Made by a program: the position numbers and the translations under genes. Of a stretch of DNA of 64,000 nt, positions 1 to 64,000 are shown piece after piece. The stretch is taken from assembly GCF_014058705.1 (NCBI RefSeq), contig NZ_CP059692.1:2857001-2921000 (forward strand). Direction: 5' to 3'. The notes below the pieces were generated by a model. That model had not been told where the DNA came from. It made no database searches and saw only the letters and a list, made by a program, of their open reading frames with translations. Within the stretch, counting starts at the first letter, position 1, and every line of letters starts with the position of its first letter. The stretch is from Aureimonas mangrovi. Lineage in GTDB: Bacteria; Pseudomonadota; Alphaproteobacteria; Rhizobiales; Rhizobiaceae.

Positions 1-925
1 AGTCGACCGCCTCGCATGGCGCGCCGAGCTTTGCAGCCGCAAAGCCTGCCGCTTGCGCCGCCTTCTCGAGATCCCAGACCTCACGCTGCCGCGGCGTCGG
101 CTCGCCGAAGACGTAGGTGCGCGTCATGTCGGAGCGATAGTCGGCGACGAAGCAGCCGAGATCGAGGAGCACCATGTCGCCGTCGTTCAACGTCTGCGGA
201 TAGTCGACGCCGTGGGGATAGGCGGTTGCCTCGCCGAACAGGACGATCGGACGCCCCGACTGGGGCGCCTTGCCGCCAAGCCGGCGATAGGCCTCCAGCA
301 CGAACTCCTCGACTTCGACCGTTCCGATTCCCTCGCGAAGGATGCGCGCGGCTGCCTTGTGCACTTCCAGCGTGATCTCGTTGGAGCGCTGCATCAGCGC
401 GATCTCCCGCTCTGACTTCACGGAGCGACACGCACCAGTGATGGAAGCGCCGTTCACAAGCTCGTAGCGGTTGCCGGCGCGCCGCAGCCCGTCGACGTTG
501 AAGAAGGGAGCGTTGGGATCGATCGCGAGCCGGCCGCTCGGAATGCCGAGGCTTTCGATCGTGTCGATAACCAGCGCGCCGGGGTCCTCGTGCTCCTCCC
601 AGACGCGGATGTCACCCTCGATCTTCAGCATGGAGCGCGTCTTCGGCTCCTCGAAGGCGGGGCTGAGATAGGTGATCGCGCCGTCGGCCGGCAGGATCGC
701 GCCGTGCAGGCGCTCCGTGAGTTTCAGGTTCAGCCCGGTGAAGTAGTTCAGGTTGACCGTCGTATCGAGATAGAGCGCGTCGATGCCCTGCTCGCGCATC
801 AGCGCCTGTGCCTTCGCAAGGCGCGCCTCGCGGTCGGAATTGTCGATCGGCACGATGCCGGCCGTCATGTCCCGCATGTTCGAGAATTCCGCTTCTGCGG
901 TCGAGCCGCCCACGCCGATGGTCAT
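1..925 (-). CDS. M24-family metallopeptidase (Xaa-Pro dipeptidase/aminopeptidase-like), 3' end beyond window
   Basis: Partial gene; about 308 residues are visible and the C-terminus lies outside the window. The sequence reads as a creatinase-fold M24 peptidase, which cleaves Xaa-Pro bonds or related amino-acid conjugates with two metal ions. An N-terminal creatinase-type domain covers roughly residues 20-150. The start of the catalytic pita-bread fold follows: FGEATAYPHG carries the substrate-side His, and LDLGCFVADYRSDMTRT (from about residue 252) carries the first two metal-ligand aspartates. The later His and Glu ligands would be past the edge, so activity cannot be confirmed. The chosen ATG has GGAG nine bases upstream. 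It starts 38 bases after the cobW-like stop, so the two are probably co-transcribed and divergent from the amidohydrolase/ABC operon. The family call is firm; the substrate is inferred. Confidence 0.85.
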   Translation of the reverse strand, partial: MTIGVGGSTAEAEFSNMRDMTAGIVPIDNSDREARLAKAQALMREQGIDALYLDTTVNLNYFTGLNLKLTERLHGAILPADGAITYLSPAFEEPKTRSMLKIEGDIRVWEEHEDPGALVIDTIESLGIPSGRLAIDPNAPFFNVDGLRRAGNRYELVNGASITGACRSVKSEREIALMQRSNEITLEVHKAAARILREGIGTVEVEEFVLEAYRRLGGKAPQSGRPIVLFGEATAYPHGVDYPQTLNDGDMVLLDLGCFVADYRSDMTRTYVFGEPTPRQREVWDLEKAAQAAGFAAAKLGAPCEAVD

Positions 926-963
926 CCGTTCGGTTCTCCGTTTTTTGGGGTCTGGTTTCGAGT

Positions 964-2004
964 TCAGGTCGCGTCGGCCGCGACAGTCTGGGCGCGGCAG
1001 GCGTCGAGCGCTCGGTCGATCGCCGCGCCGTTCATCGTCTCTCGCGGACCGATCGCCACGAAGATGCTGGCCGGACCGGGATCGAGGTCGACGGCGGTCA
1101 GGCGGCTGCGCTTGCCGACCTGCTGGTACTCGTAGAGCGTCTGGGTGCCGTCCGGGCTCCGCGCGCGCAGGAGGCCCTTCGCGCGAAGGAGGCCACGGCC
1201 GATCTTGCGCAATGCCGCGCGCAGGGCCGCTTCATCGAGGAGCTCTTCCGTTTCCCAGGAGCAGGAAACAAATGCATCGGTGTGAGATCCGTGATCGTGG
1301 TCATGGCCGCATCCGCAATCGGGCCCGTGGACGTGGTCCGCAAAGCGATGGCCCGGAAGTTGGCCCGTGGCGCCTCCGCGCGCAATTCGTTCGGCGCGGG
1401 CCGGTCCGAACAGGATTTCGCGCGGGACATCGCCGTACCGGGAGGTCACGATGCGCAGCGCCGGCATAAGGCCTGCGAGTTGCCCGCCCAGGCGCTCCAC
1501 TTCGTCGTCGGGCACGAGGTCCACCTTGTTCAGGATCAGGAGATCGGCGCCGGTGATCTGGTCGATCGCCAGTTCCGTCGTCGCATAGTCGAGTTCGGGA
1601 AACGAGGCCGCGTCGACGAGGCAGAACATGCCGTCCAGCGAGACGACGTCGGCGAGTTCGTCCGACAGGAGCGTGTCGGCCAGCGGCAGCGAGCGTGAGA
1701 CGCCGCTTGCCTCGATGACGATGCGGTCGAGGTCCGGGCGCGAGGCGACGAGGTCGCGGATCGCCGTGACGAGTTCGGTCTGGATGGTGCAGCAGACGCA
1801 GCCGTTGCTCAGCGAAATGCTCTCGCTCGTGCCCTCCACGATCAGCGCGGCATCGATATTGATCTCGCCGAAATCGTTGACGAGGACACCGATGCGCTCG
1901 CCTTCGGGAGTAGCCAGGATCGTTCGCAGGAGCGTCGTCTTCCCGGCTCCGAGAAAGCCGGTGAGAACCGTTGCCGGCAGCGGCTTTCGCTTCGAATTCG
2001 TCAT
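964..2004 (-). CDS. COG0523/CobW-family GTP-dependent metallochaperone
   Basis: A 346-residue G3E-family GTPase that is expected to deliver a metal (zinc or another divalent ion) to a client enzyme in the cytoplasm. Visible motifs are the P-loop GFLGAGKTT (residues 16-24), the CxCC metal site GCVCCT (Cys69, Cys71, Cys72), NKVD for guanine recognition, and a His/Cys-rich stretch HGPDCGCGHDHDHG that probably binds metal. A CobW C-terminal domain follows. An in-frame upstream ATG at 2181 exists, but the family N-terminus and the upstream palindrome favour the ATG at 2004. It lies between metal-dependent peptidase and amidohydrolase genes, so those hydrolases are the natural client candidates; this is inference from context and from the known linkage of COG0523 proteins to metalloenzymes. 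It is unlikely to be the cobalamin-pathway CobW, since no cobalamin genes are near. Confidence 0.88.
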   Translation of the reverse strand: MTNSKRKPLPATVLTGFLGAGKTTLLRTILATPEGERIGVLVNDFGEINIDAALIVEGTSESISLSNGCVCCTIQTELVTAIRDLVASRPDLDRIVIEASGVSRSLPLADTLLSDELADVVSLDGMFCLVDAASFPELDYATTELAIDQITGADLLILNKVDLVPDDEVERLGGQLAGLMPALRIVTSRYGDVPREILFGPARAERIARGGATGQLPGHRFADHVHGPDCGCGHDHDHGSHTDAFVSCSWETEELLDEAALRAALRKIGRGLLRAKGLLRARSPDGTQTLYEYQQVGKRSRLTAVDLDPGPASIFVAIGPRETMNGAAIDRALDACRAQTVAADAT

Positions 2005-2038
2005 CGAATGCCTCGAATTTGTGCGCTGCGTCATTCTC

Positions 2039-2061
2039 ATGCAACGCCTATTGCGTTGCAT
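2039..2061. promoter_or_regulatory. Perfect 9-bp inverted repeat (candidate operator) upstream of the cobW-like gene
   Basis: The arms ATGCAACGC and GCGTTGCAT are perfectly complementary and are separated by CTATT. The element sits 35 bases upstream of the cobW-like start, in the divergent region before the amidohydrolase operon, next to the A/T-rich stretch TATTATCTGTATGCATA that could supply a -10 region. The symmetry and place suggest a repressor site. It does not match the Zur box known from rhizobia, so the regulator is not identified. Confidence 0.5.
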
Positions 2062-2195
2062 ATTATCTGTATGCATAGTCGTGGCAAGTCGGCTTCGCCA
2101 TCCTGGATCACGGTCGGGCAAGCGACGTCGAAACATGTCCGGAACTGCGCCCGAAGCCTTGTCTGGCTGGGCATTCACCATTTGAGGGGGCCGGG

Positions 2196-3428
2196 TTGCG
2201 GCAGATCCTTTTCAAGAATTTCGCGATGCTCGACCCCGAGGTGGGTGAATTGCGCGGCGGCCATTCCCTCCTCGTCGAGGGCAGCCGTATCCGGGAAATC
2301 CGCGAGGGTGAGGTGCAGGCGACCGGCGCCGAGGTGGTCGATTGCGGTGGCGGCACCCTCATGCCGGGCCTCATCGACAGCCACGTCCACGTGGTCTTCA
2401 GCGAGGTCTATCTCCGCAATCTCGAAGCGATGCCGATCACGCTGATGACGGCGCACACCATGAACGAGATGCGCGCGATCCTCGATCGCGGCTTCACAAC
2501 CGTGCGTGACACGGGCGGCGCAGACTGGGGCCTTCGGCAGGGCGTGGAGCAGGGTCTGATCACCGGGCCCCGACTGTTCATCTCGGGCCGGGCGATCGGG
2601 CCGACAGGTGGTCACAGCGATGCGCGTCGACGCACCGACACGTCGATCGGCTGCCCGTGCTGCAACGTCCTGTCCTTCGCCATGGGCATCGCCGACGGCG
2701 AGGCCGAGGTTCGCCGTATCGTGCGCGAGGAGATGCGCCAGGGTTGCGACCACATCAAGATCATGATGTCGGGCGGCGTCGCCTCTCCCTACGACCCGCT
2801 CTACTCGCTGCAATACTCGGAGCGCGAGGTGCAGGCGGCCGTCCAGGAGGCGAATGCCTTCGGCCGCTATGTGACCGCCCATGCCTATACGCCCGAAGCC
2901 ATCACGCGCGCGGCCAACAACGGCGTGCGCTGCATCGAGCACGGCAACCTCATCGACGAGGCCTCCGCCGCCCTGATGGCCGAGAAGGGCATGTTCATGG
3001 TGGCCAATCTCGTCGCGTACTATGCGATGCGCGAGCGCGCGGCGGAGTTCGGCATGACGGCCGACATGCTGGAAAAGAACGACATGGTGATCGAGGGCGG
3101 GCTGCGCTCGCTCGAAATCTGCAAGCGAGCCGGCGTGCCGGTCGCTTACGGCTCCGATCTTCTCGGTGGCCTGCGCATCGACCAGAGCCGTGAGTTCACC
3201 ATCCGCGCTGAGGTTCTTCCCGCGATCGACATCATCCGCTCGGCGACGACGATCGGCGCGCGCCTTCTGCGAAAGGAGGGCGAGATCGGCTGCCTGCGCG
3301 AGGGCGCGCTCGCGGACATCATCGTGGTGGACGGAGACCCGTTGCAGAACCTCGAACTCCTGACGGGTCAGGGCCAGCACCTCAAGGCGATCATGAAGGA
3401 CGGGGTGTTCCACAAATGCACGCTCTGA
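2196..3428 (+). CDS. Metal-dependent amidohydrolase, Xaa-Pro dipeptidase/imidazolonepropionase-like (copy 1)
   Basis: A 410-residue amidohydrolase-superfamily enzyme with the full metal-ligand set: HVH (His63, His65), a lysine likely to be carboxylated (Lys188 in HIKIMMSGG), His229, His249 in IEHGN and Asp321 in YGSD. Characterised relatives of this subgroup hydrolyse dipeptides such as Xaa-Pro or Xaa-Arg/Lys, so a peptidase or N-acyl-amino-acid hydrolase role is likely; the true substrate is unknown. No signal peptide is visible, so it acts in the cytoplasm. Start is TTG at 2196 with GAGGGGG six bases upstream. It heads an operon with a second amidohydrolase and an ABC importer, and it is divergent from a metallochaperone and an M24 peptidase. 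It carries an unusual GCPCCN cysteine cluster near residue 152 that is also present in modified form in its neighbour. Confidence 0.9.
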   Translation: MRQILFKNFAMLDPEVGELRGGHSLLVEGSRIREIREGEVQATGAEVVDCGGGTLMPGLIDSHVHVVFSEVYLRNLEAMPITLMTAHTMNEMRAILDRGFTTVRDTGGADWGLRQGVEQGLITGPRLFISGRAIGPTGGHSDARRRTDTSIGCPCCNVLSFAMGIADGEAEVRRIVREEMRQGCDHIKIMMSGGVASPYDPLYSLQYSEREVQAAVQEANAFGRYVTAHAYTPEAITRAANNGVRCIEHGNLIDEASAALMAEKGMFMVANLVAYYAMRERAAEFGMTADMLEKNDMVIEGGLRSLEICKRAGVPVAYGSDLLGGLRIDQSREFTIRAEVLPAIDIIRSATTIGARLLRKEGEIGCLREGALADIIVVDGDPLQNLELLTGQGQHLKAIMKDGVFHKCTL

Positions 3429-3471
3429 TGCCCATCCCCGCAAGAGACGCCCATCGCGGAGGAGCCGCACA

Positions 3472-4740
3472 GTGACGAAGACGGACGCAAAGACGGGCAC
3501 GCCGCTGCTTTTCCGGAACCTGCGCCTTCTCGATCCCGCATTCGACGAGACGCGCGGCGGTTACGAGATCCTGATCGAGGGCGAGAAGATTCGCGAGGTC
3601 TCCGACAGGCCCATCGAGAGCGCTTCGGCGCAGGTGGTCGACTGCGGCGGCCGCGTGGTCATGCCGGGGCTCATCGACAGTCATGTCCACTCGATGCATT
3701 CCGAGGTCTTCACCCGGAAGCTGGAGGACATCCCGCTGACGCTGACGGCAGCGCGTGGTGCCAAGCGCCTGAAGGACATGCTGGATCGCGGCTTCACCAC
3801 GGTCCGCGACGCCGGCGGCACGGACTGGGGCATGAAGCAGGCCGTCGAGCAGGGGCTGATCCCCGGCCCGCGCCTGTTCATCGCCGGGCGCTCCATCGGG
3901 CCGACGGGGGGCCACAGCGACGGGCGCAGCCGCACCAATCCGGGCTATCCATGCCTGTGCTGCAACGGGCAGGCCTTCCTGCGGCTCATCGTCGACGGCG
4001 AGGACCAGGTGCGCAAGGCTGTGCGCGAGCAGATGCGCCAGGGAACCGACCACATCAAGATCATGGTCTCGGGCGGCGTCGCCTCCCCGTACGACCCGCT
4101 GATGTCGGAACAGTTCTCCGACGCCGAGATCAGCGCGGCCGTCGAGGAGGCCGAGGCCTTCGGCCGCTACGTGGCGGCGCATGCCTATTCGGCAAGCGCG
4201 ATCACGCGGGCGGTGAACCTCGGGGTGCGCACCATCGAGCACGGCAACCTCGTCGACGAGGCCGCCGCGAAGCTGATGGCGGAGAACGGCGCCTATCTCG
4301 TCGCGAACCTCGTCGCCTATGTCGCGATGAAGGAGCGCGCGGCGGACTACGGCATGCTGCCGGAGATGCTGGAGAAGAACGAGATGGTGATCGAGGGCGG
4401 CTATCGCTCCCTCGAGATCTGCAAGGCCGCTGGCGTCAAGGTCGGGTACGGGTCGGACCTTCTCGGCGCGCTGGCCGAGGACCAGAGCCGCGAATTCTCG
4501 ATCCGCAGCGAGATCCAGCCGGTGATCGAGGTGATCCGGTCCGCGACGACGATCGGCGCGGAGATCGTGCGCCGCCCGGGCCAGCTCGGCACGATCGCGC
4601 CGGGTGCATGGGCCGACCTCATCGTCGTCGACGGCGATCCGCTCGTCGACATCACGTTGCTGGAAGGCCAGGGCAGGCATCTCGCCGCGATCGTGAAGGG
4701 CGGCGCCTTCTACAAGAACCGTCTCGGGGAAGCCGCGTGA
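3472..4740 (+). CDS. Metal-dependent amidohydrolase, Xaa-Pro dipeptidase/imidazolonepropionase-like (copy 2)
   Basis: A 422-residue paralogue of the preceding gene, colinear over its whole length. The metal ligands are conserved: His71 and His73 (HVH), Lys196 (HIKIMVSGG), His237, His257 (IEHGN) and Asp329 (YGSD). A PCLCCN cluster replaces GCPCCN of copy 1. Start is GTG at 3472 with a strong GGAGGAG seven bases upstream. Its stop overlaps the GTG start of the permease gene by four bases, so translation is probably coupled and the enzyme belongs to the transport operon. The two enzymes may split a range of related substrates imported by the adjacent transporter; that is inference. The family is certain, the substrate is not. 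Confidence 0.9.
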   Translation: MTKTDAKTGTPLLFRNLRLLDPAFDETRGGYEILIEGEKIREVSDRPIESASAQVVDCGGRVVMPGLIDSHVHSMHSEVFTRKLEDIPLTLTAARGAKRLKDMLDRGFTTVRDAGGTDWGMKQAVEQGLIPGPRLFIAGRSIGPTGGHSDGRSRTNPGYPCLCCNGQAFLRLIVDGEDQVRKAVREQMRQGTDHIKIMVSGGVASPYDPLMSEQFSDAEISAAVEEAEAFGRYVAAHAYSASAITRAVNLGVRTIEHGNLVDEAAAKLMAENGAYLVANLVAYVAMKERAADYGMLPEMLEKNEMVIEGGYRSLEICKAAGVKVGYGSDLLGALAEDQSREFSIRSEIQPVIEVIRSATTIGAEIVRRPGQLGTIAPGAWADLIVVDGDPLVDITLLEGQGRHLAAIVKGGAFYKNRLGEAA

Positions 4741-5579
4741 GCGCGGCACGCGCCAGCGCGGGGAGTTTCCTCGGCGGGCGCCGGCTCGGCCGCTGGGCGC
4801 TGAACGGGATTGCGGCGCTCGCCTTCCTGTTCCTGCTGCTGCCGCTGATCTTCGTCACCTGGCTTTCCTTCTACGAGCAGGAGATCCCCACCTATCCGCC
4901 GGCAGGCTACTCGACGCAGTGGTATGGTCAGGCGATCGCCAACGACCGCTTCATCGACGCCTTCGTCCTCAGCGCGCAGGTGGGCATCGCAGCGACCGTC
5001 ATCGGGCTTCTCGTTGCGATCCCCGCTTCGATCGCGCTGACGCGCTACAGATTCATGGGGCGCGGGGCGATCTCGAACCTTCTGCTGATGCCCCTCGTCA
5101 TCCCCGGCATCGTGCTCGGTTTCTCGCTCTACATCTTCCAGGTGGAGACGGAGATCGCCACCGGCCTGCCGCTGATGGGCTCCTTCTGGGGCCTTGTCTT
5201 CGGCCACATCCTCCTCGTGATCCCGTGGAGCGTGCGGCTCATCACCGCGAGCCTCATCGGCTTCGACCGCACGCAGGAAGAGGCCGCGATGAACCTCGGG
5301 GCGACGCCGTTCACCGCGTTCCGGCGCGTGACCATGCCCGCCATCCTGCCCGGCATCGTCGCGGGGGCGATGTTCGGCTTCGTCAGTTCCTTCGGCAACC
5401 TGGAGGTCAGCCTGTTCCTCGTGGTGCCGGGCCAGACGACGCTGCCGATCGCAATCCTCCAGTATCTCGAATGGAAGATCGATCCGACGATCGCCGCGAT
5501 CTCCGTTCTCCAGATCCTGATCATCATCGCCGCGATGCTGATCACCGACCGTTTCGTCCGAATTAGCCGAGTGGTGTAG
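4737..5579 (+). CDS. ABC transporter permease, PotC-like
   Basis: A 280-residue inner-membrane permease of the spermidine/putrescine (PotC/CysTW) type with about six hydrophobic segments. The EAA loop that docks onto the ATPase is visible as EEAAMNLGATPFTAFRRV followed by LPGI. The start is the GTG in GTGA that overlaps the upstream stop. It partners with the ATPase at 5584, the binding protein at 6718 and the second permease at 7841 to form a complete importer. With two amidohydrolases ahead in the same operon, the cargo is probably a small amide or peptide rather than a polyamine; this is inferred from context only. Confidence 0.9.
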   Translation: MSAARASAGSFLGGRRLGRWALNGIAALAFLFLLLPLIFVTWLSFYEQEIPTYPPAGYSTQWYGQAIANDRFIDAFVLSAQVGIAATVIGLLVAIPASIALTRYRFMGRGAISNLLLMPLVIPGIVLGFSLYIFQVETEIATGLPLMGSFWGLVFGHILLVIPWSVRLITASLIGFDRTQEEAAMNLGATPFTAFRRVTMPAILPGIVAGAMFGFVSSFGNLEVSLFLVVPGQTTLPIAILQYLEWKIDPTIAAISVLQILIIIAAMLITDRFVRISRVV

Positions 5580-5583
5580 CGAT

Positions 5584-6645
5584 ATGGCTGGCGTCAATCT
5601 TCAGGGGCTGTCCAAGCACTATGGCGAGTTTCAGGCCGCCGAGGACGTGAATCTCGACATCGCGGACGGTGAATTCCTCGTGCTTCTCGGGCCCTCGGGC
5701 TGCGGCAAGACGACGACGCTGCGCATGATCGCCGGCTTCATCGAGCCGACGAAAGGGCGGATCACGGTTGGTGGCGCGGACGTCACCCATCTGCCGCCCT
5801 GGAAGCGCTCGACGGGGCTCGTCTTCCAGAACTACGCCCTGTTCCCGCACATGACGGTGGCGCAGAACGTCGCCTTCGGGCTGGAAATGCGCAAGATCGG
5901 AAAGGCCGAGACAGCCGAGAAGGTGGCGACAGCCCTCGATCTCGTGCAACTCGGGCATCTGGCCGACCGCTATCCGCGCCAGATGTCCGGCGGCCAGCAG
6001 CAGCGCGTGGCGCTGGCCCGCGCGCTCGCCTTCCAGCCGGACGTCCTCCTTCTGGACGAACCGCTCTCCAACCTCGACGCCAAGCTGCGTCACGAGGTCC
6101 GACACCAGATCCGCAACCTCCAGCAGCGCCTCGGCATCACCACCATCATGGTGACCCACGACCAGGAGGAGGCGCTGACCATGGCCGACCGGATGGTCGT
6201 TATGAAGGATGGGCGCGTCCAGCAACTCGGCACGCAGCGCGAACTCTACGACGATCCGAACAGCGAGTTCGTCGCCTCCTTCGTCGGACGCTCCAGCTTC
6301 ATAAAGGGGCGCTTCCAGAACGGCCAGTTCGTCAGCAGCGGCGGCATCACCGTCGAGACGGATCGCCGTCTTGTGGGCGAGGCCGTTCTGGCGTTGCGCC
6401 CCGAGCGTGTGACCCTTGCCAAGGGAGCCGGGATGGAGCCGCAGGGCGGCAACACCTATCGCGGACAGGTGGAGTCCATCTCCTATCTCGGCAGTTCGAT
6501 CGATGTCGAGGTGAGGCTCAACGAGACCGATCGCGTCATCGCGCAGGTGGTCAACAGCGGGCGCCACAGCGGAGCCGCCGTGGGCGAGGAGGTTTCGATC
6601 ACCTTCCCGCGCGACGTTCCCGTGTTCTCCGCCTCCGCTGCCTGA
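5584..6645 (+). CDS. ABC transporter ATP-binding protein, PotA-like
   Basis: A 353-residue ATPase of the Pot/Fbp class. Walker A is GPSGCGKTT (residues 36-44), the Q-loop lies in [11 protein letters not shown], the signature is [15 protein letters not shown], Walker B is [11 protein letters not shown] and the switch His is in MVTHDQEEA. The C-terminal third is a TOBE-type regulatory domain, as usual for this class, and the length is normal. It begins four bases after the permease stop with no strong ribosome site of its own, which suggests translational coupling. It powers the importer encoded by the flanking permease and binding-protein genes. Confidence 0.93.
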
Positions 6646-6717
6646 GGCCACTTGGCAAGCATTACCCGCAGACCTCGTTTCAGTGCCTTTCCGTCAACAA
6701 CCAACAGGATGACGAGA

Positions 6718-7776
6718 ATGACCAGACAGACGAACCGATTTTCGATCAGCCGTCGCAGCTTCCTGGCCGGCACGGCCGGCGTCGCCGCCTCCTCGCTCAT
6801 CCTGCCCTCGCGTTCTGCCTTCGCGCAGGGCGGCGGCCGTGTGGTCGTGGGCACCTGGGGCGGCGATTATGCGCGCCTCCTCACGGAGAACATCGACCGG
6901 CCGCTGATGGAGCCTGCAGGTTACCAGATCATCCAGGATCAGGCGGGGGACCCCGAGCGCCGCGCCAAGATGCTGGCCGAGCGCCGGCTGCCGCGCGGTT
7001 CGGTCGACACGAACGGCCTCCAGGACGGCTCGATGTATCAGGTCTTCTCGCAGGGGCTGGTCGAGGAACTCGACTTCGACAAGATTCCCAATGCCGCGAA
7101 CCTCCTGCCCAACATGCGCCTTGCCTACGGCATCCCGCAGATTTTCTCCGGCATGGTGCTGCTCTACAACCCGGACAAGATGGACGCGCCGGCCGCCTAT
7201 GCGGATCTCTTCAACCCGGACCTCGGCAGCCGCCTCGGCATCATCGACATCCAGTATCGCCACAACATCGCGGTCGCCTCGCTGATCGCCGGCGGTTCCG
7301 TAACGGCCGTGGACGAGGGGAAAGCTCTGCTCATGGAGCTGCGCCAGGCCGGCGTAAGGGTCTACCCGACCAACGAGGCCTTCGCTCAAGCCTTTCAGAC
7401 AGAGGAGATCGACGCCGGCCCGATGTGGAAGGCGCGCGCCCTGCAATGGCAGGATGCGGGGATCAACGTTCAGGCTGTCGTGCCCTCGGAAGGCATGGTG
7501 CCCTACGTCTCGGGCTTCGTCATTCCCAAGAACGCCCCCAATCCGGACGGTGCCTACGCCTATCTGAACGCGCTGCTCGATCCGGCCGCGCAGATCGGCT
7601 TCGCAGAGAACATGGGCTACGCCGGCACCACGAATGTCGAGCTGCCGGCCGAGTTGCAGGCGCGCGTCGGCTTCACGCCTGAAGAGGTTGAAGCGATGAA
7701 CCCAATGGACTTCGAGTTCTTCTCCGAGAACGATCTCGACCTGAAAACCTGGTGGGACCAGGAATTCATCGGCTGA
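6718..7776 (+). CDS. ABC transporter substrate-binding protein, PotD-like, Tat-exported
   Basis: About 352 residues. The N-terminus has a twin-arginine motif (SRRSFLAG) followed by a hydrophobic stretch and a cleavage site near AFAQG, so the protein is probably exported folded to the periplasm. The mature part is a family 1/8-type solute-binding fold (GTWGGDYARL near its start). The ATG at 6718 is preferred over the ATG at 6709 and the upstream TTG at 6652, because it gives a standard Tat leader and has AGGA eight bases upstream. It lies between the ATPase and the second permease of the same importer. The ligand is unknown. Confidence 0.9.
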   Translation: MTRQTNRFSISRRSFLAGTAGVAASSLILPSRSAFAQGGGRVVVGTWGGDYARLLTENIDRPLMEPAGYQIIQDQAGDPERRAKMLAERRLPRGSVDTNGLQDGSMYQVFSQGLVEELDFDKIPNAANLLPNMRLAYGIPQIFSGMVLLYNPDKMDAPAAYADLFNPDLGSRLGIIDIQYRHNIAVASLIAGGSVTAVDEGKALLMELRQAGVRVYPTNEAFAQAFQTEEIDAGPMWKARALQWQDAGINVQAVVPSEGMVPYVSGFVIPKNAPNPDGAYAYLNALLDPAAQIGFAENMGYAGTTNVELPAELQARVGFTPEEVEAMNPMDFEFFSENDLDLKTWWDQEFIG

Positions 7777-7787
7777 CCATGCACGGC

Positions 7788-7837
7788 CCGTCCCTCAACC
7801 ATTTCGTATTCAGACCATCCCGAAATACGGGGGACGG
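7788..7837 (+). promoter_or_regulatory. Intercistronic nested hairpin covering the permease ribosome binding site
   Basis: Two nested stems can form between the binding-protein stop and the permease start. The outer stem pairs CCGTCCC (7788-7794) with GGGACGG (7831-7837). The inner stem pairs ATTTCG (7801-7806) with CGAAAT (7821-7826). The permease Shine-Dalgarno run GGGGGACGG (7829-7837) lies in the outer stem, so the structure could lower permease translation or protect the upstream message. Confidence 0.4.
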
Positions 7838-7840
7838 ACT

Positions 7841-8707
7841 ATGAGCGACATCGCCGCCCGCAAATCCAGGACGCTGACGGCCGCATCGCTGATCGGGCCG
7901 GCGACCTTCATCGCCGGCCTCGGGGTGATTGGGCCGATGCTCTATCTTCTGCGATACAGCTTCAATCAGTACGACCCGATGGAGTTGATGATCGAGACCT
8001 TCACGTTCACCAACTACGTGGAGTTCTTCACCAGCCCCTACTACCTCAACGCCTATCTGACGACGCTTCGGGTCGGGCTGATCGCAACCGCGATCTGCCT
8101 CGTCTTCGGCTTTCCGCTGGCCTACGTGCTGGCTCGCTCCACCTCGCGCTACAAGAACCTGATGATCATCGGCATCGTGGTGCCGCTGTTCGTCGGCAAC
8201 GCGGTCCGCGCCGCCGGCTGGATGAGCTTCCTCGGGAGCCGGGGGCTCCTCTCCGTAACCCTGATGGACTGGGGCATCACCAACGGCCCAACCGACTTCA
8301 TGTACACAGAGGGAACGGTGATCGTGGGCATCATCGCAGTGAACCTGCCCTATATGGTCCTATCACTGCAGAGCGTGCTCGAGGGAATCAACCGCAATGT
8401 CGAGGAGGCCGCCTTCTCGATGGGCGCACGGCCGCTGACGATGGCGCGGCGCGTTCTCCTTCCGCTGGCGCTGCCCGGCATCGCGGCCGGCACGATCCTG
8501 ACCTTCATCCTGGCGATGAACGCCTACGCGACGCCGGTACTGCTGGGTGGCCCGAGCTTCAACATGATGGCGCCGCTCGTCTACGGCCGCTTCCAGCTCA
8601 ACCATTGGCCGGGCGCGGCCGCAGTCGCTTTCGTCCTGATGGCGACGACGCTGCTCCTGACACTTCTCGTCGGAGTCATCACGCGCCAGAAGTTCCGGGA
8701 GGGCTGA
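7841..8707 (+). CDS. ABC transporter permease, PotB-like
   Basis: A 288-residue inner-membrane permease with about six membrane segments. The coupling loop reads EEAAFSMGARPLTMARRVLL then LPGI. It completes the Pot-type importer (permease, ATPase, binding protein, permease). It starts 64 bases after the binding-protein gene, with its ribosome site inside a predicted hairpin. A 16-bp palindrome, CCTCACCC followed by GGGTGAGG (8713-8728), comes just after the stop and may help to end the transcript, although no T-run follows. Confidence 0.9.
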   Translation: MSDIAARKSRTLTAASLIGPATFIAGLGVIGPMLYLLRYSFNQYDPMELMIETFTFTNYVEFFTSPYYLNAYLTTLRVGLIATAICLVFGFPLAYVLARSTSRYKNLMIIGIVVPLFVGNAVRAAGWMSFLGSRGLLSVTLMDWGITNGPTDFMYTEGTVIVGIIAVNLPYMVLSLQSVLEGINRNVEEAAFSMGARPLTMARRVLLPLALPGIAAGTILTFILAMNAYATPVLLGGPSFNMMAPLVYGRFQLNHWPGAAAVAFVLMATTLLLTLLVGVITRQKFREG

Positions 8708-9032
8708 GCCGCCCTCACCCGGGTGAGGCCGAATGCTCTCGGGCCTGAAGCTTGCTGTAGGCGATTCCATCGCACACCCACGCTGCCTCGATTCGGCATG
8801 TCGCCGCGGACGCGGGCGAACCTCTGATCGCGCCGAAGAGAGCCCCAATGGGAAGCGTAAACGCAGGGCATCTCATGGCGGAGACGAACCGCGGTGGAAA
8901 AATCCGCCGATGCACAGCGCGCATGCAGTCTGGTGAGACTAGAGCCCTCTTCTTCAGCAGGCGGCCGATTGACAGCGACGCGGTACCGATCGAGCATGGG
9001 TGACCTTTTGACTAAATGGTTCCGCTCCTCGA
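8708..9032. other. Intergenic region between the Pot-type importer and the GntR/Dpp operon
   Basis: About 325 bases without a convincing gene. Near the left edge is the palindrome CCTCACCC/GGGTGAGG at 8713-8728. A good -35 hexamer, TTGACA, lies at 8969-8974, but a matching -10 is weak. A second TTGACT is at 9008-9013, very close to the gntR start. The promoter of the downstream operon is therefore placed here only tentatively, and no clear dyad operator was found. Confidence 0.5.
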
Positions 9033-9808
9033 TTGGCAACGTCCTTCGCCCCACGCTCGGTAACGAATTCCTCGCTCGCGCTCGAAGGACTGCGCGCGCT
9101 GATCCACGAGCATCGGAACCGCGTGGATATCCCCCTTCCGTCGGAGCGGGAGCTCGCCCTTTCGATGTCGGTCGGCCGCCGTGCCATTCGGCGGGCGATG
9201 GAGGTTCTCGAGGCGGAGGGCACGATCTGGCGACAGCAAGGCAAGGGAACCTTTGTCGGCAGTCGTCCCTCGCGGGCATCTCTTGATCTGAACGGCCTCC
9301 TGGGCCGCACGAGCCCCGCCGAGGTGATGGAGACGCGGCTTCTGCTGGAGCCGGGCCTGGCTCGCCTGGCCGCGTTGCGGGCCACGCGGGAGGACATCGA
9401 GGCCTTGGAGCGCCTCGCCCACAAGACCGAGACGGCCAAGGACGACGATGGCTGGGAATTGTGGGACAGCGCGCTGCACCGCCGCATCGCGCAGGCGGCA
9501 GGCAACCAGATGATGATGTCGATCCTCGATGTCGTACAGCGCATCCGCCAGGAGCCCGAATGGCGCCATCTGCGTGCCTCCACCCGGACCGAAAGCCGCC
9601 GGGCGCGCATCTTCGCGGAGCACGACGAGATCGTCGCCGCGATCTCACGGCGCGACGGCGCGGGTGCCGAGCGGGCGATGCTCCGCCACCTCGGCACCAT
9701 CGACGCGAACCTGCGCGCCCATATCGCGGGCGACATCGCCCCGATGGCACCGCAGCCATCCACCGACGACGAAATCGTGCCCGCATCTCATCTGCAAAGG
9801 ACGGACGC

Positions 9809-9812
<4 letters not shown>
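9033..9812 (+). CDS. GntR-family (FadR/FCD subfamily) transcriptional regulator
   Basis: About 259 residues. The N-terminal winged helix-turn-helix is recognised by LPSERELALSMSVGRRAIRRAMEVLEAEG and the wing QQGKGTF; the C-terminal FCD ligand-binding helices include the metal-site region ending in FAEHDEIVAAI. The start is uncertain: TTG at 9033 is the first workable start after an in-frame stop at 9009. Its stop overlaps the start of the first Dpp ATPase (ATGA), so it is the first gene of the peptide transport operon and probably autoregulates it. FCD regulators usually sense a small carboxylate or amino acid. Confidence 0.85.
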
Positions 9813-10827
<1,015 letters not shown>

Positions 10828-10831
<4 letters not shown>

Positions 10832-11946
10832 GCCCCACCGTCACGCCCGCTCCGATCATCGAGGGCCGCCATCTGCACAAACGCTTCGGCGGCGGTAGAA
10901 ATCTGTTCAAGACCGCTCCGGTCGTCCACGCGGTCAACGATGTGTCCTTTGCCGTCGGCAAGGGTGAGACCTTCGCGATCGTCGGCGAGTCCGGCTGCGG
11001 CAAGTCGACCCTCGGGCGCCTCCTGCTTCGCCTGATCGAGCCGAGCGAAGGCAGCGTCATCTATGAGGGCCGCGACATCACCGCGATCCCAGCCGGCGAG
11101 CTGCGCCGGCTGCGACGCGAGATGCAGATCGTCTTCCAGGACCCCTTCGCCTCGCTCAACCCGCGCATGAGCGTCGGCGCGATCGTCGGCGAGCCGGCGC
11201 GTCTGCACGGGCTGGCGAGCGGCCGGGCCGTCAACGACCGCGTCGCGGAACTTCTGCGTCTGGTCGGCCTGCGTCCGGAATTCGCCGAACGCTACCCGCA
11301 CGAATTCTCCGGCGGCCAGCGCCAGCGCATCGGCATCGCCCGTGCGCTGGCGAGCGAGCCGACGCTGATCGTCGGCGACGAGCCCGTTTCGGCGCTCGAC
11401 GTCTCCGTGCAGGCGCAGGTGGTCAACCTCCTGGAGGAGTTGAAGGGAAGGCTCGGGCTCACGCTCATCGTCGTCGCACACGATCTGGCGGTGATCCGCC
11501 ATATGAGCGACCGGGTGGCCGTGATGTATCTCGGCGAGATCGTCGAGCTCGCGCCGGTCGACCAACTCTACGACGCGCCACTGCACCCGTATACGCAGGC
11601 GCTTCTCAAGGCCATTCCGGCCCCTTCCGTCCATCGACGCACCGCCCGCGAACTCCTGCAGGGCGATGTGCCGAGCCCGACCGCGCTGCCCTCGGGCTGC
11701 CGCTTCCACACCCGCTGCCCCCATGCCCGCCCGCGCTGCTCCAGCGAGCACCCCTCGCTGACAGTGGTGGAGGGCGGACGCTCGGTCGCTTGCCACTTCT
11801 GGCGCGAGATAGCCGATGCCGGCGGCAGCGCGCCCGTCGCCGCCGCCCATGTCAGCGCCAAGCGCGAACAGCGTCTCGACCTCTATCGCCGCGCTCAGGC
11901 CGGCGATTTCGGCGCGGCGAAAGCAACACGGACAGCTGCCGGCTGA
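10828..11946 (+). CDS. Oligopeptide/dipeptide ABC transporter ATP-binding protein, DppF/OppF-like
   Basis: A 372-residue ATPase with Walker A GESGCGKS (residues 53-60), a Q-loop in [14 protein letters not shown], signature [15 protein letters not shown], Walker [13 protein letters not shown] and switch VVAHDLAVI. The C-terminal peptide-transporter domain keeps the [14 protein letters not shown] cysteine cluster. The tail after about residue 335 is longer than usual and Ala-rich. It overlaps the upstream ATPase by four bases and is followed after 54 bases by the binding-protein genes. Confidence 0.93.
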
Positions 11947-12000
11947 CCGCCAACTGAAACCAAAGATGACGGCCGGAAGCGGCCGAGCGGGAGAAGGACG

Positions 12001-13527
12001 ATGAAGGCAACGATCAATCGCAGCGCCGAGGGCCGCGCAACGCGCCTCGGGCTCGCCGCACTGGCCGCCGTTCTGGCGCTCGGCGCCGCCCCGGCAGCGG
12101 CGCAGACCCTGACCATCGGCCTTCAGGACGACCCGGACATCCTCGATCCGCACCGCGCGCGGACCTTCGTCGGCCGCATCGTCTTCACCTCGCTTTGCGA
12201 CAAGCTCGTCGACATCACGCCAGAGCTCGACTTCGTGCCGCAGCTCGCAACGGACTGGAGCCTCGACGAGGCGCGCACGACGCTGATCTTCGATCTGCGC
12301 GACGACGCCGTGTTCCACGATGGCTCGCCGATCGACGCCGAGGCGGTCAAGGCCAATCTCGACCGCGCGCGGGAACTGCCGGACTCCCTGCGTCGCAGCG
12401 AACTGGCCTCGGTCGAGAGCGTCGAGGTGACCGGCCCGCACCAGGTGGCGCTGCATCTGGCTGCTCCCGATGCCGCGCTCCTGTCGCAGCTCTCCGACCG
12501 CGCCGGCATGATGATGTCGCCCGCCTCCTTCGAGAACGGCTCGCCCAGCGCCGATCCGGTGTGCTCGGGCCCCTACCGCTTCGTGGAGCGCGTCCAGAAC
12601 GACCGCATCGTCCTCGAGAAGTTCGCCGATCACTGGGACGCGGAGAACTATCCGACCGAGAACGTCGTTTTCCGCGCGATCCCGGACAACACAGTTCGCT
12701 TCGCCAATCTCCAGTCGGGCGACCTCCAGCTGATCGAACGCATCGGTGCGAACGACATCGCCGCGGCCGAGTCGGCGGCAGGCATCACGGTGGTGCCGGT
12801 CACGGGGCTCGGCTACCAGGCGCTCACCTTCAACCTGCGCGATGCCGACAGCCCGCTCACCGACGCGCGCGTGCGCCGCGCTTTCGATCTCTCGATCGAC
12901 CGCGACATCATCAACCAGGTGGTGGGCGCGGGCACCTTCCAGCCGGCCTACCAGCCCTTCCCGCCGGCAAGCTTCGCCTACGAGCCGGGGCTCGAGCGTC
13001 AAGGGCGCGACGTCGAGGGCGCGAAGGCCCTTCTCGCCGAGGCCGGTCAGGAGCGCGTCGCCTTCGAGCTGTCGTTCGGCAACAACACGGCCATGCAACA
13101 GGTGCTGGAACTGGTGCAGGCGATGGGCGCCGAGGTCGGGTTCGACATCTCGCTGCGTCCGACCGAATTCGCCGCTCTCCAGGGAGAGCTGCGCGAGGGC
13201 CGGTTCGAGGTCGCCCAGTCCGGCTGGTCGGGCCGTGTGGACCCCGACGGCAACATCCACCAGCATGTCACCTGCGAAGGGGGCCTCAACGACGGTCGCT
13301 ACTGCAACGAGGAGGTCGACCGCCTGCTCGACGAAGCCCGAGAGACCGGCGACCCGGCCGACCGAGCACCGCTCTACGCGCAGGCGCAAGCGATCCTCGG
13401 TCAGGACAAGCCGGTCAGCTACCTCTACTACCTGCCATACCCCTTCGCTCACACCAACGCGCTGACAGGCTTCGTCGGATATCCGGACGGCATGATCCGC
13501 CTTCGCGGCGTCAGCCTCAGCCAGTAA
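12001..13527 (+). CDS. Peptide ABC transporter substrate-binding protein (SBP family 5), paralogue 1 of 3
   Basis: A 508-residue periplasmic binding protein with a Sec signal peptide that ends near AAPAAAQ. The mature protein begins TLTIGLQDDPDILDPHRART, the usual family 5 opening, and contains the segment ANLQSGDLQLIERI typical of this fold. It is the first of three consecutive genes for closely similar proteins that share ends such as YPDGMIRLRG. A purine-rich GAGAAGGACG precedes the ATG. The protein delivers peptides or related solutes to the permeases at 16681 and 17625. The ligand may be gamma-glutamyl compounds, given the downstream gamma-glutamyltransferase; this is inferred. Confidence 0.92.
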   Translation: MKATINRSAEGRATRLGLAALAAVLALGAAPAAAQTLTIGLQDDPDILDPHRARTFVGRIVFTSLCDKLVDITPELDFVPQLATDWSLDEARTTLIFDLRDDAVFHDGSPIDAEAVKANLDRARELPDSLRRSELASVESVEVTGPHQVALHLAAPDAALLSQLSDRAGMMMSPASFENGSPSADPVCSGPYRFVERVQNDRIVLEKFADHWDAENYPTENVVFRAIPDNTVRFANLQSGDLQLIERIGANDIAAAESAAGITVVPVTGLGYQALTFNLRDADSPLTDARVRRAFDLSIDRDIINQVVGAGTFQPAYQPFPPASFAYEPGLERQGRDVEGAKALLAEAGQERVAFELSFGNNTAMQQVLELVQAMGAEVGFDISLRPTEFAALQGELREGRFEVAQSGWSGRVDPDGNIHQHVTCEGGLNDGRYCNEEVDRLLDEARETGDPADRAPLYAQAQAILGQDKPVSYLYYLPYPFAHTNALTGFVGYPDGMIRLRGVSLSQ

Positions 13528-13541
13528 GGGAGCAAGACGCC

Positions 13542-15047
13542 ATGACCTTCAGAACGACACTTCTCGCCGCCGCGCTCATGGCCGGTGCCGCCATGCCGGC
13601 CGCTGCGCAGACATCGACCCTGCGGATCGGGCTCGCCGAGGATCCGGACCTTCTCGATCCGCACCGCTCGCGCACCTTCGTCGGCCGCATCGTCTACGCC
13701 TCGATGTGCGACCGGCTGATCGACATCACGCCAGAGCTCGACTTCGCGCCGGCATTGGCGACGGACTGGTCCTGGAACGAGGGCGGCACCGAGCTGACCT
13801 TCAATCTTCGCAAAGACGCCGTCTTCCACGACGGCGAGCCTTTCAACGCGGAGGCCGTGAAGGCGAACATCGAGCGGGCGCAGACGCTGCCGGACAGCCT
13901 CGTGCGCACCGACATCGCCGCCATCACCGGCGTCGAGGTGGTGGACGAGTACACCGTCCGTCTGCTCCTCGACGAACCGGACGCTACGTTGCTCGCCCAG
14001 ATCTCGGACCGCGCCGGCATCATGATGTCGCCCGCCTCCTTCGAGCAGGAAGGGAACTGGACGCCCGTATGCTCCGGCCCCTACCAGTTCGAGACCCGCG
14101 TTCAGAACGACCGCATCGTCCTCTCGAAGTTCGACGACCACTATGCGGCCGACGACTACAGCTTCGACGAAGTGGTCTTCCTGCCGATCCCGGACGGGAC
14201 GGTGCGCCTCGCCAACCTCCAGTCGGGCGATCTCGACATGCTGGAGCGGATGACGCCGAGCGACGCGCAGGCAGTGGAATCCAACCCGGACCTTCAGCTC
14301 GTCGTCGCCCCCACGCTCGGCTATCAAGGCATCCGCATCAACACGAACAACGGCCCGGCCGCCGAAAACCCGCTCGGCCAGGACAAGCGGGTGCGACAGG
14401 CCCTGCAACTGGCGATCGACAAGTCGATCATCACGCAGGTGGTAGGCAACGACATCTGGGACCCCGCCCAGCAGCCCTTCCCGCCCGCCAGCCCCTACCA
14501 CGACGAGACGATCGAGCCCTCGACGCGCGACGTGGCGGCGGCCCGCGCCCTCCTCGACGAGGCCGGCGTCGACCGCCTCGCCTTCGAGCTGACCATCGCG
14601 ACGTCGACGCAGGCCGCCCAGCTCGGCGAGCTCATCCAGGCGATGGTCGCCGAGGCCGGCTTCGACGTCTCGTTGCGGCCGATGGAGTTCGCCTCGCTGC
14701 TCGCCGAGATGAAGGCCGGCAACTTCACCGCGACGGCCAGCGGCTGGTCGGGCCGCGTCGACCCGGACGGAAACATCTACTCTCATCTGGCCTGCGACGG
14801 GGCCAACAACGACTCCCTCTACTGCAACGAGGAGGTCGACCGGCTCCTGAACGAGGCGCGCCGCGTCTCGGACGTCGCCGAGCGCAAGGCGCTCTACGAT
14901 CAGGCACAGGCGATCCTGCAGGACGAGCTGCCGCTCATCTACACCTACCATCAGAACTCGCCCTTCGTGCTGCGCACCGGCGTCGAGGGTTTCACGCCCT
15001 ATCCGGACAATTTGATCCGCCTGCGCGGCATGACGAAGGCGCAATAG
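13542..15047 (+). CDS. Peptide ABC transporter substrate-binding protein (SBP family 5), paralogue 2 of 3
   Basis: A 501-residue secreted binding protein, 14 bases after paralogue 1. The signal peptide ends near AMPAAAQ and the mature protein starts TSTLRIGLAEDPDLLDPHRS. Colinear blocks shared with its neighbours include RTFVGRIV, FHDGEPFNAEAVKANIERA, GRVDPDGNIY and YCNEEVDRLLNEARR. Central ligand-contact regions differ from the neighbours, so it may recognise a different member of the same substrate class. The start ATG is in line with the signal peptides of the other copies. Confidence 0.92.
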   Translation: MTFRTTLLAAALMAGAAMPAAAQTSTLRIGLAEDPDLLDPHRSRTFVGRIVYASMCDRLIDITPELDFAPALATDWSWNEGGTELTFNLRKDAVFHDGEPFNAEAVKANIERAQTLPDSLVRTDIAAITGVEVVDEYTVRLLLDEPDATLLAQISDRAGIMMSPASFEQEGNWTPVCSGPYQFETRVQNDRIVLSKFDDHYAADDYSFDEVVFLPIPDGTVRLANLQSGDLDMLERMTPSDAQAVESNPDLQLVVAPTLGYQGIRINTNNGPAAENPLGQDKRVRQALQLAIDKSIITQVVGNDIWDPAQQPFPPASPYHDETIEPSTRDVAAARALLDEAGVDRLAFELTIATSTQAAQLGELIQAMVAEAGFDVSLRPMEFASLLAEMKAGNFTATASGWSGRVDPDGNIYSHLACDGANNDSLYCNEEVDRLLNEARRVSDVAERKALYDQAQAILQDELPLIYTYHQNSPFVLRTGVEGFTPYPDNLIRLRGMTKAQ

Positions 15048-15058
15048 CATCGAAACAC

Positions 15059-15081
15059 GGTGCCGGCCGCGTGCCGGCGCC
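15059..15081 (+). other. Intercistronic hairpin between binding-protein genes 2 and 3
   Basis: GGTGCCGGC (15059-15067) pairs with GCCGGCGCC (15073-15081), with one G-U pair and a five-base loop. No T-run follows, so it is more likely an mRNA-stability or partial read-through element than a full terminator. Confidence 0.35.
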
Positions 15082-15111
15082 CCCATCCATCCTCTCGCGG
15101 AGACCTTCGAC

Positions 15112-16614
15112 ATGCGCATCGCACGCCCTCTCCTCCTCGCAGTCCTTCTCGCCGGCACAGCCACTCAGGCGATGGCCCAGGCCACGACCCTGCGCATCGG
15201 CCTGCAGGAAGACCCCGACGCGCTGGACCCGCATCGCGCGCGCACCTTCGTCGGCCGCATGGTCTTCACCTCGCTTTGCGACAAGCTTGTGGATGTGGCG
15301 CCCGACCTGTCGATCGTGCCGCAACTGGCGACGGAATGGTCCTGGAACGAGGACTTCACCGTCCTGACCTTCACGCTGCGCGACGACGCCACCTTCCATG
15401 ACGGCGAGCCGGTCAACGCCGAGGCCGTGAAGCTCAACATCGAGCGCGCCCTGACGCTGCCGGACTCGCTGCGAAAGAGCGAGCTCTCATCGGTCGAGAG
15501 CGTCGAGGCAGTGGACGAGTTCACCGTGGCGATGACGCTGAGCGAGCCGGACGCGACCCTCCTTGCCCAGCTCTCGGACCGCGCCGGCATGATCCTCGCG
15601 CCCTCCGCCTTCGAGGAGTTCGCCTCCAACCCCGTCTGCTCGGGCCCCTATTCCTTCGTGGAGCGCGTGCAGAACGACCGTATCGTCCTCGAGAAGTTTC
15701 CCGAGCACTGGGATGCGGACTCCTACTCCTTCGAGGAGCTCGTCTTCCTGCCGATCCCGGACACGACCGTGCGCCTCGCCAACCTCCAGTCCGGCGACAT
15801 CCAGCTTCTGGAGCGTCTAGCGCCGTCCGACATCGCGGCCGTGGAAGGTGATTCAAATCTCGCCTTCCTGCAGGAGGCCGGCACCGGCTACGTATCATTG
15901 CGCCTGAATCTGGCCAACGGAGAGCGTGCGCAGACGCCCTTCGGCCAGGACAAGCGGGTGCGCCAGGCGTTCCAGCTCTCGATCGACCGCGAGGTGATCA
16001 ACCAGGTCGTTGGCTTCGGCACCTATACGCCGGCGCAGCAGCCGTTCCCGCCGGCCAGCGAGTTCTACGACGAGGCGTTCCCTGCGACGACGCGTGACGT
16101 CGAGGCGGCCAAGGCTCTCCTCGCAGAAGCCGGCGTCGAGCGTGTCGCCGTCGAACTCGCCTACGGCAACTCGACGACGACGCAGCAGATCTCGGAGCTG
16201 ATCCAGGCGATGGCCGCCGAAGCCGGGTTCGACGTGACGCTTCGCCCGACCGAGTTCGCCGCCATGCAGCAGGAGATGACGTCCGGCAACTTCCAGATCG
16301 CGCAGATCGGATGGTCCGGCCGCATCGATCCGGACGGAAACATCCACCAGTTCGTCACCTGCGAGGGCAGCCTCAACGACGGCGGCTATTGCAACGAGGA
16401 AGTCGACCGCCTGCTGAACGAGGCGCGGCGCACGACGGACACCGCCGCGCGCATCGCGCTCTACGGCCAGGCGCAGGCGATCCTCCAGGATGAGCTGCCG
16501 CAGATCAACCTCTACTATCAGCCGCGCGCCTTCGGCGTCTCCGCGCGTCTCGAGGGCTTCACCGCCCATCCGGACGGCATGATCCGCCTGCGCGGCGTGA
16601 CGCTGGCGAACTGA
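15112..16614 (+). CDS. Peptide ABC transporter substrate-binding protein (SBP family 5), paralogue 3 of 3
   Basis: A 500-residue binding protein with a signal peptide ending near QAMAQ, then ATTLRIGLQEDPDALDPHRA. It resembles paralogue 1 most clearly in FVGRMVFTSLCDKLVDVAP and CSGPYSFVERVQNDRIVLEK-type blocks. It retains the full length of the family. A stable hairpin lies between its stop and the first permease gene. Three binding proteins for one permease pair would widen the substrate range; the ligand of each is unknown. Confidence 0.92.
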   Translation: MRIARPLLLAVLLAGTATQAMAQATTLRIGLQEDPDALDPHRARTFVGRMVFTSLCDKLVDVAPDLSIVPQLATEWSWNEDFTVLTFTLRDDATFHDGEPVNAEAVKLNIERALTLPDSLRKSELSSVESVEAVDEFTVAMTLSEPDATLLAQLSDRAGMILAPSAFEEFASNPVCSGPYSFVERVQNDRIVLEKFPEHWDADSYSFEELVFLPIPDTTVRLANLQSGDIQLLERLAPSDIAAVEGDSNLAFLQEAGTGYVSLRLNLANGERAQTPFGQDKRVRQAFQLSIDREVINQVVGFGTYTPAQQPFPPASEFYDEAFPATTRDVEAAKALLAEAGVERVAVELAYGNSTTTQQISELIQAMAAEAGFDVTLRPTEFAAMQQEMTSGNFQIAQIGWSGRIDPDGNIHQFVTCEGSLNDGGYCNEEVDRLLNEARRTTDTAARIALYGQAQAILQDELPQINLYYQPRAFGVSARLEGFTAHPDGMIRLRGVTLAN

Positions 16615-16629
16615 CGACACGGAACCGGT

Positions 16630-16650
16630 GCAAGGCCCCGCCGGCCTTGC
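16630..16650 (+). other. Intercistronic hairpin between binding protein 3 and the DppB-like permease
   Basis: Perfect 8-bp stem: GCAAGGCC (16630-16637) pairs with GGCCTTGC (16643-16650) around a five-base loop. It sits just downstream of the last binding-protein gene, where such elements often raise binding-protein mRNA relative to the permease message. There is no U-run. Confidence 0.45.
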
Positions 16651-16680
16651 CCCCGCACGCACCGACGAAGGACGGCCTCC

Positions 16681-17625
16681 ATGCTGCAGATCATCGCAAA
16701 ACGCGTCGCGATAGCGATACCGACGCTCGTCCTCGTCTCGATCATCGTCTTCGCGCTCCAGAAGCTCCTGCCGGGCGATCCGATCCTGACGCTCGCCGGG
16801 GAAGAGCGAGACCCGCAGGTGCTGGAATACCTGCGCGAGCAGTACCGCCTGAACGACCCGATCTACGTGCAGTACTTCTTCTGGGTTCTGGAGGTCCTTC
16901 GCGGAGACTTCGGCGTCTCGCTGCGCACCGACATCCCGGTGACGACCCTGATCATGCAGAAACTGCCGGTGACGATCCAGCTTGCGACGATGGCGATGTT
17001 CTGGGCCATCGTCATCGGCATCCCGGTCGGCATCCTCGCGGCGGTCAAGAAGGGCACCTGGATCGACTACGTCGCCAACGTCTTCGCCCTTTCGGGCCTG
17101 TCGATCCCCAATTTCTGGCTCGGAATCCTGCTGATCTTCTTCGTCTCGGTGCGCATGCAGTGGCTGCCGGCCTCGGGCTACGTGCCGCCCTCCGAAGACC
17201 TCTGGCAGTCCCTTCGCACCATGCTGATGCCATCGATCGTGCTCGGCACCGCACTGGCCGGCAATCTGATGCGCCACACCCGCTCGGCCATGCTCGGCGT
17301 CTTGAAGGCGGACTACATCCGCACCGCGCGCGCCAAGGGCCTCCTGCCGGCGATCGTCATCTACAAGCACGCGCTGCGCAACGCGCTCGTGCCGATCGTC
17401 ACGCTCCTCACGCTGATCTTCGGCGAGCTGATCGCCGGGGCGGTCCTGACGGAGCAGATCTTCACAATCCCCGGCTTCGGCAAGCTGATCGTCGACGCCG
17501 TCTTCACCCGCGACTACGCGGTGGTGCAGGGCGTCGTCCTCGTCACCGCCATCGGATTCATCATCATGAACCTCATCGCGGACGTGCTCTACGTCCTGAT
17601 CAACCCCCGCCTGAGGCACGCCTGA
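16681..17625 (+). CDS. Peptide ABC transporter permease, DppB/OppB-like
   Basis: A 314-residue permease with the standard N-terminal helix (IIAKRVAIAIPTLVLVSIIV), the conserved LPGDPI segment, and the EAA-type loop RTARAKGLLPAIVIYKHALR near residue 215. About six membrane helices are expected. Its last base is shared with the next gene (TGATG), so the two permeases are translationally coupled. It forms the heterodimeric channel with the gene at 17625. Confidence 0.93.
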   Translation: MLQIIAKRVAIAIPTLVLVSIIVFALQKLLPGDPILTLAGEERDPQVLEYLREQYRLNDPIYVQYFFWVLEVLRGDFGVSLRTDIPVTTLIMQKLPVTIQLATMAMFWAIVIGIPVGILAAVKKGTWIDYVANVFALSGLSIPNFWLGILLIFFVSVRMQWLPASGYVPPSEDLWQSLRTMLMPSIVLGTALAGNLMRHTRSAMLGVLKADYIRTARAKGLLPAIVIYKHALRNALVPIVTLLTLIFGELIAGAVLTEQIFTIPGFGKLIVDAVFTRDYAVVQGVVLVTAIGFIIMNLIADVLYVLINPRLRHA

Positions 17626-18512
17626 TGAGCACCGTCGCCTCCTCCCACAAAGCGGTCGTGCCGCCCGTCCTGCCGCACAAGGCCAAAAGCCGTGCGATGA
17701 CGAAATTCATGCGCAACAAGGCGGCCGTGGCCGGCGCGCTGGTGGTCGCTTTCTTCGCGCTCGCCGCCATCTTCGCGCCCCTGCTGGCGCCCTACGACCC
17801 CTTCCAGACGAGCTTCCTAACGATCCGCCAACCGCCCTCGGCGGAGTTCTGGTTCGGCACGGACGAGCTCGGCCGGGACATTTTCTCGCGGATGCTCTAC
17901 GGCGCGCGCGCTTCGCTCATGGCGGGCGTCGTCTCGGTCGCGATTGCGGTCGCGATCGGCGTGCCGCTCGGGCTCGTCGCCGGCTATTTCGGCTCGTGGA
18001 CGGACATGGCGATCTCGCGTCTGACCGACGCGCTCCTGGCGATCCCGTTCCTGATCCTCGCCATCGCGCTCGCCGCCTTCCTCGGCCCCTCCCTCACCAA
18101 CGCGATGATCGCCATCGGCCTTTCGGCCGTGCCGATCTTCATCCGCATCACCCGCGCGCAGACGCTCTCGGTGAAAGCGGAGGACTATGTGGAGGGCGCG
18201 CGGGCCATCGGACTGCCGAACCTCTGGATCCTCCTGCGCTACGTGTTTCCCAACACGCTGCCGCCGATCATCGTTCAGGCGAGCCTGACGATCGCCGCCG
18301 CGATCATCGCCGAGGCGTCCCTCTCCTTCCTCGGCCTCGGCCAGCAGCCGCCGAACCCCTCCTGGGGCTCGATGCTGAACACGGCCAAGAATTTCATGAG
18401 CCAGGCACCGACCATGTCGGTCTTCCCCGGCGCGGCGATCTTCCTCGTCGTCCTCGGCTTCAACCTCCTCGGCGACGGCCTGCGCGACGCGCTGGACCCA
18501 CGCGAACAGTAA
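17625..18512 (+). CDS. Peptide ABC transporter permease, DppC/OppC-like
   Basis: A 295-residue permease with the family N-terminal OppC region (FMRNKAAVAGALVVAFFA), the FGTDELGRDIFSR motif near residue 85 and the coupling loop YVEGARAIGLPNLWILLRYV. The start is the ATG of the TGATG overlap with the DppB-like gene. It is the last membrane part of the transporter and is followed 29 bases later by a gamma-glutamyltransferase-like gene. Confidence 0.93.
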   Translation: MSTVASSHKAVVPPVLPHKAKSRAMTKFMRNKAAVAGALVVAFFALAAIFAPLLAPYDPFQTSFLTIRQPPSAEFWFGTDELGRDIFSRMLYGARASLMAGVVSVAIAVAIGVPLGLVAGYFGSWTDMAISRLTDALLAIPFLILAIALAAFLGPSLTNAMIAIGLSAVPIFIRITRAQTLSVKAEDYVEGARAIGLPNLWILLRYVFPNTLPPIIVQASLTIAAAIIAEASLSFLGLGQQPPNPSWGSMLNTAKNFMSQAPTMSVFPGAAIFLVVLGFNLLGDGLRDALDPREQ

Positions 18513-18541
18513 GAACGATCAGAAAAGCGAGAAGCGCAGCG

Positions 18542-20335
18542 ATGTTCACGACCCGCCCCGAACTCATCGGCACCTTCGGCGCCGTCACCTCCACGCACTG
18601 GCTGGCGACGGCGAGCGGGATGTCGCTTTTGGAACGCGGCGGCAACGCCTTCGACGCTGGTATCGCCACCGCCTTCGTCCTGCAGGTTGTGGAGCCGCAT
18701 CTCGTGGGCCCCGGCGGCGAGGTGCCGATCGTCTTCTATTCGAAGAAGACCGGCCGCATCGAGGTTCTGTGCGGGCAAGGCCCCACCCCCGCCGGTGCCA
18801 CGATCGAGCACTATCGCAGCGAAGGGCTCACGCTCGTCCCGGGCAACGGCCTGCTCGCCGCCGTCATTCCCGGCTCGTTCGACGCCTGGATGACGCTTCT
18901 GCGCGATCACGGCACGATGAGCATCCGAGACGTTCTGGAGCCCGCGATCTACTACGCGGAACACGGCCACCCGCTCCTTCAGCGCATCTCCAACACCATC
19001 GCCGGCCTGAAGGACTTCTTCGAGAAGGAGTGGCCGACGACGGCCGCCATCTACGTGCCGAACGGCGCGGTGCCGCAGGCGCGCCGCCTGTTCCGCAACG
19101 AGCCGCTCGCCAATACCTGGAAGCGCGTTCTGAAGGAGGCCGAGAGCGCCGGACCGGACCGCGAGCGCCAGATCGAGAAGGCGCGCGAGGCCTTCTACAA
19201 GGGCTTCGTCGCCGAGGCGATCGACAGGTTCGCGCGCGAGAACGCGGTGATCGATCAGAGCGGCGAGCGCCATCGCGGCGTCATCAACGCCGACGACATG
19301 GCCGGTTGGCAGGCGAGCTATGAGGCACCCGTCGCGCTCGACTACGGCGATTGGCGCGTGAACAAGATCGGCCCCTGGGGTCAGGGTCCGGTCTTCCTCC
19401 AGACGCTGTCCATCCTGAAGAATTTCGACCTCGCCTCGATGGGTCCGCGCTCGGCCGAATTCGTCCACACAATGACCGAGGCGATGAAGCTCGCCTTCGC
19501 CGACCGCGAGGCCTACTACGGTGACCCCGCGCAGGTAAACGTGCCGCTCGATGCGCTGCTTTCGGACGCCTACGGCACCGAACGCGCAAAGCTCATCGGG
19601 CATCAGGCCTCGCGTGACCTTCGGCCCGGCACGGTGCCGGGCTTCGAGGCACAGGTGGAGCGCTTCATGTCATCGCTCGACCGCCTGTCGAAGGTCGGCA
19701 CGGCGTCCGCCGCCAACGAGCCGACGACGGCCGAAATGCGCTCGGCGCGTCGCGGCGATACGGTCCATGTCGATGCGATCGACCGCTGGGGCAACATGAT
19801 GGCGGCGATGCCGTCCGGCGGCTGGTTCCAGTCCTCGCCCGTGATCCCCGAACTCGGCTTCGGCCTCAACACGCGCGCGCAGATGTTCTGGCTCGAGGAA
19901 GGCCTGCCGACCTCGCTCGCGCCCGGCAAGCGCCCGCGCACGACGCTGACGCCGACGCTCGCCGAGAAGGACGGCGAGCCGCATATGGTCTTCGGCACGC
20001 CCGGCGGCGACCAGCAGGAGCAGTGGCAGCTCCAGTTCTTCCTGCGCCACGTCCATCACGGGCTGAACCTGCAGGAGGCCATCGACACGCCGATGAGTCA
20101 CACAGGGCACTTCCCCTCCTCCTTCTACCCGCGCGAGCGGCGGCCCGCGAACCTCACCATCGAGGAGAGCTTCGGTGAGGAGGTTCTGGCGGATCTCGCA
20201 GCGCGCGGCCACGAGCTGGAACGCTCGCCCGAGTGGACGATCGGCCGTCTCGTCGCCGCCTCGCGCGACCCCGACGGGCTGATCCACGCGGCCGCCACGC
20301 CGCGCCTGATGCAGGCCTACGCCGCTGCGCGGTGA
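18542..20335 (+). CDS. Gamma-glutamyltransferase family N-terminal nucleophile hydrolase
   Basis: A 597-residue member of the gamma-glutamyltransferase family, which cleaves gamma-glutamyl amides such as glutathione or acyl side chains after self-cleavage into two subunits. The N-terminal block LLERGGNAFDAGIATAFVLQ and the glycine-rich GPGGEVPIVF are typical. The nucleophile is predicted to be Thr407 in RGDTVHVDAIDRWGNMMAAM, with PSGGWFQSS following. No signal peptide is seen, so it is probably cytoplasmic, like YwrD-type members. It is the last gene of the Dpp operon, which suggests that imported gamma-glutamyl peptides are cleaved inside the cell; this is inference. It may instead be an acylase. 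Confidence 0.9.
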   Translation: MFTTRPELIGTFGAVTSTHWLATASGMSLLERGGNAFDAGIATAFVLQVVEPHLVGPGGEVPIVFYSKKTGRIEVLCGQGPTPAGATIEHYRSEGLTLVPGNGLLAAVIPGSFDAWMTLLRDHGTMSIRDVLEPAIYYAEHGHPLLQRISNTIAGLKDFFEKEWPTTAAIYVPNGAVPQARRLFRNEPLANTWKRVLKEAESAGPDRERQIEKAREAFYKGFVAEAIDRFARENAVIDQSGERHRGVINADDMAGWQASYEAPVALDYGDWRVNKIGPWGQGPVFLQTLSILKNFDLASMGPRSAEFVHTMTEAMKLAFADREAYYGDPAQVNVPLDALLSDAYGTERAKLIGHQASRDLRPGTVPGFEAQVERFMSSLDRLSKVGTASAANEPTTAEMRSARRGDTVHVDAIDRWGNMMAAMPSGGWFQSSPVIPELGFGLNTRAQMFWLEEGLPTSLAPGKRPRTTLTPTLAEKDGEPHMVFGTPGGDQQEQWQLQFFLRHVHHGLNLQEAIDTPMSHTGHFPSSFYPRERRPANLTIEESFGEEVLADLAARGHELERSPEWTIGRLVAASRDPDGLIHAAATPRLMQAYAAAR

Positions 20336-20341
20336 CCTGAA

Positions 20342-20377
20342 GCCCGCCGATGGCGGCCTTCGCTCCGGTGGGCGGGC
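20342..20377. terminator. Possible bidirectional hairpin between convergent genes
   Basis: GCCCGCC (20342-20348) pairs with GGCGGGC (20371-20377) in the short gap between the gamma-glutamyltransferase-like gene and the convergent phytochrome gene. The loop is long and there is no clear T-run on either strand, so terminator function is only suggested by position. Confidence 0.3.
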
Positions 20378-20414
20378 CGGGTTCGCCGAGGGCGGAAGCG
20401 TCGGATCGTCGCCT

Positions 20415-22985
20415 TTATTCCGGGCCTTGCGAACCCAGCAGTCGATCCAACGCGCGGGCGATGTTCTCCAGCGTGTACGGCTTCTGGATGATCGGCCGCT
20501 CGCGATGCTCCGACGGTAGCTGCGCCTGCTCGCCGTACCCGCTCGCGAACAGAAAGGGGATGCCGAGTTCAGTCAGGCGATCCGCGATCGGGAAGCTGTT
20601 GCGGTCGCCGAGATTGATGTCGAGCATGGCGACCGTCGGACGATGCGCTTCGATGCTGTCGAGAGCGGCGTCGACCGTGGCCATCGGCGTGATCGAGGCG
20701 GCCCCGAGACGAGACAGGATATCCTCGGCATCGAGGGCGATAATGAGACTGTCCTCCACCAGAAGGGCATCGTGCCCGGTCAGCATCTTCGGCGGCGGCG
20801 CGGTCGGGTGTCCCCTCGACGAGCGCGGAAACTTGATCGTCGGCCCCGCGAACGACCGGGCTTCCGAGACATGACGGGCGGGAATTCGGAACGTCGCCTC
20901 GACCCCCTCCGGCTTGTACTGGATGTCGGATCGACCACCGAGATCGTAGGGAACCGAGCGATCGATGATCGTCGAACCGAACCCGCGTCGCGTCGGCTCG
21001 TGAACCTCGGGACCGCCGCTTTCGACCCAGCGCATGAGGAGATCGCCGTCGCCTTCACGCTCCCACGAGAACCTGACCTTTCCGGTCGTCGACAGGCTGC
21101 CGTACTTCGTCGAGTTGGTGACCAGCTCGTGCAGGACCAACGCCATCGTCGAATAGGCCTGGGGGTTCAGGAGGATGGGCTCCCCATCCGAAATGACGCG
21201 TTCATGCTCGTCGACGAAGGCTCGGGCCTCGGCATCAACCAGCGCCTGGAGTGGCGCGGGACCCCAATGGTCATCGGTGATCTGGTTGTGGGCCCGCGCG
21301 AGCGCGTGAACACGGCCGTCCACCACCTGGATGAACTCGGCGGCCGCAGGATCATCGGGCCGCGACTGGCGGATCAGTCCGCGGATGACGCCGAGAATGT
21401 TGCGGACGCGATGGTTGAGTTCGGCGATCAGGAGCTCTTGACGCGCGCTGGCCCGCTGCCGCTCCACGGAGGCCTCGTCGGCGAGGCGGAGCACGACTTC
21501 GATCAGCGTCGCGCGCAGCGTTTCGGCTACCCGCAGTTCCGACTCGTGGAACGGCTTCGAGCGTCCCTGAACGAGCTCTTTCCATTCCGCGAAGCTTTCC
21601 CGGGGAGACAGGCGCGGTCCGTTCGGCCCGTATTCCACCGGCTTGTGCGGATCGCCGCCCCAGCGCACGGAGCGAACCAGCTCGCGCCGGAAGAGGATCA
21701 CGTAGTCGCGTGGGGCGCGGGAGATCGGGATGGCGAGCATGCCCGCGGCCAGCGAGACGAACGCCTCAGCCCCCTCGACGATCGAGCCGATGCGATCGGT
21801 CGCATAGACCCGACCGGACGCGGTGCCGTTCAGGGCGCGCACGATCCGGCGAAAGTTCTCAGCATCCGGCGTTATGCCTGAGGCGGCATGCTTGCCGTTG
21901 ATCCAGACGCCAACGCCATCAGCGTCGATCACGCTGGTCAGGATGTCCGCGAGCCAGTCGGGATCGCGCAGCAGGGTCTCGTCGGTCGCAACCGCGCTCA
22001 AAAGCTGGTCGGAAACGTCGCGTGCCCGACGCTCGTATTCAACCACCGCCAGACCCTCGCGGCTCTCGAGCCGCATCGAGAACATCTGCGCGAATAGCTC
22101 GGCCACCGACCGGCGCGAGACGTCGGGCCACCTTGGAGCGTAGTGATGGCAGGCGAAGAGCCCCCACAGCTTGCCGCCGACGATGATCGAAATCGACAGT
22201 GAGGCGTCGACCCCCATGTTGCGCAGGTATTCGAGATGGATGGGGGAGACCGAGCGCAAGACCGATAGCGAAAGGTCGAGCGGCTGGCGGCGCTCGTCGA
22301 GTTGCGGCACGACCGGTACCGTCTCGGCGCGCACGTTGGAGATGATGCGCAGGATGTTGCGTTTGTAGAGTTCGCGGGCCTGCGCCGGAATGTCGGTCGC
22401 AGGATAGCGCAGGCCCATGAACTGGCCGATGCCGGCGCGACAGGTCTCCGCGACGACCTCTCCGGATCCGTCTGCCGAGAAACGATAGACCATGACGCGA
22501 TCGTAGCCAAGCAAGGCCCTGACCTGCCGTACTCCCTCGCGAAAGAACGTCGTCATGTCCTCGCACTGGTCGAGCCGCGAGATCATGGAACGCACGGTGC
22601 CGCTGATGTCGCCCATGTCCCCGACGGAAGGTTCGGCCTCCAGGACCAGTTGCCTGCCGCTGACATGGATTGCGACGTCGAACGGGTCGGCACCCTCGAC
22701 AAGCATGCAGCGCGCCAGTCGCTCGACCGCGTTGGGTCCGCGCAGCGTCGCCGTCCTGTTTCGCAGGTCATGGACGGTCTGGGCCGGAATGAGATCCATC
22801 AACGGGCGACCGAGCACGGCATCCGGAGCAAGCCCGAGGAACTGCGCGACATTGGCGGAAACGCGCGCGACCATCCAGTCGGAGGTCAGCGCCAGCAGGA
22901 AGCCCGCGGGCTGGATCGATCCGGGGACATGGATCGGCTCGCGGTCGCAATTGCTCAGATCAACCGTCTCGGACAAATCGGACAA
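20415..22985 (-). CDS. Bacteriophytochrome: PAS-GAF-PHY photosensor with HWE histidine kinase and C-terminal receiver
   Basis: An 856-residue red/far-red light sensor kinase. The N-terminal PAS domain has the biliverdin-attachment Cys13 in NCDREPIHVPGSIQPAG. The GAF domain (about 140-310) has PATDIP (Asp198) and SPIHLEYLRNMGV (His250), and the PHY domain (about 320-500) has the tongue motif PRESF (461-465). The kinase is of the HWE/HisKA_2 class: phospho-acceptor His525 in ELNHRVRNIL, an N-box LVLHELVTNSTKYG, and the diagnostic RWVESGG. A receiver domain (about 738-850) has phospho-acceptor Asp789 and Lys835. The usual IQPHG is IQPAG here. The start is TTG at 22985. No heme oxygenase gene is in the window, so biliverdin must be made from elsewhere. 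Confidence 0.93.
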   Translation of the reverse strand: MSDLSETVDLSNCDREPIHVPGSIQPAGFLLALTSDWMVARVSANVAQFLGLAPDAVLGRPLMDLIPAQTVHDLRNRTATLRGPNAVERLARCMLVEGADPFDVAIHVSGRQLVLEAEPSVGDMGDISGTVRSMISRLDQCEDMTTFFREGVRQVRALLGYDRVMVYRFSADGSGEVVAETCRAGIGQFMGLRYPATDIPAQARELYKRNILRIISNVRAETVPVVPQLDERRQPLDLSLSVLRSVSPIHLEYLRNMGVDASLSISIIVGGKLWGLFACHHYAPRWPDVSRRSVAELFAQMFSMRLESREGLAVVEYERRARDVSDQLLSAVATDETLLRDPDWLADILTSVIDADGVGVWINGKHAASGITPDAENFRRIVRALNGTASGRVYATDRIGSIVEGAEAFVSLAAGMLAIPISRAPRDYVILFRRELVRSVRWGGDPHKPVEYGPNGPRLSPRESFAEWKELVQGRSKPFHESELRVAETLRATLIEVVLRLADEASVERQRASARQELLIAELNHRVRNILGVIRGLIRQSRPDDPAAAEFIQVVDGRVHALARAHNQITDDHWGPAPLQALVDAEARAFVDEHERVISDGEPILLNPQAYSTMALVLHELVTNSTKYGSLSTTGKVRFSWEREGDGDLLMRWVESGGPEVHEPTRRGFGSTIIDRSVPYDLGGRSDIQYKPEGVEATFRIPARHVSEARSFAGPTIKFPRSSRGHPTAPPPKMLTGHDALLVEDSLIIALDAEDILSRLGAASITPMATVDAALDSIEAHRPTVAMLDINLGDRNSFPIADRLTELGIPFLFASGYGEQAQLPSEHRERPIIQKPYTLENIARALDRLLGSQGPE

Positions 22986-23298
22986 AGCGTTCGGGCTCTC
23001 GTTCTCGTTATTCCGTCGGCAAGCCGCGGCGTGTGTCAGGCATCACTCGTCGTCGGCGCTCGACAAAGGTTATTGGAACCCGCCCTCTCTGATCGCTGTT
23101 GCACGCTCGCAAAGCTTAGAGCGCGACTGCGCAAAAGCGCGCAAAGCGTGCGGACAACGTTCTTCGGTCGCCTATGTTCTCGGCGAGACGCGTGCCGCCC
23201 GCTCTCGCGTTCTGTGCGCGAGTAACATAGCGACGAGGGGTCGTCTGCGCACTTGTGCACATTGGCAACGACGGCTCCGTAGCCCCCGGGAGAAAAGC
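22986..23298. other. Divergent intergenic region between the phytochrome and Crp/Fnr genes
   Basis: About 313 bases hold no convincing gene. It should contain promoters in both directions. The only recognisable signal is a GGAAC-N17-TGTT element on the plus strand (23075-23100), listed separately. Repeats of GCGCAAAG-like sequence around 23125-23150 are short and imperfect. Confidence 0.5.
23075..23100 (+). promoter_or_regulatory. EcfG-like general-stress promoter candidate
   Basis: GGAAC at 23075-23079 followed by 17 bases and TGTT resembles the alphaproteobacterial EcfG promoter (GGAAC-N16/17-CGTT) with one mismatch in the -10 part. It points toward the Crp/Fnr gene about 200 bases downstream. 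Confidence 0.35.
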
Positions 23299-24030
23299 TT
23301 GGTTCCAACATCCGATGACCTCGCCAGCAATATCCTGCTGGGAACGCTCAAAGACGATGACCGACGGCGGCTCGCCCCGCAGATGAAGGTGATGGACCTG
23401 ACGAGCCACCATGTCCTCCAGCAAGCTGGAGACGAGGTGGTCAACACGTGGTTCCCCTGCGGCGGGGCCATGGCCGCATTCTGCATCGCGACCGACGATG
23501 ACAGCACGGCGGTTGAAGTCGCCCTGGTCGGTAGTGAGGGGGCGATCGGCGGGATCGTCTCGAACGGCCACGTGCCAGCCTACGCGACCGCGCGCGTTCG
23601 TCATGGCGGACGGTTCCTCCGCATCAAGACGACCGCGCTTGAGCAGGCGAAGCTCGACTCCATCGCCCTTCGGCACTGGTTCTCGCGCTACTCCGACTGC
23701 CTTCTCGCCCAGGTGTTTCAGACCTCGGCCTGCAACGCCACCCACACCATCACCCAACGGACCGCCAAGTGGCTGCTGGCCGCGATGAGCCGGACGCAAT
23801 CCTGCGAACTCCAGATGACCCACGAGCAGTTGGCCGACGTGCTCGGAGTGGGCCGGACTTTCGTGACCCGCATCATCAGCCGCCTAAGGCAGGAAGGGAC
23901 GATCGAGACGCGCCGGGGCGTGTTCATCGTCAAGAACGAGCAGGTTCTGCGCGATACGGCGTGCGGCTGCACGACCGCGATCGAGGAGCATTTCGATACC
24001 GTCATGCATGGCATCTATCCCAGCGCCTGA
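23299..24030 (+). CDS. Crp/Fnr-family transcriptional regulator
   Basis: A 243-residue regulator with an N-terminal cyclic-nucleotide-binding-like beta roll (about residues 10-130) and a C-terminal winged helix (about 150-225) with LQMTHEQLADVLGVGRTFVT as the DNA-contact helix-turn-helix region. It lacks an Fnr-type N-terminal Cys cluster, so it is probably not an oxygen sensor of that kind. Closest in shape are the short Crp-like regulators common in Rhizobiales. The start is the TTG at 23299, with GGGAGA six bases upstream. It is divergent from the phytochrome gene; a regulatory link between the two is possible but unproven. Confidence 0.85.
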   Translation: MVPTSDDLASNILLGTLKDDDRRRLAPQMKVMDLTSHHVLQQAGDEVVNTWFPCGGAMAAFCIATDDDSTAVEVALVGSEGAIGGIVSNGHVPAYATARVRHGGRFLRIKTTALEQAKLDSIALRHWFSRYSDCLLAQVFQTSACNATHTITQRTAKWLLAAMSRTQSCELQMTHEQLADVLGVGRTFVTRIISRLRQEGTIETRRGVFIVKNEQVLRDTACGCTTAIEEHFDTVMHGIYPSA

Positions 24031-24316
24031 TGCCGAGAGCCATGCTGCGGCTTTGAGTAGGCACCACGCACCGCGATGCGGACACGCGACGCGCTCCTGA
24101 CCCGCCCGCGCCGCCTTGATCACAGGGCTTCGGTTGCCCTGGGGCGCTGGTGAGGGGCGTCGGTACGCACGCTTTCCTCCGGCACGTTCAAGGGCGGAAC
24201 AGCACGGGATCGCCTGACCTCGGATCCCCCGGACCTTATCCCATCGCCCTAGCCTTGGAGGGGCCTCACGCCCCTCGCAGGGGCATCCAGACACGGTTTA
24301 TCCCTTCGCGCAGCGG
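24031..24316. other. Intergenic region with a GC hairpin between convergent genes
   Basis: The gap between the Crp/Fnr gene and the 3' end of the polysaccharide operon holds no supported gene. A perfect 7-bp stem, GAGGGGC (24258-24264) with GCCCCTC (24270-24276), may act in transcription termination, but there is no T-run. Confidence 0.4.
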
Positions 24317-27187
24317 TCAGATCGCGACGCGCAGAGGGTTGTCGAACCACGCGACGCTCTCCTGGACGAAACGAATCTCCACGAACGCGCCCCCGTTCTC
24401 GCGAGCGACGGTCGGGACCGTGACGGCGAAGTAGTTCGGGTCATTCGGCGCGAGCACGAGCGGGAAGATGGTCCGGCCGCCGTCGCCATCTATGATCGCG
24501 CCGCTGGCGTCGAGAACGCGGTAGGCGATCCGCACGCCGAGCGCGCCGTCCGTGGGGCCTTCACTGGACCACGACCGTTTCGTTCGGTTCACCGCCCTTA
24601 CGGTGATCTTCAGCGTGGCGCCGTCGTCGGAAACTGTCGGCCCCTCGACCAGCTCGATGGTGCCTTGGCGCTCGTCCGGCGGCAACGCCGCGTCCATCCG
24701 GGGGCGTGCCATGACTTCCGAGGAAACGAAGGTCGGCCGATCCCGGGGCTGATACGTGCGATACCAGTCGTCCTTGGTGATGATGTCCTGCAACTGCCGG
24801 GCGCTCGTGCGCCAGCTCGGCCAGGCCGTCGCCTCCGCAACAGGTTCGACGGCACGTGTCTCGATGTCGCCGATGAAACGTTCCAGCACCTCGGCAAGGG
24901 AGTCCGGAGAGCCGACGTCGAAGAAGTGTGCGCCCCGCGCCCCGGCAGCCACCTCACGGAAGACGGCGATGTCGCTGGCGATGACGGGTTTGCCGAAATG
25001 GCCGGCTTCGACGATCGGAAGGCCGAAACCTTCGGCGAAAGACGCGGCCAGAAGGCAGTCGCACCCCTCGTAAAGTGCGGCGAGCGTGGCGTCGTCGACA
25101 CGCTCGTGCCAGGACAGTCGCCGACCGTACTCCATGTGGTCGCGCAGTCGTTGCGCCAGAGCCCCGGTGCCCCAGCCGGGCTTGCCCACGATCACCAGTT
25201 CCGCGTCGAAACCACGCGCCCAGAGCTTCTCGAAAGCGTCCAGCGCGACCCTGTGGCCCTTTCGCGGCTCCAGCGTGCCGACCATGAGGAAAACCGGACG
25301 CTGCTTGGCCGCCTGCGGTCGTGCGGGCGCCGAGTCGAGCGCGGTGAAGTCCGCGCCGAGCTGCCAGTAGCCGATCTTGACCGCGCGCGGGAACGCGATC
25401 GCCTCGAGGATCGCATGGAGTTCGTCGGCGACGGCGCGCGAGATGCACACGAAACCACTCGAATGGGTCAAGGCGGTGCGGAACCATTCGGCGAAAATGA
25501 TCGGCATTCCCGCGTCGCAGAAGCCGGGCGTGCGCAGCGGGACCGTATCGTAGAGGCAAGAGACGATCTGGGCGCCTTTCAGCCGTGCCTCGGAGAACAG
25601 ACGCTGGTGGATCGTGTGAAAGGCCCAGGAACTGTCGAGCATGAGAAAGGTGTCGCCGCGCCGCGCGCTGACGAGGTTGGCCTTCGTCTTGACGATCGGC
25701 CGGGCCTCCCAACGGCGCGATGCGTACCAGCCCGAGTGGTCGTCGCAGAACAGGATCCGGGTATCGACCTCGGGATCGGCATCGAGGATATGCTGGCAGA
25801 TGCGGTTGACGACACGCTGGATGCCGGTCTTGTGGTCGACGAGCATCGTGGACGACCCTTCGACGAACAGCCTGCGGCGCCCTCCATCGGTCTGCAACTC
25901 CGACAGGGCCATCATCTCGGCGACGTGTTCGCTCGGGGCCGTCGAATGCGAAGCGCCGATCTGCGCGAGCGCCAGGCTTCTCGGGTCGTCCTTGCGAACG
26001 GTGGAAGCACGGGGGGCCGCGTCCACGAAACGCTCCGCGGCACGGCTCCACGTAAAGCGGTCGGCGGCCTTTCGCTCGTGTCTCACGGCCTTGGCGCGGT
26101 CGAAGGCCGGCGATGACACCTCCCTCATCAGGCCCGCTAACATGCCGGGGGACGAGGGATCGAAGACGAGGTCGCTGTCGCCGACGATCTCGGGCACCGC
26201 GCCCGCGTTGGCGACGATCGCGGGCGTGCCGCAGGTCAGTGCCTCCAGCGCCGTCAGCCCGAACCCTTCCATGAAGGATGGCTGGATGAGAGCGAGCGCG
26301 CCGCGATAGTGAGACACCAGCTCCTCGTCGGAGACGTGCGACAGGAAGCGAACTTTCGTGTCGTCGAGCCCCCTGTTCCGTGCATGCTGTCGAATGTCGT
26401 GAACGATCGACGGGGAATGATCGCCGACGATCCGCAACGTCGTGCCGCTCGTGTCGGATTGCGCGAACTCGGCGAAGGCGTCGATCAGGACGGCGAGGTT
26501 CTTCCGCCAGTCGAGGCCACCGACGTAGAGAAAGTAGCGTTCGGTTCCACGCGGAAGCCCACGCATCCTGGCGACGATCTCCAGCATGTGGCGGGAAACG
26601 CCTGCGCCGATATCGACGGCGTCCGACACCCCCGCAACGCTCGCCGCCTCGCGTGCGGCGAAGTCCGAGATCGCATAGACCCGGTCGAACCCGGGCAACA
26701 TTGCGAGCCGCCGGCGATAATACTCGCGGCTCGCCCGGTTCGGCAGGTAGTGCTCCGCGAACCGCCACGGGATCGCATCGTAGAAGATGGCAGCGGTGGG
26801 GACGATGCATTGCGGCCCTCCCACGAAGGGAACGGCAACGTCGAACGTCCCCTCGAACGGACTGGCCGAAAGGGCGAGATCGGGCTTCAGCGTGTTGACG
26901 TGATGCACGAGAGCGATCTCGCTCAGGCGGCGCCATTCGGTAAAGCCGGTCCCGACCTCGCCGCCTTCGACCTTGCCGTGCCATACGTGGGTGTCGTCGG
27001 GCGCGACGAAGTCGGACAGAACGCTCCTTGCGATCAGAGCGGCATCGGACATGGCGGCATTGAAGGAGACGCTGATCCGTACCCCATCGATATCCGACAG
27101 GGCGCGGACGAGTTCGTGCATGTACCTGCCGATGCCGCGGCTACGACTTGCGGTCTGAAAGCATTGGCCGTCGAGCCAAAGATGCAT
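24317..27187 (-). CDS. Double glycosyltransferase (two GT4-type GT-B modules) with C-terminal beta-rich domain
   Basis: About 956 residues. Two glycosyltransferase family 4 modules follow one another. The first (about 1-390) ends with the donor-site motif EGFGLTALEALTCGTPAIVA near residue 304. The second (about 440-800) has EGFGLPIVEAGHFGKPVIAS near 717. A last domain (about 840-956) is beta-rich and without enzyme motifs. The enzyme probably adds sugars, here most likely D-rhamnose from GDP-D-rhamnose, to a growing glycan at the inner membrane. The start is the ATG at 27187 in a TGATG overlap with the methyltransferase gene, and it is the last gene of the operon. Which linkage each module forms cannot be read from sequence. 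Confidence 0.88.
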   Translation of the reverse strand: MHLWLDGQCFQTASRSRGIGRYMHELVRALSDIDGVRISVSFNAAMSDAALIARSVLSDFVAPDDTHVWHGKVEGGEVGTGFTEWRRLSEIALVHHVNTLKPDLALSASPFEGTFDVAVPFVGGPQCIVPTAAIFYDAIPWRFAEHYLPNRASREYYRRRLAMLPGFDRVYAISDFAAREAASVAGVSDAVDIGAGVSRHMLEIVARMRGLPRGTERYFLYVGGLDWRKNLAVLIDAFAEFAQSDTSGTTLRIVGDHSPSIVHDIRQHARNRGLDDTKVRFLSHVSDEELVSHYRGALALIQPSFMEGFGLTALEALTCGTPAIVANAGAVPEIVGDSDLVFDPSSPGMLAGLMREVSSPAFDRAKAVRHERKAADRFTWSRAAERFVDAAPRASTVRKDDPRSLALAQIGASHSTAPSEHVAEMMALSELQTDGGRRRLFVEGSSTMLVDHKTGIQRVVNRICQHILDADPEVDTRILFCDDHSGWYASRRWEARPIVKTKANLVSARRGDTFLMLDSSWAFHTIHQRLFSEARLKGAQIVSCLYDTVPLRTPGFCDAGMPIIFAEWFRTALTHSSGFVCISRAVADELHAILEAIAFPRAVKIGYWQLGADFTALDSAPARPQAAKQRPVFLMVGTLEPRKGHRVALDAFEKLWARGFDAELVIVGKPGWGTGALAQRLRDHMEYGRRLSWHERVDDATLAALYEGCDCLLAASFAEGFGLPIVEAGHFGKPVIASDIAVFREVAAGARGAHFFDVGSPDSLAEVLERFIGDIETRAVEPVAEATAWPSWRTSARQLQDIITKDDWYRTYQPRDRPTFVSSEVMARPRMDAALPPDERQGTIELVEGPTVSDDGATLKITVRAVNRTKRSWSSEGPTDGALGVRIAYRVLDASGAIIDGDGGRTIFPLVLAPNDPNYFAVTVPTVARENGGAFVEIRFVQESVAWFDNPLRVAI

Positions 27188-29151
27188 CACGCGTCCGCCC
27201 TTTTGCTGGCCGAGCGCAGGGCCCGGCTCCATTCACCCACCGCCTTCTGGTCCGGTTCGACGTTCCAGCGGGAGGACCAGCCGGGCTGGAGGCCCCGCGA
27301 GGTGCCGTCGAGGCCGGCAAGGGCGCGGACACGGCGATCGAGCGGCGGGAAGATTCGCAGGACGAACAATGCGGCCGCCCTGGCGCGCGGGCTACGCTTG
27401 GCCAGATCGACGGCGTACCGTACCCCTCGCCGAGCCGCGCGGCCCGGCGAGGACAGGACGAAGCGCATCGCTCGGATAGCGAAGCGCATCGGCGCCGTCA
27501 TTCGCCACGAGGTCGACCGCCTGAGCGCGGCGACGTCCGCCTCGAGCATTGCGACCCGCGCGCTTTCACCCTCCAGACGGGCAACCATCTCGCCAGCCCG
27601 CGCCTGCTGTACGGCCGCCGTCTGTTGCGCGAGAAGAATGGACGCTTCGACGGTTCGCCTTTCGGCCAGTTCCTTCTGGATTGAGGCGAGAGCGTCCATC
27701 ATCTGGTGCGTCGTACCCGCCGACGCCGCCCCTGCGACAGCCGCAAGGAGATTGGTGTGCTGCTGCCGCAGCTCGGCCTCGACCGCCGACATCCTCTGGC
27801 GGACGGATTCCGTCTCATGCTTGGTCCGCTGCACTTCGTCCGCGAGGGCGGCCCGGCCAGCTCCCAGTTCCCCGATGCTCGCCTCGAACGTCCGGGCCAG
27901 GCGGTCGAAATCCGCTGAGAAGCGAAGCTCCAGCGTTTCCAGCGACATCTCGACCGCTTGCCGTTCGGCGCTCGCCTGCCTCGTGGCGGCCGCCATCTGG
28001 GCCAGAACATGTTCATTCGCGGCCGCAAGGCCGGCGTGAGCCGTCGCCGTTTCGGCAATGATGCCTTCGAGCCTTTCGGACAGCCGCGCTCCGCCGGCGA
28101 CATCGTTCGTGGCCAACGCGGCGACGGCGGCATCGAGGCTTCGCGCCAGGCGGTCGAAATCCGCCGCGAAGCGAACCTCCAGCGTCTCCAGCGACGTCTC
28201 GACCGCTCGCCGTTCGGCGCTCGCTTGTTTCGCGCTCAAGGTGAACTGCGCCAAAAGATGCTCGTGGGCGGCCGCGATGCCGGCATGCCTCGTGCTGGTG
28301 TCGGCGGCAATCCCTTCGATCCGTTCGGACAAACGCGGGAGGGCATCGACGCTGTCGGAAAGCGCGGCGATCTGCCGGTCGGCGCTGCGCAACTGGTCGA
28401 GAACGGCCACGAGATTGGCGGGGTTGGGCTGTGAATGAGCCTCGGCGAAGGCTGCAAGGACCGAAGGGGCCTCAGCGCTCGCGCCTTCCCGCTTCTGACC
28501 GAGGCAAGCGTAATCGCGCGAGGCTTCCCACACGACGCCCATCGCGCGTTCGATCGGACCCGCCTCGACGTCGGGCATCGTGCCGTTGATCCGCAGGATT
28601 GCGTGATCGGCGAAACCGCTTTGCTCCGCCAGGAATGCCAGCAGCGGCGGTGGCAGCGGCCTGCGATGCGTCGGGTCGAAGTGGAAGGTGTGGGCACCAA
28701 CCGAAAGGTTTTCCGGATTGGGCGTTTCGAGAATGAGCAGTCCGCCGTCCGCTAGAACGCGATAGGCTTCGCGCAGGAGGTCGAGCACATAGTCGATCGG
28801 CACGTGTTCCACGACGTGGAACGCGCTGACGATGGCCGCGCTCGCATCGGGCTCTTCCCGCAGGAACTCGACAGCGTCGCGCAGGAACACCTGCGCGCCC
28901 CCTTTCCGCGCAACCTCCAGCATGCCCTCGTCGGTGTCCACGCCGACCGCCTCGAAACCCGCCTCTGCGAGGATGCGCAGCCACTCTCCCCGGCCGCAGC
29001 CCAGGTCGATCGCCCGAGCCGCAGCACGCGCCTCCGGTGGAAGTTCGTCGAGAAGCGGCCCGTATTGCGCGAGCCGCGCGGCGATCGTGTCCGCGCTGCC
29101 GCGAAAGCGATCCTCGAACTGGCGGTAGAGATCGGAGAAACCCGGACTCAT
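27187..29151 (-). CDS. SAM-dependent methyltransferase fused to a long coiled coil (candidate glycan chain terminator)
   Basis: A 654-residue protein. Residues 1-230 form a class I methyltransferase with the SAM loop IDLGCGRGEWL (48-58), the acidic VDTDEGM (71-77) and the post-I segment FHVVEHVP (111-118). Residues about 250-540 are predicted coiled coil and include two copies of an 83-residue repeat (274-356 and 357-439). A RRSTSWRMTAPMR motif common in surface-polysaccharide enzymes follows, and then a basic C-terminal tail. Known WbdD proteins cap ABC-exported O-antigens with a methyl group and measure chain length through a coiled coil, so a terminator role is a reasonable inference; no kinase domain is present. 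The gene overlaps wzt by four bases (ATGA) and the glycosyltransferase by one base. Confidence 0.85.
   Translation of the reverse strand: MSPGFSDLYRQFEDRFRGSADTIAARLAQYGPLLDELPPEARAAARAIDLGCGRGEWLRILAEAGFEAVGVDTDEGMLEVARKGGAQVFLRDAVEFLREEPDASAAIVSAFHVVEHVPIDYVLDLLREAYRVLADGGLLILETPNPENLSVGAHTFHFDPTHRRPLPPPLLAFLAEQSGFADHAILRINGTMPDVEAGPIERAMGVVWEASRDYACLGQKREGASAEAPSVLAAFAEAHSQPNPANLVAVLDQLRSADRQIAALSDSVDALPRLSERIEGIAADTSTRHAGIAAAHEHLLAQFTLSAKQASAERRAVETSLETLEVRFAADFDRLARSLDAAVAALATNDVAGGARLSERLEGIIAETATAHAGLAAANEHVLAQMAAATRQASAERQAVEMSLETLELRFSADFDRLARTFEASIGELGAGRAALADEVQRTKHETESVRQRMSAVEAELRQQHTNLLAAVAGAASAGTTHQMMDALASIQKELAERRTVEASILLAQQTAAVQQARAGEMVARLEGESARVAMLEADVAALRRSTSWRMTAPMRFAIRAMRFVLSSPGRAARRGVRYAVDLAKRSPRARAAALFVLRIFPPLDRRVRALAGLDGTSRGLQPGWSSRWNVEPDQKAVGEWSRALRSASKRADA
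27835..28332 (-). repeat. Two in-frame tandem copies of a 249-bp coiled-coil repeat
   Basis: The repeats encode residues 274-356 (28084-28332) and 357-439 (27835-28083) of the methyltransferase. Matching blocks are LSERIEGI/LSERLEGI, QASAERRAVETSLETLEVRF/QASAERQAVEMSLETLELRF and ADFDRLAR in both. The period is a multiple of three, so the unit can expand or contract without a frameshift. Confidence 0.85.
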
Positions 29152-30380
29152 CGTGAAACCGCGAAGCGGAGATCGAGACGCGTCGAGCCGATGAAGAACG
29201 GTTCGGAGCCGTTGATCACGTCGAACACTTCCACGTTGTCGATCCAGGCGAAGTTGCTTTCGACATGGACGTCGCTCGCGTGCAGCGCGAGCGATATGCC
29301 GTAGGAGCCCTGGCCGAGAGAGCAGGGAAAACGGAGATCGTAGAGGATGTGCTCGCCCGCCTCGAGCGCCTTCACCGTCTGGCGCGTGTGCCAGGTGTTC
29401 GTTCCGAAGACGACATGACCGGTCCGATCGCGGATCATGAACCCCAGAACCAGTTCGGGAATGGCCTTCGATACTTCGACGCTCACACGCAGAACGAGAT
29501 CCTGGCCGGTCTGCGCGGTCTTCAGCGGCGCGAGCGTCGCGGCATCGACGAGTTCGGTCGTGACGATCCTCGCCTCGCCGCTGCCGCTCTTGCTGTAGAG
29601 CCAGCCGTCCTTCTGGCGACGCTGCTCGACGGTCAGCTTCTCGTTCTCCTTGGCCGTGACGAGTGCGTTGTAATAATCGACCACCTCGTCGGGCGGGCCG
29701 TCCTTCAGCACCCTGCCTTTGTCGAGCAGGATCACCCGGTCACACAGCGCGCGAACGTCGCTCATTGCGTGCGAGACCAGGATGATGGACGTGCCTTCCG
29801 CCCGGAATCGGCGGATCCGCTCGAAGCTCTTGTGCTGGAAGTAGCTGTCCCCGACGGACAGGATCTCGTCGACGATCAGGATGTCCGGGCGCCGGGCCGT
29901 GGCCAGTGCGAAGGCCAGGCGCGCCTGCATTCCGCTCGAATAGACGCGCAACGGCTGCTCGAAGAAGGCGCCGATCTCGGCAAAATCCTCGATGGCGGGC
30001 ATCATCGCCGTCAGTTCGTCCTGCGAAAAGCCCATCATGCCGCCCGCCTGATAGACATTCTCACGGCCGGTGAACTCGGGATTGAAGCCGAGGCCGAGTT
30101 CGAGGAGCGCGCTCACGCGCCCGGCAATGCCGATCGATCCGCGCGAGGGGCGGACCGTGCCCGTCACGAGCTTGAGGAGGGTGCTCTTGCCAGCGCCGTT
30201 CTGGCCAATCAGCGCGATCGACTCCCCCGGTGCGACGCTGAAGGAGATGTCCTCGACGGCCCAGAACTCGCTCTCGGGGCGCAGCCGGGCTCCGAACCAG
30301 TTGGCGAAGCGCTGCAGGTTGGTGGCATAGGTCGTATATCGCTTGCCGATGCCACGCACGTCCAAAACCGGTGCCGTCAT
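29148..30380 (-). CDS. wzt: ABC polysaccharide exporter ATP-binding protein with carbohydrate-binding C-terminal domain (Wzt-like)
   Basis: A 410-residue ATPase for export of a finished lipid-linked glycan across the inner membrane. Walker A is GQNGAGKST (59-67), signature YSSGMQARLAFALAT, Walker B ILIVDEILSVGD, and switch His in LVSHAMSDV. The C-terminal domain (about 270-400) matches the Wzt-C beta sandwich, which in O9a-type systems reads the terminal modification of the glycan before export. Presence of this extra domain, absent from simple capsule-type ATPases, fits the neighbouring methyltransferase. The ATG at 30380 overlaps the permease stop, and the stop overlaps the methyltransferase start. 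Confidence 0.9.
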   Translation of the reverse strand: MTAPVLDVRGIGKRYTTYATNLQRFANWFGARLRPESEFWAVEDISFSVAPGESIALIGQNGAGKSTLLKLVTGTVRPSRGSIGIAGRVSALLELGLGFNPEFTGRENVYQAGGMMGFSQDELTAMMPAIEDFAEIGAFFEQPLRVYSSGMQARLAFALATARRPDILIVDEILSVGDSYFQHKSFERIRRFRAEGTSIILVSHAMSDVRALCDRVILLDKGRVLKDGPPDEVVDYYNALVTAKENEKLTVEQRRQKDGWLYSKSGSGEARIVTTELVDAATLAPLKTAQTGQDLVLRVSVEVSKAIPELVLGFMIRDRTGHVVFGTNTWHTRQTVKALEAGEHILYDLRFPCSLGQGSYGISLALHASDVHVESNFAWIDNVEVFDVINGSEPFFIGSTRLDLRFAVSR

Positions 30381-31162
30381 AGCGCGTCCACCAGTTCGGG
30401 GCTGGCGCGCCGGAAGACCAGGAAGGATAGGACGAACGTCGCCGCCCCGAGAAGCGCGGGGACGAGAAGCGGCCCCATCGCGGGCAGTCGGTCGAAGAGC
30501 AGCGCGTCTTGGTAGACGCCGACCAGCGGCGTCATCGGGTTGATATGGATCAGCCACTCGAAGCGGGCGGGGACGATGTCCGCGTGGTAGACGATCGGCG
30601 TCAGCCAGAACCACATCTGGAGGACGACGGTCATCACCTGCCCGACGTCGCGCGCAAAGACGTTCATGATGCCGCACAGAACGCCGATGCCGAAGCCCAG
30701 AAGCGAGATGAGGACGATGCCGAGCGGCACGGCCAGCCAGCCGCTGCCCGGCGTGTGTCCCATGAAGGCGAAGACGACGACGATGGCGAGCAGAAGCAGC
30801 GCATGATTGATGAGCGCGCTTCCCCACACGATGACCGGCAGGCACAGGCGCGGGAACGCGATCTTCTTCATCGCCGAGCCCTGCTCGAGAAAGATCGTCA
30901 TCGAGCGGTTGACGATCTCGGAGAACAGGCCCCAGGCGGCGATGCCGGACAGGAGATAGATCGCGTAGCTGGCCGTGTCGTCGACGCCGGGCAGACGCGC
31001 CCCGAGCACTTCCGAAAGAATGATGGCGAAGATCAGAGCCTGCGCCAGCGGGTGCAGGATGAACCAGAGGGCGCCGAGCCGCGAGCGCGCGAAACGCCCC
31101 CTGATGTCGCCGCGAATGGCCGCGAGGATGAAGTGGCGGTAGCGCCAGAGCCCCCTAAGCAT
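30377..31162 (-). CDS. wzm: ABC polysaccharide exporter permease (Wzm-like, ABC2 type)
   Basis: A 261-residue membrane protein with about six hydrophobic segments and the typical early motif RSRLGALWFILHPLAQALIF, where the polytopic ABC2 domain starts. It forms the channel with the Wzt-like ATPase. The start is the ATG at 31162, and the gene overlaps the reductase gene upstream by eight bases. A longer reading frame begins at 31261 but would run deep into the reductase gene and lacks family similarity. Confidence 0.9.
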   Translation of the reverse strand: MLRGLWRYRHFILAAIRGDIRGRFARSRLGALWFILHPLAQALIFAIILSEVLGARLPGVDDTASYAIYLLSGIAAWGLFSEIVNRSMTIFLEQGSAMKKIAFPRLCLPVIVWGSALINHALLLLAIVVVFAFMGHTPGSGWLAVPLGIVLISLLGFGIGVLCGIMNVFARDVGQVMTVVLQMWFWLTPIVYHADIVPARFEWLIHINPMTPLVGVYQDALLFDRLPAMGPLLVPALLGAATFVLSFLVFRRASPELVDAL

Positions 31163-32099
31163 CGCGGCACCTTGCGCGCCAGTCGTCGAGCGTGTCGGCG
31201 AGCGTCTTTTCAAACGGGATGCGCGGCTCCCAGCCCAGCGCATCGCGGGCGGCCGAGGCATCGCCCGAGGCCCTCGCTATGTCGTTCGGCTTCAGCCGCG
31301 CGGGATCACCCGTCACGGTCACCGGCACGCGCGCCATCGAAAGCAGCGTCTCCAGAATTCGACGGATCGACCAGGGACTGCCCGTGGCGAGGTTGAACGC
31401 TGCCCCAGCCGCGGGCGCTTCGCGCCCGCACGCCGCCTTCGCATACGCCTCGACCACGTCGCGCACGTCGAGAAAGTCGCGCTCAGCCTTCAGATTGCCC
31501 ACGCGGATCGACGGCTCCTCAAGTCCTGCCTCGATGCGGGCGATCTGTCGCGCGAAATCCGAGACGACATAGCGCGCGCTCTGTCCGGGCCCGGTGTGGT
31601 TGAACGGCCGGAAGCGCGTCACCGCGAGGCCGTCGCGGGCCATCTGGCCGAGCATGAGGTCGGCGGCCGCCTTGGTCGCGCCGTAGACGCCCAGCGGCTC
31701 GAACCCGGAATTTTCGGCGATGGGCGTCTGGCTGCGCACAAAGGCACCGCCATAGGCCTCGGAACTGCCGGCGTAGACGAAGCGGGCGGACGGCGCATGC
31801 TTCATGACCGCCTGCGCGAGATGCAGCGTACCCATGAGGTTGATGTCCCACGCCTCGCGCGGGTCGGCACGGGCTTCCGCCGGCGCCGCGACGGCGGCCA
31901 GATGGACGACGGCGAAGGGCCGCAGCCCCGCGACCGCCGCCTCGACTGCCGCCGGGTCCCTGATATCGTCGCCAGCGACCGCGTCACGCGAGAGGATTGG
32001 AACGACCTCAACGCCGGTTTCACGCAGCCGCCGGCAGAGCCAGCCGCCGACGAAGCCCGAGGCGCCCGAAACGGCAACGATCCTCTCCTTCAACTGCAC
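31155..32099 (-). CDS. rmd: NAD(P)-dependent sugar-nucleotide reductase, probably GDP-6-deoxy-D-mannose reductase
   Basis: A short-chain extended reductase of about 314 residues. The Rossmann motif is SGASGFVGGW, the catalytic pair is YGATK with SSEAYG before it, and the RFRPFNHTGPGQ segment is typical of Rmd/GDP-mannose enzymes. It is expected to reduce GDP-4-keto-6-deoxy-D-mannose, made by the adjacent Gmd, to GDP-D-rhamnose. The start is uncertain: GTG at 32099 puts the Rossmann motif near the N-terminus and has GGGGTGA before it; an ATG at 32132 adds 11 residues. A GDP-fucose-type product is less likely because an epimerase-type Fcl is not evident. Confidence 0.85.
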   Translation of the reverse strand: MQLKERIVAVSGASGFVGGWLCRRLRETGVEVVPILSRDAVAGDDIRDPAAVEAAVAGLRPFAVVHLAAVAAPAEARADPREAWDINLMGTLHLAQAVMKHAPSARFVYAGSSEAYGGAFVRSQTPIAENSGFEPLGVYGATKAAADLMLGQMARDGLAVTRFRPFNHTGPGQSARYVVSDFARQIARIEAGLEEPSIRVGNLKAERDFLDVRDVVEAYAKAACGREAPAAGAAFNLATGSPWSIRRILETLLSMARVPVTVTGDPARLKPNDIARASGDASAARDALGWEPRIPFEKTLADTLDDWRARCRDA

Positions 32100-32272
32100 T
32101 CTTTCACCCCGGTGGTTATTGCGCGGGCGCATACGGCCCTCGGCCGCACGGACGCCCCTCGTCTCGATCTTCGGGACCAGCAGCGCCCCGAACTGGCGGC
32201 AAACGGCGCGCGAAGCGGTCGAAGGCTCTCACACTCGTCCTGCGCAGCAGGCCTCTGCGCCCCATCGACGGA

Positions 32273-33362
<1,090 letters not shown>

Positions 33363-33414
33363 CCGGAAGTGGATGAGATTTGCGTGTGTAACCGGATGTC
33401 CCGCGCATTACCGA

Positions 33415-34185
33415 CTAGAGTGGGATGACCATCGGTGTCCCCGCGACGGGGTCGGGCATCACTTGGGCGCGCAGTCCGAACGCGCGCATCAGGTTCTCCG
33501 CCGTCAAGACCATGTGCGGCTCGCCGAGCGCGACGAGCCCCTCGGCCCCCAGCAGAACAAGGTGATCGGAGAATCGCGCGGCAAGGTTGAGATCATGCAG
33601 GACGCTGACGACAGTGGTGCCCTCGTCCCTGTTGCGCTGGCGCACGAGCGTCAGCACCTCGATCTGATGCGGCAGGTCGAGAAAGGTCGTCGGCTCGTCG
33701 AGGAGAACCAGCGGTGTCGACTGGGCAAGCGCAAGGGCGATCCAGGCCCGCTGGCGCTGCCCACCGGAGAGTTCGCCCAGCGGTCGCTCCGTCAGATCGT
33801 CCATCGCCACGGTCGAGATGGCCCTCGCGCAGGCCGCCTCGTCGGCGGCGTTCCAGGGCTGGAGAAAGCCGCGCCAAGGGGCACGCCCGCGCTGCACGAG
33901 TTCGCCGACCGTGATGCCGTCCGGCGCCAGCGGCGATTGCGGCAGGATGGCAAGGCGGCGCGCGAGGGTCCGCGTGTCCTGCGCGTGGACGTCCTGCCCG
34001 TTGAGCGTGACCTTACCGGCGAGCGGAGCGATCAGACGTGCGAAGGCGCGCAGCAGCGTGGACTTGCCACAACCGTTGGGGCCGAGGATCGCGGTTACGC
34101 GCCCGGCCGGCACGTCGAGCGTCAGGTTCTCGATCACGGTGCGGTCGCGATAGCCCAGCGTCAGGTTTTCCGCGCGCAGATGCAT
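33415..34185 (-). CDS. Iron-siderophore ABC transporter ATP-binding protein (FepC/FecE-like)
   Basis: A 256-residue ATPase with Walker A GPNGCGKST, signature LSGGQRQRAWIALAL, Walker B LVLLDEPTTFLD and the FepC-class switch VLHDLNLAARFSDH. It drives siderophore import through the two FecCD permeases. The ATG at 34185 gives a normal family N-terminus (MHLRAENLTLGY) and lies just inside the spacer to the upstream permease stop at 34191. It is the last gene of the operon running from the TonB receptor. Confidence 0.93.
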   Translation of the reverse strand: MHLRAENLTLGYRDRTVIENLTLDVPAGRVTAILGPNGCGKSTLLRAFARLIAPLAGKVTLNGQDVHAQDTRTLARRLAILPQSPLAPDGITVGELVQRGRAPWRGFLQPWNAADEAACARAISTVAMDDLTERPLGELSGGQRQRAWIALALAQSTPLVLLDEPTTFLDLPHQIEVLTLVRQRNRDEGTTVVSVLHDLNLAARFSDHLVLLGAEGLVALGEPHMVLTAENLMRAFGLRAQVMPDPVAGTPMVIPL

Positions 34186-34190
34186 GTCGG

Positions 34191-35171
34191 TCAAAGTCCG
34201 CCCCTCTCCATTTCGCGCGACAGCCGCCACAGGAGATAAGGGGCGCCGAGAATGCCCGTCATCACGCCCACCGGGAGCTGGACACCCGGGATCGCCGCGC
34301 GCGCGACGAGGTCTGCGAGGACGCAGATCGCTGCGCCCGCTGCGGCCGCTGCCAGAAGCCTGGCCGCCGGTGTCCGCGCACCGGTGAGCGCCGCGCCGAG
34401 CGGCGCGGCCATCAGCGCGATGAAGGGAACGGGCCCGGCAGCGGCAACGGCTGCGGCGGCCAGCAGCACCGCCATCATCACGAGCCCCCAACGGGCCCGC
34501 TCCACGCGAAGCCCCAGCCCTGCCGCGAGATCCTCGCCCAGTTCCATCAGCTTTAACGACCGCACCTGCGTGGCGAGGATGACGGCGAGAACAGCGCCGA
34601 GCGCCCAGACCTGCCCCGCCTGCGCCCAGCTTCGCGCCGCGAGCGAGCCCGACAGCCAGCGCTGCGCTTCCAGCGCCTGCGAGGCCGGCAGCGCCAGGAT
34701 CAGGAACGAGCTCAAAGCGGCGGCGGTGAAGCCGACGCCGAGACCCACGAGGATGAGCGTCAGCGTCGAAGTCGAATGGCCCGGCCGCCATGTGAGCGCG
34801 ACGAGAACCACGGCCGCCGCGATCCCCCCGCCAGCCGCCAGCAGAGGCGCGGGCCAGGCGATGCCGAAGGACGTCGCCGCGATGATGGCGAGCCCGGCGC
34901 CGGGGTTGAAGCCAAGAAGATCGGGCGAGGCCAGCGGATTGCGCAGGAGCGACTGGAGGAGCGCGCCGGACAGGCCCAGGAGCGCGCCTACGGCGATGGC
35001 CGTGACGACGCGCGGGCCACGGATCACCCACAGCGTCAGCGCGCCCGGCCCCTCCCTCGTCCACAGGCCACGCCACAGATCGGCGGGAGATACCATGACG
35101 TCGCCGATCGCGAGCGCGGCGACGATACCGGCGATGAGCATGACTGAAAGGGCGATCGTGCCGGACCTCAT
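34191..35171 (-). CDS. Siderophore ABC transporter permease (FecCD family), second subunit
   Basis: A 326-residue FecCD/BtuC-type permease with about ten hydrophobic helices. Family motifs include IRGPRVVTAIAVGALLGLSG, LLRNPLASPDLLG and, near the C-terminus, LPVGVMTGILGAPYLLWRL. The ATG overlaps the stop of the first permease (ATGA). It forms a heterodimer with the gene at 35168. Confidence 0.92.
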   Translation of the reverse strand: MRSGTIALSVMLIAGIVAALAIGDVMVSPADLWRGLWTREGPGALTLWVIRGPRVVTAIAVGALLGLSGALLQSLLRNPLASPDLLGFNPGAGLAIIAATSFGIAWPAPLLAAGGGIAAAVVLVALTWRPGHSTSTLTLILVGLGVGFTAAALSSFLILALPASQALEAQRWLSGSLAARSWAQAGQVWALGAVLAVILATQVRSLKLMELGEDLAAGLGLRVERARWGLVMMAVLLAAAAVAAAGPVPFIALMAAPLGAALTGARTPAARLLAAAAAGAAICVLADLVARAAIPGVQLPVGVMTGILGAPYLLWRLSREMERGGL

Positions 35172-36154
35172 GCCCGCCAGCCTCCCTTGAGACCGCGTGC
35201 GATCCATATGAAGACAGGCCCGCCCATGAGTGCCGTCATCACACCGACGCGCACTTCGGCGGGCGCCAGGAGGAGGCGGCCGATCGTGTCGGCGAAGAGG
35301 AGGATCGTCGCGCCGATGGCCGCCGCCACCACGAGCTCGGCCCGCAGATTGTGACCGGTGATGCGCCGCGCGAGAGGCGGCACCATCAGGCCGAGAAAGG
35401 CGATCGGCCCTGCGACGGCGACGGCCGCACCGGTCAGCACCGTGACGAGGAACAGCGCGCCGGCCTGCGCGCGCATCAGGCGCGTGCCGAGCCCGCGCGC
35501 CATCGCCGCGCCGAGCGAAAGCGTCTCGATCACGGGCGCGAGCACAAGGCCGAGAAACGCGGTTGCGGCGACGACGAGCCCCATGGCGAGAAGCGGACGC
35601 TGCCCTGCCTGGGCCAGCGAACCAGTGACCCAGAAGCGGTAGACCTCGAGGGACTCGCTGCGCAGAAGGACGAGCGCGGCGACGAGCGAGATCAAAAGCG
35701 CATTCATCGCCGCACCCGCCAGCGTCAGGCGAACGGCGCCGACATCGCCGCGCAGGCCGCCGCCGAGCGCGAACACCATCCCGGCCGCGATCGCAGCACC
35801 CGGAAACACCAGCGCCGTGACGATCCCCGTATCGGCACGGCCGAGAAGGAGCGAGCCCAGAACCACCGAGAAGGCCGCTCCCGCACTGACACCGAGGAGC
35901 CCCGGATCGGCAAGCGGGTTGCGCGTCAGCGCCTGCATCACCGTTCCGGCCATACCCAGCGCGGCGCCGGCGACGAGGCCAGCGACGAGACGCGGCAGGC
36001 GGATGGAGGCAACCGTCAGATGTGCAGGGTCGCTCGGATCGAAGGCCGTCAGAATCCGCCAGAGTTCCGCTGGGCCCACGCCGCGCGCCCCGACGCCGAG
36101 CGTCAGCGCGCAGGCGACGACAAGCAGCGTGGCAACGACCACACAGGCTCTCAA
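35168..36154 (-). CDS. Siderophore ABC transporter permease (FecCD family), first subunit
   Basis: A 328-residue FecCD permease. It shows RLPRLVAGLVAGAALGMAGT, LTRNPLADPGLLGVSAGA and RVGVMTALMGGPVFIWI, all in the expected places. The start is probably TTG at 36154, which overlaps the binding-protein stop (TTGA), a common coupled arrangement. It lies between the binding protein and the second permease. Confidence 0.9.
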   Translation of the reverse strand: MRACVVVATLLVVACALTLGVGARGVGPAELWRILTAFDPSDPAHLTVASIRLPRLVAGLVAGAALGMAGTVMQALTRNPLADPGLLGVSAGAAFSVVLGSLLLGRADTGIVTALVFPGAAIAAGMVFALGGGLRGDVGAVRLTLAGAAMNALLISLVAALVLLRSESLEVYRFWVTGSLAQAGQRPLLAMGLVVAATAFLGLVLAPVIETLSLGAAMARGLGTRLMRAQAGALFLVTVLTGAAVAVAGPIAFLGLMVPPLARRITGHNLRAELVVAAAIGATILLFADTIGRLLLAPAEVRVGVMTALMGGPVFIWIARGLKGGWRA

Positions 36155-37182
36155 GGCGCGATGCCGGCCTCGACGGCGGAGGCGACGGGCGTTGCCGGAT
36201 CGCCGTCGAGCGCTGCGGCAATGTCGCCCTCGAGCTGCGTAAGCGCATAGGGCAGCGACAGGATGCTGCCGAAGGATAGGGCGGCCGCCGTCACCTCACC
36301 CGCGAAGACCTCGCGCCCCTGCGTGTGGGCCGCCAGAGTGCGGCGCATCGGCAGCGCCACGAGATCGGGCGCGGCGTCGAAGGAGGAGATCCAGACGAGA
36401 AGGTCGACGTCGAGCGGCGAAAGGTCCTCCGGCGAAAGCGCGGCGTAGAACGTGTCCGCACCGAGGGTGTCGATCGTCTCGCTCGGCCGGAAGCCGAGTT
36501 CGGCGAGGAAGCGTCCACGCCCGTCATTGCTGGTGAAGGCGCCGGTCTCGCCCGCGAAGTGATAGGCGGCGACGGCCGTCTGCCCCGCCCAGTCCGGGTG
36601 GCGCTCGCGGGCGGCCTCGAACTGTGCTTCGGTCTGCGCGATCAACTCTTCGGCCATCGCGTCCTTGCCGGTGGCGCGGGCGAGAACGCGCGTCACCTCG
36701 TCCCACGGCGTCCCGTAGACCGGCGCCCCGCGCGCATGCATCACCGTGGGCGCGATCTGCGAGAGGATCGCGTATTCGGCCTCCGAGATGCCCGAGCCGA
36801 TTCCGACGATGAGGTCCGGCTGGAGGGACGCCACGGTCTCGATGGCGACCTCGCCCGAGATCACCGGCGGTTGCGCATCGCCGAGCTTCTCGCGCGCCCA
36901 GGGCCAGACGCCGAAAGGCTCGTCGCCGAACCACTGGCGGGTGGCGAGCGGCACCACATCCAGCGCCAGCAGCGTGTCATGGGTCGTATAGCCCAGCGAG
37001 ACGACGCGCGTCGCGGGCCCCGGCAGGACGGCCTCGCCGAAAGCATGCTCAATGCGGATCTCGCCGGCCGCGAAGGCGCGCGGGGCGAACGCAGCGGTCG
37101 CCGTGCCCGCCAAGGCGCCGCCCATCGCGGCGAGGATAGCGCGGCGTGTCGGGCGGATGGCATCGAGCCTTGGCGTTCTCAT
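36151..37182 (-). CDS. Iron-siderophore ABC transporter substrate-binding protein (FhuD/FecB-like)
   Basis: A 343-residue periplasmic binding protein of the TroA/FhuD class. The N-terminus has a twin-arginine-like segment TRRAILAAMGG and a cleavage site near PRAFA. The mature protein has the family block VVSLGYTTHDTLLALDVVPL and the DLIVGIGSG segment. It passes siderophore from the TonB receptor to the FecCD permeases. It begins 18 bases after the receptor stop, and its own stop overlaps the permease start. Confidence 0.92.
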   Translation of the reverse strand: MRTPRLDAIRPTRRAILAAMGGALAGTATAAFAPRAFAAGEIRIEHAFGEAVLPGPATRVVSLGYTTHDTLLALDVVPLATRQWFGDEPFGVWPWAREKLGDAQPPVISGEVAIETVASLQPDLIVGIGSGISEAEYAILSQIAPTVMHARGAPVYGTPWDEVTRVLARATGKDAMAEELIAQTEAQFEAARERHPDWAGQTAVAAYHFAGETGAFTSNDGRGRFLAELGFRPSETIDTLGADTFYAALSPEDLSPLDVDLLVWISSFDAAPDLVALPMRRTLAAHTQGREVFAGEVTAAALSFGSILSLPYALTQLEGDIAAALDGDPATPVASAVEAGIAP

Positions 37183-37200
37183 GGTTCGGACCCCTTCGCC

Positions 37201-39363
37201 TCAGAAGCGGTAGCGCAGCGAGCCGATGACGTTGCGCCCTTCCTCGCGATAGCAATAGCCATTGTTGCACAGCGCCTCGCGGTCATCGAAGATGTTCGTC
37301 GCGTTGAGTTGCGCGCTCACGCCTTCGAAATTTCCGCCCAGATGGCTGAAGTCGTAGGAAATCGCGGCATCGACCAACGCTCGGGCCGAGTTCTTGTCGA
37401 GATTGGCGTCCGTCTCGTAGGTCTCGCCGATGAAGCGCACGCCGAGGCCGAGGCCGAGGCCCTGCGCCGGGCCGCTGAGGAACTCGTAGTCACCCCAGAT
37501 CGAGAACTGATGCTCGGGCGTGCTCGCCGGCACATTGCCGAAATTGGCCTCCTCCCGGATCTCCATGTCAAGGAAGGTGTAGGCGGCCGTCAGGCTCAGC
37601 CCGTCCGTCAGGCCCGCGGTCGCCGAGAGCTCGAGCCCCTGCGAGCGCCGCTCGCCGGTCTGCACCGTCGTGTTGTCGCCGAGCGTCTGCGTGGTGTTGG
37701 ATTGGGTGATGCGGAACAGCGCCGCGCTCATCGAAAGGTTGAGGTCGGTCGGCATGTAGCGCACGCCGATCTCCTGCATTTCGCCCGTCGTCGGCACGAA
37801 AGCCTCGCCCGTCGTCGTGTTCACCCCCACAGTCGGCGTGAAGGACGTCGAGTAGCTGACATAGGGCGCGATGCCGTTGTCGAAGAGATAGGCGAGGCCG
37901 ATGCGCCCCGTGAACTCCTCATCGTCCTGGTCGCTGCTCGAATCCGGGAAAACGAAGTTGTCGCTCCTGTTCTCGGCCCAGTCGTACCGTCCGCCAGCCG
38001 TAAGCACGAAACGGTTGTACTCGATCTGATCCTGCAGATAGAGGCCGATCTGGCGAAGCTCGGTCGCGGTCGAGGCGTCGTCGTGCGAGGACGGCCCGTC
38101 AATTGGCTGCCGACCGTAGTTGCGCGTCACGAGATCAAGCGGCGGAGCTTCCACACCGCCATAGCGGTAGGTGCTGTCGAGATAGGCGTAATCCAGCCCG
38201 CCGAGCACCGTGTGGGCGACCGGTCCGGTGGCGAAGCGTCCCTCGATCTGGTTGTCGATTGTCAGGGCCCGGCTGTCATCGAGGATCTGGCCGGCCGTTC
38301 GAAAGCCGGTAAGGCCATCGTCGCTGATGCCCGTCACCGAAACGAAGCGCATGTTGGTGTCGACGTTCTGATAGCGCAGGTTCTGGCGCACGGCGAGTTG
38401 GTCGCTGAAACGGTGCTCGAACTCGTAGCCGATGCGCCACTGCTCGTTGTCCAGATCGCGGAAGGCCGGATCGCCCTGCTCGATCCCTGTGATGTCACCT
38501 TCCGGCGTCGTGTAGAAGCCGCGCCCACCGCCCGACTTCAGGTCGCTGTACTCGCCCAGCACCGTCAGATGCGTGTTGCGGTCGTCGGAGCGGAAGGTCA
38601 GCGCCGGCGCCACGTAGAAGCGGTCGTTGCGGGCGGCGACGAACTCGGTGTCGGCCGAGCGCCAGAGACCCGTCAGGCGATAGAGGACGTTGTCGTTCTG
38701 GCCGATCGGACCTGAGAGGTCGAGCGCGCCCTGGTAGCGGTCGTGCGAGCCGATCTGCGTTTCGACTTCCCGGAAGGCTTCCTCGGTCGGGCGCTTGGAG
38801 ATGACATTGACGAGGCCACCCGGGGAGCCCGCCCCATACAGCACCGAACTCGGGCCCTTGAGGATGGTGATGCCCTGCAACCCGTAGGGCTCGTGGCGGA
38901 AAGTCGAGAAGCTGCCGCCTAGATTGCGAAGTCCGTCGCGGTAGTTGCCGATATAGGAGACGTCGAAGCCACGGATGTAGAGCGTGTCAAAGGCCGGATC
39001 GAAGCCGAACTGGCCGGCACGCACACCCGCCGTGTAGCGCGCGGCGTCGACCACGGACTGAACCTGACGGTCCTCCAGCTCTTCCCGGGAAACAGTGCCG
39101 ATCGACTGCGGCACCTTGCGGATGTCGGTGTCGGTCTTGGTGCCGGTGGTCGTTGCGCGCGCGACGTAGCCCCCGCTCGTCAGGCCGCCACCGCCGCCCT
39201 CGCCGGGCGTTCCGCCAGTGCCGCCCTGTCCCTCGACCACGACGGTGTCTAGCTGGATCGTCTGCTGCGCCACGGCCGGCGCGCCTGCGCAAAGCGCCAC
39301 GAGCGAGGTGGTCAGCGCGCTCCAGCGCGTGAAACGGCGGGTGGCGGAGGAAGGCGCGGGCAT
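37201..39363 (-). CDS. TonB-dependent siderophore receptor
   Basis: A 720-residue outer-membrane receptor. A Sec signal peptide ends near APAVAQQ, a TonB-box-like segment DTVVVEG follows, then a short Gly-rich linker, a plug domain (about 65-190, with RKVPQSIGTVSREELEDRQVQ-type sequence) and a 22-strand barrel that ends in the usual aromatic residue (SLRYRF). The plug segment IRGFDVSYIGNYRDGLRN and the repeated YGLQGITILKGPSSVLYG are diagnostic of ferric hydroxamate/catecholate receptors. It heads the iron uptake operon. No standard RirA or Irr box could be recognised upstream. Confidence 0.93.
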   Translation of the reverse strand: MPAPSSATRRFTRWSALTTSLVALCAGAPAVAQQTIQLDTVVVEGQGGTGGTPGEGGGGGLTSGGYVARATTTGTKTDTDIRKVPQSIGTVSREELEDRQVQSVVDAARYTAGVRAGQFGFDPAFDTLYIRGFDVSYIGNYRDGLRNLGGSFSTFRHEPYGLQGITILKGPSSVLYGAGSPGGLVNVISKRPTEEAFREVETQIGSHDRYQGALDLSGPIGQNDNVLYRLTGLWRSADTEFVAARNDRFYVAPALTFRSDDRNTHLTVLGEYSDLKSGGGRGFYTTPEGDITGIEQGDPAFRDLDNEQWRIGYEFEHRFSDQLAVRQNLRYQNVDTNMRFVSVTGISDDGLTGFRTAGQILDDSRALTIDNQIEGRFATGPVAHTVLGGLDYAYLDSTYRYGGVEAPPLDLVTRNYGRQPIDGPSSHDDASTATELRQIGLYLQDQIEYNRFVLTAGGRYDWAENRSDNFVFPDSSSDQDDEEFTGRIGLAYLFDNGIAPYVSYSTSFTPTVGVNTTTGEAFVPTTGEMQEIGVRYMPTDLNLSMSAALFRITQSNTTQTLGDNTTVQTGERRSQGLELSATAGLTDGLSLTAAYTFLDMEIREEANFGNVPASTPEHQFSIWGDYEFLSGPAQGLGLGLGVRFIGETYETDANLDKNSARALVDAAISYDFSHLGGNFEGVSAQLNATNIFDDREALCNNGYCYREEGRNVIGSLRYRF

Positions 39364-39658
39364 GCTGCAGGACCATCGTCTAGAGGAGCGAATGTCCGTT
39401 GGCTCTCGCTTTGTAGAGTGAAAAAGTCAACATTAGAGCGCGGGGCTGCCCGCATCTTCGCGAGCCGACCCGAGCTTTTCGCCGGCCTGTGGTATTTGGG
39501 CAGCCCTGCCCCGCACCCCTCGCGCGGCCAACGTGTGCGCCGCCGCGCCTTGCGCGCAGAGCCGGTCGGCCAAGCCCTTCGCGAGGTCTGAACGCGACGC
39601 GCGGCGAGGACGTCTTCGCCCTTCGCCGCGAGCCATGTCTTCTGTGAGATCGCCGCTG

Positions 39659-40420
39659 TCAGCCGGCGATTGCCCGGATCACCAGATACATCAGCGAGGG
39701 GCCGACGAGGCAGCCGAGCCCGGTATAGAAGGTCGCGGTCATCGCCCCGTAGGGCACGAGCCTTGCGTCCGTTGCGGCAAGACCGGCGGCCACGCCGCTG
39801 GTGCTGCCCATCAGCCCGCCGTAGACCATCGCCGTCCTCGGACTGTCGAGGCCGATGGTCCGCGCCGCGAGCGGCGTCGCGATCATGATCAGGACCGCCT
39901 TCACGAGACCGGCGGCGACCGAGATCGCGATCACGTCGGACGAGGCGCCGAGCGCGGTGCCCGTTACCGGGCCGACGATGTAGGTCGCGGCCCCCGCGCC
40001 GATCGTCGTCATGCTGACGGGATCTGTGTAGCCGAAGGAGAAGGCGACCACCGCTCCGACGAAGAAGGAGACGACGACGCCGAAGATCAGCGACAAGGCA
40101 CCGCTCAATCCCGCGCGGCGGATTTCGGCGAAGTCCACGCCGAAGGCCGTCGCCACGATCGCGAAGTCCCGCAGCATCGCCCCGCCCATCAGGCCGAGGC
40201 CGGTGAAGAGCGGAATATCGGCAAGGCCCTTCGAGCCGCCGGTGGTTATGCCGCCGAGATAGGCGAGCACCAGGCCGATCAGGATGGCGATCGCCGAGCC
40301 GTGGATGCGCCCGCGCGTCAGCCACGCCGAGAGACGGTAAGAGACGAGCATCACGAGGCCGACGAAGACGAAGGCGAAGAGCAGGCCGTTGGCGGCCAGC
40401 AGCCTGGTGAGTTCATCCAT
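39659..40420 (-). CDS. madM: Malonate transporter subunit MadM
   Basis: A 253-residue membrane protein that matches the MadM half of the MadLM malonate/sodium symporter. It is strongly hydrophobic with about seven to eight segments, and it contains the conserved GLMGGAMLRDFAIVATAFGV and GGLMGSTSGVAAGLAATD regions. It overlaps madL by eight bases. It is the last gene of the malonate operon. A 295-base gap without a gene follows before the TonB receptor start. Confidence 0.88.
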   Translation of the reverse strand: MDELTRLLAANGLLFAFVFVGLVMLVSYRLSAWLTRGRIHGSAIAILIGLVLAYLGGITTGGSKGLADIPLFTGLGLMGGAMLRDFAIVATAFGVDFAEIRRAGLSGALSLIFGVVVSFFVGAVVAFSFGYTDPVSMTTIGAGAATYIVGPVTGTALGASSDVIAISVAAGLVKAVLIMIATPLAARTIGLDSPRTAMVYGGLMGSTSGVAAGLAATDARLVPYGAMTATFYTGLGCLVGPSLMYLVIRAIAG

Positions 40421-40811
40421 GGCGCGCAGCCTCCGCGCCGGCCGGTGCGGTATCGTCGCTTGCGCCGACGCGGGCGATCACGGGCACCAGCGCCATGCAG
40501 GCCGCGACCGTGAGGACGCCGGCGATGATGGCGACAGGGCCGCCGCTGAGCGCGGCGACGACATTCTGCTGTGCCGTCATGGCGACGACGATCGGGATGT
40601 ACATTGCGCTCCAGAAGGCGATGCCGCCTTCCGAAACCGGACATAGCCGACCAGTGCGCCGCAGGTGGTCCGTCACGAAGATCAGGACCAGCATGGCGAA
40701 GCCGACGCCGCCGACATTGGCCTCGACGCCGATCAGGCGTCCGAGCACGTCGCCCGCGGCGACGCCGAAGATCATGGATGCCGCGAGGATCGCGACGCCA
40801 TAGATGACCAT
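40413..40811 (-). CDS. madL: Malonate transporter subunit MadL
   Basis: A 132-residue membrane protein with four hydrophobic segments, matching the MadL half of the malonate symporter. It has VGGVGFAMLVLIFVTDHLRR and GIAFWSAMYIPIVVAMTAQQ, both typical. The ATG at 40811 is preferred to one 45 bases upstream because it places the first membrane helix at the N-terminus and has GGGAGGAAAG before it. It pairs with MadM. Confidence 0.88.
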   Translation of the reverse strand: MVIYGVAILAASMIFGVAAGDVLGRLIGVEANVGGVGFAMLVLIFVTDHLRRTGRLCPVSEGGIAFWSAMYIPIVVAMTAQQNVVAALSGGPVAIIAGVLTVAACMALVPVIARVGASDDTAPAGAEAARHG

Positions 40812-40884
40812 TGTTCTTTCCTCCCAAGGTGGTTCGGCGCCGGCGGCCTCCTCCAAGGCCGTGCGGCGCCGTATTCTCTTTTCC

Positions 40885-42420
40885 CTATTGCGCGGCGCTC
40901 GCCTGGCCTTCGGCGTAGAGATCGGCGAAACGCTTGCGCAGCTCGGCCTTCTGCACCTTACCCATGACGTTGCGCGGCAGGGCGTCCACCACGATCACGC
41001 GCTTGGGCTGCTTGTAGCGGGCGAGCGAGCCGGCCACCGCGGCGATCGTCTCGCGCTCATCGACGTTCGCGCCGCCCTTCGGCACGACGATGGCCGTCAC
41101 CGCTTCGCCGAAATCGGGATGGGGCAGGCCGATAACCGCCGATTCCTCGACGCCCGGCAAGGCGTCGATCAGCGTCTCGACTTCCTTCGGATACACGTTG
41201 TAGCCGCCCGAGATCACGAGGTCCTTGTCGCGGCCGACGATGCGCAGATAGCCGTCCTCGTCGATCGAACCGACGTCGCCGGTCTTGAAGAAACCGTCCT
41301 CGCGGAACTCCGCGGCAGTCTTCTCCGGCATGCGCCAGTATTCACGGAAGACGTTCGGCCCGCGCACCTCGACGGCGCCGATCTCGCCGTCCGTCAGCGC
41401 CTCGCCGCTCTCACGATCCGTCACGCGCAGCTCGATGCCGGGAAGCGGGCGTCCGACGGCGCCCGGCTTGCGCGCGCCCTCATAGGGGTTCGACGTGATC
41501 ATGCCCGCCTCGGTCATGCCGTAGCGCTCGAGGATGGCGTGGCCCGTGCGCTTTTCGAACTGGGAATGGTCCTCGGCCGAAAGCGGCGCCGAACCCGAAA
41601 CGAAGAGGCGCATCCCCTCGCCCACTTTCGCATCGAGGCGGGGCGAGCGCAGGAGCCGGGTGTAGAAGGTCGGCACGCCCATGAGGACGCTCGCGTCGGC
41701 CATCTCGTCCAGCACCTCGTCGGCATCGAACCGCGTGAGGAAGATCATCGTCGCACCGGCCGCGAGCGCCATGTTGCAGGCGACGAACAGGCCGTGGATG
41801 TGGAAGATCGGCAGCGCGTGGATTAGCCGGTCGGCCTGCGTGAAGCGCCACGTTTCCAGAAGCGTGCAGCAGTTCGAGGTCAGGTTCTCGTGGGTCAGGA
41901 CCGCGCCCTTCGAGCGCCCGGTCGTGCCCGACGTGTAGAGGATCGCGGCCGCGTCCCGCGCGCCCACCGGTTCGACCTCGGCGCTCGGCGCGGCCCTCTC
42001 GGCACGCTGCATGAGGCTGCCGTCGGCTTCCGCGCCCAGCGTCTCGACATGCATCGTCGCCGTGCGGCGGTGGGCGTGCGCGCCCTCTTCACCCGGCGAA
42101 CAGACGAAGAGCGCGGGCTCGGCATCGCCGAGGAAATAGTCGATCTCGCCGCCCGTATAGGCCGTGTTCAAGGGCAGGAAGATTGCGCCGACCTGAAGGG
42201 TGGCGAGGTAGAGGCACACGGCCTCGGTGCTCTTCTCCACCTGCACGGCCACGCGGTCGCCCGGCCGGATGCCGAGCTCGTGCAACGCGCCGGCGAGGCG
42301 ATGCGTAGTCTCCAGCGCCTCGTCATAGGTAACGTTGGGTCGACCGGGGCGTCGGAACAAAGCCTTGGCGCCATCGCGGGCCGCGCTTGCGGCGAACATC
42401 GTATAGATCGTGTCGGTCAT
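40885..42420 (-). CDS. matB: Malonyl-CoA synthetase (malonate-CoA ligase)
   Basis: A 511-residue acyl-adenylate-forming enzyme that makes malonyl-CoA from malonate, ATP and CoA. The P-loop is YTSGTTGRSKGAVLTHEN, and the C-terminal hinge is EDGYLRIVGRDKDLVISGGY with the catalytic Lys toward the end of the protein (GKVQKAELRK). Length is normal for MatB. It lies 44 bases after the decarboxylase gene and 73 bases before madL, and it is presumably repressed by the divergent MatR. Confidence 0.92.
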   Translation of the reverse strand: MTDTIYTMFAASAARDGAKALFRRPGRPNVTYDEALETTHRLAGALHELGIRPGDRVAVQVEKSTEAVCLYLATLQVGAIFLPLNTAYTGGEIDYFLGDAEPALFVCSPGEEGAHAHRRTATMHVETLGAEADGSLMQRAERAAPSAEVEPVGARDAAAILYTSGTTGRSKGAVLTHENLTSNCCTLLETWRFTQADRLIHALPIFHIHGLFVACNMALAAGATMIFLTRFDADEVLDEMADASVLMGVPTFYTRLLRSPRLDAKVGEGMRLFVSGSAPLSAEDHSQFEKRTGHAILERYGMTEAGMITSNPYEGARKPGAVGRPLPGIELRVTDRESGEALTDGEIGAVEVRGPNVFREYWRMPEKTAAEFREDGFFKTGDVGSIDEDGYLRIVGRDKDLVISGGYNVYPKEVETLIDALPGVEESAVIGLPHPDFGEAVTAIVVPKGGANVDERETIAAVAGSLARYKQPKRVIVVDALPRNVMGKVQKAELRKRFADLYAEGQASAAQ

Positions 42421-42464
42421 CGTCGTTCCTCCCTTGCCGGGGCGTTTCTTCGCGGGGCGCTTCT

Positions 42465-43790
42465 TCAGGCCGCCGGCTGGCGGCGGCGGGCGAGCGCCTT
42501 GTCGAGTTCGGGTCCGCGCGCGATCCGGCCGTCACGTGCGAAGGCTTCCTGACGCTCTTCCACGGCGTCGAGTTCGTAAAGGTAGTTGATCATCAGACCG
42601 TGCGCACGCTTGAGCGCGCCGGGCGCGAGGTCCGCCGGCCAGTTGACGCGATGAGCGGACGCGCCGTTGCCGAGATGGAAGCGGGCGACCGGGTCGCGCG
42701 GGGCGCCGCGCTTGTCTCGCGCCTCGGTGAAGTAGCGCGCTGCCGCCGACTGAACGAGCGGTGCCAGTTGCGCCACGCGCGCCTCGTCGCCGCGCCAGTT
42801 CGACCCGGAAAGTTCCGCCGCCAGAGCGCGGCCCGCCTCGTCGCTCTCTTCGGAGAGCCAGCGCGCGAAGTCCGGCGCCGGCGAAAGCGTCACGAAGGTC
42901 TTCACCACGGGCAGTTCTTCGGCGAGATCGCGCGCCACCTGCTTGATGAGGTAGTTGCCGAAGGAGACGCCGCGAAGCCCCGGCTGGCAGTTGCTGATCG
43001 AATAGAAGACGGCCGTGTCGGCTTCTTTGCCGGCCGCTGCGCGCCCCTCCTCCAGAAGCGGCGCGATCTTGTCCGGGATGCCGTGGCACAAGGCGACTTC
43101 CACGAAGATCAGGGGCTCGTCGCCGGTCGCCGGGTGGAAGAAGCCGTAGCAGCGCCGGTCGAGCGGGTCGAGCCGGCGTCGCAGGTCCCCCCAGCCCTGG
43201 ATCTCGTGCACCGCCTCATACTCGACAACCTTCTCAAGAAGCGCGGCCGAGGTGTTCCAGTCGATCCGCCGCATCACCAGGAAGCCGCGATTGAACCAGG
43301 ATGCGAAGAGATGCGCGAAGTCGGTGTCGAGCGGCGCGAGGCTCTGATCCTCGCGCATCAGCGAGAGAAGGTCGGCGCGCATGCGCACGAGTTGCAGCGT
43401 TCCGCCGACGGCCATGTTCAGGCGGCGCAGGAGCGCCTGACGCTGCGGCTCCACCGCTTCGAAGAGATCGGCGAGATGCGCGTGGGAAGGCTCGTCCTCC
43501 CATGCGCCGTAACGCGCGCGGATGGCCTCGGCGTCGGCGCCGTAATCGTCGAGAAGCTTGTGGAAGAAGGCGAGCTTGCCCGCGCTGTCGAGCTCGGCGA
43601 AGGCGTCGAGCGCCTCTCCGGCCACCGCGATCCGGGACGCCTCTCCGCTCGGCCGCATGATCCGGGCCAGCGCTTCGTCCAGCCGCAGGCTCGCCGCGCG
43701 TCGCGACAGCTTTCGACGCTGGGGCTCACGCCGCACGCCGGCGCCGAGCGACTGGAAGAAATCGTTCAGGAACGCGATGTTCGAACGCAC
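42465..43790 (-). CDS. matA: Malonyl-CoA decarboxylase
   Basis: A 441-residue MatA/MLYCD-type enzyme that converts malonyl-CoA to acetyl-CoA and CO2. The conserved catalytic region is visible as FHPATGDEPLIFVEVAL followed by CHGIPDKIAPLL, with YSISNCQPGLRGVSFGN after it. The helical N-terminal half is complete. The start is GTG at 43790 with GGAGGAGA eight bases upstream. It is the first gene of the malonate operon and is divergent from the regulator. Confidence 0.93.
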   Translation of the reverse strand: MRSNIAFLNDFFQSLGAGVRREPQRRKLSRRAASLRLDEALARIMRPSGEASRIAVAGEALDAFAELDSAGKLAFFHKLLDDYGADAEAIRARYGAWEDEPSHAHLADLFEAVEPQRQALLRRLNMAVGGTLQLVRMRADLLSLMREDQSLAPLDTDFAHLFASWFNRGFLVMRRIDWNTSAALLEKVVEYEAVHEIQGWGDLRRRLDPLDRRCYGFFHPATGDEPLIFVEVALCHGIPDKIAPLLEEGRAAAGKEADTAVFYSISNCQPGLRGVSFGNYLIKQVARDLAEELPVVKTFVTLSPAPDFARWLSEESDEAGRALAAELSGSNWRGDEARVAQLAPLVQSAAARYFTEARDKRGAPRDPVARFHLGNGASAHRVNWPADLAPGALKRAHGLMINYLYELDAVEERQEAFARDGRIARGPELDKALARRRQPAA

Positions 43791-43827
43791 GGGCCTATCT
43801 CCTCCCAGGACTTGCCACGCTCGTCAT

Positions 43828-43862
43828 ATACACAACATGCGGCGCTGTTGTATATAACAAAG
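43828..43862. promoter_or_regulatory. Candidate MatR operator between matA and matR
   Basis: The divergent region holds ATATACACAACA (43828-43839) and, nine bases on, TGTTGTATATAACAA (43848-43862). The halves form an imperfect inverted repeat, and the right half is itself a near palindrome (TTGTATATAACAA). Both resemble the TTGTA/TACA-type site known for MatR of Rhizobium. The stretch is A/T-rich in a GC-rich region, which fits an overlapping promoter. Confidence 0.6.
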
Positions 43863-43988
43863 TGATGACAGGCGTTGGCCCGGCGATCGCGGGAAGATCC
43901 CCCGGAGCCTCGGATTCCCGTTTCACGGCCGATGCTGTAGGCTTTCCCGGCCGGAGGATCGGAAGCGTCGAAGGAGGCGAAAACGGAA

Positions 43989-44651
43989 ATGCGCGCGCGT
44001 TCCAACAGCGCCCGAGTGCGACAGGCGCTGGAGAACGAGATCATCCAGGGGCGTTACGCCCCCGGTCAGAAGCTCGACCCGGAGGAGCTGGCGCACGACC
44101 ACAATTGCTCGCGCACGCCCATCCGCGAGGCACTCCAGCAGCTCGAGAGTTCCGGGCTCGTGCGGGTGGTTCCCAAGCGCGGCACCTTCGTGTCCAAGTG
44201 GAGCGTCGCCGAACTCGCCGAGCGGTTCGAGGCGATGGCGGAGATGGAGGCGGTGTGCGCGCGCCTCGCAGCCGCCCGCGCCCAGCCCTCCGAACTGACC
44301 CGGATCGAGGCGCTGCACGAGACGTGCCGCCGACGCGCCGAGGAGGGCGACGTCGACGGCTACTACTTCGCCAATTCGGATTTCCACGGCGCGATCTACC
44401 GCGCCAGCCACAACGGCTTCCTGGCCGGCGAAGCCGCTCGGCTCCATGCCGTTCTCCAACCCTATCGCCGGATGCAGCTTCGCGTGCGCGGGCGCGTCTC
44501 CCGCTCCTTCGACGAGCACGACGAGATCGTCTCCGCGATCCGCGCGGGCGACGGCGAGCGAGCCGCGGTCGTCATCCGCGATCACGTGCGGATCCAAGGC
44601 GAGCGCTTCCACGACCTCGTGGCGGCGCTCAGCGAGGCGACGCCGGCCTGA
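43989..44651 (+). CDS. matR: GntR-family (FCD) regulator, probably MatR
   Basis: A 220-residue regulator. The winged helix-turn-helix shows ELAHDHNCSRTPIREALQQL followed by SGLVRVVPKRGTFV; the FCD domain has ADFH-like and EHDEIVSAIR metal-site segments. Position divergent from matA and the TTGTATA-type operators between them make it the malonate repressor MatR with good likelihood. The ATG at 43989 is preceded by GGAGG at eleven bases. It ends three bases from the convergent aminotransferase gene. Confidence 0.85.
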   Translation: MRARSNSARVRQALENEIIQGRYAPGQKLDPEELAHDHNCSRTPIREALQQLESSGLVRVVPKRGTFVSKWSVAELAERFEAMAEMEAVCARLAAARAQPSELTRIEALHETCRRRAEEGDVDGYYFANSDFHGAIYRASHNGFLAGEAARLHAVLQPYRRMQLRVRGRVSRSFDEHDEIVSAIRAGDGERAAVVIRDHVRIQGERFHDLVAALSEATPA

Positions 44652-44654
44652 GCG

Positions 44655-45854
44655 CTACTCGGCGGCCGCGCGCATCGCCGGTTCGGCCGCGGCGGCGGCC
44701 AGATGGTCGAGTGCGGCCTGCGCGCCTCCGGCCCGATGCTCCACGCCGGCGAGCTTCAGCCCCATCTCGACGCCCGACAAGGTGCCCATCAGCGTCAGGT
44801 CGTTGAAATCACCGAGATGGCCGATGCGGAAGATGCGGTCGGCGAGCTTCGTCAGCCCGGCGCCCAGCGACATATCGAAATGGTCGAGCACGACCTTGCG
44901 GAAGGCGTCCGCGCCCTTGCCGCCCGGCATCATCACAGCCGTCAGCGAGGAGGAATGGGCCGCCTCGTCGGCGCACAGCACCTCGAGGCCCCAGGCCTCG
45001 ACGGCGGCGCGGGTCGCCGCGGCATGCCGGTCGTGGCGCGCGAACACCTCGGCAAGCCCTTCCTCCTCCAGCATGTCGAGCGCGGTATCGAGCCCGTAAA
45101 GAAGGTTCGTCGCCGGCGTGTACGGGAAGAAGCCGTTGCGGTTCGGCTCCAGCATCTCGTCCCATGCCCAGTACGACCGCGCGAGGCCGGCCGTCTTCGA
45201 AGCTTCCAGGGCCTTCTCCGAAACCGCGTTGAACGACAGGCCCGGCGGCAGCATCAGGCCCTTCTGGGACCCCGCGACGGTGACGTCGACACCCCACTCG
45301 TCGTGGCGATAGTCGATCGAGCCGAGCGAGGAGATCGTGTCGACGAGAAGAAGCGCGGGATGGTTCGCGGCGTCGATCGCCCGGCGCACGGCCGCGATCG
45401 GCGAGACGCAGCCGGTCGATGTCTCGTTGTGGACGACGCACACCGCCTTGATCTCGTGCGCGTTGTCGGCAGCGAGACGCTCTCCGATGGCGTCGGCATC
45501 GGCGCCGTGCCGCCAGTCGCCCTCGATGAATTCGGGCTTCAGGCCCAGCCGCTCGGCGAGTTTCTTCCAGAGCGTGGCGAAATGTCCCGTCTCGAACATC
45601 AGCACCCGGTCACCGGGCGAGAGCGTGTTGACGAGCGCGGCCTCCCAAGCCCCCGTTCCCGATGCCGGGTAAATGAACACCGGGCCAGCGGCGCCGAAGA
45701 CCTTGCCGATCTTGCCGAAGATGCGTTCGCCCAGGGCCCGGAAATCCGGCCCGCGATGGTCGATCGTCGGATAGTCCATCGCGCGCAGAATGCGGTCGGG
45801 CACGTTTGTCGGGCCTGGTATCTGCAGGAAATGGCGGCCGGCCTGATGGGTCAT
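44655..45854 (-). CDS. Class V aminotransferase, serine-glyoxylate aminotransferase-like
   Basis: A 399-residue PLP enzyme. The predicted Schiff-base Lys198 lies in VAGSQKGLMLPPGLSF, Asp172 of LLVDTISS contacts the cofactor ring, and the N-terminal FLQIPGPTNVPDRILRAM is typical of serine-glyoxylate/alanine-glyoxylate aminotransferases. It would convert glyoxylate plus serine or alanine to glycine. The ATG at 45854 is the usual family start. It is divergent from a flavin 2-hydroxyacid dehydrogenase, so the pair may handle glycolate/glyoxylate or hydroxypyruvate; this is inferred. Confidence 0.9.
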   Translation of the reverse strand: MTHQAGRHFLQIPGPTNVPDRILRAMDYPTIDHRGPDFRALGERIFGKIGKVFGAAGPVFIYPASGTGAWEAALVNTLSPGDRVLMFETGHFATLWKKLAERLGLKPEFIEGDWRHGADADAIGERLAADNAHEIKAVCVVHNETSTGCVSPIAAVRRAIDAANHPALLLVDTISSLGSIDYRHDEWGVDVTVAGSQKGLMLPPGLSFNAVSEKALEASKTAGLARSYWAWDEMLEPNRNGFFPYTPATNLLYGLDTALDMLEEEGLAEVFARHDRHAAATRAAVEAWGLEVLCADEAAHSSSLTAVMMPGGKGADAFRKVVLDHFDMSLGAGLTKLADRIFRIGHLGDFNDLTLMGTLSGVEMGLKLAGVEHRAGGAQAALDHLAAAAAEPAMRAAAE

Positions 45855-45956
45855 CGCGGGGTCTCCCGTTGGCGGGCGGCGCGGTTTTCCTCCCGGCGCG
45901 ACCCTGTTGCATGCGACGGCGCCCTTGCGCCGCGCCTTCGTTTCGGCTCTCATTGG

Positions 45957-45972
45957 ATTATGAATTCATAAT
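45957..45972. promoter_or_regulatory. Perfect 16-bp palindrome in the divergent aminotransferase/dehydrogenase promoter
   Basis: ATTATGAATTCATAAT is fully symmetrical and sits 42 bases before the dehydrogenase start and 103 bases before the aminotransferase start. Its A/T content stands out. The FCD regulator encoded downstream of the dehydrogenase is the likely binder, since GntR-type operators are short A/T-rich palindromes. Confidence 0.6.
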
Positions 45973-46014
45973 GCAGTCAAGCCGCATGGCTTGGCGCCGG
46001 CCGGGAGGACCGTG

Positions 46015-48969
46015 ATGGGAGAGATGCTACGCCCTGCGCTCGTGCAGAAGCTGCGGCGGCGTGTCGAAGGAGACGTCCTGGCCGATCTCTTCTCGCGCGG
46101 GCGCTACGCGACGGACGCCTCCATCTACCAAATCATGCCGGCGGCCGTGGTCGTCGCGCGCGGCGCGGACGACGTGGCGGCCGCGCTGGACGCGGCGCGC
46201 GAGGAGCGCCTTCCGCTCACCATGCGCGGCGGCGGAACATCGCAATGCGGCCAGACGGTCAATTCGGGCATCGTCGTGGACACGTCGCGTCACATGAACC
46301 GGCTCCTCGAACTCGATGTCGAGGGGCGGCGCGCGCTGGTGGAGCCCGGCATCGTGCTCGACGACCTCAACCGCCTCCTCAAGCCGCATGGGCTCTGGTT
46401 CCCGGTGGACGTCTCCACCGCCTCACGGGCCACGATCGGCGGCATGGCCGGCAACAATTCCTGCGGCTCGCGTTCGCTGCGCTACGGCACGATGCGCGAC
46501 AACGTCTTCGCGATCGAGGCGATCCTTGCAGACGGCAGGGGCGCGCGCTTCGCCGAACTCGACCAGTCCGCATTGCGCGAGCCCCCTCAGGACCTCGTCG
46601 CGACGCTCCTGTCGCTCGGCCGGCGCGAGGCGGACGAGATCGTGGCGCGCTTTCCGTCCGTCCAGCGCCGCGTCGGTGGCTACAATCTCGACGCGGTCCT
46701 GCCGGATGCGGGGCCCGTGAATCTCGCGCATGTCCTCGTCGGGTCCGAGGGCACGCTCGGCGTCTCGACCGCCGTCGAAATCCGGCTGTGGCCCCTGCCC
46801 TCCTCCGACAAGGTGCTCGGGGCCTGCCACTTCCCGACCTTCCGCGCGGCGATGGAGGCGGCCCAGCATATCGTGCCGCTCGCGCCTACCTCGGTCGAGT
46901 TGGTCGACGCGACGATGATCGGCCTCGCCCGGCAGATCGAGATGTTCGTGCCGACGCTCGACGCGTTCGTGCGCGGCGATCCGGCTGCGATCTTGCTGGT
47001 CGAATTCGCCGATACGCCCGAGGAGAACGAGCGCTCGCTGGAGGCGCTCGGGGACCTGATGAGCGATCTCGGCTACGGGTTCGGCAGCGGCGGAGCGAAG
47101 GAGGGCGGCGTCGTCAACGTTCGCGAGACGAAGCTGCAAGCGGCGATCGCGGAGCTGCGCGCCTCCGGCCTCAATATCATGATGTCGATGAAGGAGGAGG
47201 GAAAGCCGGTCTCCTTCGTGGAAGACTGCGCCGTGCCGCTGGAGCATCTGGCCGACTACACCGACCGGCTGACCGCGATCTTCGAGCGCTACGGCACACG
47301 CGGCACCTGGTACGCGCACGCCTCCGTCGGCTGCCTCCACGTGCGCCCCGTCCTCAACGTCAAGCTGGAGAAGGACGTCGCCACCATGCGCGCCATCGCG
47401 GAGGAGGCCTTCGCCATGGTCCGCGAGTACAAGGGCTCGCATTCGGGCGAGCACGGCGACGGCATCGTGCGCTCCGAGTTCCACGAGGCGATGTTCGGTG
47501 CTCGGATCGCCGGCGCCTTCGGCGAGGTGAAGCAGGCTTTCGACCCGGCCGGCATCCTCAACCCCGGCAAGATCGTGGATGCGCCGAAGATGGACGACCG
47601 CCGGCTCATGCGATACCCGCCCGGCTATGGCGTGAAGCCCTTCGAGACGGCCTTCGACTGGTCGGCCTGGCCGGGCGCATCCGGCGGATTCCAGGGCGCC
47701 GTCGAGATGTGCAACAACAATGGCGCCTGCCGCAAATCGGCCGGCGCGGTGATGTGTCCGAGCTACCGTGTCACCCGGCAGGAGAAGGACGTCACGCGCG
47801 GACGCGCCAACACGCTGCGTCTTGCGATCTCCGGCCAGCTCGGCCCGGATGCCCTCCTTTCCGACGAGATGGCCGAGACGCTGAAGCTCTGCGTCTCCTG
47901 CAAGGCGTGCCGGCGCGAGTGCCCGACCGGCGTCGACATGGCGAAGATGAAGAGCGAGATCCTTCACCAACGCGGCAAGGCGAAGGGCTTCTCGGCCAAG
48001 GATCGGCTGATCGCCGAGCTGCCGCGCTACGCGTCGAAGGCCGCGAAAATCGGCGGCCTGCTCGCGCTGCGTGACAGGCTTCCCGGCGCCGCCGCCCTCT
48101 CGCAGAAGCTCTTCGGCTTCGCGGCTGAACGCTCGCTCCCCGCCTTCCGCAAAGACTGGTTCCGGGACGAGGAGGGCACGGTCCCGCCCCGCGCCAAGTT
48201 GGCCGACGACGCTCCGACCGGCGTCGTCCTCTTCGCCGATACGTTCGGGCGCTGGTTCGACCCGCAGACCTTGCGCGCGGCCGTGAAGGTGCTGGCCGCC
48301 GCGGGCTATTCGGTGGAAACGGCCAGCGCGCCGGCCGGCCCCAAGCGCCCCTTGTGCTGCGGGCGCACCTATCTCGCCTCCGGCATGGCCGATCGCGCTC
48401 GCGAGGAGGCCGCCCGCACGATCGAGGCGCTGCGCCCGCATCTGGAGGCCGGCAAGGTGGTGGTGGGGCTGGAGCCCTCCTGCATCCTCACCTTCCGCGA
48501 CGAGTTCCCCGCGCTCGTGCCGGGCGAGGACGCCCGCCGGCTCGCCGCGCGCTCCTTTCTGTTCGAGGAATTTCTCGCTGCCGAGGCCAAGGCCGGGCGC
48601 TTGTCGATCCCGTTCGACGAGGCGCCGCGCAAGGTCATGCTGCACGGCCACTGCCACCAGAAGGCTTTCGGTGCGATGCCGGCGGTGGAAGCCGCTTTGC
48701 GCCTCGTGCCGGGGCTCGACCTCACGGTGATCGAATCGTCCTGTTGCGGAATGGCGGGTGCTTTCGGCTACGATGCGGAGACGATCGACGTCTCGCGCGC
48801 GATGGGCGAGCTCTCTCTTCTGCCGGCCGTGCGCGCGGCGCCGGCCGACACGATCCTGGCGGCGGACGGCACGTCCTGCCGCCACCAGATCGCGGACGGA
48901 AGCGGGCGCGAAGCCCGGCACGTGGCGCAGATCCTCGCGGACGCGCTGAGGGAGGACGAGCCCGCATGA
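46015..48969 (+). CDS. FAD-linked 2-hydroxyacid dehydrogenase with Fe-S and CCG domains (GlcD-GlcF-like fusion)
   Basis: A 984-residue two-part oxidase. The N-terminal part (about 1-540) is a VAO-type FAD-binding dehydrogenase with RGGGTSQCGQTVNSGIVVD (about 76-94) and GSRSLRYGTMRDNV. The C-terminal part has cysteine clusters for Fe-S centres, CNNNGACRKSAGAVMCP near 564 and CVSCKACRRECP near 625, then two CCG domains (CCGRTYL near 780 and SCCGMAG near 908). This layout is that of D-lactate, D-2-hydroxyglutarate (YdiJ) and glycolate oxidases, which pass electrons to quinone. The exact hydroxyacid is unknown. The ATG at 46015 has GGGAGGA six bases upstream. It overlaps its GntR regulator by four bases. 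Confidence 0.9.
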   Translation: MGEMLRPALVQKLRRRVEGDVLADLFSRGRYATDASIYQIMPAAVVVARGADDVAAALDAAREERLPLTMRGGGTSQCGQTVNSGIVVDTSRHMNRLLELDVEGRRALVEPGIVLDDLNRLLKPHGLWFPVDVSTASRATIGGMAGNNSCGSRSLRYGTMRDNVFAIEAILADGRGARFAELDQSALREPPQDLVATLLSLGRREADEIVARFPSVQRRVGGYNLDAVLPDAGPVNLAHVLVGSEGTLGVSTAVEIRLWPLPSSDKVLGACHFPTFRAAMEAAQHIVPLAPTSVELVDATMIGLARQIEMFVPTLDAFVRGDPAAILLVEFADTPEENERSLEALGDLMSDLGYGFGSGGAKEGGVVNVRETKLQAAIAELRASGLNIMMSMKEEGKPVSFVEDCAVPLEHLADYTDRLTAIFERYGTRGTWYAHASVGCLHVRPVLNVKLEKDVATMRAIAEEAFAMVREYKGSHSGEHGDGIVRSEFHEAMFGARIAGAFGEVKQAFDPAGILNPGKIVDAPKMDDRRLMRYPPGYGVKPFETAFDWSAWPGASGGFQGAVEMCNNNGACRKSAGAVMCPSYRVTRQEKDVTRGRANTLRLAISGQLGPDALLSDEMAETLKLCVSCKACRRECPTGVDMAKMKSEILHQRGKAKGFSAKDRLIAELPRYASKAAKIGGLLALRDRLPGAAALSQKLFGFAAERSLPAFRKDWFRDEEGTVPPRAKLADDAPTGVVLFADTFGRWFDPQTLRAAVKVLAAAGYSVETASAPAGPKRPLCCGRTYLASGMADRAREEAARTIEALRPHLEAGKVVVGLEPSCILTFRDEFPALVPGEDARRLAARSFLFEEFLAAEAKAGRLSIPFDEAPRKVMLHGHCHQKAFGAMPAVEAALRLVPGLDLTVIESSCCGMAGAFGYDAETIDVSRAMGELSLLPAVRAAPADTILAADGTSCRHQIADGSGREARHVAQILADALREDEPA

Positions 48970-49631
48970 GCCTTGCAGAGCCGATCGGAAAGATCGCGCG
49001 CCCCGCGCTTTCGGTGGAGATCACCGATCGCCTGCGCGCGATGATCATGGAGGGCGAGCTCGCGGAGGGCGAGAAGGTGCCGGAGCGCCGGTTGACCGAG
49101 CTCTTCGCGGTCTCGCGCACGCCGCTGCGCGAGGCGATCAAGGTTCTCGCGCACGAGGGCTTCGTGACCCTCGTTCCCAATCGCGGCGCGGTGGTCGCGC
49201 CGCAGAGCCTGCGCGAGGTCGAGGAGCTGATGCCGATCGTCGCCGCGCTCGAGGGCGCGGCGGGGGAACTCGCCGCCGAGGCCGCGAGCGCGTCCGAAAT
49301 CGAGGCGATCGGCGAAATGACGCGCGCGCTGCGCACAGCCTTCGAGGCGGGCGACCGGCCGGCCTATTTCGACCTCAACCAGCGCATCCACGCCGCCATC
49401 ATCGCCGCGGCGCGCAACCCGACGCTCGCGCGCACGCACGCAACGCTCGCCCAGCGCGTCTACCGCGCGCGCTATCAGGCGAACCTTTCATCCGAGCGGT
49501 GGCGCGAGGCGACCGAAGAACACGAAGCCATCGCCGTCTCCCTCGCTTCGCGAGATGCGGCCCGGCTCGGCGCGGCGCTGCGCGCGCACCTGACGCACAA
49601 GCTGCGCTCGCTGCGCGTGGTGCTCGGCTGA
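48966..49631 (+). CDS. GntR-family (FCD) transcriptional regulator
   Basis: A 221-residue regulator with an N-terminal winged helix (RRLTELFAVSRTPLREAIKV, then HEGFVTLVPNRGAVV) and an FCD domain (EEHEAIAVSLASRD at the end). The ATG overlaps the dehydrogenase stop (ATGA), so both are made from one message. It probably controls the divergent promoter with the 16-bp palindrome. The effector may be a hydroxyacid, as for LldR- or GlcC-type proteins; this is inferred. Confidence 0.88.
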   Translation: MSLAEPIGKIARPALSVEITDRLRAMIMEGELAEGEKVPERRLTELFAVSRTPLREAIKVLAHEGFVTLVPNRGAVVAPQSLREVEELMPIVAALEGAAGELAAEAASASEIEAIGEMTRALRTAFEAGDRPAYFDLNQRIHAAIIAAARNPTLARTHATLAQRVYRARYQANLSSERWREATEEHEAIAVSLASRDAARLGAALRAHLTHKLRSLRVVLG

Positions 49632-49635
49632 AAGG

Positions 49636-50421
49636 TCAGGCACCGCTCCAGCGGGGACTGCGCTTGGCGAGGAAGGCGGCGACGCCCTCGCGGAAATCGG
49701 CGCTGCCGTAGACGCGCGAGACGATGTCCTCGTCGGGCGGCGCGGCGGATCGCAGCCGGCGGAAGGTTTCGCGTGTGGCCGCGACGGTGAGCGGCGCGGC
49801 ATCGCGCAGCCGCCCGACGCATTTCTCCAGTTCGCCCTCCAGCTCCTCCGGCAAAACGCACGCGAAGGCGAAGCCGAGGCGGTGAGCCGCCTCCCCGTCG
49901 ATCATCTGCGACAGGATCAAAAGCGCCTTTGCCGGCCCTTCGCCGAGCGCGCGCACCAGCCGGGCGACGTTGCCGGCCGACAGGCAGTTGCCCACCGTGC
50001 GCGCGATCGGCACGCCGAAGCGGGCGCGCGGCGTCACGAGACGCAGATCGCAGGCCGCCGCGATAGCGAGGCCGCCCCCCACCGCCGCGCCGTCGATCAC
50101 CGCGAGCGTCGGCGCCGGCAGCGCCTCGATGCGCGCCAGCGCCTCGTCGATCCGCCGCTCGTAGGCGACGCCATCGCTGCCGTCCGAGAAGGCGGTGAAC
50201 TCGGAGATGTCGGTTCCCGCGACGAAGGCGCCGCCCGCCCCGCGCAGGACGATGGCCGAGAGATCGCGACGGCCGCCAAGCTCTTCGCAGATCTCGGCCA
50301 GCCGCCCGTACATGGCGAAGGTCATGGCGTTGCGCGCCGCCGGCCGGTCGAAGACGATCGTGGCGACGCCGTCCTCGACGCGAAGCTGGACATCGCCCGC
50401 CGGGCTCCCCGCGTCAGGCAT
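49636..50421 (-). CDS. Crotonase-fold enoyl-CoA hydratase/isomerase family protein
   Basis: A 261-residue crotonase-superfamily protein. The oxyanion-hole regions are present (GAGGAFVAGTDISEF and DGAAVGGGLAIAAACDLRL). The two catalytic glutamates of classical enoyl-CoA hydratase are not found in their usual places: GGGCEL is GGGLAI, and the second site reads FGVPIARTVGN. It may thus be an isomerase, thioesterase or other CoA-ester enzyme, not a hydratase. It overlaps the CoA-transferase gene by eight bases and ends four bases from the convergent regulator. Confidence 0.85.
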   Translation of the reverse strand: MPDAGSPAGDVQLRVEDGVATIVFDRPAARNAMTFAMYGRLAEICEELGGRRDLSAIVLRGAGGAFVAGTDISEFTAFSDGSDGVAYERRIDEALARIEALPAPTLAVIDGAAVGGGLAIAAACDLRLVTPRARFGVPIARTVGNCLSAGNVARLVRALGEGPAKALLILSQMIDGEAAHRLGFAFACVLPEELEGELEKCVGRLRDAAPLTVAATRETFRRLRSAAPPDEDIVSRVYGSADFREGVAAFLAKRSPRWSGA

Positions 50422-51601
50422 CTTCGGACGCCCCCTGCCGAGCGAGGCCGATCTCGGCGAGGATTTCCTCGCGGTGCTCGTCGAGAAGCGGCGGGTGGCG
50501 GCGCACCTCCTGCGGCGTGCCCATGAGCTTCACCGGGAAGCCGATATTGTTGACGCGCCCCTCCACCGGATGGTCGATCGGCATCACCATGCCCCGCGCC
50601 TGCGCATGCTCATTGCCGAGCGCCTCGGCGTAATCGAGGATCGGGCCGGCCGGAATGCCGGCCGCCAGCAGCGTCTCCACCCACTCCTCGCGCGTGCGGG
50701 TGCGGAAGCTCTTTTCGAGTTCCACGATCAGCGCCTCGCGATGTTCCAGGCGCTTGGCGTTGGTCACGTAGTCGGGGTGGTCGACGAGGTCCGGCCGTTC
50801 CAGAAGCGCGCAGAGCTTGCCGAAGGCGCGGTCGTTGTTGGCGCCGAAGACGAAATGCCCGTCGCTCGCCTGCACCGCCTGATAGGGCGCCGCCATGCGG
50901 TTGCCTGTGCCGATGCGGCCCGGAATACGGCCCGTGCCCCAGTAGTCGCAGATGTCCCACACGGCGAAGGAGAGGCCCGCCTCGTAAAGCGAGGCGTCGA
51001 TATACTGACCCTCGCCGCTCTTCTCGCGCCCGATATAGGCCGAAAGGACGGCGTAGACGGTGAAGAGCGAGCAGCCGATATCGGCGACGGGCGCGCCGGC
51101 CTTCGTCGGCGGGCTGTCCGGATGGCCGGTGATCGACATGACGCCGCAGGCGGCCTGCGCCATCAGGTCGAAGCCCGGCCGCTCCCACCACGGGCCGCTC
51201 TGCCCGAAGCCGGAGATGCTGGCGTAGATGATCTTCGGGTTGATCTTCGAGACGACGTCGTAGCCGACGCCGAGGCGCGACAGCGCGCCCGGCCGGTAGT
51301 TCTCGATCACGACGTCGGCCGTCTCGACGAGCTTGAGATAGGTCTCGCGCCCCTCCTCCGACTTCAGGTCGATGACGATCGAGCGCTTGTTGCGGTTCAT
51401 GGCGATGAAGCCGAGGCTGTCGTCGCCCTTCATCTTGAAGCCCATGGAGGAGCGCGTCTGATCTCCCGTCGGCGGCTCCACCTTGATGACGTCGGCGCCG
51501 AGGTCCCCGAGCAGCATGCAGGCGAAGGGGCCGGCCATCACCTGGCTGACATCGATGACGCGGATGCCCTCGAGCGGCAGTTTCCTTGCGGGTTCGGTCA
51601 A
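50414..51601 (-). CDS. Class III (CaiB/BaiF family) CoA-transferase
   Basis: A 395-residue CoA-transferase with the family start GIRVIDVSQVMAGPFACMLL, the GLGADVIKVEPPTGDQTR-type CoA site and RNKRSIVIDLKSEEGR. Family III enzymes move CoA between carboxylic acids through an aspartyl anhydride. In the active-site segment GQYIDASLYEAG the usual Asp is a Glu, as in some members. The start is TTG at 51601 with AAGGAGA before it. With the crotonase and a TRAP importer it should activate an imported carboxylic acid; which one is unknown. Confidence 0.9.
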   Translation of the reverse strand: MTEPARKLPLEGIRVIDVSQVMAGPFACMLLGDLGADVIKVEPPTGDQTRSSMGFKMKGDDSLGFIAMNRNKRSIVIDLKSEEGRETYLKLVETADVVIENYRPGALSRLGVGYDVVSKINPKIIYASISGFGQSGPWWERPGFDLMAQAACGVMSITGHPDSPPTKAGAPVADIGCSLFTVYAVLSAYIGREKSGEGQYIDASLYEAGLSFAVWDICDYWGTGRIPGRIGTGNRMAAPYQAVQASDGHFVFGANNDRAFGKLCALLERPDLVDHPDYVTNAKRLEHREALIVELEKSFRTRTREEWVETLLAAGIPAGPILDYAEALGNEHAQARGMVMPIDHPVEGRVNNIGFPVKLMGTPQEVRRHPPLLDEHREEILAEIGLARQGASEDA

Positions 51602-51656
51602 GTCGGTCTCCTTGGCATGCGAAGAAGGATCGCCCGGCGCGAGGCCGGGCGAGAGG

Positions 51657-52940
51657 TCATCCGTAGATGAGGTTGACGAGGGCCAGCGAGATGCCGGGCA
51701 GGTAGGTGCACACGATCAGAAGCACGAGCAGCGCCAGGATGAAGGGCACATTGACCTTCGTTGTCTCCCAGATGTCGGACTTGGCGATCGAGCAGGCCGC
51801 GATGAGCACCGAGGCGACGGGCGGCGTCTGCTGGCCGATGGCGAGGTTGAGCGTCACGATCAGCCCGAAATGGACCGGATCGATCCCCGCCGCGAGCACC
51901 ATCGGCATCACGATCGGCACGACGAGAATGATCGCGGCCGCCGAGTGCAGGAACATGCCGAGCACCAGGAAGGCGACGTTCAGGAGAAGCAAGATGAGAT
52001 ACTTGTTCTCCGTCAAGTTGCTGATCGCCATCGCCAGGCGCTGCGGCACCTGCGCTTCGGTGAGAAAGCCTCCGATCAGGTAGGACGCGGCGACGAGCAG
52101 CATCACCACCGCCGTCTGCAACCCGCTGTCGACCAGCGCCTTGTAGAGCGCGCGGATGTCGAACTCCCGATAGATCACGATCGAGATGAACAGCGCCGCA
52201 AGCACCGCGAGGCCCGCGCCCTCGGTGGCCGTGACGATGCCGCCGAAGATACCGCCGAGGATGATCACCGGCAGCATCAGCGCCCAGCCCGCCTCCTTGA
52301 AGCGCAGCCAGACATTGGAGAGCTGGAAGCGCTCTTCCACCGGGAAGTTATAGCGCCGCGCCTGCACGTAGGCGGCCACCGCCAGGCAGATGGCGCCGAC
52401 GATGCCCGGTCCGAAGCCGGCCACGAACATCTTCACCACCGACTGCTGCGCCATGACCGCATAGAGGATCATCGGGATCGACGGCGGCAGGATGATCGCC
52501 AGCGAGGAGGCCGACGAGCAGATCGCCGCCGCGAACTCCTTCGAATAGCCCTTGCGCCGCATTGCCGGAATGAGGATCGAGCCGAGGGCGGCGACGCCCG
52601 CGACCGCCGAGCCGGAGATCTCGGCGAAAAACATCGAGGCGCCGATTGTCACGAAGGACAGGCCGCCGCGCACGAAACCCACGAGCGAGGACGCGAAGGC
52701 GATCAGCCGCCGCGAGATCGACGAGGCGTTCATGATCGAGCCTGCGAGGACGAAGAGCGGGATCGCCAGAAGCGGGAAGCTCGACGCGCCGTCGAACATG
52801 GTCAGCGCCATGTTCGGCAGCATTTCCGCGCCCTGCACGAGGACGATCGCCACGATCGCCACGATGCCGAGCGCCACCGCGATGGGAACGTTGAGAAGCG
52901 CCAGGGCGAACATCCCGGCGAGCATGTAGCCGATGGTCAT
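51657..52940 (-). CDS. TRAP transporter large permease (DctM-like)
   Basis: A 427-residue membrane protein of the TRAP large-subunit family with about 12 hydrophobic segments. It shows FPLLAIPLFVLAGSIMN, ISGSAVAGVAALGSILIPAM and LAIILPPSIPMILYAV, all typical. The ATG at 52940 overlaps the DctQ-like stop (ATGA). It forms the sodium-coupled importer with the small subunit and the binding protein upstream. Confidence 0.92.
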   Translation of the reverse strand: MTIGYMLAGMFALALLNVPIAVALGIVAIVAIVLVQGAEMLPNMALTMFDGASSFPLLAIPLFVLAGSIMNASSISRRLIAFASSLVGFVRGGLSFVTIGASMFFAEISGSAVAGVAALGSILIPAMRRKGYSKEFAAAICSSASSLAIILPPSIPMILYAVMAQQSVVKMFVAGFGPGIVGAICLAVAAYVQARRYNFPVEERFQLSNVWLRFKEAGWALMLPVIILGGIFGGIVTATEGAGLAVLAALFISIVIYREFDIRALYKALVDSGLQTAVVMLLVAASYLIGGFLTEAQVPQRLAMAISNLTENKYLILLLLNVAFLVLGMFLHSAAAIILVVPIVMPMVLAAGIDPVHFGLIVTLNLAIGQQTPPVASVLIAACSIAKSDIWETTKVNVPFILALLVLLIVCTYLPGISLALVNLIYG

Positions 52941-53545
52941 ACCGCGCCCCTCCCCGTCTCGCGGGCGGCATTGCGCGGCTCTCCTGTGGCCGGCGCGTGG
53001 CCGTCCTCCAGCGGTGTGTTGGAAAGATCGCCGAGCGCTTCCTTGAGCTCGTGGTCGACGAAGCCTTCGCTGCGCGCGTCGGCAAGGATTTCCGGCAGGC
53101 GCAGGGCCTCGGCAACGATGAACATGGCCGCGCCGAGCGGGATGATCGCCTGCGTGATCTGCACCGAGATGCTCGGCAGCGAGGTCATCGTCATGCCCTC
53201 GAGGATCACCAGCACTTCCCACCCCGCGTAGGCGAGCAGGATGAAGAAGGCGAAGACGCACAGTTCGGAAAAGATGACCGTCGGCACCCGGAAGCGGGGC
53301 GGCATGGCGTTCACGATGCCCGGAAAGCCGATATGGGCCCCCTTGGCCGCCGCCAGCGCGCTGCCGAAATAGGTCATCCAGACGAGCCCGACCGAGGCGA
53401 CCTCGTCGTACCAGGTGAGCGAGGCGCCCGTGTAGCGAAACACGATCGCGAGGACGATGAGGATCGTCAGGGCCGCGACGATCGTCGCGGTGGCGATCTC
53501 AAGGAAGGTGGTGAAGCCCCACCTCACTTGCCGAAGCGTTTCCAT
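52937..53545 (-). CDS. TRAP transporter small permease (DctQ-like)
   Basis: A 202-residue protein with four hydrophobic helices, VFRYTGASLTWYDEVASVGLVW being the family signature region in abbreviated view (RYTG then WYDEVA). The C-terminal tail after about residue 160 is hydrophilic and longer than usual. It overlaps the large subunit and starts 77 bases after the binding-protein stop. Confidence 0.88.
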   Translation of the reverse strand: METLRQVRWGFTTFLEIATATIVAALTILIVLAIVFRYTGASLTWYDEVASVGLVWMTYFGSALAAAKGAHIGFPGIVNAMPPRFRVPTVIFSELCVFAFFILLAYAGWEVLVILEGMTMTSLPSISVQITQAIIPLGAAMFIVAEALRLPEILADARSEGFVDHELKEALGDLSNTPLEDGHAPATGEPRNAARETGRGAV

Positions 53546-53622
53546 GAAGGTCTCCCGGAAGGTCGAGGGTCCGAACAGGGGGCGGGACCGAAGCCCACTG
53601 CCGCCCCCGCTCTCGGCTTTCG

Positions 53623-54600
53623 TCAGTCGGCCCGCAGGGCGCGGATCTGCTCGATCATCTCGCCGCCGCCGTCCACGGCATCGGCGAAGGCGGCATAGAC
53701 GGGCTCGCTCGCCGCGACGAAGGCCTCCTGATCGACCTCGTTGATCTCCATCCCGGCTTCCGTCAGGCGCGCCAGAAGTTCTTCGTCGAGCCTCGCGGCG
53801 GTCTCGGCCACGAAGTCCTGCGTCTCCACGGCCGTGTCGCGCAGGATCTCCTGCACCTGCGGGTCGAGCCTGTCGAAGGAACGGCCGGCCGTCACATAGG
53901 CGGGCGTGAAGACGTGGTTGGACTTCGAGAGGTAGCGCTGCACCTCGTAGAGCCGCGAGGGATAGATCTGCGCGTAGGGGTTCTCCTGTCCGTCCATCAC
54001 GCCCGTCTGCAGCGCTACGAAAACCTCGGAAAGCGCCATCGGACTCGGGTTGGCGCCGTAGGCCTCGAACATGCGCATGCGCCACTCACCGCTCGGGGTG
54101 CGCAGCTTGATGCCGCCCAGATCCTGAGGCTGCACGATCGGCCGGCGGTTGTTGGTGATCTGCCGGAAACCGTTCTCCCAGACGGCGAGGACGTTGAACC
54201 CTGCCTCGGCGGCGGCCGGTGCCATCTGCGGCATCACGACCTCGTCGCGGATGCGAGCCATGTGCTCGCGATCGCTGACGAGGTAGGGCATGTCGAACAG
54301 ACCGAAGATCGGCACGGTGGACGACATGATCGAGGACGGCAGCGCCAGTTCCACGGTGCCCAGGCGCAGCTTGCGCATGAGTGTCTCGTCGTTGCCGAGC
54401 TGGCTCGAGCCGTAGACGCTGACGCGCGCCATGTCGCCGAGCTTCTCGTTCGCCCGGCGCGCGAATTCCTCCGTGCTGAGCGCCATCAGCGAGCCCGGCT
54501 CGCCGACATGGCCGAAGCGGATTTCCGTCTGCGCCTGCGCGGCCGACGCCCAGCCGAGCGCCGCCAGCATGGCCGCGGCCACGCATGTCCTGATACCCAT
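53623..54600 (-). CDS. TRAP transporter substrate-binding protein (DctP-like)
   Basis: A 325-residue periplasmic binding protein with a Sec signal peptide ending near ASAAQAQ. Mature blocks typical of DctP include IRFGHVGEPGSLM, GGIKLRTPSGEW with the carboxylate-binding Arg, and ALQTGVMDGQENPY. The ligand is most likely an organic acid. The ATG at 54600 has a strong GGGAGGAAG before it. It is the first gene of the operon of TRAP subunits, CoA-transferase and crotonase, and it is divergent from a GntR regulator. Confidence 0.92.
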   Translation of the reverse strand: MGIRTCVAAAMLAALGWASAAQAQTEIRFGHVGEPGSLMALSTEEFARRANEKLGDMARVSVYGSSQLGNDETLMRKLRLGTVELALPSSIMSSTVPIFGLFDMPYLVSDREHMARIRDEVVMPQMAPAAAEAGFNVLAVWENGFRQITNNRRPIVQPQDLGGIKLRTPSGEWRMRMFEAYGANPSPMALSEVFVALQTGVMDGQENPYAQIYPSRLYEVQRYLSKSNHVFTPAYVTAGRSFDRLDPQVQEILRDTAVETQDFVAETAARLDEELLARLTEAGMEINEVDQEAFVAASEPVYAAFADAVDGGGEMIEQIRALRAD

Positions 54601-54715
54601 GACTTCCTCCCAAACTGTCGGGCGTCGCTCGCCCGGCCTCCCGTCGCAGACGCTCTCCCGTGCGCCTGATCCTCCTGCGCCTCGCCGGCTCTCCACCTCG
54701 CTCCGCGCATATCGC

Positions 54716-54731
54716 ATACTGTATAAAGTAT
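54716..54731. promoter_or_regulatory. Inverted repeat in the divergent TRAP/GntR promoter
   Basis: ATACT (54716-54720) and AGTAT (54727-54731) flank GTATAA. The site is 115 bases before the binding-protein start and 155 before the regulator, in the only A/T-rich part of this gap. It is a candidate operator for the adjacent FCD regulator. Confidence 0.45.
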
Positions 54732-54886
54732 TAGGCGGCGACTTGGAACGCTTGTCAAGCGGCGCCCGACAGTGCAGGCGGATGAGGCGAGATCCCCGCT
54801 CGGGGGCTTGCCGAGCCTTACCGTCCAAGGCATCTGAGCGGAATCAAGGACGACGGCGGCGCTGCCGCCTCACAGGAGGGCACTTC

Positions 54887-55555
54887 GTGTCCCAGGCCAT
54901 CCAGAGACAGTACCTGCACGACGAGGCGGCCTCGCGGCTTCGCCGGATGATCTCCTCGGGCGAGCTGAAGCCGGGCGATCGTGTGAACGAGAGCGACCTC
55001 GCAGAAGCGTTCGGCATCTCGCGCACGCCCATGCGCGAGGCGATCAAGATGCTGGCGGCCGAAGACCTCCTCGAGATCCTGCCGAACTACGGGCCGCGCG
55101 TGCGCCTCATCAGCGCGCGCGAGCTGACGGACATGCTGGAAGTCATCGCGGTCCTCGAGGCGACGGCGGGCGAACAAGCCTGCCGGCTCATCACCGACGA
55201 AGCCGTCGCCGCCATTGAGGCGGTGCACCGCGCGATGGTTGCGGACTGGAAGGCCGGCAACGCCTCCGGCTATTTCGAGAAGAACCGGCGCATACACGAT
55301 TCGATCATCGAAGCGAGCGGCAACGAAACGCTGGCGCGGCTCTATCGATCGCTCTCCGGCCGCATCCAGGTCGCGCGCTACTCGGCGAATAAGACCACCG
55401 AACAGTGGGAGAAGGCCGTCGGTGAGCACGAGGCCATGATCGAGTGCCTGCGCGCACGCGACGGCGACCGGCTCTTTACGGTCCTGCGCGGCCATATCCG
55501 CAGCCAGGAGGGCGTCATCGCGGCCGCCTACGGCGCCGGGCGCGCACCGAACTGA
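54887..55555 (+). CDS. GntR-family (FCD) transcriptional regulator
   Basis: A 222-residue regulator. The winged helix shows ESDLAEAFGISRTPMREAIK and AAEDLLEILPNYGPRVRLIS; the FCD domain ends with GEHEAMIECLRARD. The start is GTG at 54887 with AGGAGGG six bases upstream. It is divergent from the TRAP/CoA-transferase operon and is most likely its repressor, with the imported acid or its CoA ester as signal. Confidence 0.88.
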   Translation: MSQAIQRQYLHDEAASRLRRMISSGELKPGDRVNESDLAEAFGISRTPMREAIKMLAAEDLLEILPNYGPRVRLISARELTDMLEVIAVLEATAGEQACRLITDEAVAAIEAVHRAMVADWKAGNASGYFEKNRRIHDSIIEASGNETLARLYRSLSGRIQVARYSANKTTEQWEKAVGEHEAMIECLRARDGDRLFTVLRGHIRSQEGVIAAAYGAGRAPN

Positions 55556-55808
55556 TCCGCCGCCCCTCGATAGGAGGTCCACGGCGTATGAAGGGGTCGC
55601 GATAAGCCGCGAGGGGACGCCGCCACCGATGCGCGAGGCGTCGGCGGCCGCCGCCCACGCGTTCCATATCCGGCGGCAACGGCTTAGCGAGCGACCATGC
55701 GATCCGCCGCGTTCTCGCCGATGAACGCATCCTCAACCTCTTCGAGGGCGCAGGCGAGGTCCAGATTCAGCATGGACCGCCGCCTGCTCGAGGCTGCGGG
55801 AGCAGCCG

Positions 55809-56438
55809 TCAGGCCATCTCGGAAAGTCGCTCTGCGCCCGACCGAACAGGCGGCGCTGGCCAGGCGCGCATCGCGGTCTCGGCGATGGCAGCGAGCTGGT
55901 CACGGCACGCGCCGCCGCTTGCCTGGACCGACATACCGTTGGCGACCGTCATGATGTAGCTCGCGAGTTCCGCGCTGGAGGCGTCCGCCGGCAGGTCGCC
56001 GGCCGCCTTCCACTCCTCGATCCGCACGCGCAGCGCTTCTTCCTTCTCGGAACGGCGCCGAGACAGTTCTTCTCGAGCGTGCGCGGCCTCTTCGCCGCAG
56101 GCCAGAGCGCCCTGCACCAGAAGGCAGCCGCGCGGTGCATCGGTGGAGGCGCCGAGCTCTACATACATGGACAGGATGCGCTCCACGCCCCGGCGCGAAG
56201 TCTCTTCCTTCAGCGCCTCTTCGAACGCAGCGAACTTCACGCAGAGATAGCGCTCCAGCACCTTGTTAAAGAGCGCGCTCTTGTTGCCGAAAGCGGCATA
56301 GAGGCTGGGCCTCGTGATCTGCATGGCGTCGGTGAGATCTGACAGCGACGCGCCTTCATAGCCCTGACGCCAGAAGACATCGAGCGCACGGTCAAGTGCC
56401 TTCTGCGTATCGAATTCTCTCGGTCTACCCAGCGCCAT
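55809..56438 (-). CDS. TetR/AcrR-family transcriptional repressor
   Basis: A 209-residue regulator. The N-terminus GRPREFDTQKALDRALDVFW and the helix-turn-helix SLSDLTDAMQITRPSLYAAF are typical of the TetR class. The C-terminal ligand domain has the GCLLVQGALA and ASYIMTVANGMSVQASGG segments seen in a large subfamily that often controls redox or detoxification genes. The ATG at 56438 is preferred to the upstream in-frame start at 56600, which would read through two of the candidate operators. Four copies of a TACCGAYCGGTA-type site upstream suggest that it represses itself and genes to the right. Confidence 0.88.
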   Translation of the reverse strand: MALGRPREFDTQKALDRALDVFWRQGYEGASLSDLTDAMQITRPSLYAAFGNKSALFNKVLERYLCVKFAAFEEALKEETSRRGVERILSMYVELGASTDAPRGCLLVQGALACGEEAAHAREELSRRRSEKEEALRVRIEEWKAAGDLPADASSAELASYIMTVANGMSVQASGGACRDQLAAIAETAMRAWPAPPVRSGAERLSEMA

Positions 56439-56481
56439 GGTGCTCGTTCTCCGATCCTGACCAGACTGTATCCCGTTTCCA

Positions 56482-56493
56482 TACCGACCGGTA
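56482..56493. promoter_or_regulatory. TetR-type operator candidate 1
   Basis: TACCGACCGGTA, one mismatch from a perfect palindrome, 44 bases before the TetR gene start. It is the copy nearest the repressor gene and is well placed for autoregulation. Confidence 0.6.
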
Positions 56494-56538
56494 GCGACAG
56501 TCTCTTGACGATCCGCGACCTTCACACCAATTGCTTCC

Positions 56539-56552
56539 ATACCAAACGGTAT
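56539..56552. promoter_or_regulatory. TetR-type operator candidate 2
   Basis: ATACCAAACGGTAT, a weaker copy with intact ATACC/GGTAT ends. It lies 101 bases before the TetR gene start. Confidence 0.55.
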
Positions 56553-56672
56553 TGAAAGCGTGAGAGGCTGCGAGGAACTGGTGTTGATATGGGGTAACAA
56601 GGAGGACTGTTCCAGTGTTCGCTCAGAGCGCCGATACAGAATAATTATTTAAATCAATTAGTTATTATTTTT

Positions 56673-56686
56673 ATACCGATCGGTAT
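56673..56686. promoter_or_regulatory. TetR-type operator candidate 3, next to an A/T-rich block
   Basis: ATACCGATCGGTAT is a perfect 14-bp palindrome. Immediately to the left (56641-56672) is an almost pure A/T stretch that is rare in this genome and could be an UP element or promoter core. Confidence 0.65.
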
Positions 56687-56732
56687 TGATCGCCTCTTGA
56701 AGGATTTCTCACCACTCCCCAGATAGGGTTCC

Positions 56733-56746
56733 ATACCGATCGGTAC
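56733..56746. promoter_or_regulatory. TetR-type operator candidate 4
   Basis: ATACCGATCGGTAC keeps the perfect core TACCGATCGGTA. It is 60 bases from copy 3 and 230 bases before the first small secreted-protein gene. Confidence 0.65.
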
Positions 56747-56807
56747 TGATCGATGTTCGACGAGTTCGGTGATCGGGGGCAAGGAAATGAAACATCGCTA
56801 GATGCCG

Positions 56808-56842
56808 ATCGCTCATCGGCCGGCCCACGACCGGTGAGCGAT
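56808..56842 (+). other. Leader hairpin upstream of the small secreted-protein genes
   Basis: ATCGCTCA (56808-56815) pairs with TGAGCGAT (56835-56842), and four more pairs continue inward, giving a 12-bp stem with an 11-base loop. It lies between the last operator and the first small gene, so it would be in the 5' untranslated leader if transcription starts near copy 4. Confidence 0.4.
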
Positions 56843-56975
56843 GCGCATCGAACGCATCCAACGAGGGGATGGGACGTCCCCACCTACGAAACGACCAGGC
56901 GCAGGGCCCTACGAGCCGACGACCAACATGGGTCGCGGACGCGGCCGAACACGCCCGAACACAAGGTTCAGAACC

Positions 56976-57284
56976 ATGATCCGCAAGACCTTCCTGACCG
57001 CTGTCGCCGCCGCTGCCGCCCTGTCCGCAGCTCCTGCCATGGCCGACGTCTATCTCGGCACCTACGGCCGCGAGGACAACAATGCCGACATCATCCGCAT
57101 CGAGCAGGCCGCGCCTCTCGTCTCTGCCTTCGCAGAGGGTGACCGCGCGTTCGGCGCTCCGCGCATGACCGTCGCGACCACGCAGAGCCACCGCCCGAAC
57201 GTCGCGCCCGAGCAGGCCAACGACAACGAGTACCTGGGCACAGCTCGGCGCTACCAGAACAACGCCGACGCGAACCTTCGCTGA
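56976..57284 (+). CDS. Small secreted protein of unknown function with paired YLGT motifs, copy 1
   Basis: A 102-residue protein that I do not recognise as any named family. Residues 1-22 form a Sec signal peptide (MIRKTFLTAV, Ala-rich core, cut near APAMA-D), so it is periplasmic or secreted. The mature 80 residues are hydrophilic and start DVYLGTYGREDNNAD; the C-terminus repeats the pattern as EYLGTARRYQNNAD. The motif YLGTxxRxxNNAD thus brackets the protein. There are no cysteines. The start ATG has AAGG eleven bases upstream. It is followed after 53 bases by an almost identical second copy and preceded by a TetR operator array. Function cannot be assigned. Confidence 0.8.
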   Translation: MIRKTFLTAVAAAAALSAAPAMADVYLGTYGREDNNADIIRIEQAAPLVSAFAEGDRAFGAPRMTVATTQSHRPNVAPEQANDNEYLGTARRYQNNADANLR

Positions 57285-57645
57285 ACACGCTGGCTCCCCA
57301 GCGCACCCGATCCGCAAGTCATAAGGATACCGACATCATGATCCGCAACACCCTTCTGGCCACCGTCGCCGCCGCCATCGCCTTGTCTTCGGCTCCCGCC
57401 ATGGCCGACGTCTATCTCGGCACCTACGGCCGCGAGGACAACAACGCCGACATCATCCGCATCGAGCGGGCCGCGCCTCTCGTCTCTGCCTTCGCAGAGG
57501 GTGACCGCGCGTTCGGCGCTCCGCGCATGACCGTCGCGACCACGCAGAGCCACCGCCCGAACGTCGCGCCCGAGCAGGCCAACGACAACGAGTATCTGGG
57601 CACAGCTCGGCGCTATCAGAACAACGCCGACGCGAATCTTCGCTA
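57036..57645 (+). repeat. Tandem duplication of a 248-bp coding segment (period 362 bp)
   Basis: Bases 57036-57283 and 57398-57645 differ at only a few positions, nearly all silent third-base changes, while the signal-peptide parts and spacers on either side differ far more. The mature proteins differ by one residue (Gln to Arg in RIEQAAPL/RIERAAPL). This points to a recent duplication or ongoing gene conversion limited to the mature region. Confidence 0.9.
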
Positions 57646-57646
57646 A
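57338..57646 (+). CDS. Small secreted protein of unknown function with paired YLGT motifs, copy 2
   Basis: A 102-residue twin of the preceding gene. The signal peptide differs at several positions (MIRNTLLATVAAAIALSSAP), but the mature part is the same except for one Gln-to-Arg change. The ribosome site is better (AAGGAT eleven bases before ATG). A strong intrinsic terminator comes 30 bases after the stop, so the two copies probably form one transcription unit. Possible roles include a periplasmic stress or envelope protein; no function is claimed. Confidence 0.8.
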   Translation: MIRNTLLATVAAAIALSSAPAMADVYLGTYGREDNNADIIRIERAAPLVSAFAEGDRAFGAPRMTVATTQSHRPNVAPEQANDNEYLGTARRYQNNADANLR

Positions 57647-57675
57647 GCGCTGGTTCGCTCTCGCGCCTGTCGCAC

Positions 57676-57716
57676 AAGGCCGCGGATCCTCCGGGATCCG
57701 CGGCCTTTTCGTTTTT
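57676..57716 (+). terminator. Strong intrinsic terminator after the small secreted-protein pair
   Basis: GGCCGCGGATCC (57678-57689) pairs perfectly with GGATCCGCGGCC (57694-57705) around a four-base loop. TTTTCGTTTTT follows. Confidence 0.9.
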
Positions 57717-57806
57717 AACCATCCGAAACGATCCCTGGAATCCTGCCGTGTTTAGCCGTATTCCGGTGCGACAGAGAGCTTCCCGAACGGCCAAACGAGG
57801 TGCCCC

Positions 57807-58562
57807 ATGGCGATGCCCCGCCCCCTTTCCCTTCTCGCGTTCATTCTTCTCGCCTCGGGCCCGGCCCTCGCGCAACCGGCCGATCGAGGGCCCGGCCCTC
57901 GCGACGTGCCCCGCGTGACCGTCGTCGGCGAGGGTGAGGCCCATGCCGCGCCGGATCTCGCCGTCACCAATCTCACGGTCCTGCGCACGGCCGAAACGGC
58001 CGAGGCCGCGGTCACCGACGCCAACGGCGCCATCGCCGCCGTCACCGATGCGGTGCGCGAGATGGGCATTGAAAGCCGCGACGTTCAGACGGGTCGCTTC
58101 TCCATCACACCGCAATATCGCTATGAGAACCGGCAGGACGGCACCTCTGCCCCACCTGAACTCGTCGGCTACGAGGTGCGCAACACGCTGACCGTGCGCG
58201 TGCGCGATCTGGACCGTCTCGGCGATCTCCTCGACCGTGCGGTCGAGCTCGGCGTCAACGAAGGCGGCGACATCGCCTTCCAGATCGAGGATCCCTCCTC
58301 TCTTCAGAACGAGGCCCGCCGCCAGGCGGTAGAGCGCGCCCGGGCGAGCGCCGAAGTGCTGGCCGATGCCGCCGGGCAGTCGCTCGGGCGCATCATCCGC
58401 ATCACCGACGATCCCGTTCGCGTCTTTCCGCAGCCCGAGCGCGGCCAGATGATGATGGCCGCCCGCGCAGCCGACGCTTCCGTGCCGATCGAAGCCGGCG
58501 AGAACACCGTCAACGCTCGCGTTGAGGTCGTGTTCGAACTGTCTGACGACACGGCCGAATGA
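57807..58562 (+). CDS. SIMPL-domain (DUF541) periplasmic protein
   Basis: A 251-residue protein with a signal peptide ending near GPALAQP. The rest is a SIMPL domain: it starts VTVVGEGEAHAAPDLA, has ITPQYRY and LVGYEVRNTLTVRVRDLDRL, and ends EVVFEL. Members include the periplasmic oxidative-stress protein YggE of E. coli, but their biochemical activity is unclear. A 16-bp direct repeat (57857-57872 and 57888-57903) spans the end of the signal-peptide region and the Pro/Gly-rich linker behind it. The gene appears to be a single unit after the terminator of the small-protein pair. Confidence 0.88.
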   Translation: MAMPRPLSLLAFILLASGPALAQPADRGPGPRDVPRVTVVGEGEAHAAPDLAVTNLTVLRTAETAEAAVTDANGAIAAVTDAVREMGIESRDVQTGRFSITPQYRYENRQDGTSAPPELVGYEVRNTLTVRVRDLDRLGDLLDRAVELGVNEGGDIAFQIEDPSSLQNEARRQAVERARASAEVLADAAGQSLGRIIRITDDPVRVFPQPERGQMMMAARAADASVPIEAGENTVNARVEVVFELSDDTAE

Positions 58563-58745
58563 GGCTTCTCGCGGCGGCGCGATGACAGCGCCGCCGCGCC
58601 CTGCCTGCCGGTCTTCCAGCACTTGATAACCATGTCGAAGGGAATGCGCCCACCGCTGTTTCCTTTAAGGCATGTTAGCCCAATGCGATCTATCCTCGGT
58701 TGCGCATAGGAAAGAGGATCCGGCCTCGAGCGGTGGGGTGAAGCA

Positions 58746-60314
58746 GTGCAGGCTCGCAGTTTCCTCCGGCCCTCCTTCTGGGCCTACGCGCCGATCACCT
58801 TCTGGTGCCTCCTGGCGATCGCCGTCCTGTCGCTGGCCGACGTCATCCGGCCGCACCCCGGGCCCACCGGCCATATCCTCGTCTCGGTGCTGGCTGCGGC
58901 TGCGCTCTTCGCTCTCGTTCGTGCCCATGTGGAGCGGGCGCGACGCCGTATAGCGGCTGGTCGCCGCGATCTGCAGCGTCAGCACGACCTGTCGCACGAC
59001 GTGGGCACGGGTCTGATGATCCGCCGCGTCTTTCTGGACGCCTGCGAAAGACGGATCGCGATGCGTGGCGAGGCCGAGAGCCTGGCCTATTTCGCCGTCG
59101 ACATGGATTTCCTGAAGACCTTGAACGACAGCCTTGGCCACAAGGTCGGTGATGCCGCCCTGCGCCGGCTGGCGGAGGCGCTGCGCGACCTGGCGGGCGA
59201 CGAGGACGCCGTGATCGGGCGTCTTGGCGGCGACGAATTCGCCATCCTCGCCCCCTGCGCCGACGAGGCCGCGGCGCTCCAGAAGGCTCAGGCGCTTCTG
59301 TCGCGCATCCGCATCTCCACTCTCGTCCACGGACAGGAGATCGCACTGTCGGCCACGATCGGGATCGCGATGCTGCCGGCTCACACGATCTTCCTGGCCG
59401 AGGCGCTGCAGTTCTCCGATCTCGCGCTCTACGAGGGCAAGAACGCCGGTCGCAACCGCGCCGTGCTCTTCACCAAGCGCATGCTCGGCCAGTTCCGGCA
59501 GGAGCGCCAGATCGAGCGCGAGTTGCGCATCGGGCTCCTGCGCAACGAGCTGACGCAGCTCTACATCCCCGTCGTCGATGCTCAGGGCAGGATGGTCGGC
59601 GCGCGCTCGGTCGTCGAATGGCAAAGCAAGTGGCTCGGCACCGTTCCGAGCGAAACCTTCTTGCGCGTGGCGGAGACGACGAACCTCATCGACCATCTGG
59701 GCGAGTGGTCGCTGCGCCGGGCCTGCGAGGACGCCCGTGGCTTCGGCAGGCTCAGCGTCGCCTTTCCCCTGTCCAGTGCCCAGCTTCGGCGCGAGGGCGT
59801 TCTGGACATGGTTTCGCGCGTTCTCGCCGAGACCGGCACCGAGCCGACGCGCCTGATCGCGCTGGTCAACCGCATGGCGACGACGACAGGCGATGCGGAG
59901 GCGAAGCGCAGGCTTGCAGCGCTGCGCGCCCTCGGCATCCGGGTGTCTATCGATGATCTCGGCGCCATCGTGTGCGACTTTGATCGCCTGCGCGACTTTC
60001 CCGTCGACATCGTGCGCGTTCGGCCCGAGCAGATCGGCCAGCTGGGCGCGAGCGAAATCGACAACACGGTTGTCTCCGCGCTGACGAGCGTCTGCAAGGC
60101 GATGGGGCTGGAGGTCGTGGCCGACGGGGTGCGCGATCCCGATCAGCTGCTTCTCGCCCGCACGGCGGGCTGCGATCTCTTCAGCGGACCATGCTTCTCG
60201 GGCCCTGTGGACGCCAGCGCCATCGCGGCAGACGTAGCGCGCGAGGAGGCGCCGCGCATCCGCCTGCCCGTTTCCGGCCGAGCGCAGGCCCCCGGCCAGA
60301 CCGCCGACGCCTGA
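58746..60314 (+). CDS. Diguanylate cyclase with degenerate EAL domain and membrane anchor
   Basis: A 522-residue signalling protein. Two N-terminal hydrophobic helices (about 12-60) anchor it. The GGDEF domain (about 80-245) looks active: DMDFLKTLNDSLGHKVGD and an intact GGDEF (161-165). No RxxD inhibitory site is apparent ahead of it. The EAL domain (about 255-500) has lost its key residues: the EAL position reads SVV, the ELTES-like segment is LVNRM, DDFG is DDLG, the catalytic Lys is replaced in VRPEQI, and AEGVE is ADGVR. It should make but not break c-di-GMP; the EAL part may bind a ligand or partner. The start is GTG at 58746 with GGGGTGA upstream. Confidence 0.88.
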   Translation: MQARSFLRPSFWAYAPITFWCLLAIAVLSLADVIRPHPGPTGHILVSVLAAAALFALVRAHVERARRRIAAGRRDLQRQHDLSHDVGTGLMIRRVFLDACERRIAMRGEAESLAYFAVDMDFLKTLNDSLGHKVGDAALRRLAEALRDLAGDEDAVIGRLGGDEFAILAPCADEAAALQKAQALLSRIRISTLVHGQEIALSATIGIAMLPAHTIFLAEALQFSDLALYEGKNAGRNRAVLFTKRMLGQFRQERQIERELRIGLLRNELTQLYIPVVDAQGRMVGARSVVEWQSKWLGTVPSETFLRVAETTNLIDHLGEWSLRRACEDARGFGRLSVAFPLSSAQLRREGVLDMVSRVLAETGTEPTRLIALVNRMATTTGDAEAKRRLAALRALGIRVSIDDLGAIVCDFDRLRDFPVDIVRVRPEQIGQLGASEIDNTVVSALTSVCKAMGLEVVADGVRDPDQLLLARTAGCDLFSGPCFSGPVDASAIAADVAREEAPRIRLPVSGRAQAPGQTADA

Positions 60315-60326
60315 GCCTCCGCCACG

Positions 60327-60355
60327 AAAAAAGCCGGCGCTCTTCGCGCCGGCTT
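60327..60355 (-). terminator. Intrinsic terminator for rpoD (shared stem with the convergent cyclase gene)
   Basis: A perfect 10-bp stem, AAGCCGGCGC (60331-60340) with GCGCCGGCTT (60346-60355), five-base loop. On the minus strand it ends in a run of six T, so it terminates rpoD; on the plus strand the T-run is weak. Confidence 0.85.
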
Positions 60356-60377
60356 CCCTATTTCTTCGAATGCGATC

Positions 60378-62390
<2,013 letters not shown>

Positions 62391-62716
62391 TCGAAATGTT
62401 CTCCGTTTCGCGCGCCTCGGTTGCGAAGCCCGCGCGGCGTGCATCTGCACCCCGCGAACCCGTTTCCTACGCGACGGCCGTAAACGTCCGATTAACCATG
62501 ACAATCGAACGCGGAGACGAGACGGCCGGCCCGGCCCCGCATAATCATTCTACCGCCCTTCCCCGCCGACCATCTGCGGCGGGACACGGACGTGAAACCG
62601 ACAAGCGGCCCGTTTGGTCGAACAACCCGTTCCGAGTCAAGAGACTAGCGGGAAAACGGTCGCGCGCGTCCGTCCCATATCGATCGCGCGACGCGCCCTT
62701 CAAGATGCGAAACCAT
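62391..62716. other. Intergenic region between dnaG and rpoD
   Basis: About 326 bases without a gene. On the minus strand a good -35 hexamer TTGACT (62635-62640) could serve an rpoD promoter, but the -10 is weak. A hairpin with 7-bp arms, CCCGCCG (62562-62568) and CGGCGGG (62577-62583), would lie in the leader. No terminator for dnaG is visible, so read-through into rpoD is likely. Confidence 0.5.
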
Positions 62717-64000
62717 CTAAAAGGTGCGCGACGGCTTGCCGGACAGAAGTCCGAATCCGTCGATCAGAGCTTCCGTGCCGGCAAAATTGTCGATCTCTCG
62801 CTTGATCTCGACGATCTGGCCATAGGCCAGCTCGGACGAGTCGGCCGCGAAGGCCGCCTCTGCGTTGCGCAGTTCCCTATGTAAGAACCGGTAACGGTGC
62901 TGCAAGTGGAGGGCCTGGCGCAGCGTGTCACGCGCGTCTTCCAGTGCCGCCTCGCCCAGCACCGACCAGATGCGCAGATGCCGCAGCTTCTCCTCGAAAT
63001 CAGCCAGCACGCCTGAAAGCCCCCGGTCGGCGATGCCTTCCAGAAGCTCGTCTCGCCCGTGCGGCAGATGGTCGGCATAGATGTCGAGGACGGTCGAGCG
63101 CAGCCGTTCGAGCTCGCCCGTCGGCAGTTCCAGTTCGGCGAAATGATCGAAAGCCTCGTCCAGAAGCCGCGGATGGTTGATGAAGCCGACGACGATGGCG
63201 ATCTCGCGCGCGGAAGGTGCCGTCGCGGCCCTGCCCTGCATCAGGCCGGAACGCATCAGCCGGTCGGAGACGACCGATCGGCGCCCAGCGCCCCCGGGCC
63301 TTCGTGCCGCTCCGCCCATGCCGCCTCCGGCGCCGCCGCGCCGGTCGTCGCGCCCACCGCCGCGCCGGGCGGCGGGAGGCGGCCCGAAGAAGCCCTCCAG
63401 CCGCTCCTGCATGTCCTGCCCGTAATGGCGCCGCACGCTTTCGTCGCCGATCTGGCGCGTCAGCGCCTTCATGCGATGCTCGAGGTCGGCGCGCCGCTCG
63501 GGCGTGTCGAAGACGCCGCCGGCCGTCTCGCGCATCCAGAGGAGGTCGGCGAGCGGGCGCGCGGCATCGAGGACGGCGCGAAACGCCTCCGCACCGCCGG
63601 ACCGCACGAGATCGTCCGGATCCTTTCCCTCGGGCAGAAGGGCGAAGCGCAGCGAGCGGCCCGGCTTCAGCGCCGGCAGCGAAAGCTCGGCCGCCCGGTA
63701 GGCCGCCTTGAGGCCCGCCGCGTCGCCGTCGAAGCACAGGACGGGTTCGGCGGCGTTGCGCCACAGGAGGTCGAGCTGGCGCTCCGTCAGCGCCGTGCCG
63801 AGCGGGGCGACGGCGTTCTCGAAGCCGGCCTGATGGATCGCGATCACGTCCATGTAGCCTTCGACGACGACGAGCGTACCGGCGTCGCGCGCGCCGCGCC
63901 GCGCGCGGGCTAGATTGTAGAGCGTCTCGCCCTTGTGGAAGACCTCGGTCTCCGGCGAATTCAGATACTTGGCCGGAACGCCCGCCGCGAGCGCCCGGCC
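62717..64000 (-). CDS. dnaG: DNA primase, 5' end beyond window
   Basis: The C-terminal 427 residues of DnaG are visible. The TOPRIM active site is present: VVVEGYMDVIAIHQAG with its catalytic Glu, LCFDGDAAGLKAA, and the later EGKDPDDLV. A Gly/Arg/Pro-rich linker (GFFGPPPAARRGGGRDDRRG and onward) separates this core from a helical C-terminal DnaB-interaction domain. The zinc-binding N-terminus is outside the window. It lies upstream of rpoD on the same strand. Confidence 0.96.
   Translation of the reverse strand, partial: GRALAAGVPAKYLNSPETEVFHKGETLYNLARARRGARDAGTLVVVEGYMDVIAIHQAGFENAVAPLGTALTERQLDLLWRNAAEPVLCFDGDAAGLKAAYRAAELSLPALKPGRSLRFALLPEGKDPDDLVRSGGAEAFRAVLDAARPLADLLWMRETAGGVFDTPERRADLEHRMKALTRQIGDESVRRHYGQDMQERLEGFFGPPPAARRGGGRDDRRGGAGGGMGGAARRPGGAGRRSVVSDRLMRSGLMQGRAATAPSAREIAIVVGFINHPRLLDEAFDHFAELELPTGELERLRSTVLDIYADHLPHGRDELLEGIADRGLSGVLADFEEKLRHLRIWSVLGEAALEDARDTLRQALHLQHRYRFLHRELRNAEAAFAADSSELAYGQIVEIKREIDNFAGTEALIDGFGLLSGKPSRTF

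Follow-up and report, generated by a model that had tools for sequence, protein, structure and literature searches.

Two tandem genes of Aureimonas mangrovi, each specifying a small exported protein, probably represent the exported arm of a response to toxic-compound stress; with fair, though not high, confidence they can be regarded as the secreted component of a small regulon under a CifR-type TetR repressor. The first conclusion is drawn because, in related species, the same repressor switch runs a drug pump together with an exported protein of similar build. The genes lie in a 64,000 nt stretch of contig NZ_CP059692.1 (positions 2,857,001 to 2,921,000), here called the window, to which all coordinates refer (Table 1).

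Table 1. Predicted features of the twin locus, in window coordinates.
Feature	Position	Strand	Details
tetR, CifR-type repressor, 209 aa	55809..56438	-	TetR_N + TetR_C_13
Operator-promoter-operator module 1	56482..56551	+	TACCGACCGGTA, TTGACG (56505-56510), 17-nt spacer, CAATTG (56528-56533), TACCAAACGGTA (56540-56551); layout as in congeners
Operator-promoter-operator module 2	56674..56745	+	TACCGATCGGTA, TTGAAG (56697-56702), weak -10 AGATAG (56721-56726), TACCGATCGGTA (56734-56745)
Twin gene 1, exported protein, 102 aa	56976..57284	+	AAGG at 56963-56966
Twin gene 2, exported protein, 102 aa	57338..57646	+	AAGGA at 57323-57327
Intrinsic terminator	57676..57717	+	perfect 14-bp stem and T-rich tail, 57676-57707; fold z = -5.7
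SIMPL/DUF541 protein (oxidative stress defence type)	57807-58562		directly after terminator

Both twin reading frames proposed in the first-pass annotation were confirmed. The proteins are 93% identical, and each begins with a signal peptide of classical type, the cleavage site being assigned by rule between APAMA and DVYLG. From D24 onward, the mature parts differ at a single residue (Q44R). The DNA after codon 24 shows six differences in 237 nt, stop codon included (four silent, one replacement and a TGA/TAA stop codon change), compared with 14 over the 72 nt that encode the signal peptide (Fisher p = 5.5e-6), in agreement with the earlier description of near-identical mature parts, mainly silent DNA changes and differing signal peptides. 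The pattern said to open and close the mature protein is also real: the internal repeat YLGTxxRxxNNAD, present as YLGTYGREDNNAD near the N terminus and YLGTARRYQNNAD near the C terminus, was equalled in score by 0 of 2000 shuffled sequences. Codon usage is host-like, with a CAI-like value of 0.72 (other frames, 0.29-0.37; the downstream SIMPL gene, 0.66). The mature protein, about 79 aa long, is probably disordered; the AlphaFold model is uninformative, since its lack of a fold (pLDDT 47) fits disorder but would be expected from a two-sequence alignment as well. The two genes form a unit that is closed by a strong terminator, as had been noted. In the leader between module 2 and twin gene 1, an imperfect inverted repeat (ATCGCTCATCGG ... 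CCGGTGAGCGAT, 56804-56850) was spotted by eye and is a possible leader hairpin.

Judged by sequence alone, the twins are an orphan. The host genome (3.49 Mb, one contig) carries exactly two copies, and no relatives were found in 20 congeners, 395 genomes of the family, GTDB contigs, IMG/VR viral contigs, phages or plasmids; weak matches (E 0.01-0.1, low identity) were taken as chance. The sensitive profile searches suggested in the first-pass annotation returned no Pfam or NCBIfam family at its cutoff, which upholds the description of an undescribed secreted protein. Phage_OMP, VapA and cmx were rejected as candidate families, their hits (E 0.02-0.1) falling far short of the cutoffs of these collections, and nothing exceeded an Rfam gathering score.

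The way in which the copies differ suggests that their mature parts have been kept alike by gene conversion or by recent partial copying. Gene conversion would account for this most simply, because the copies are nearly identical only beyond the signal-peptide region and silent sites are depressed there too (4 of 79 codons differ silently, against 4 of 24 within the signal peptide; p = 0.08). Selection for a high dosage of the mature protein, claimed earlier as the reason for two copies, is possible but not required, and we consider it unlikely: promoter module and gene are each present twice at the locus, as dosage selection would favour, while the shortage of silent changes is also what conversion or recent copying would leave behind on its own. 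The unit of tetR and twins adjoins a SIMPL-GGDEF-rpoD block, which in two congeners occurs without the unit nearby. The SIMPL gene was considered as a partner of the twins and rejected; it lies behind the terminator and is found in all 21 Aureimonas genomes, including congeners without twins, and is therefore probably unrelated to them.

The gene divergent from the twins encodes a TetR protein with full-length similarity to CifR of Pseudomonas aeruginosa. Among proteins of solved structure, the closest to it are 2i10 and CifR itself (6nsn), both with E values of about 1e-42 (CifR: phmmer E 6e-42, residues 3-193). Cys105 aligns with the CifR cysteine that is a serine in entry 6nsm, and a second cysteine, Cys114, is common to the correctly extracted Aureimonas orthologs. 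Orthologs of the repressor (53-61% identity) were detected in 14 of 20 congeners. Upstream of the twins, four palindromes fit TACCGNNCGGTA with 0-1 mismatch (starting at 56482, 56540, 56674 and 56734), whereas 0.59 such matches are expected in the window and four were reached in 0 of 100 shuffles; the operator array read from the sequence earlier is thus substantiated. Together with putative promoters the palindromes make up two tandem modules, 192-194 nt apart and aimed at the twins, and in the host genome strict operator matches occur only at this locus. A consensus promoter scan reported no promoter, and no paper containing the operator sequence was found.

Comparison with other species supports the assignment of repressor type, operators and promoters. 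A pair of TACCGATCGGTA-like palindromes lies upstream of the tetR ortholog in 14 of 14 congeners; in those inspected, the palindromes are 57 nt apart and flank a sigma-70-like promoter, TTGACA-17-TAATTC, directed away from tetR. The palindrome-TTGA-palindrome pattern was matched 18 times, spread over 14 of 21 Aureimonas genomes; in reverse it was matched nowhere. Beyond Aureimonas, the composite module was seen in just one other genome of a 397-genome sample of the order, where it is situated between a TetR of the same type and a divergent SDR gene. CifR-type tetR genes of Actinomycetota and of another family of Rhizobiales (L065-L069, L201) are likewise accompanied by operators resembling TACCGATCGGTA; an SDR oxidoreductase is encoded divergently at L066 and L201.

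In the congeners the module usually faces a gene whose exported product is about 96-118 aa long (10 of 14 tetR loci). These proteins start their mature part with LVPGSD or a near variant, carry a GYP-type motif in the middle and end with LVPGSDSF. Among 12 congener tetR loci surveyed for RND pumps, each over 18 kb, eight had genes for an adaptor and a MexF/OqxB-like pump, five of them with the small gene before the pump and three without it; another three carried the small secreted gene and no pump. The eight loci with a MexF/OqxB-like pump behind TetR operators are L114-L117, L119 and L121-L123. Paralogs of the small gene that are unlinked to tetR retain operators, either in pairs (L145-L147) or as single sites (L140, L144), and similar sites precede two genes of another Rhizobiaceae genus (L176, L177). 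Because unlinked paralogs keep them, the operators are associated with the small secreted gene and not only with tetR. Operators are missing from other LVPGSD genes, many of which encode three copies of the motif. More broadly, proteins with PGS[DE]-xxx-R-type repeats and often a central FGYP make up a so far undescribed small exported family in Aureimonas congeners (L130-L159) and other Rhizobiaceae (L168-L182), with several paralogs per genome, some bearing operators and some in tandem (G020:C13, G008:C15). Neither Pfam nor NCBIfam holds a model for the PGS[DE]/LVPGSD proteins.

The predicted control of the twins by TetR is well supported by this comparison, since the operator pair and promoter are kept together with the repressor and the small secreted gene. 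The operators might instead serve tetR autoregulation only, the twins being expressed independently from a promoter in 56746-56975; the distance of about 230 nt from the last operator to the first twin ATG and the weak -10 element of module 2 would fit such an arrangement. In the congeners, however, the pair likewise precedes the small gene by 200-330 nt and the TTGACA promoter points at that gene, while paralogs unlinked to tetR are preceded by the same operators, and we regard autoregulation alone as very improbable. Genes for an adaptor and RND pump are absent from the twin locus, an ortholog of the congener pump is absent from the whole genome (best RND match, 44%), and the family profiles find no LVPGSD protein there. 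With strict operators found only at the locus, the exported protein is therefore the only target recognised in this genome. Since two tandem modules face the twins, and pump ortholog and LVPGSD protein are both missing, we conclude that the twins fill the secreted-protein slot of the regulon.

Whether they fill it as relatives of the LVPGSD proteins is a separate matter. The two share locus position, orientation divergent from TetR, operators, length, signal peptide, a design with one motif at both mature ends, and FG[Y/A]P in the middle (RAFGAP in the twins, RSFGYP in the others). They differ in that YLGTxxRxxNNAD replaces LVPGSDxxxR, the literal VPGSD motif being absent from the twins, and a tandem near-identical pair was seen at none of the congener tetR loci. 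Against a profile of LVPGSD mature parts, the twin scored 8.1 bits, a value reached by 183 of 20000 shuffles, compared with 2.7 bits for the best unrelated secreted control; among 2622 arbitrary fragments it ranked third, two scoring higher. Profile-profile alignment (hhalign) aligned only the signal peptide, and no intermediate sequences linking the two forms were present in the collections searched. Homology to the LVPGSD family is thus suggestive only. The missing VPGSD motif, the lack of intermediates and the restriction of the profile-profile match to the signal peptide would all suit an unrelated orphan, acquired or arisen de novo, that came to lie next to a CifR-type tetR gene and adopted the promoter there, its likeness to LVPGSD proteins being convergent; the lineage-specific position beside SIMPL-GGDEF-rpoD would suit it too. 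Against such an origin stand the slot, orientation and operators that both share, their like length and their design with a motif at each end, along with a profile score well above the controls, and we hold it to be rather unlikely, if a serious contender. The twins probably work like LVPGSD proteins, in the same slot, without being proven members of that family. A wider proposal, tentative and in our estimate falling a little short of an even chance, is that CifR-type repressors in Rhizobiaceae have, as a conserved output, an undescribed superfamily of exported proteins that evolve fast, are disordered and carry a motif at either end, whether or not an efflux pump is also controlled, and that the twins are the most diverged member of this superfamily, in which promoter module and gene have been duplicated.

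From these elements we infer the following course of regulation. TetR would sit on the operator pairs and shut both tandem promoters until freed by a reactive or toxic small molecule, perhaps an electrophile if the analogy with CifR, which senses epoxides, holds. A single bicistronic mRNA would then be made, ending at the terminator, and the two signal peptides would send one and the same protein, largely disordered, into the periplasm or out of the cell. There its role may be binding or protection, directed against the stress that is relieved by the pump in relatives; ligand and molecular function are both suggested here by analogy. The role of envelope factor put forward in the first-pass annotation is plausible, given the signal peptide and the co-regulation with an RND pump in relatives.

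TetR repressors beside efflux pumps are common. What sets this regulon apart is that the target kept in most congeners, and the only one found in this species, is a tiny exported protein for which no domain model exists, which raises a testable question about the contribution of such a protein to defence against the compound sensed by a CifR-like repressor. The case also indicates that promoter architecture can give a place to what looks like an orphan of a single species when sequence divergence has put it beyond the reach of homology searches.

Two known systems invite comparison. In Pseudomonas aeruginosa, CifR keeps a divergently transcribed operon repressed until epoxides release it (PMC8244358), and the title of a paper cited in that source speaks of two CifR binding sites. 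The window locus resembles the cif operon in its divergent TetR of the same subfamily with a shared cysteine, and in the paired palindromic operators between tetR and the divergent target. It differs in what is controlled: CifR targets are an epoxide hydrolase, morB and an MFS transporter, whereas here the target is a small exported protein, accompanied by an RND pump in relatives. The second system comprises TetR-controlled RND efflux operons, among them FrrA-FreCAB and the BjG30 locus of Bradyrhizobium japonicum, in which a TetR gene lies beside RND pump genes and induction is by a plant compound in plant-associated Rhizobiales (PMC4070704). The congener loci are similar in having TetR next to RND pump genes; unlike them, the window locus is pumpless, with the exported protein as sole remaining target. 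The window locus would be a TetR-regulated stress locus of a known kind whose output, an undescribed exported protein, is new.
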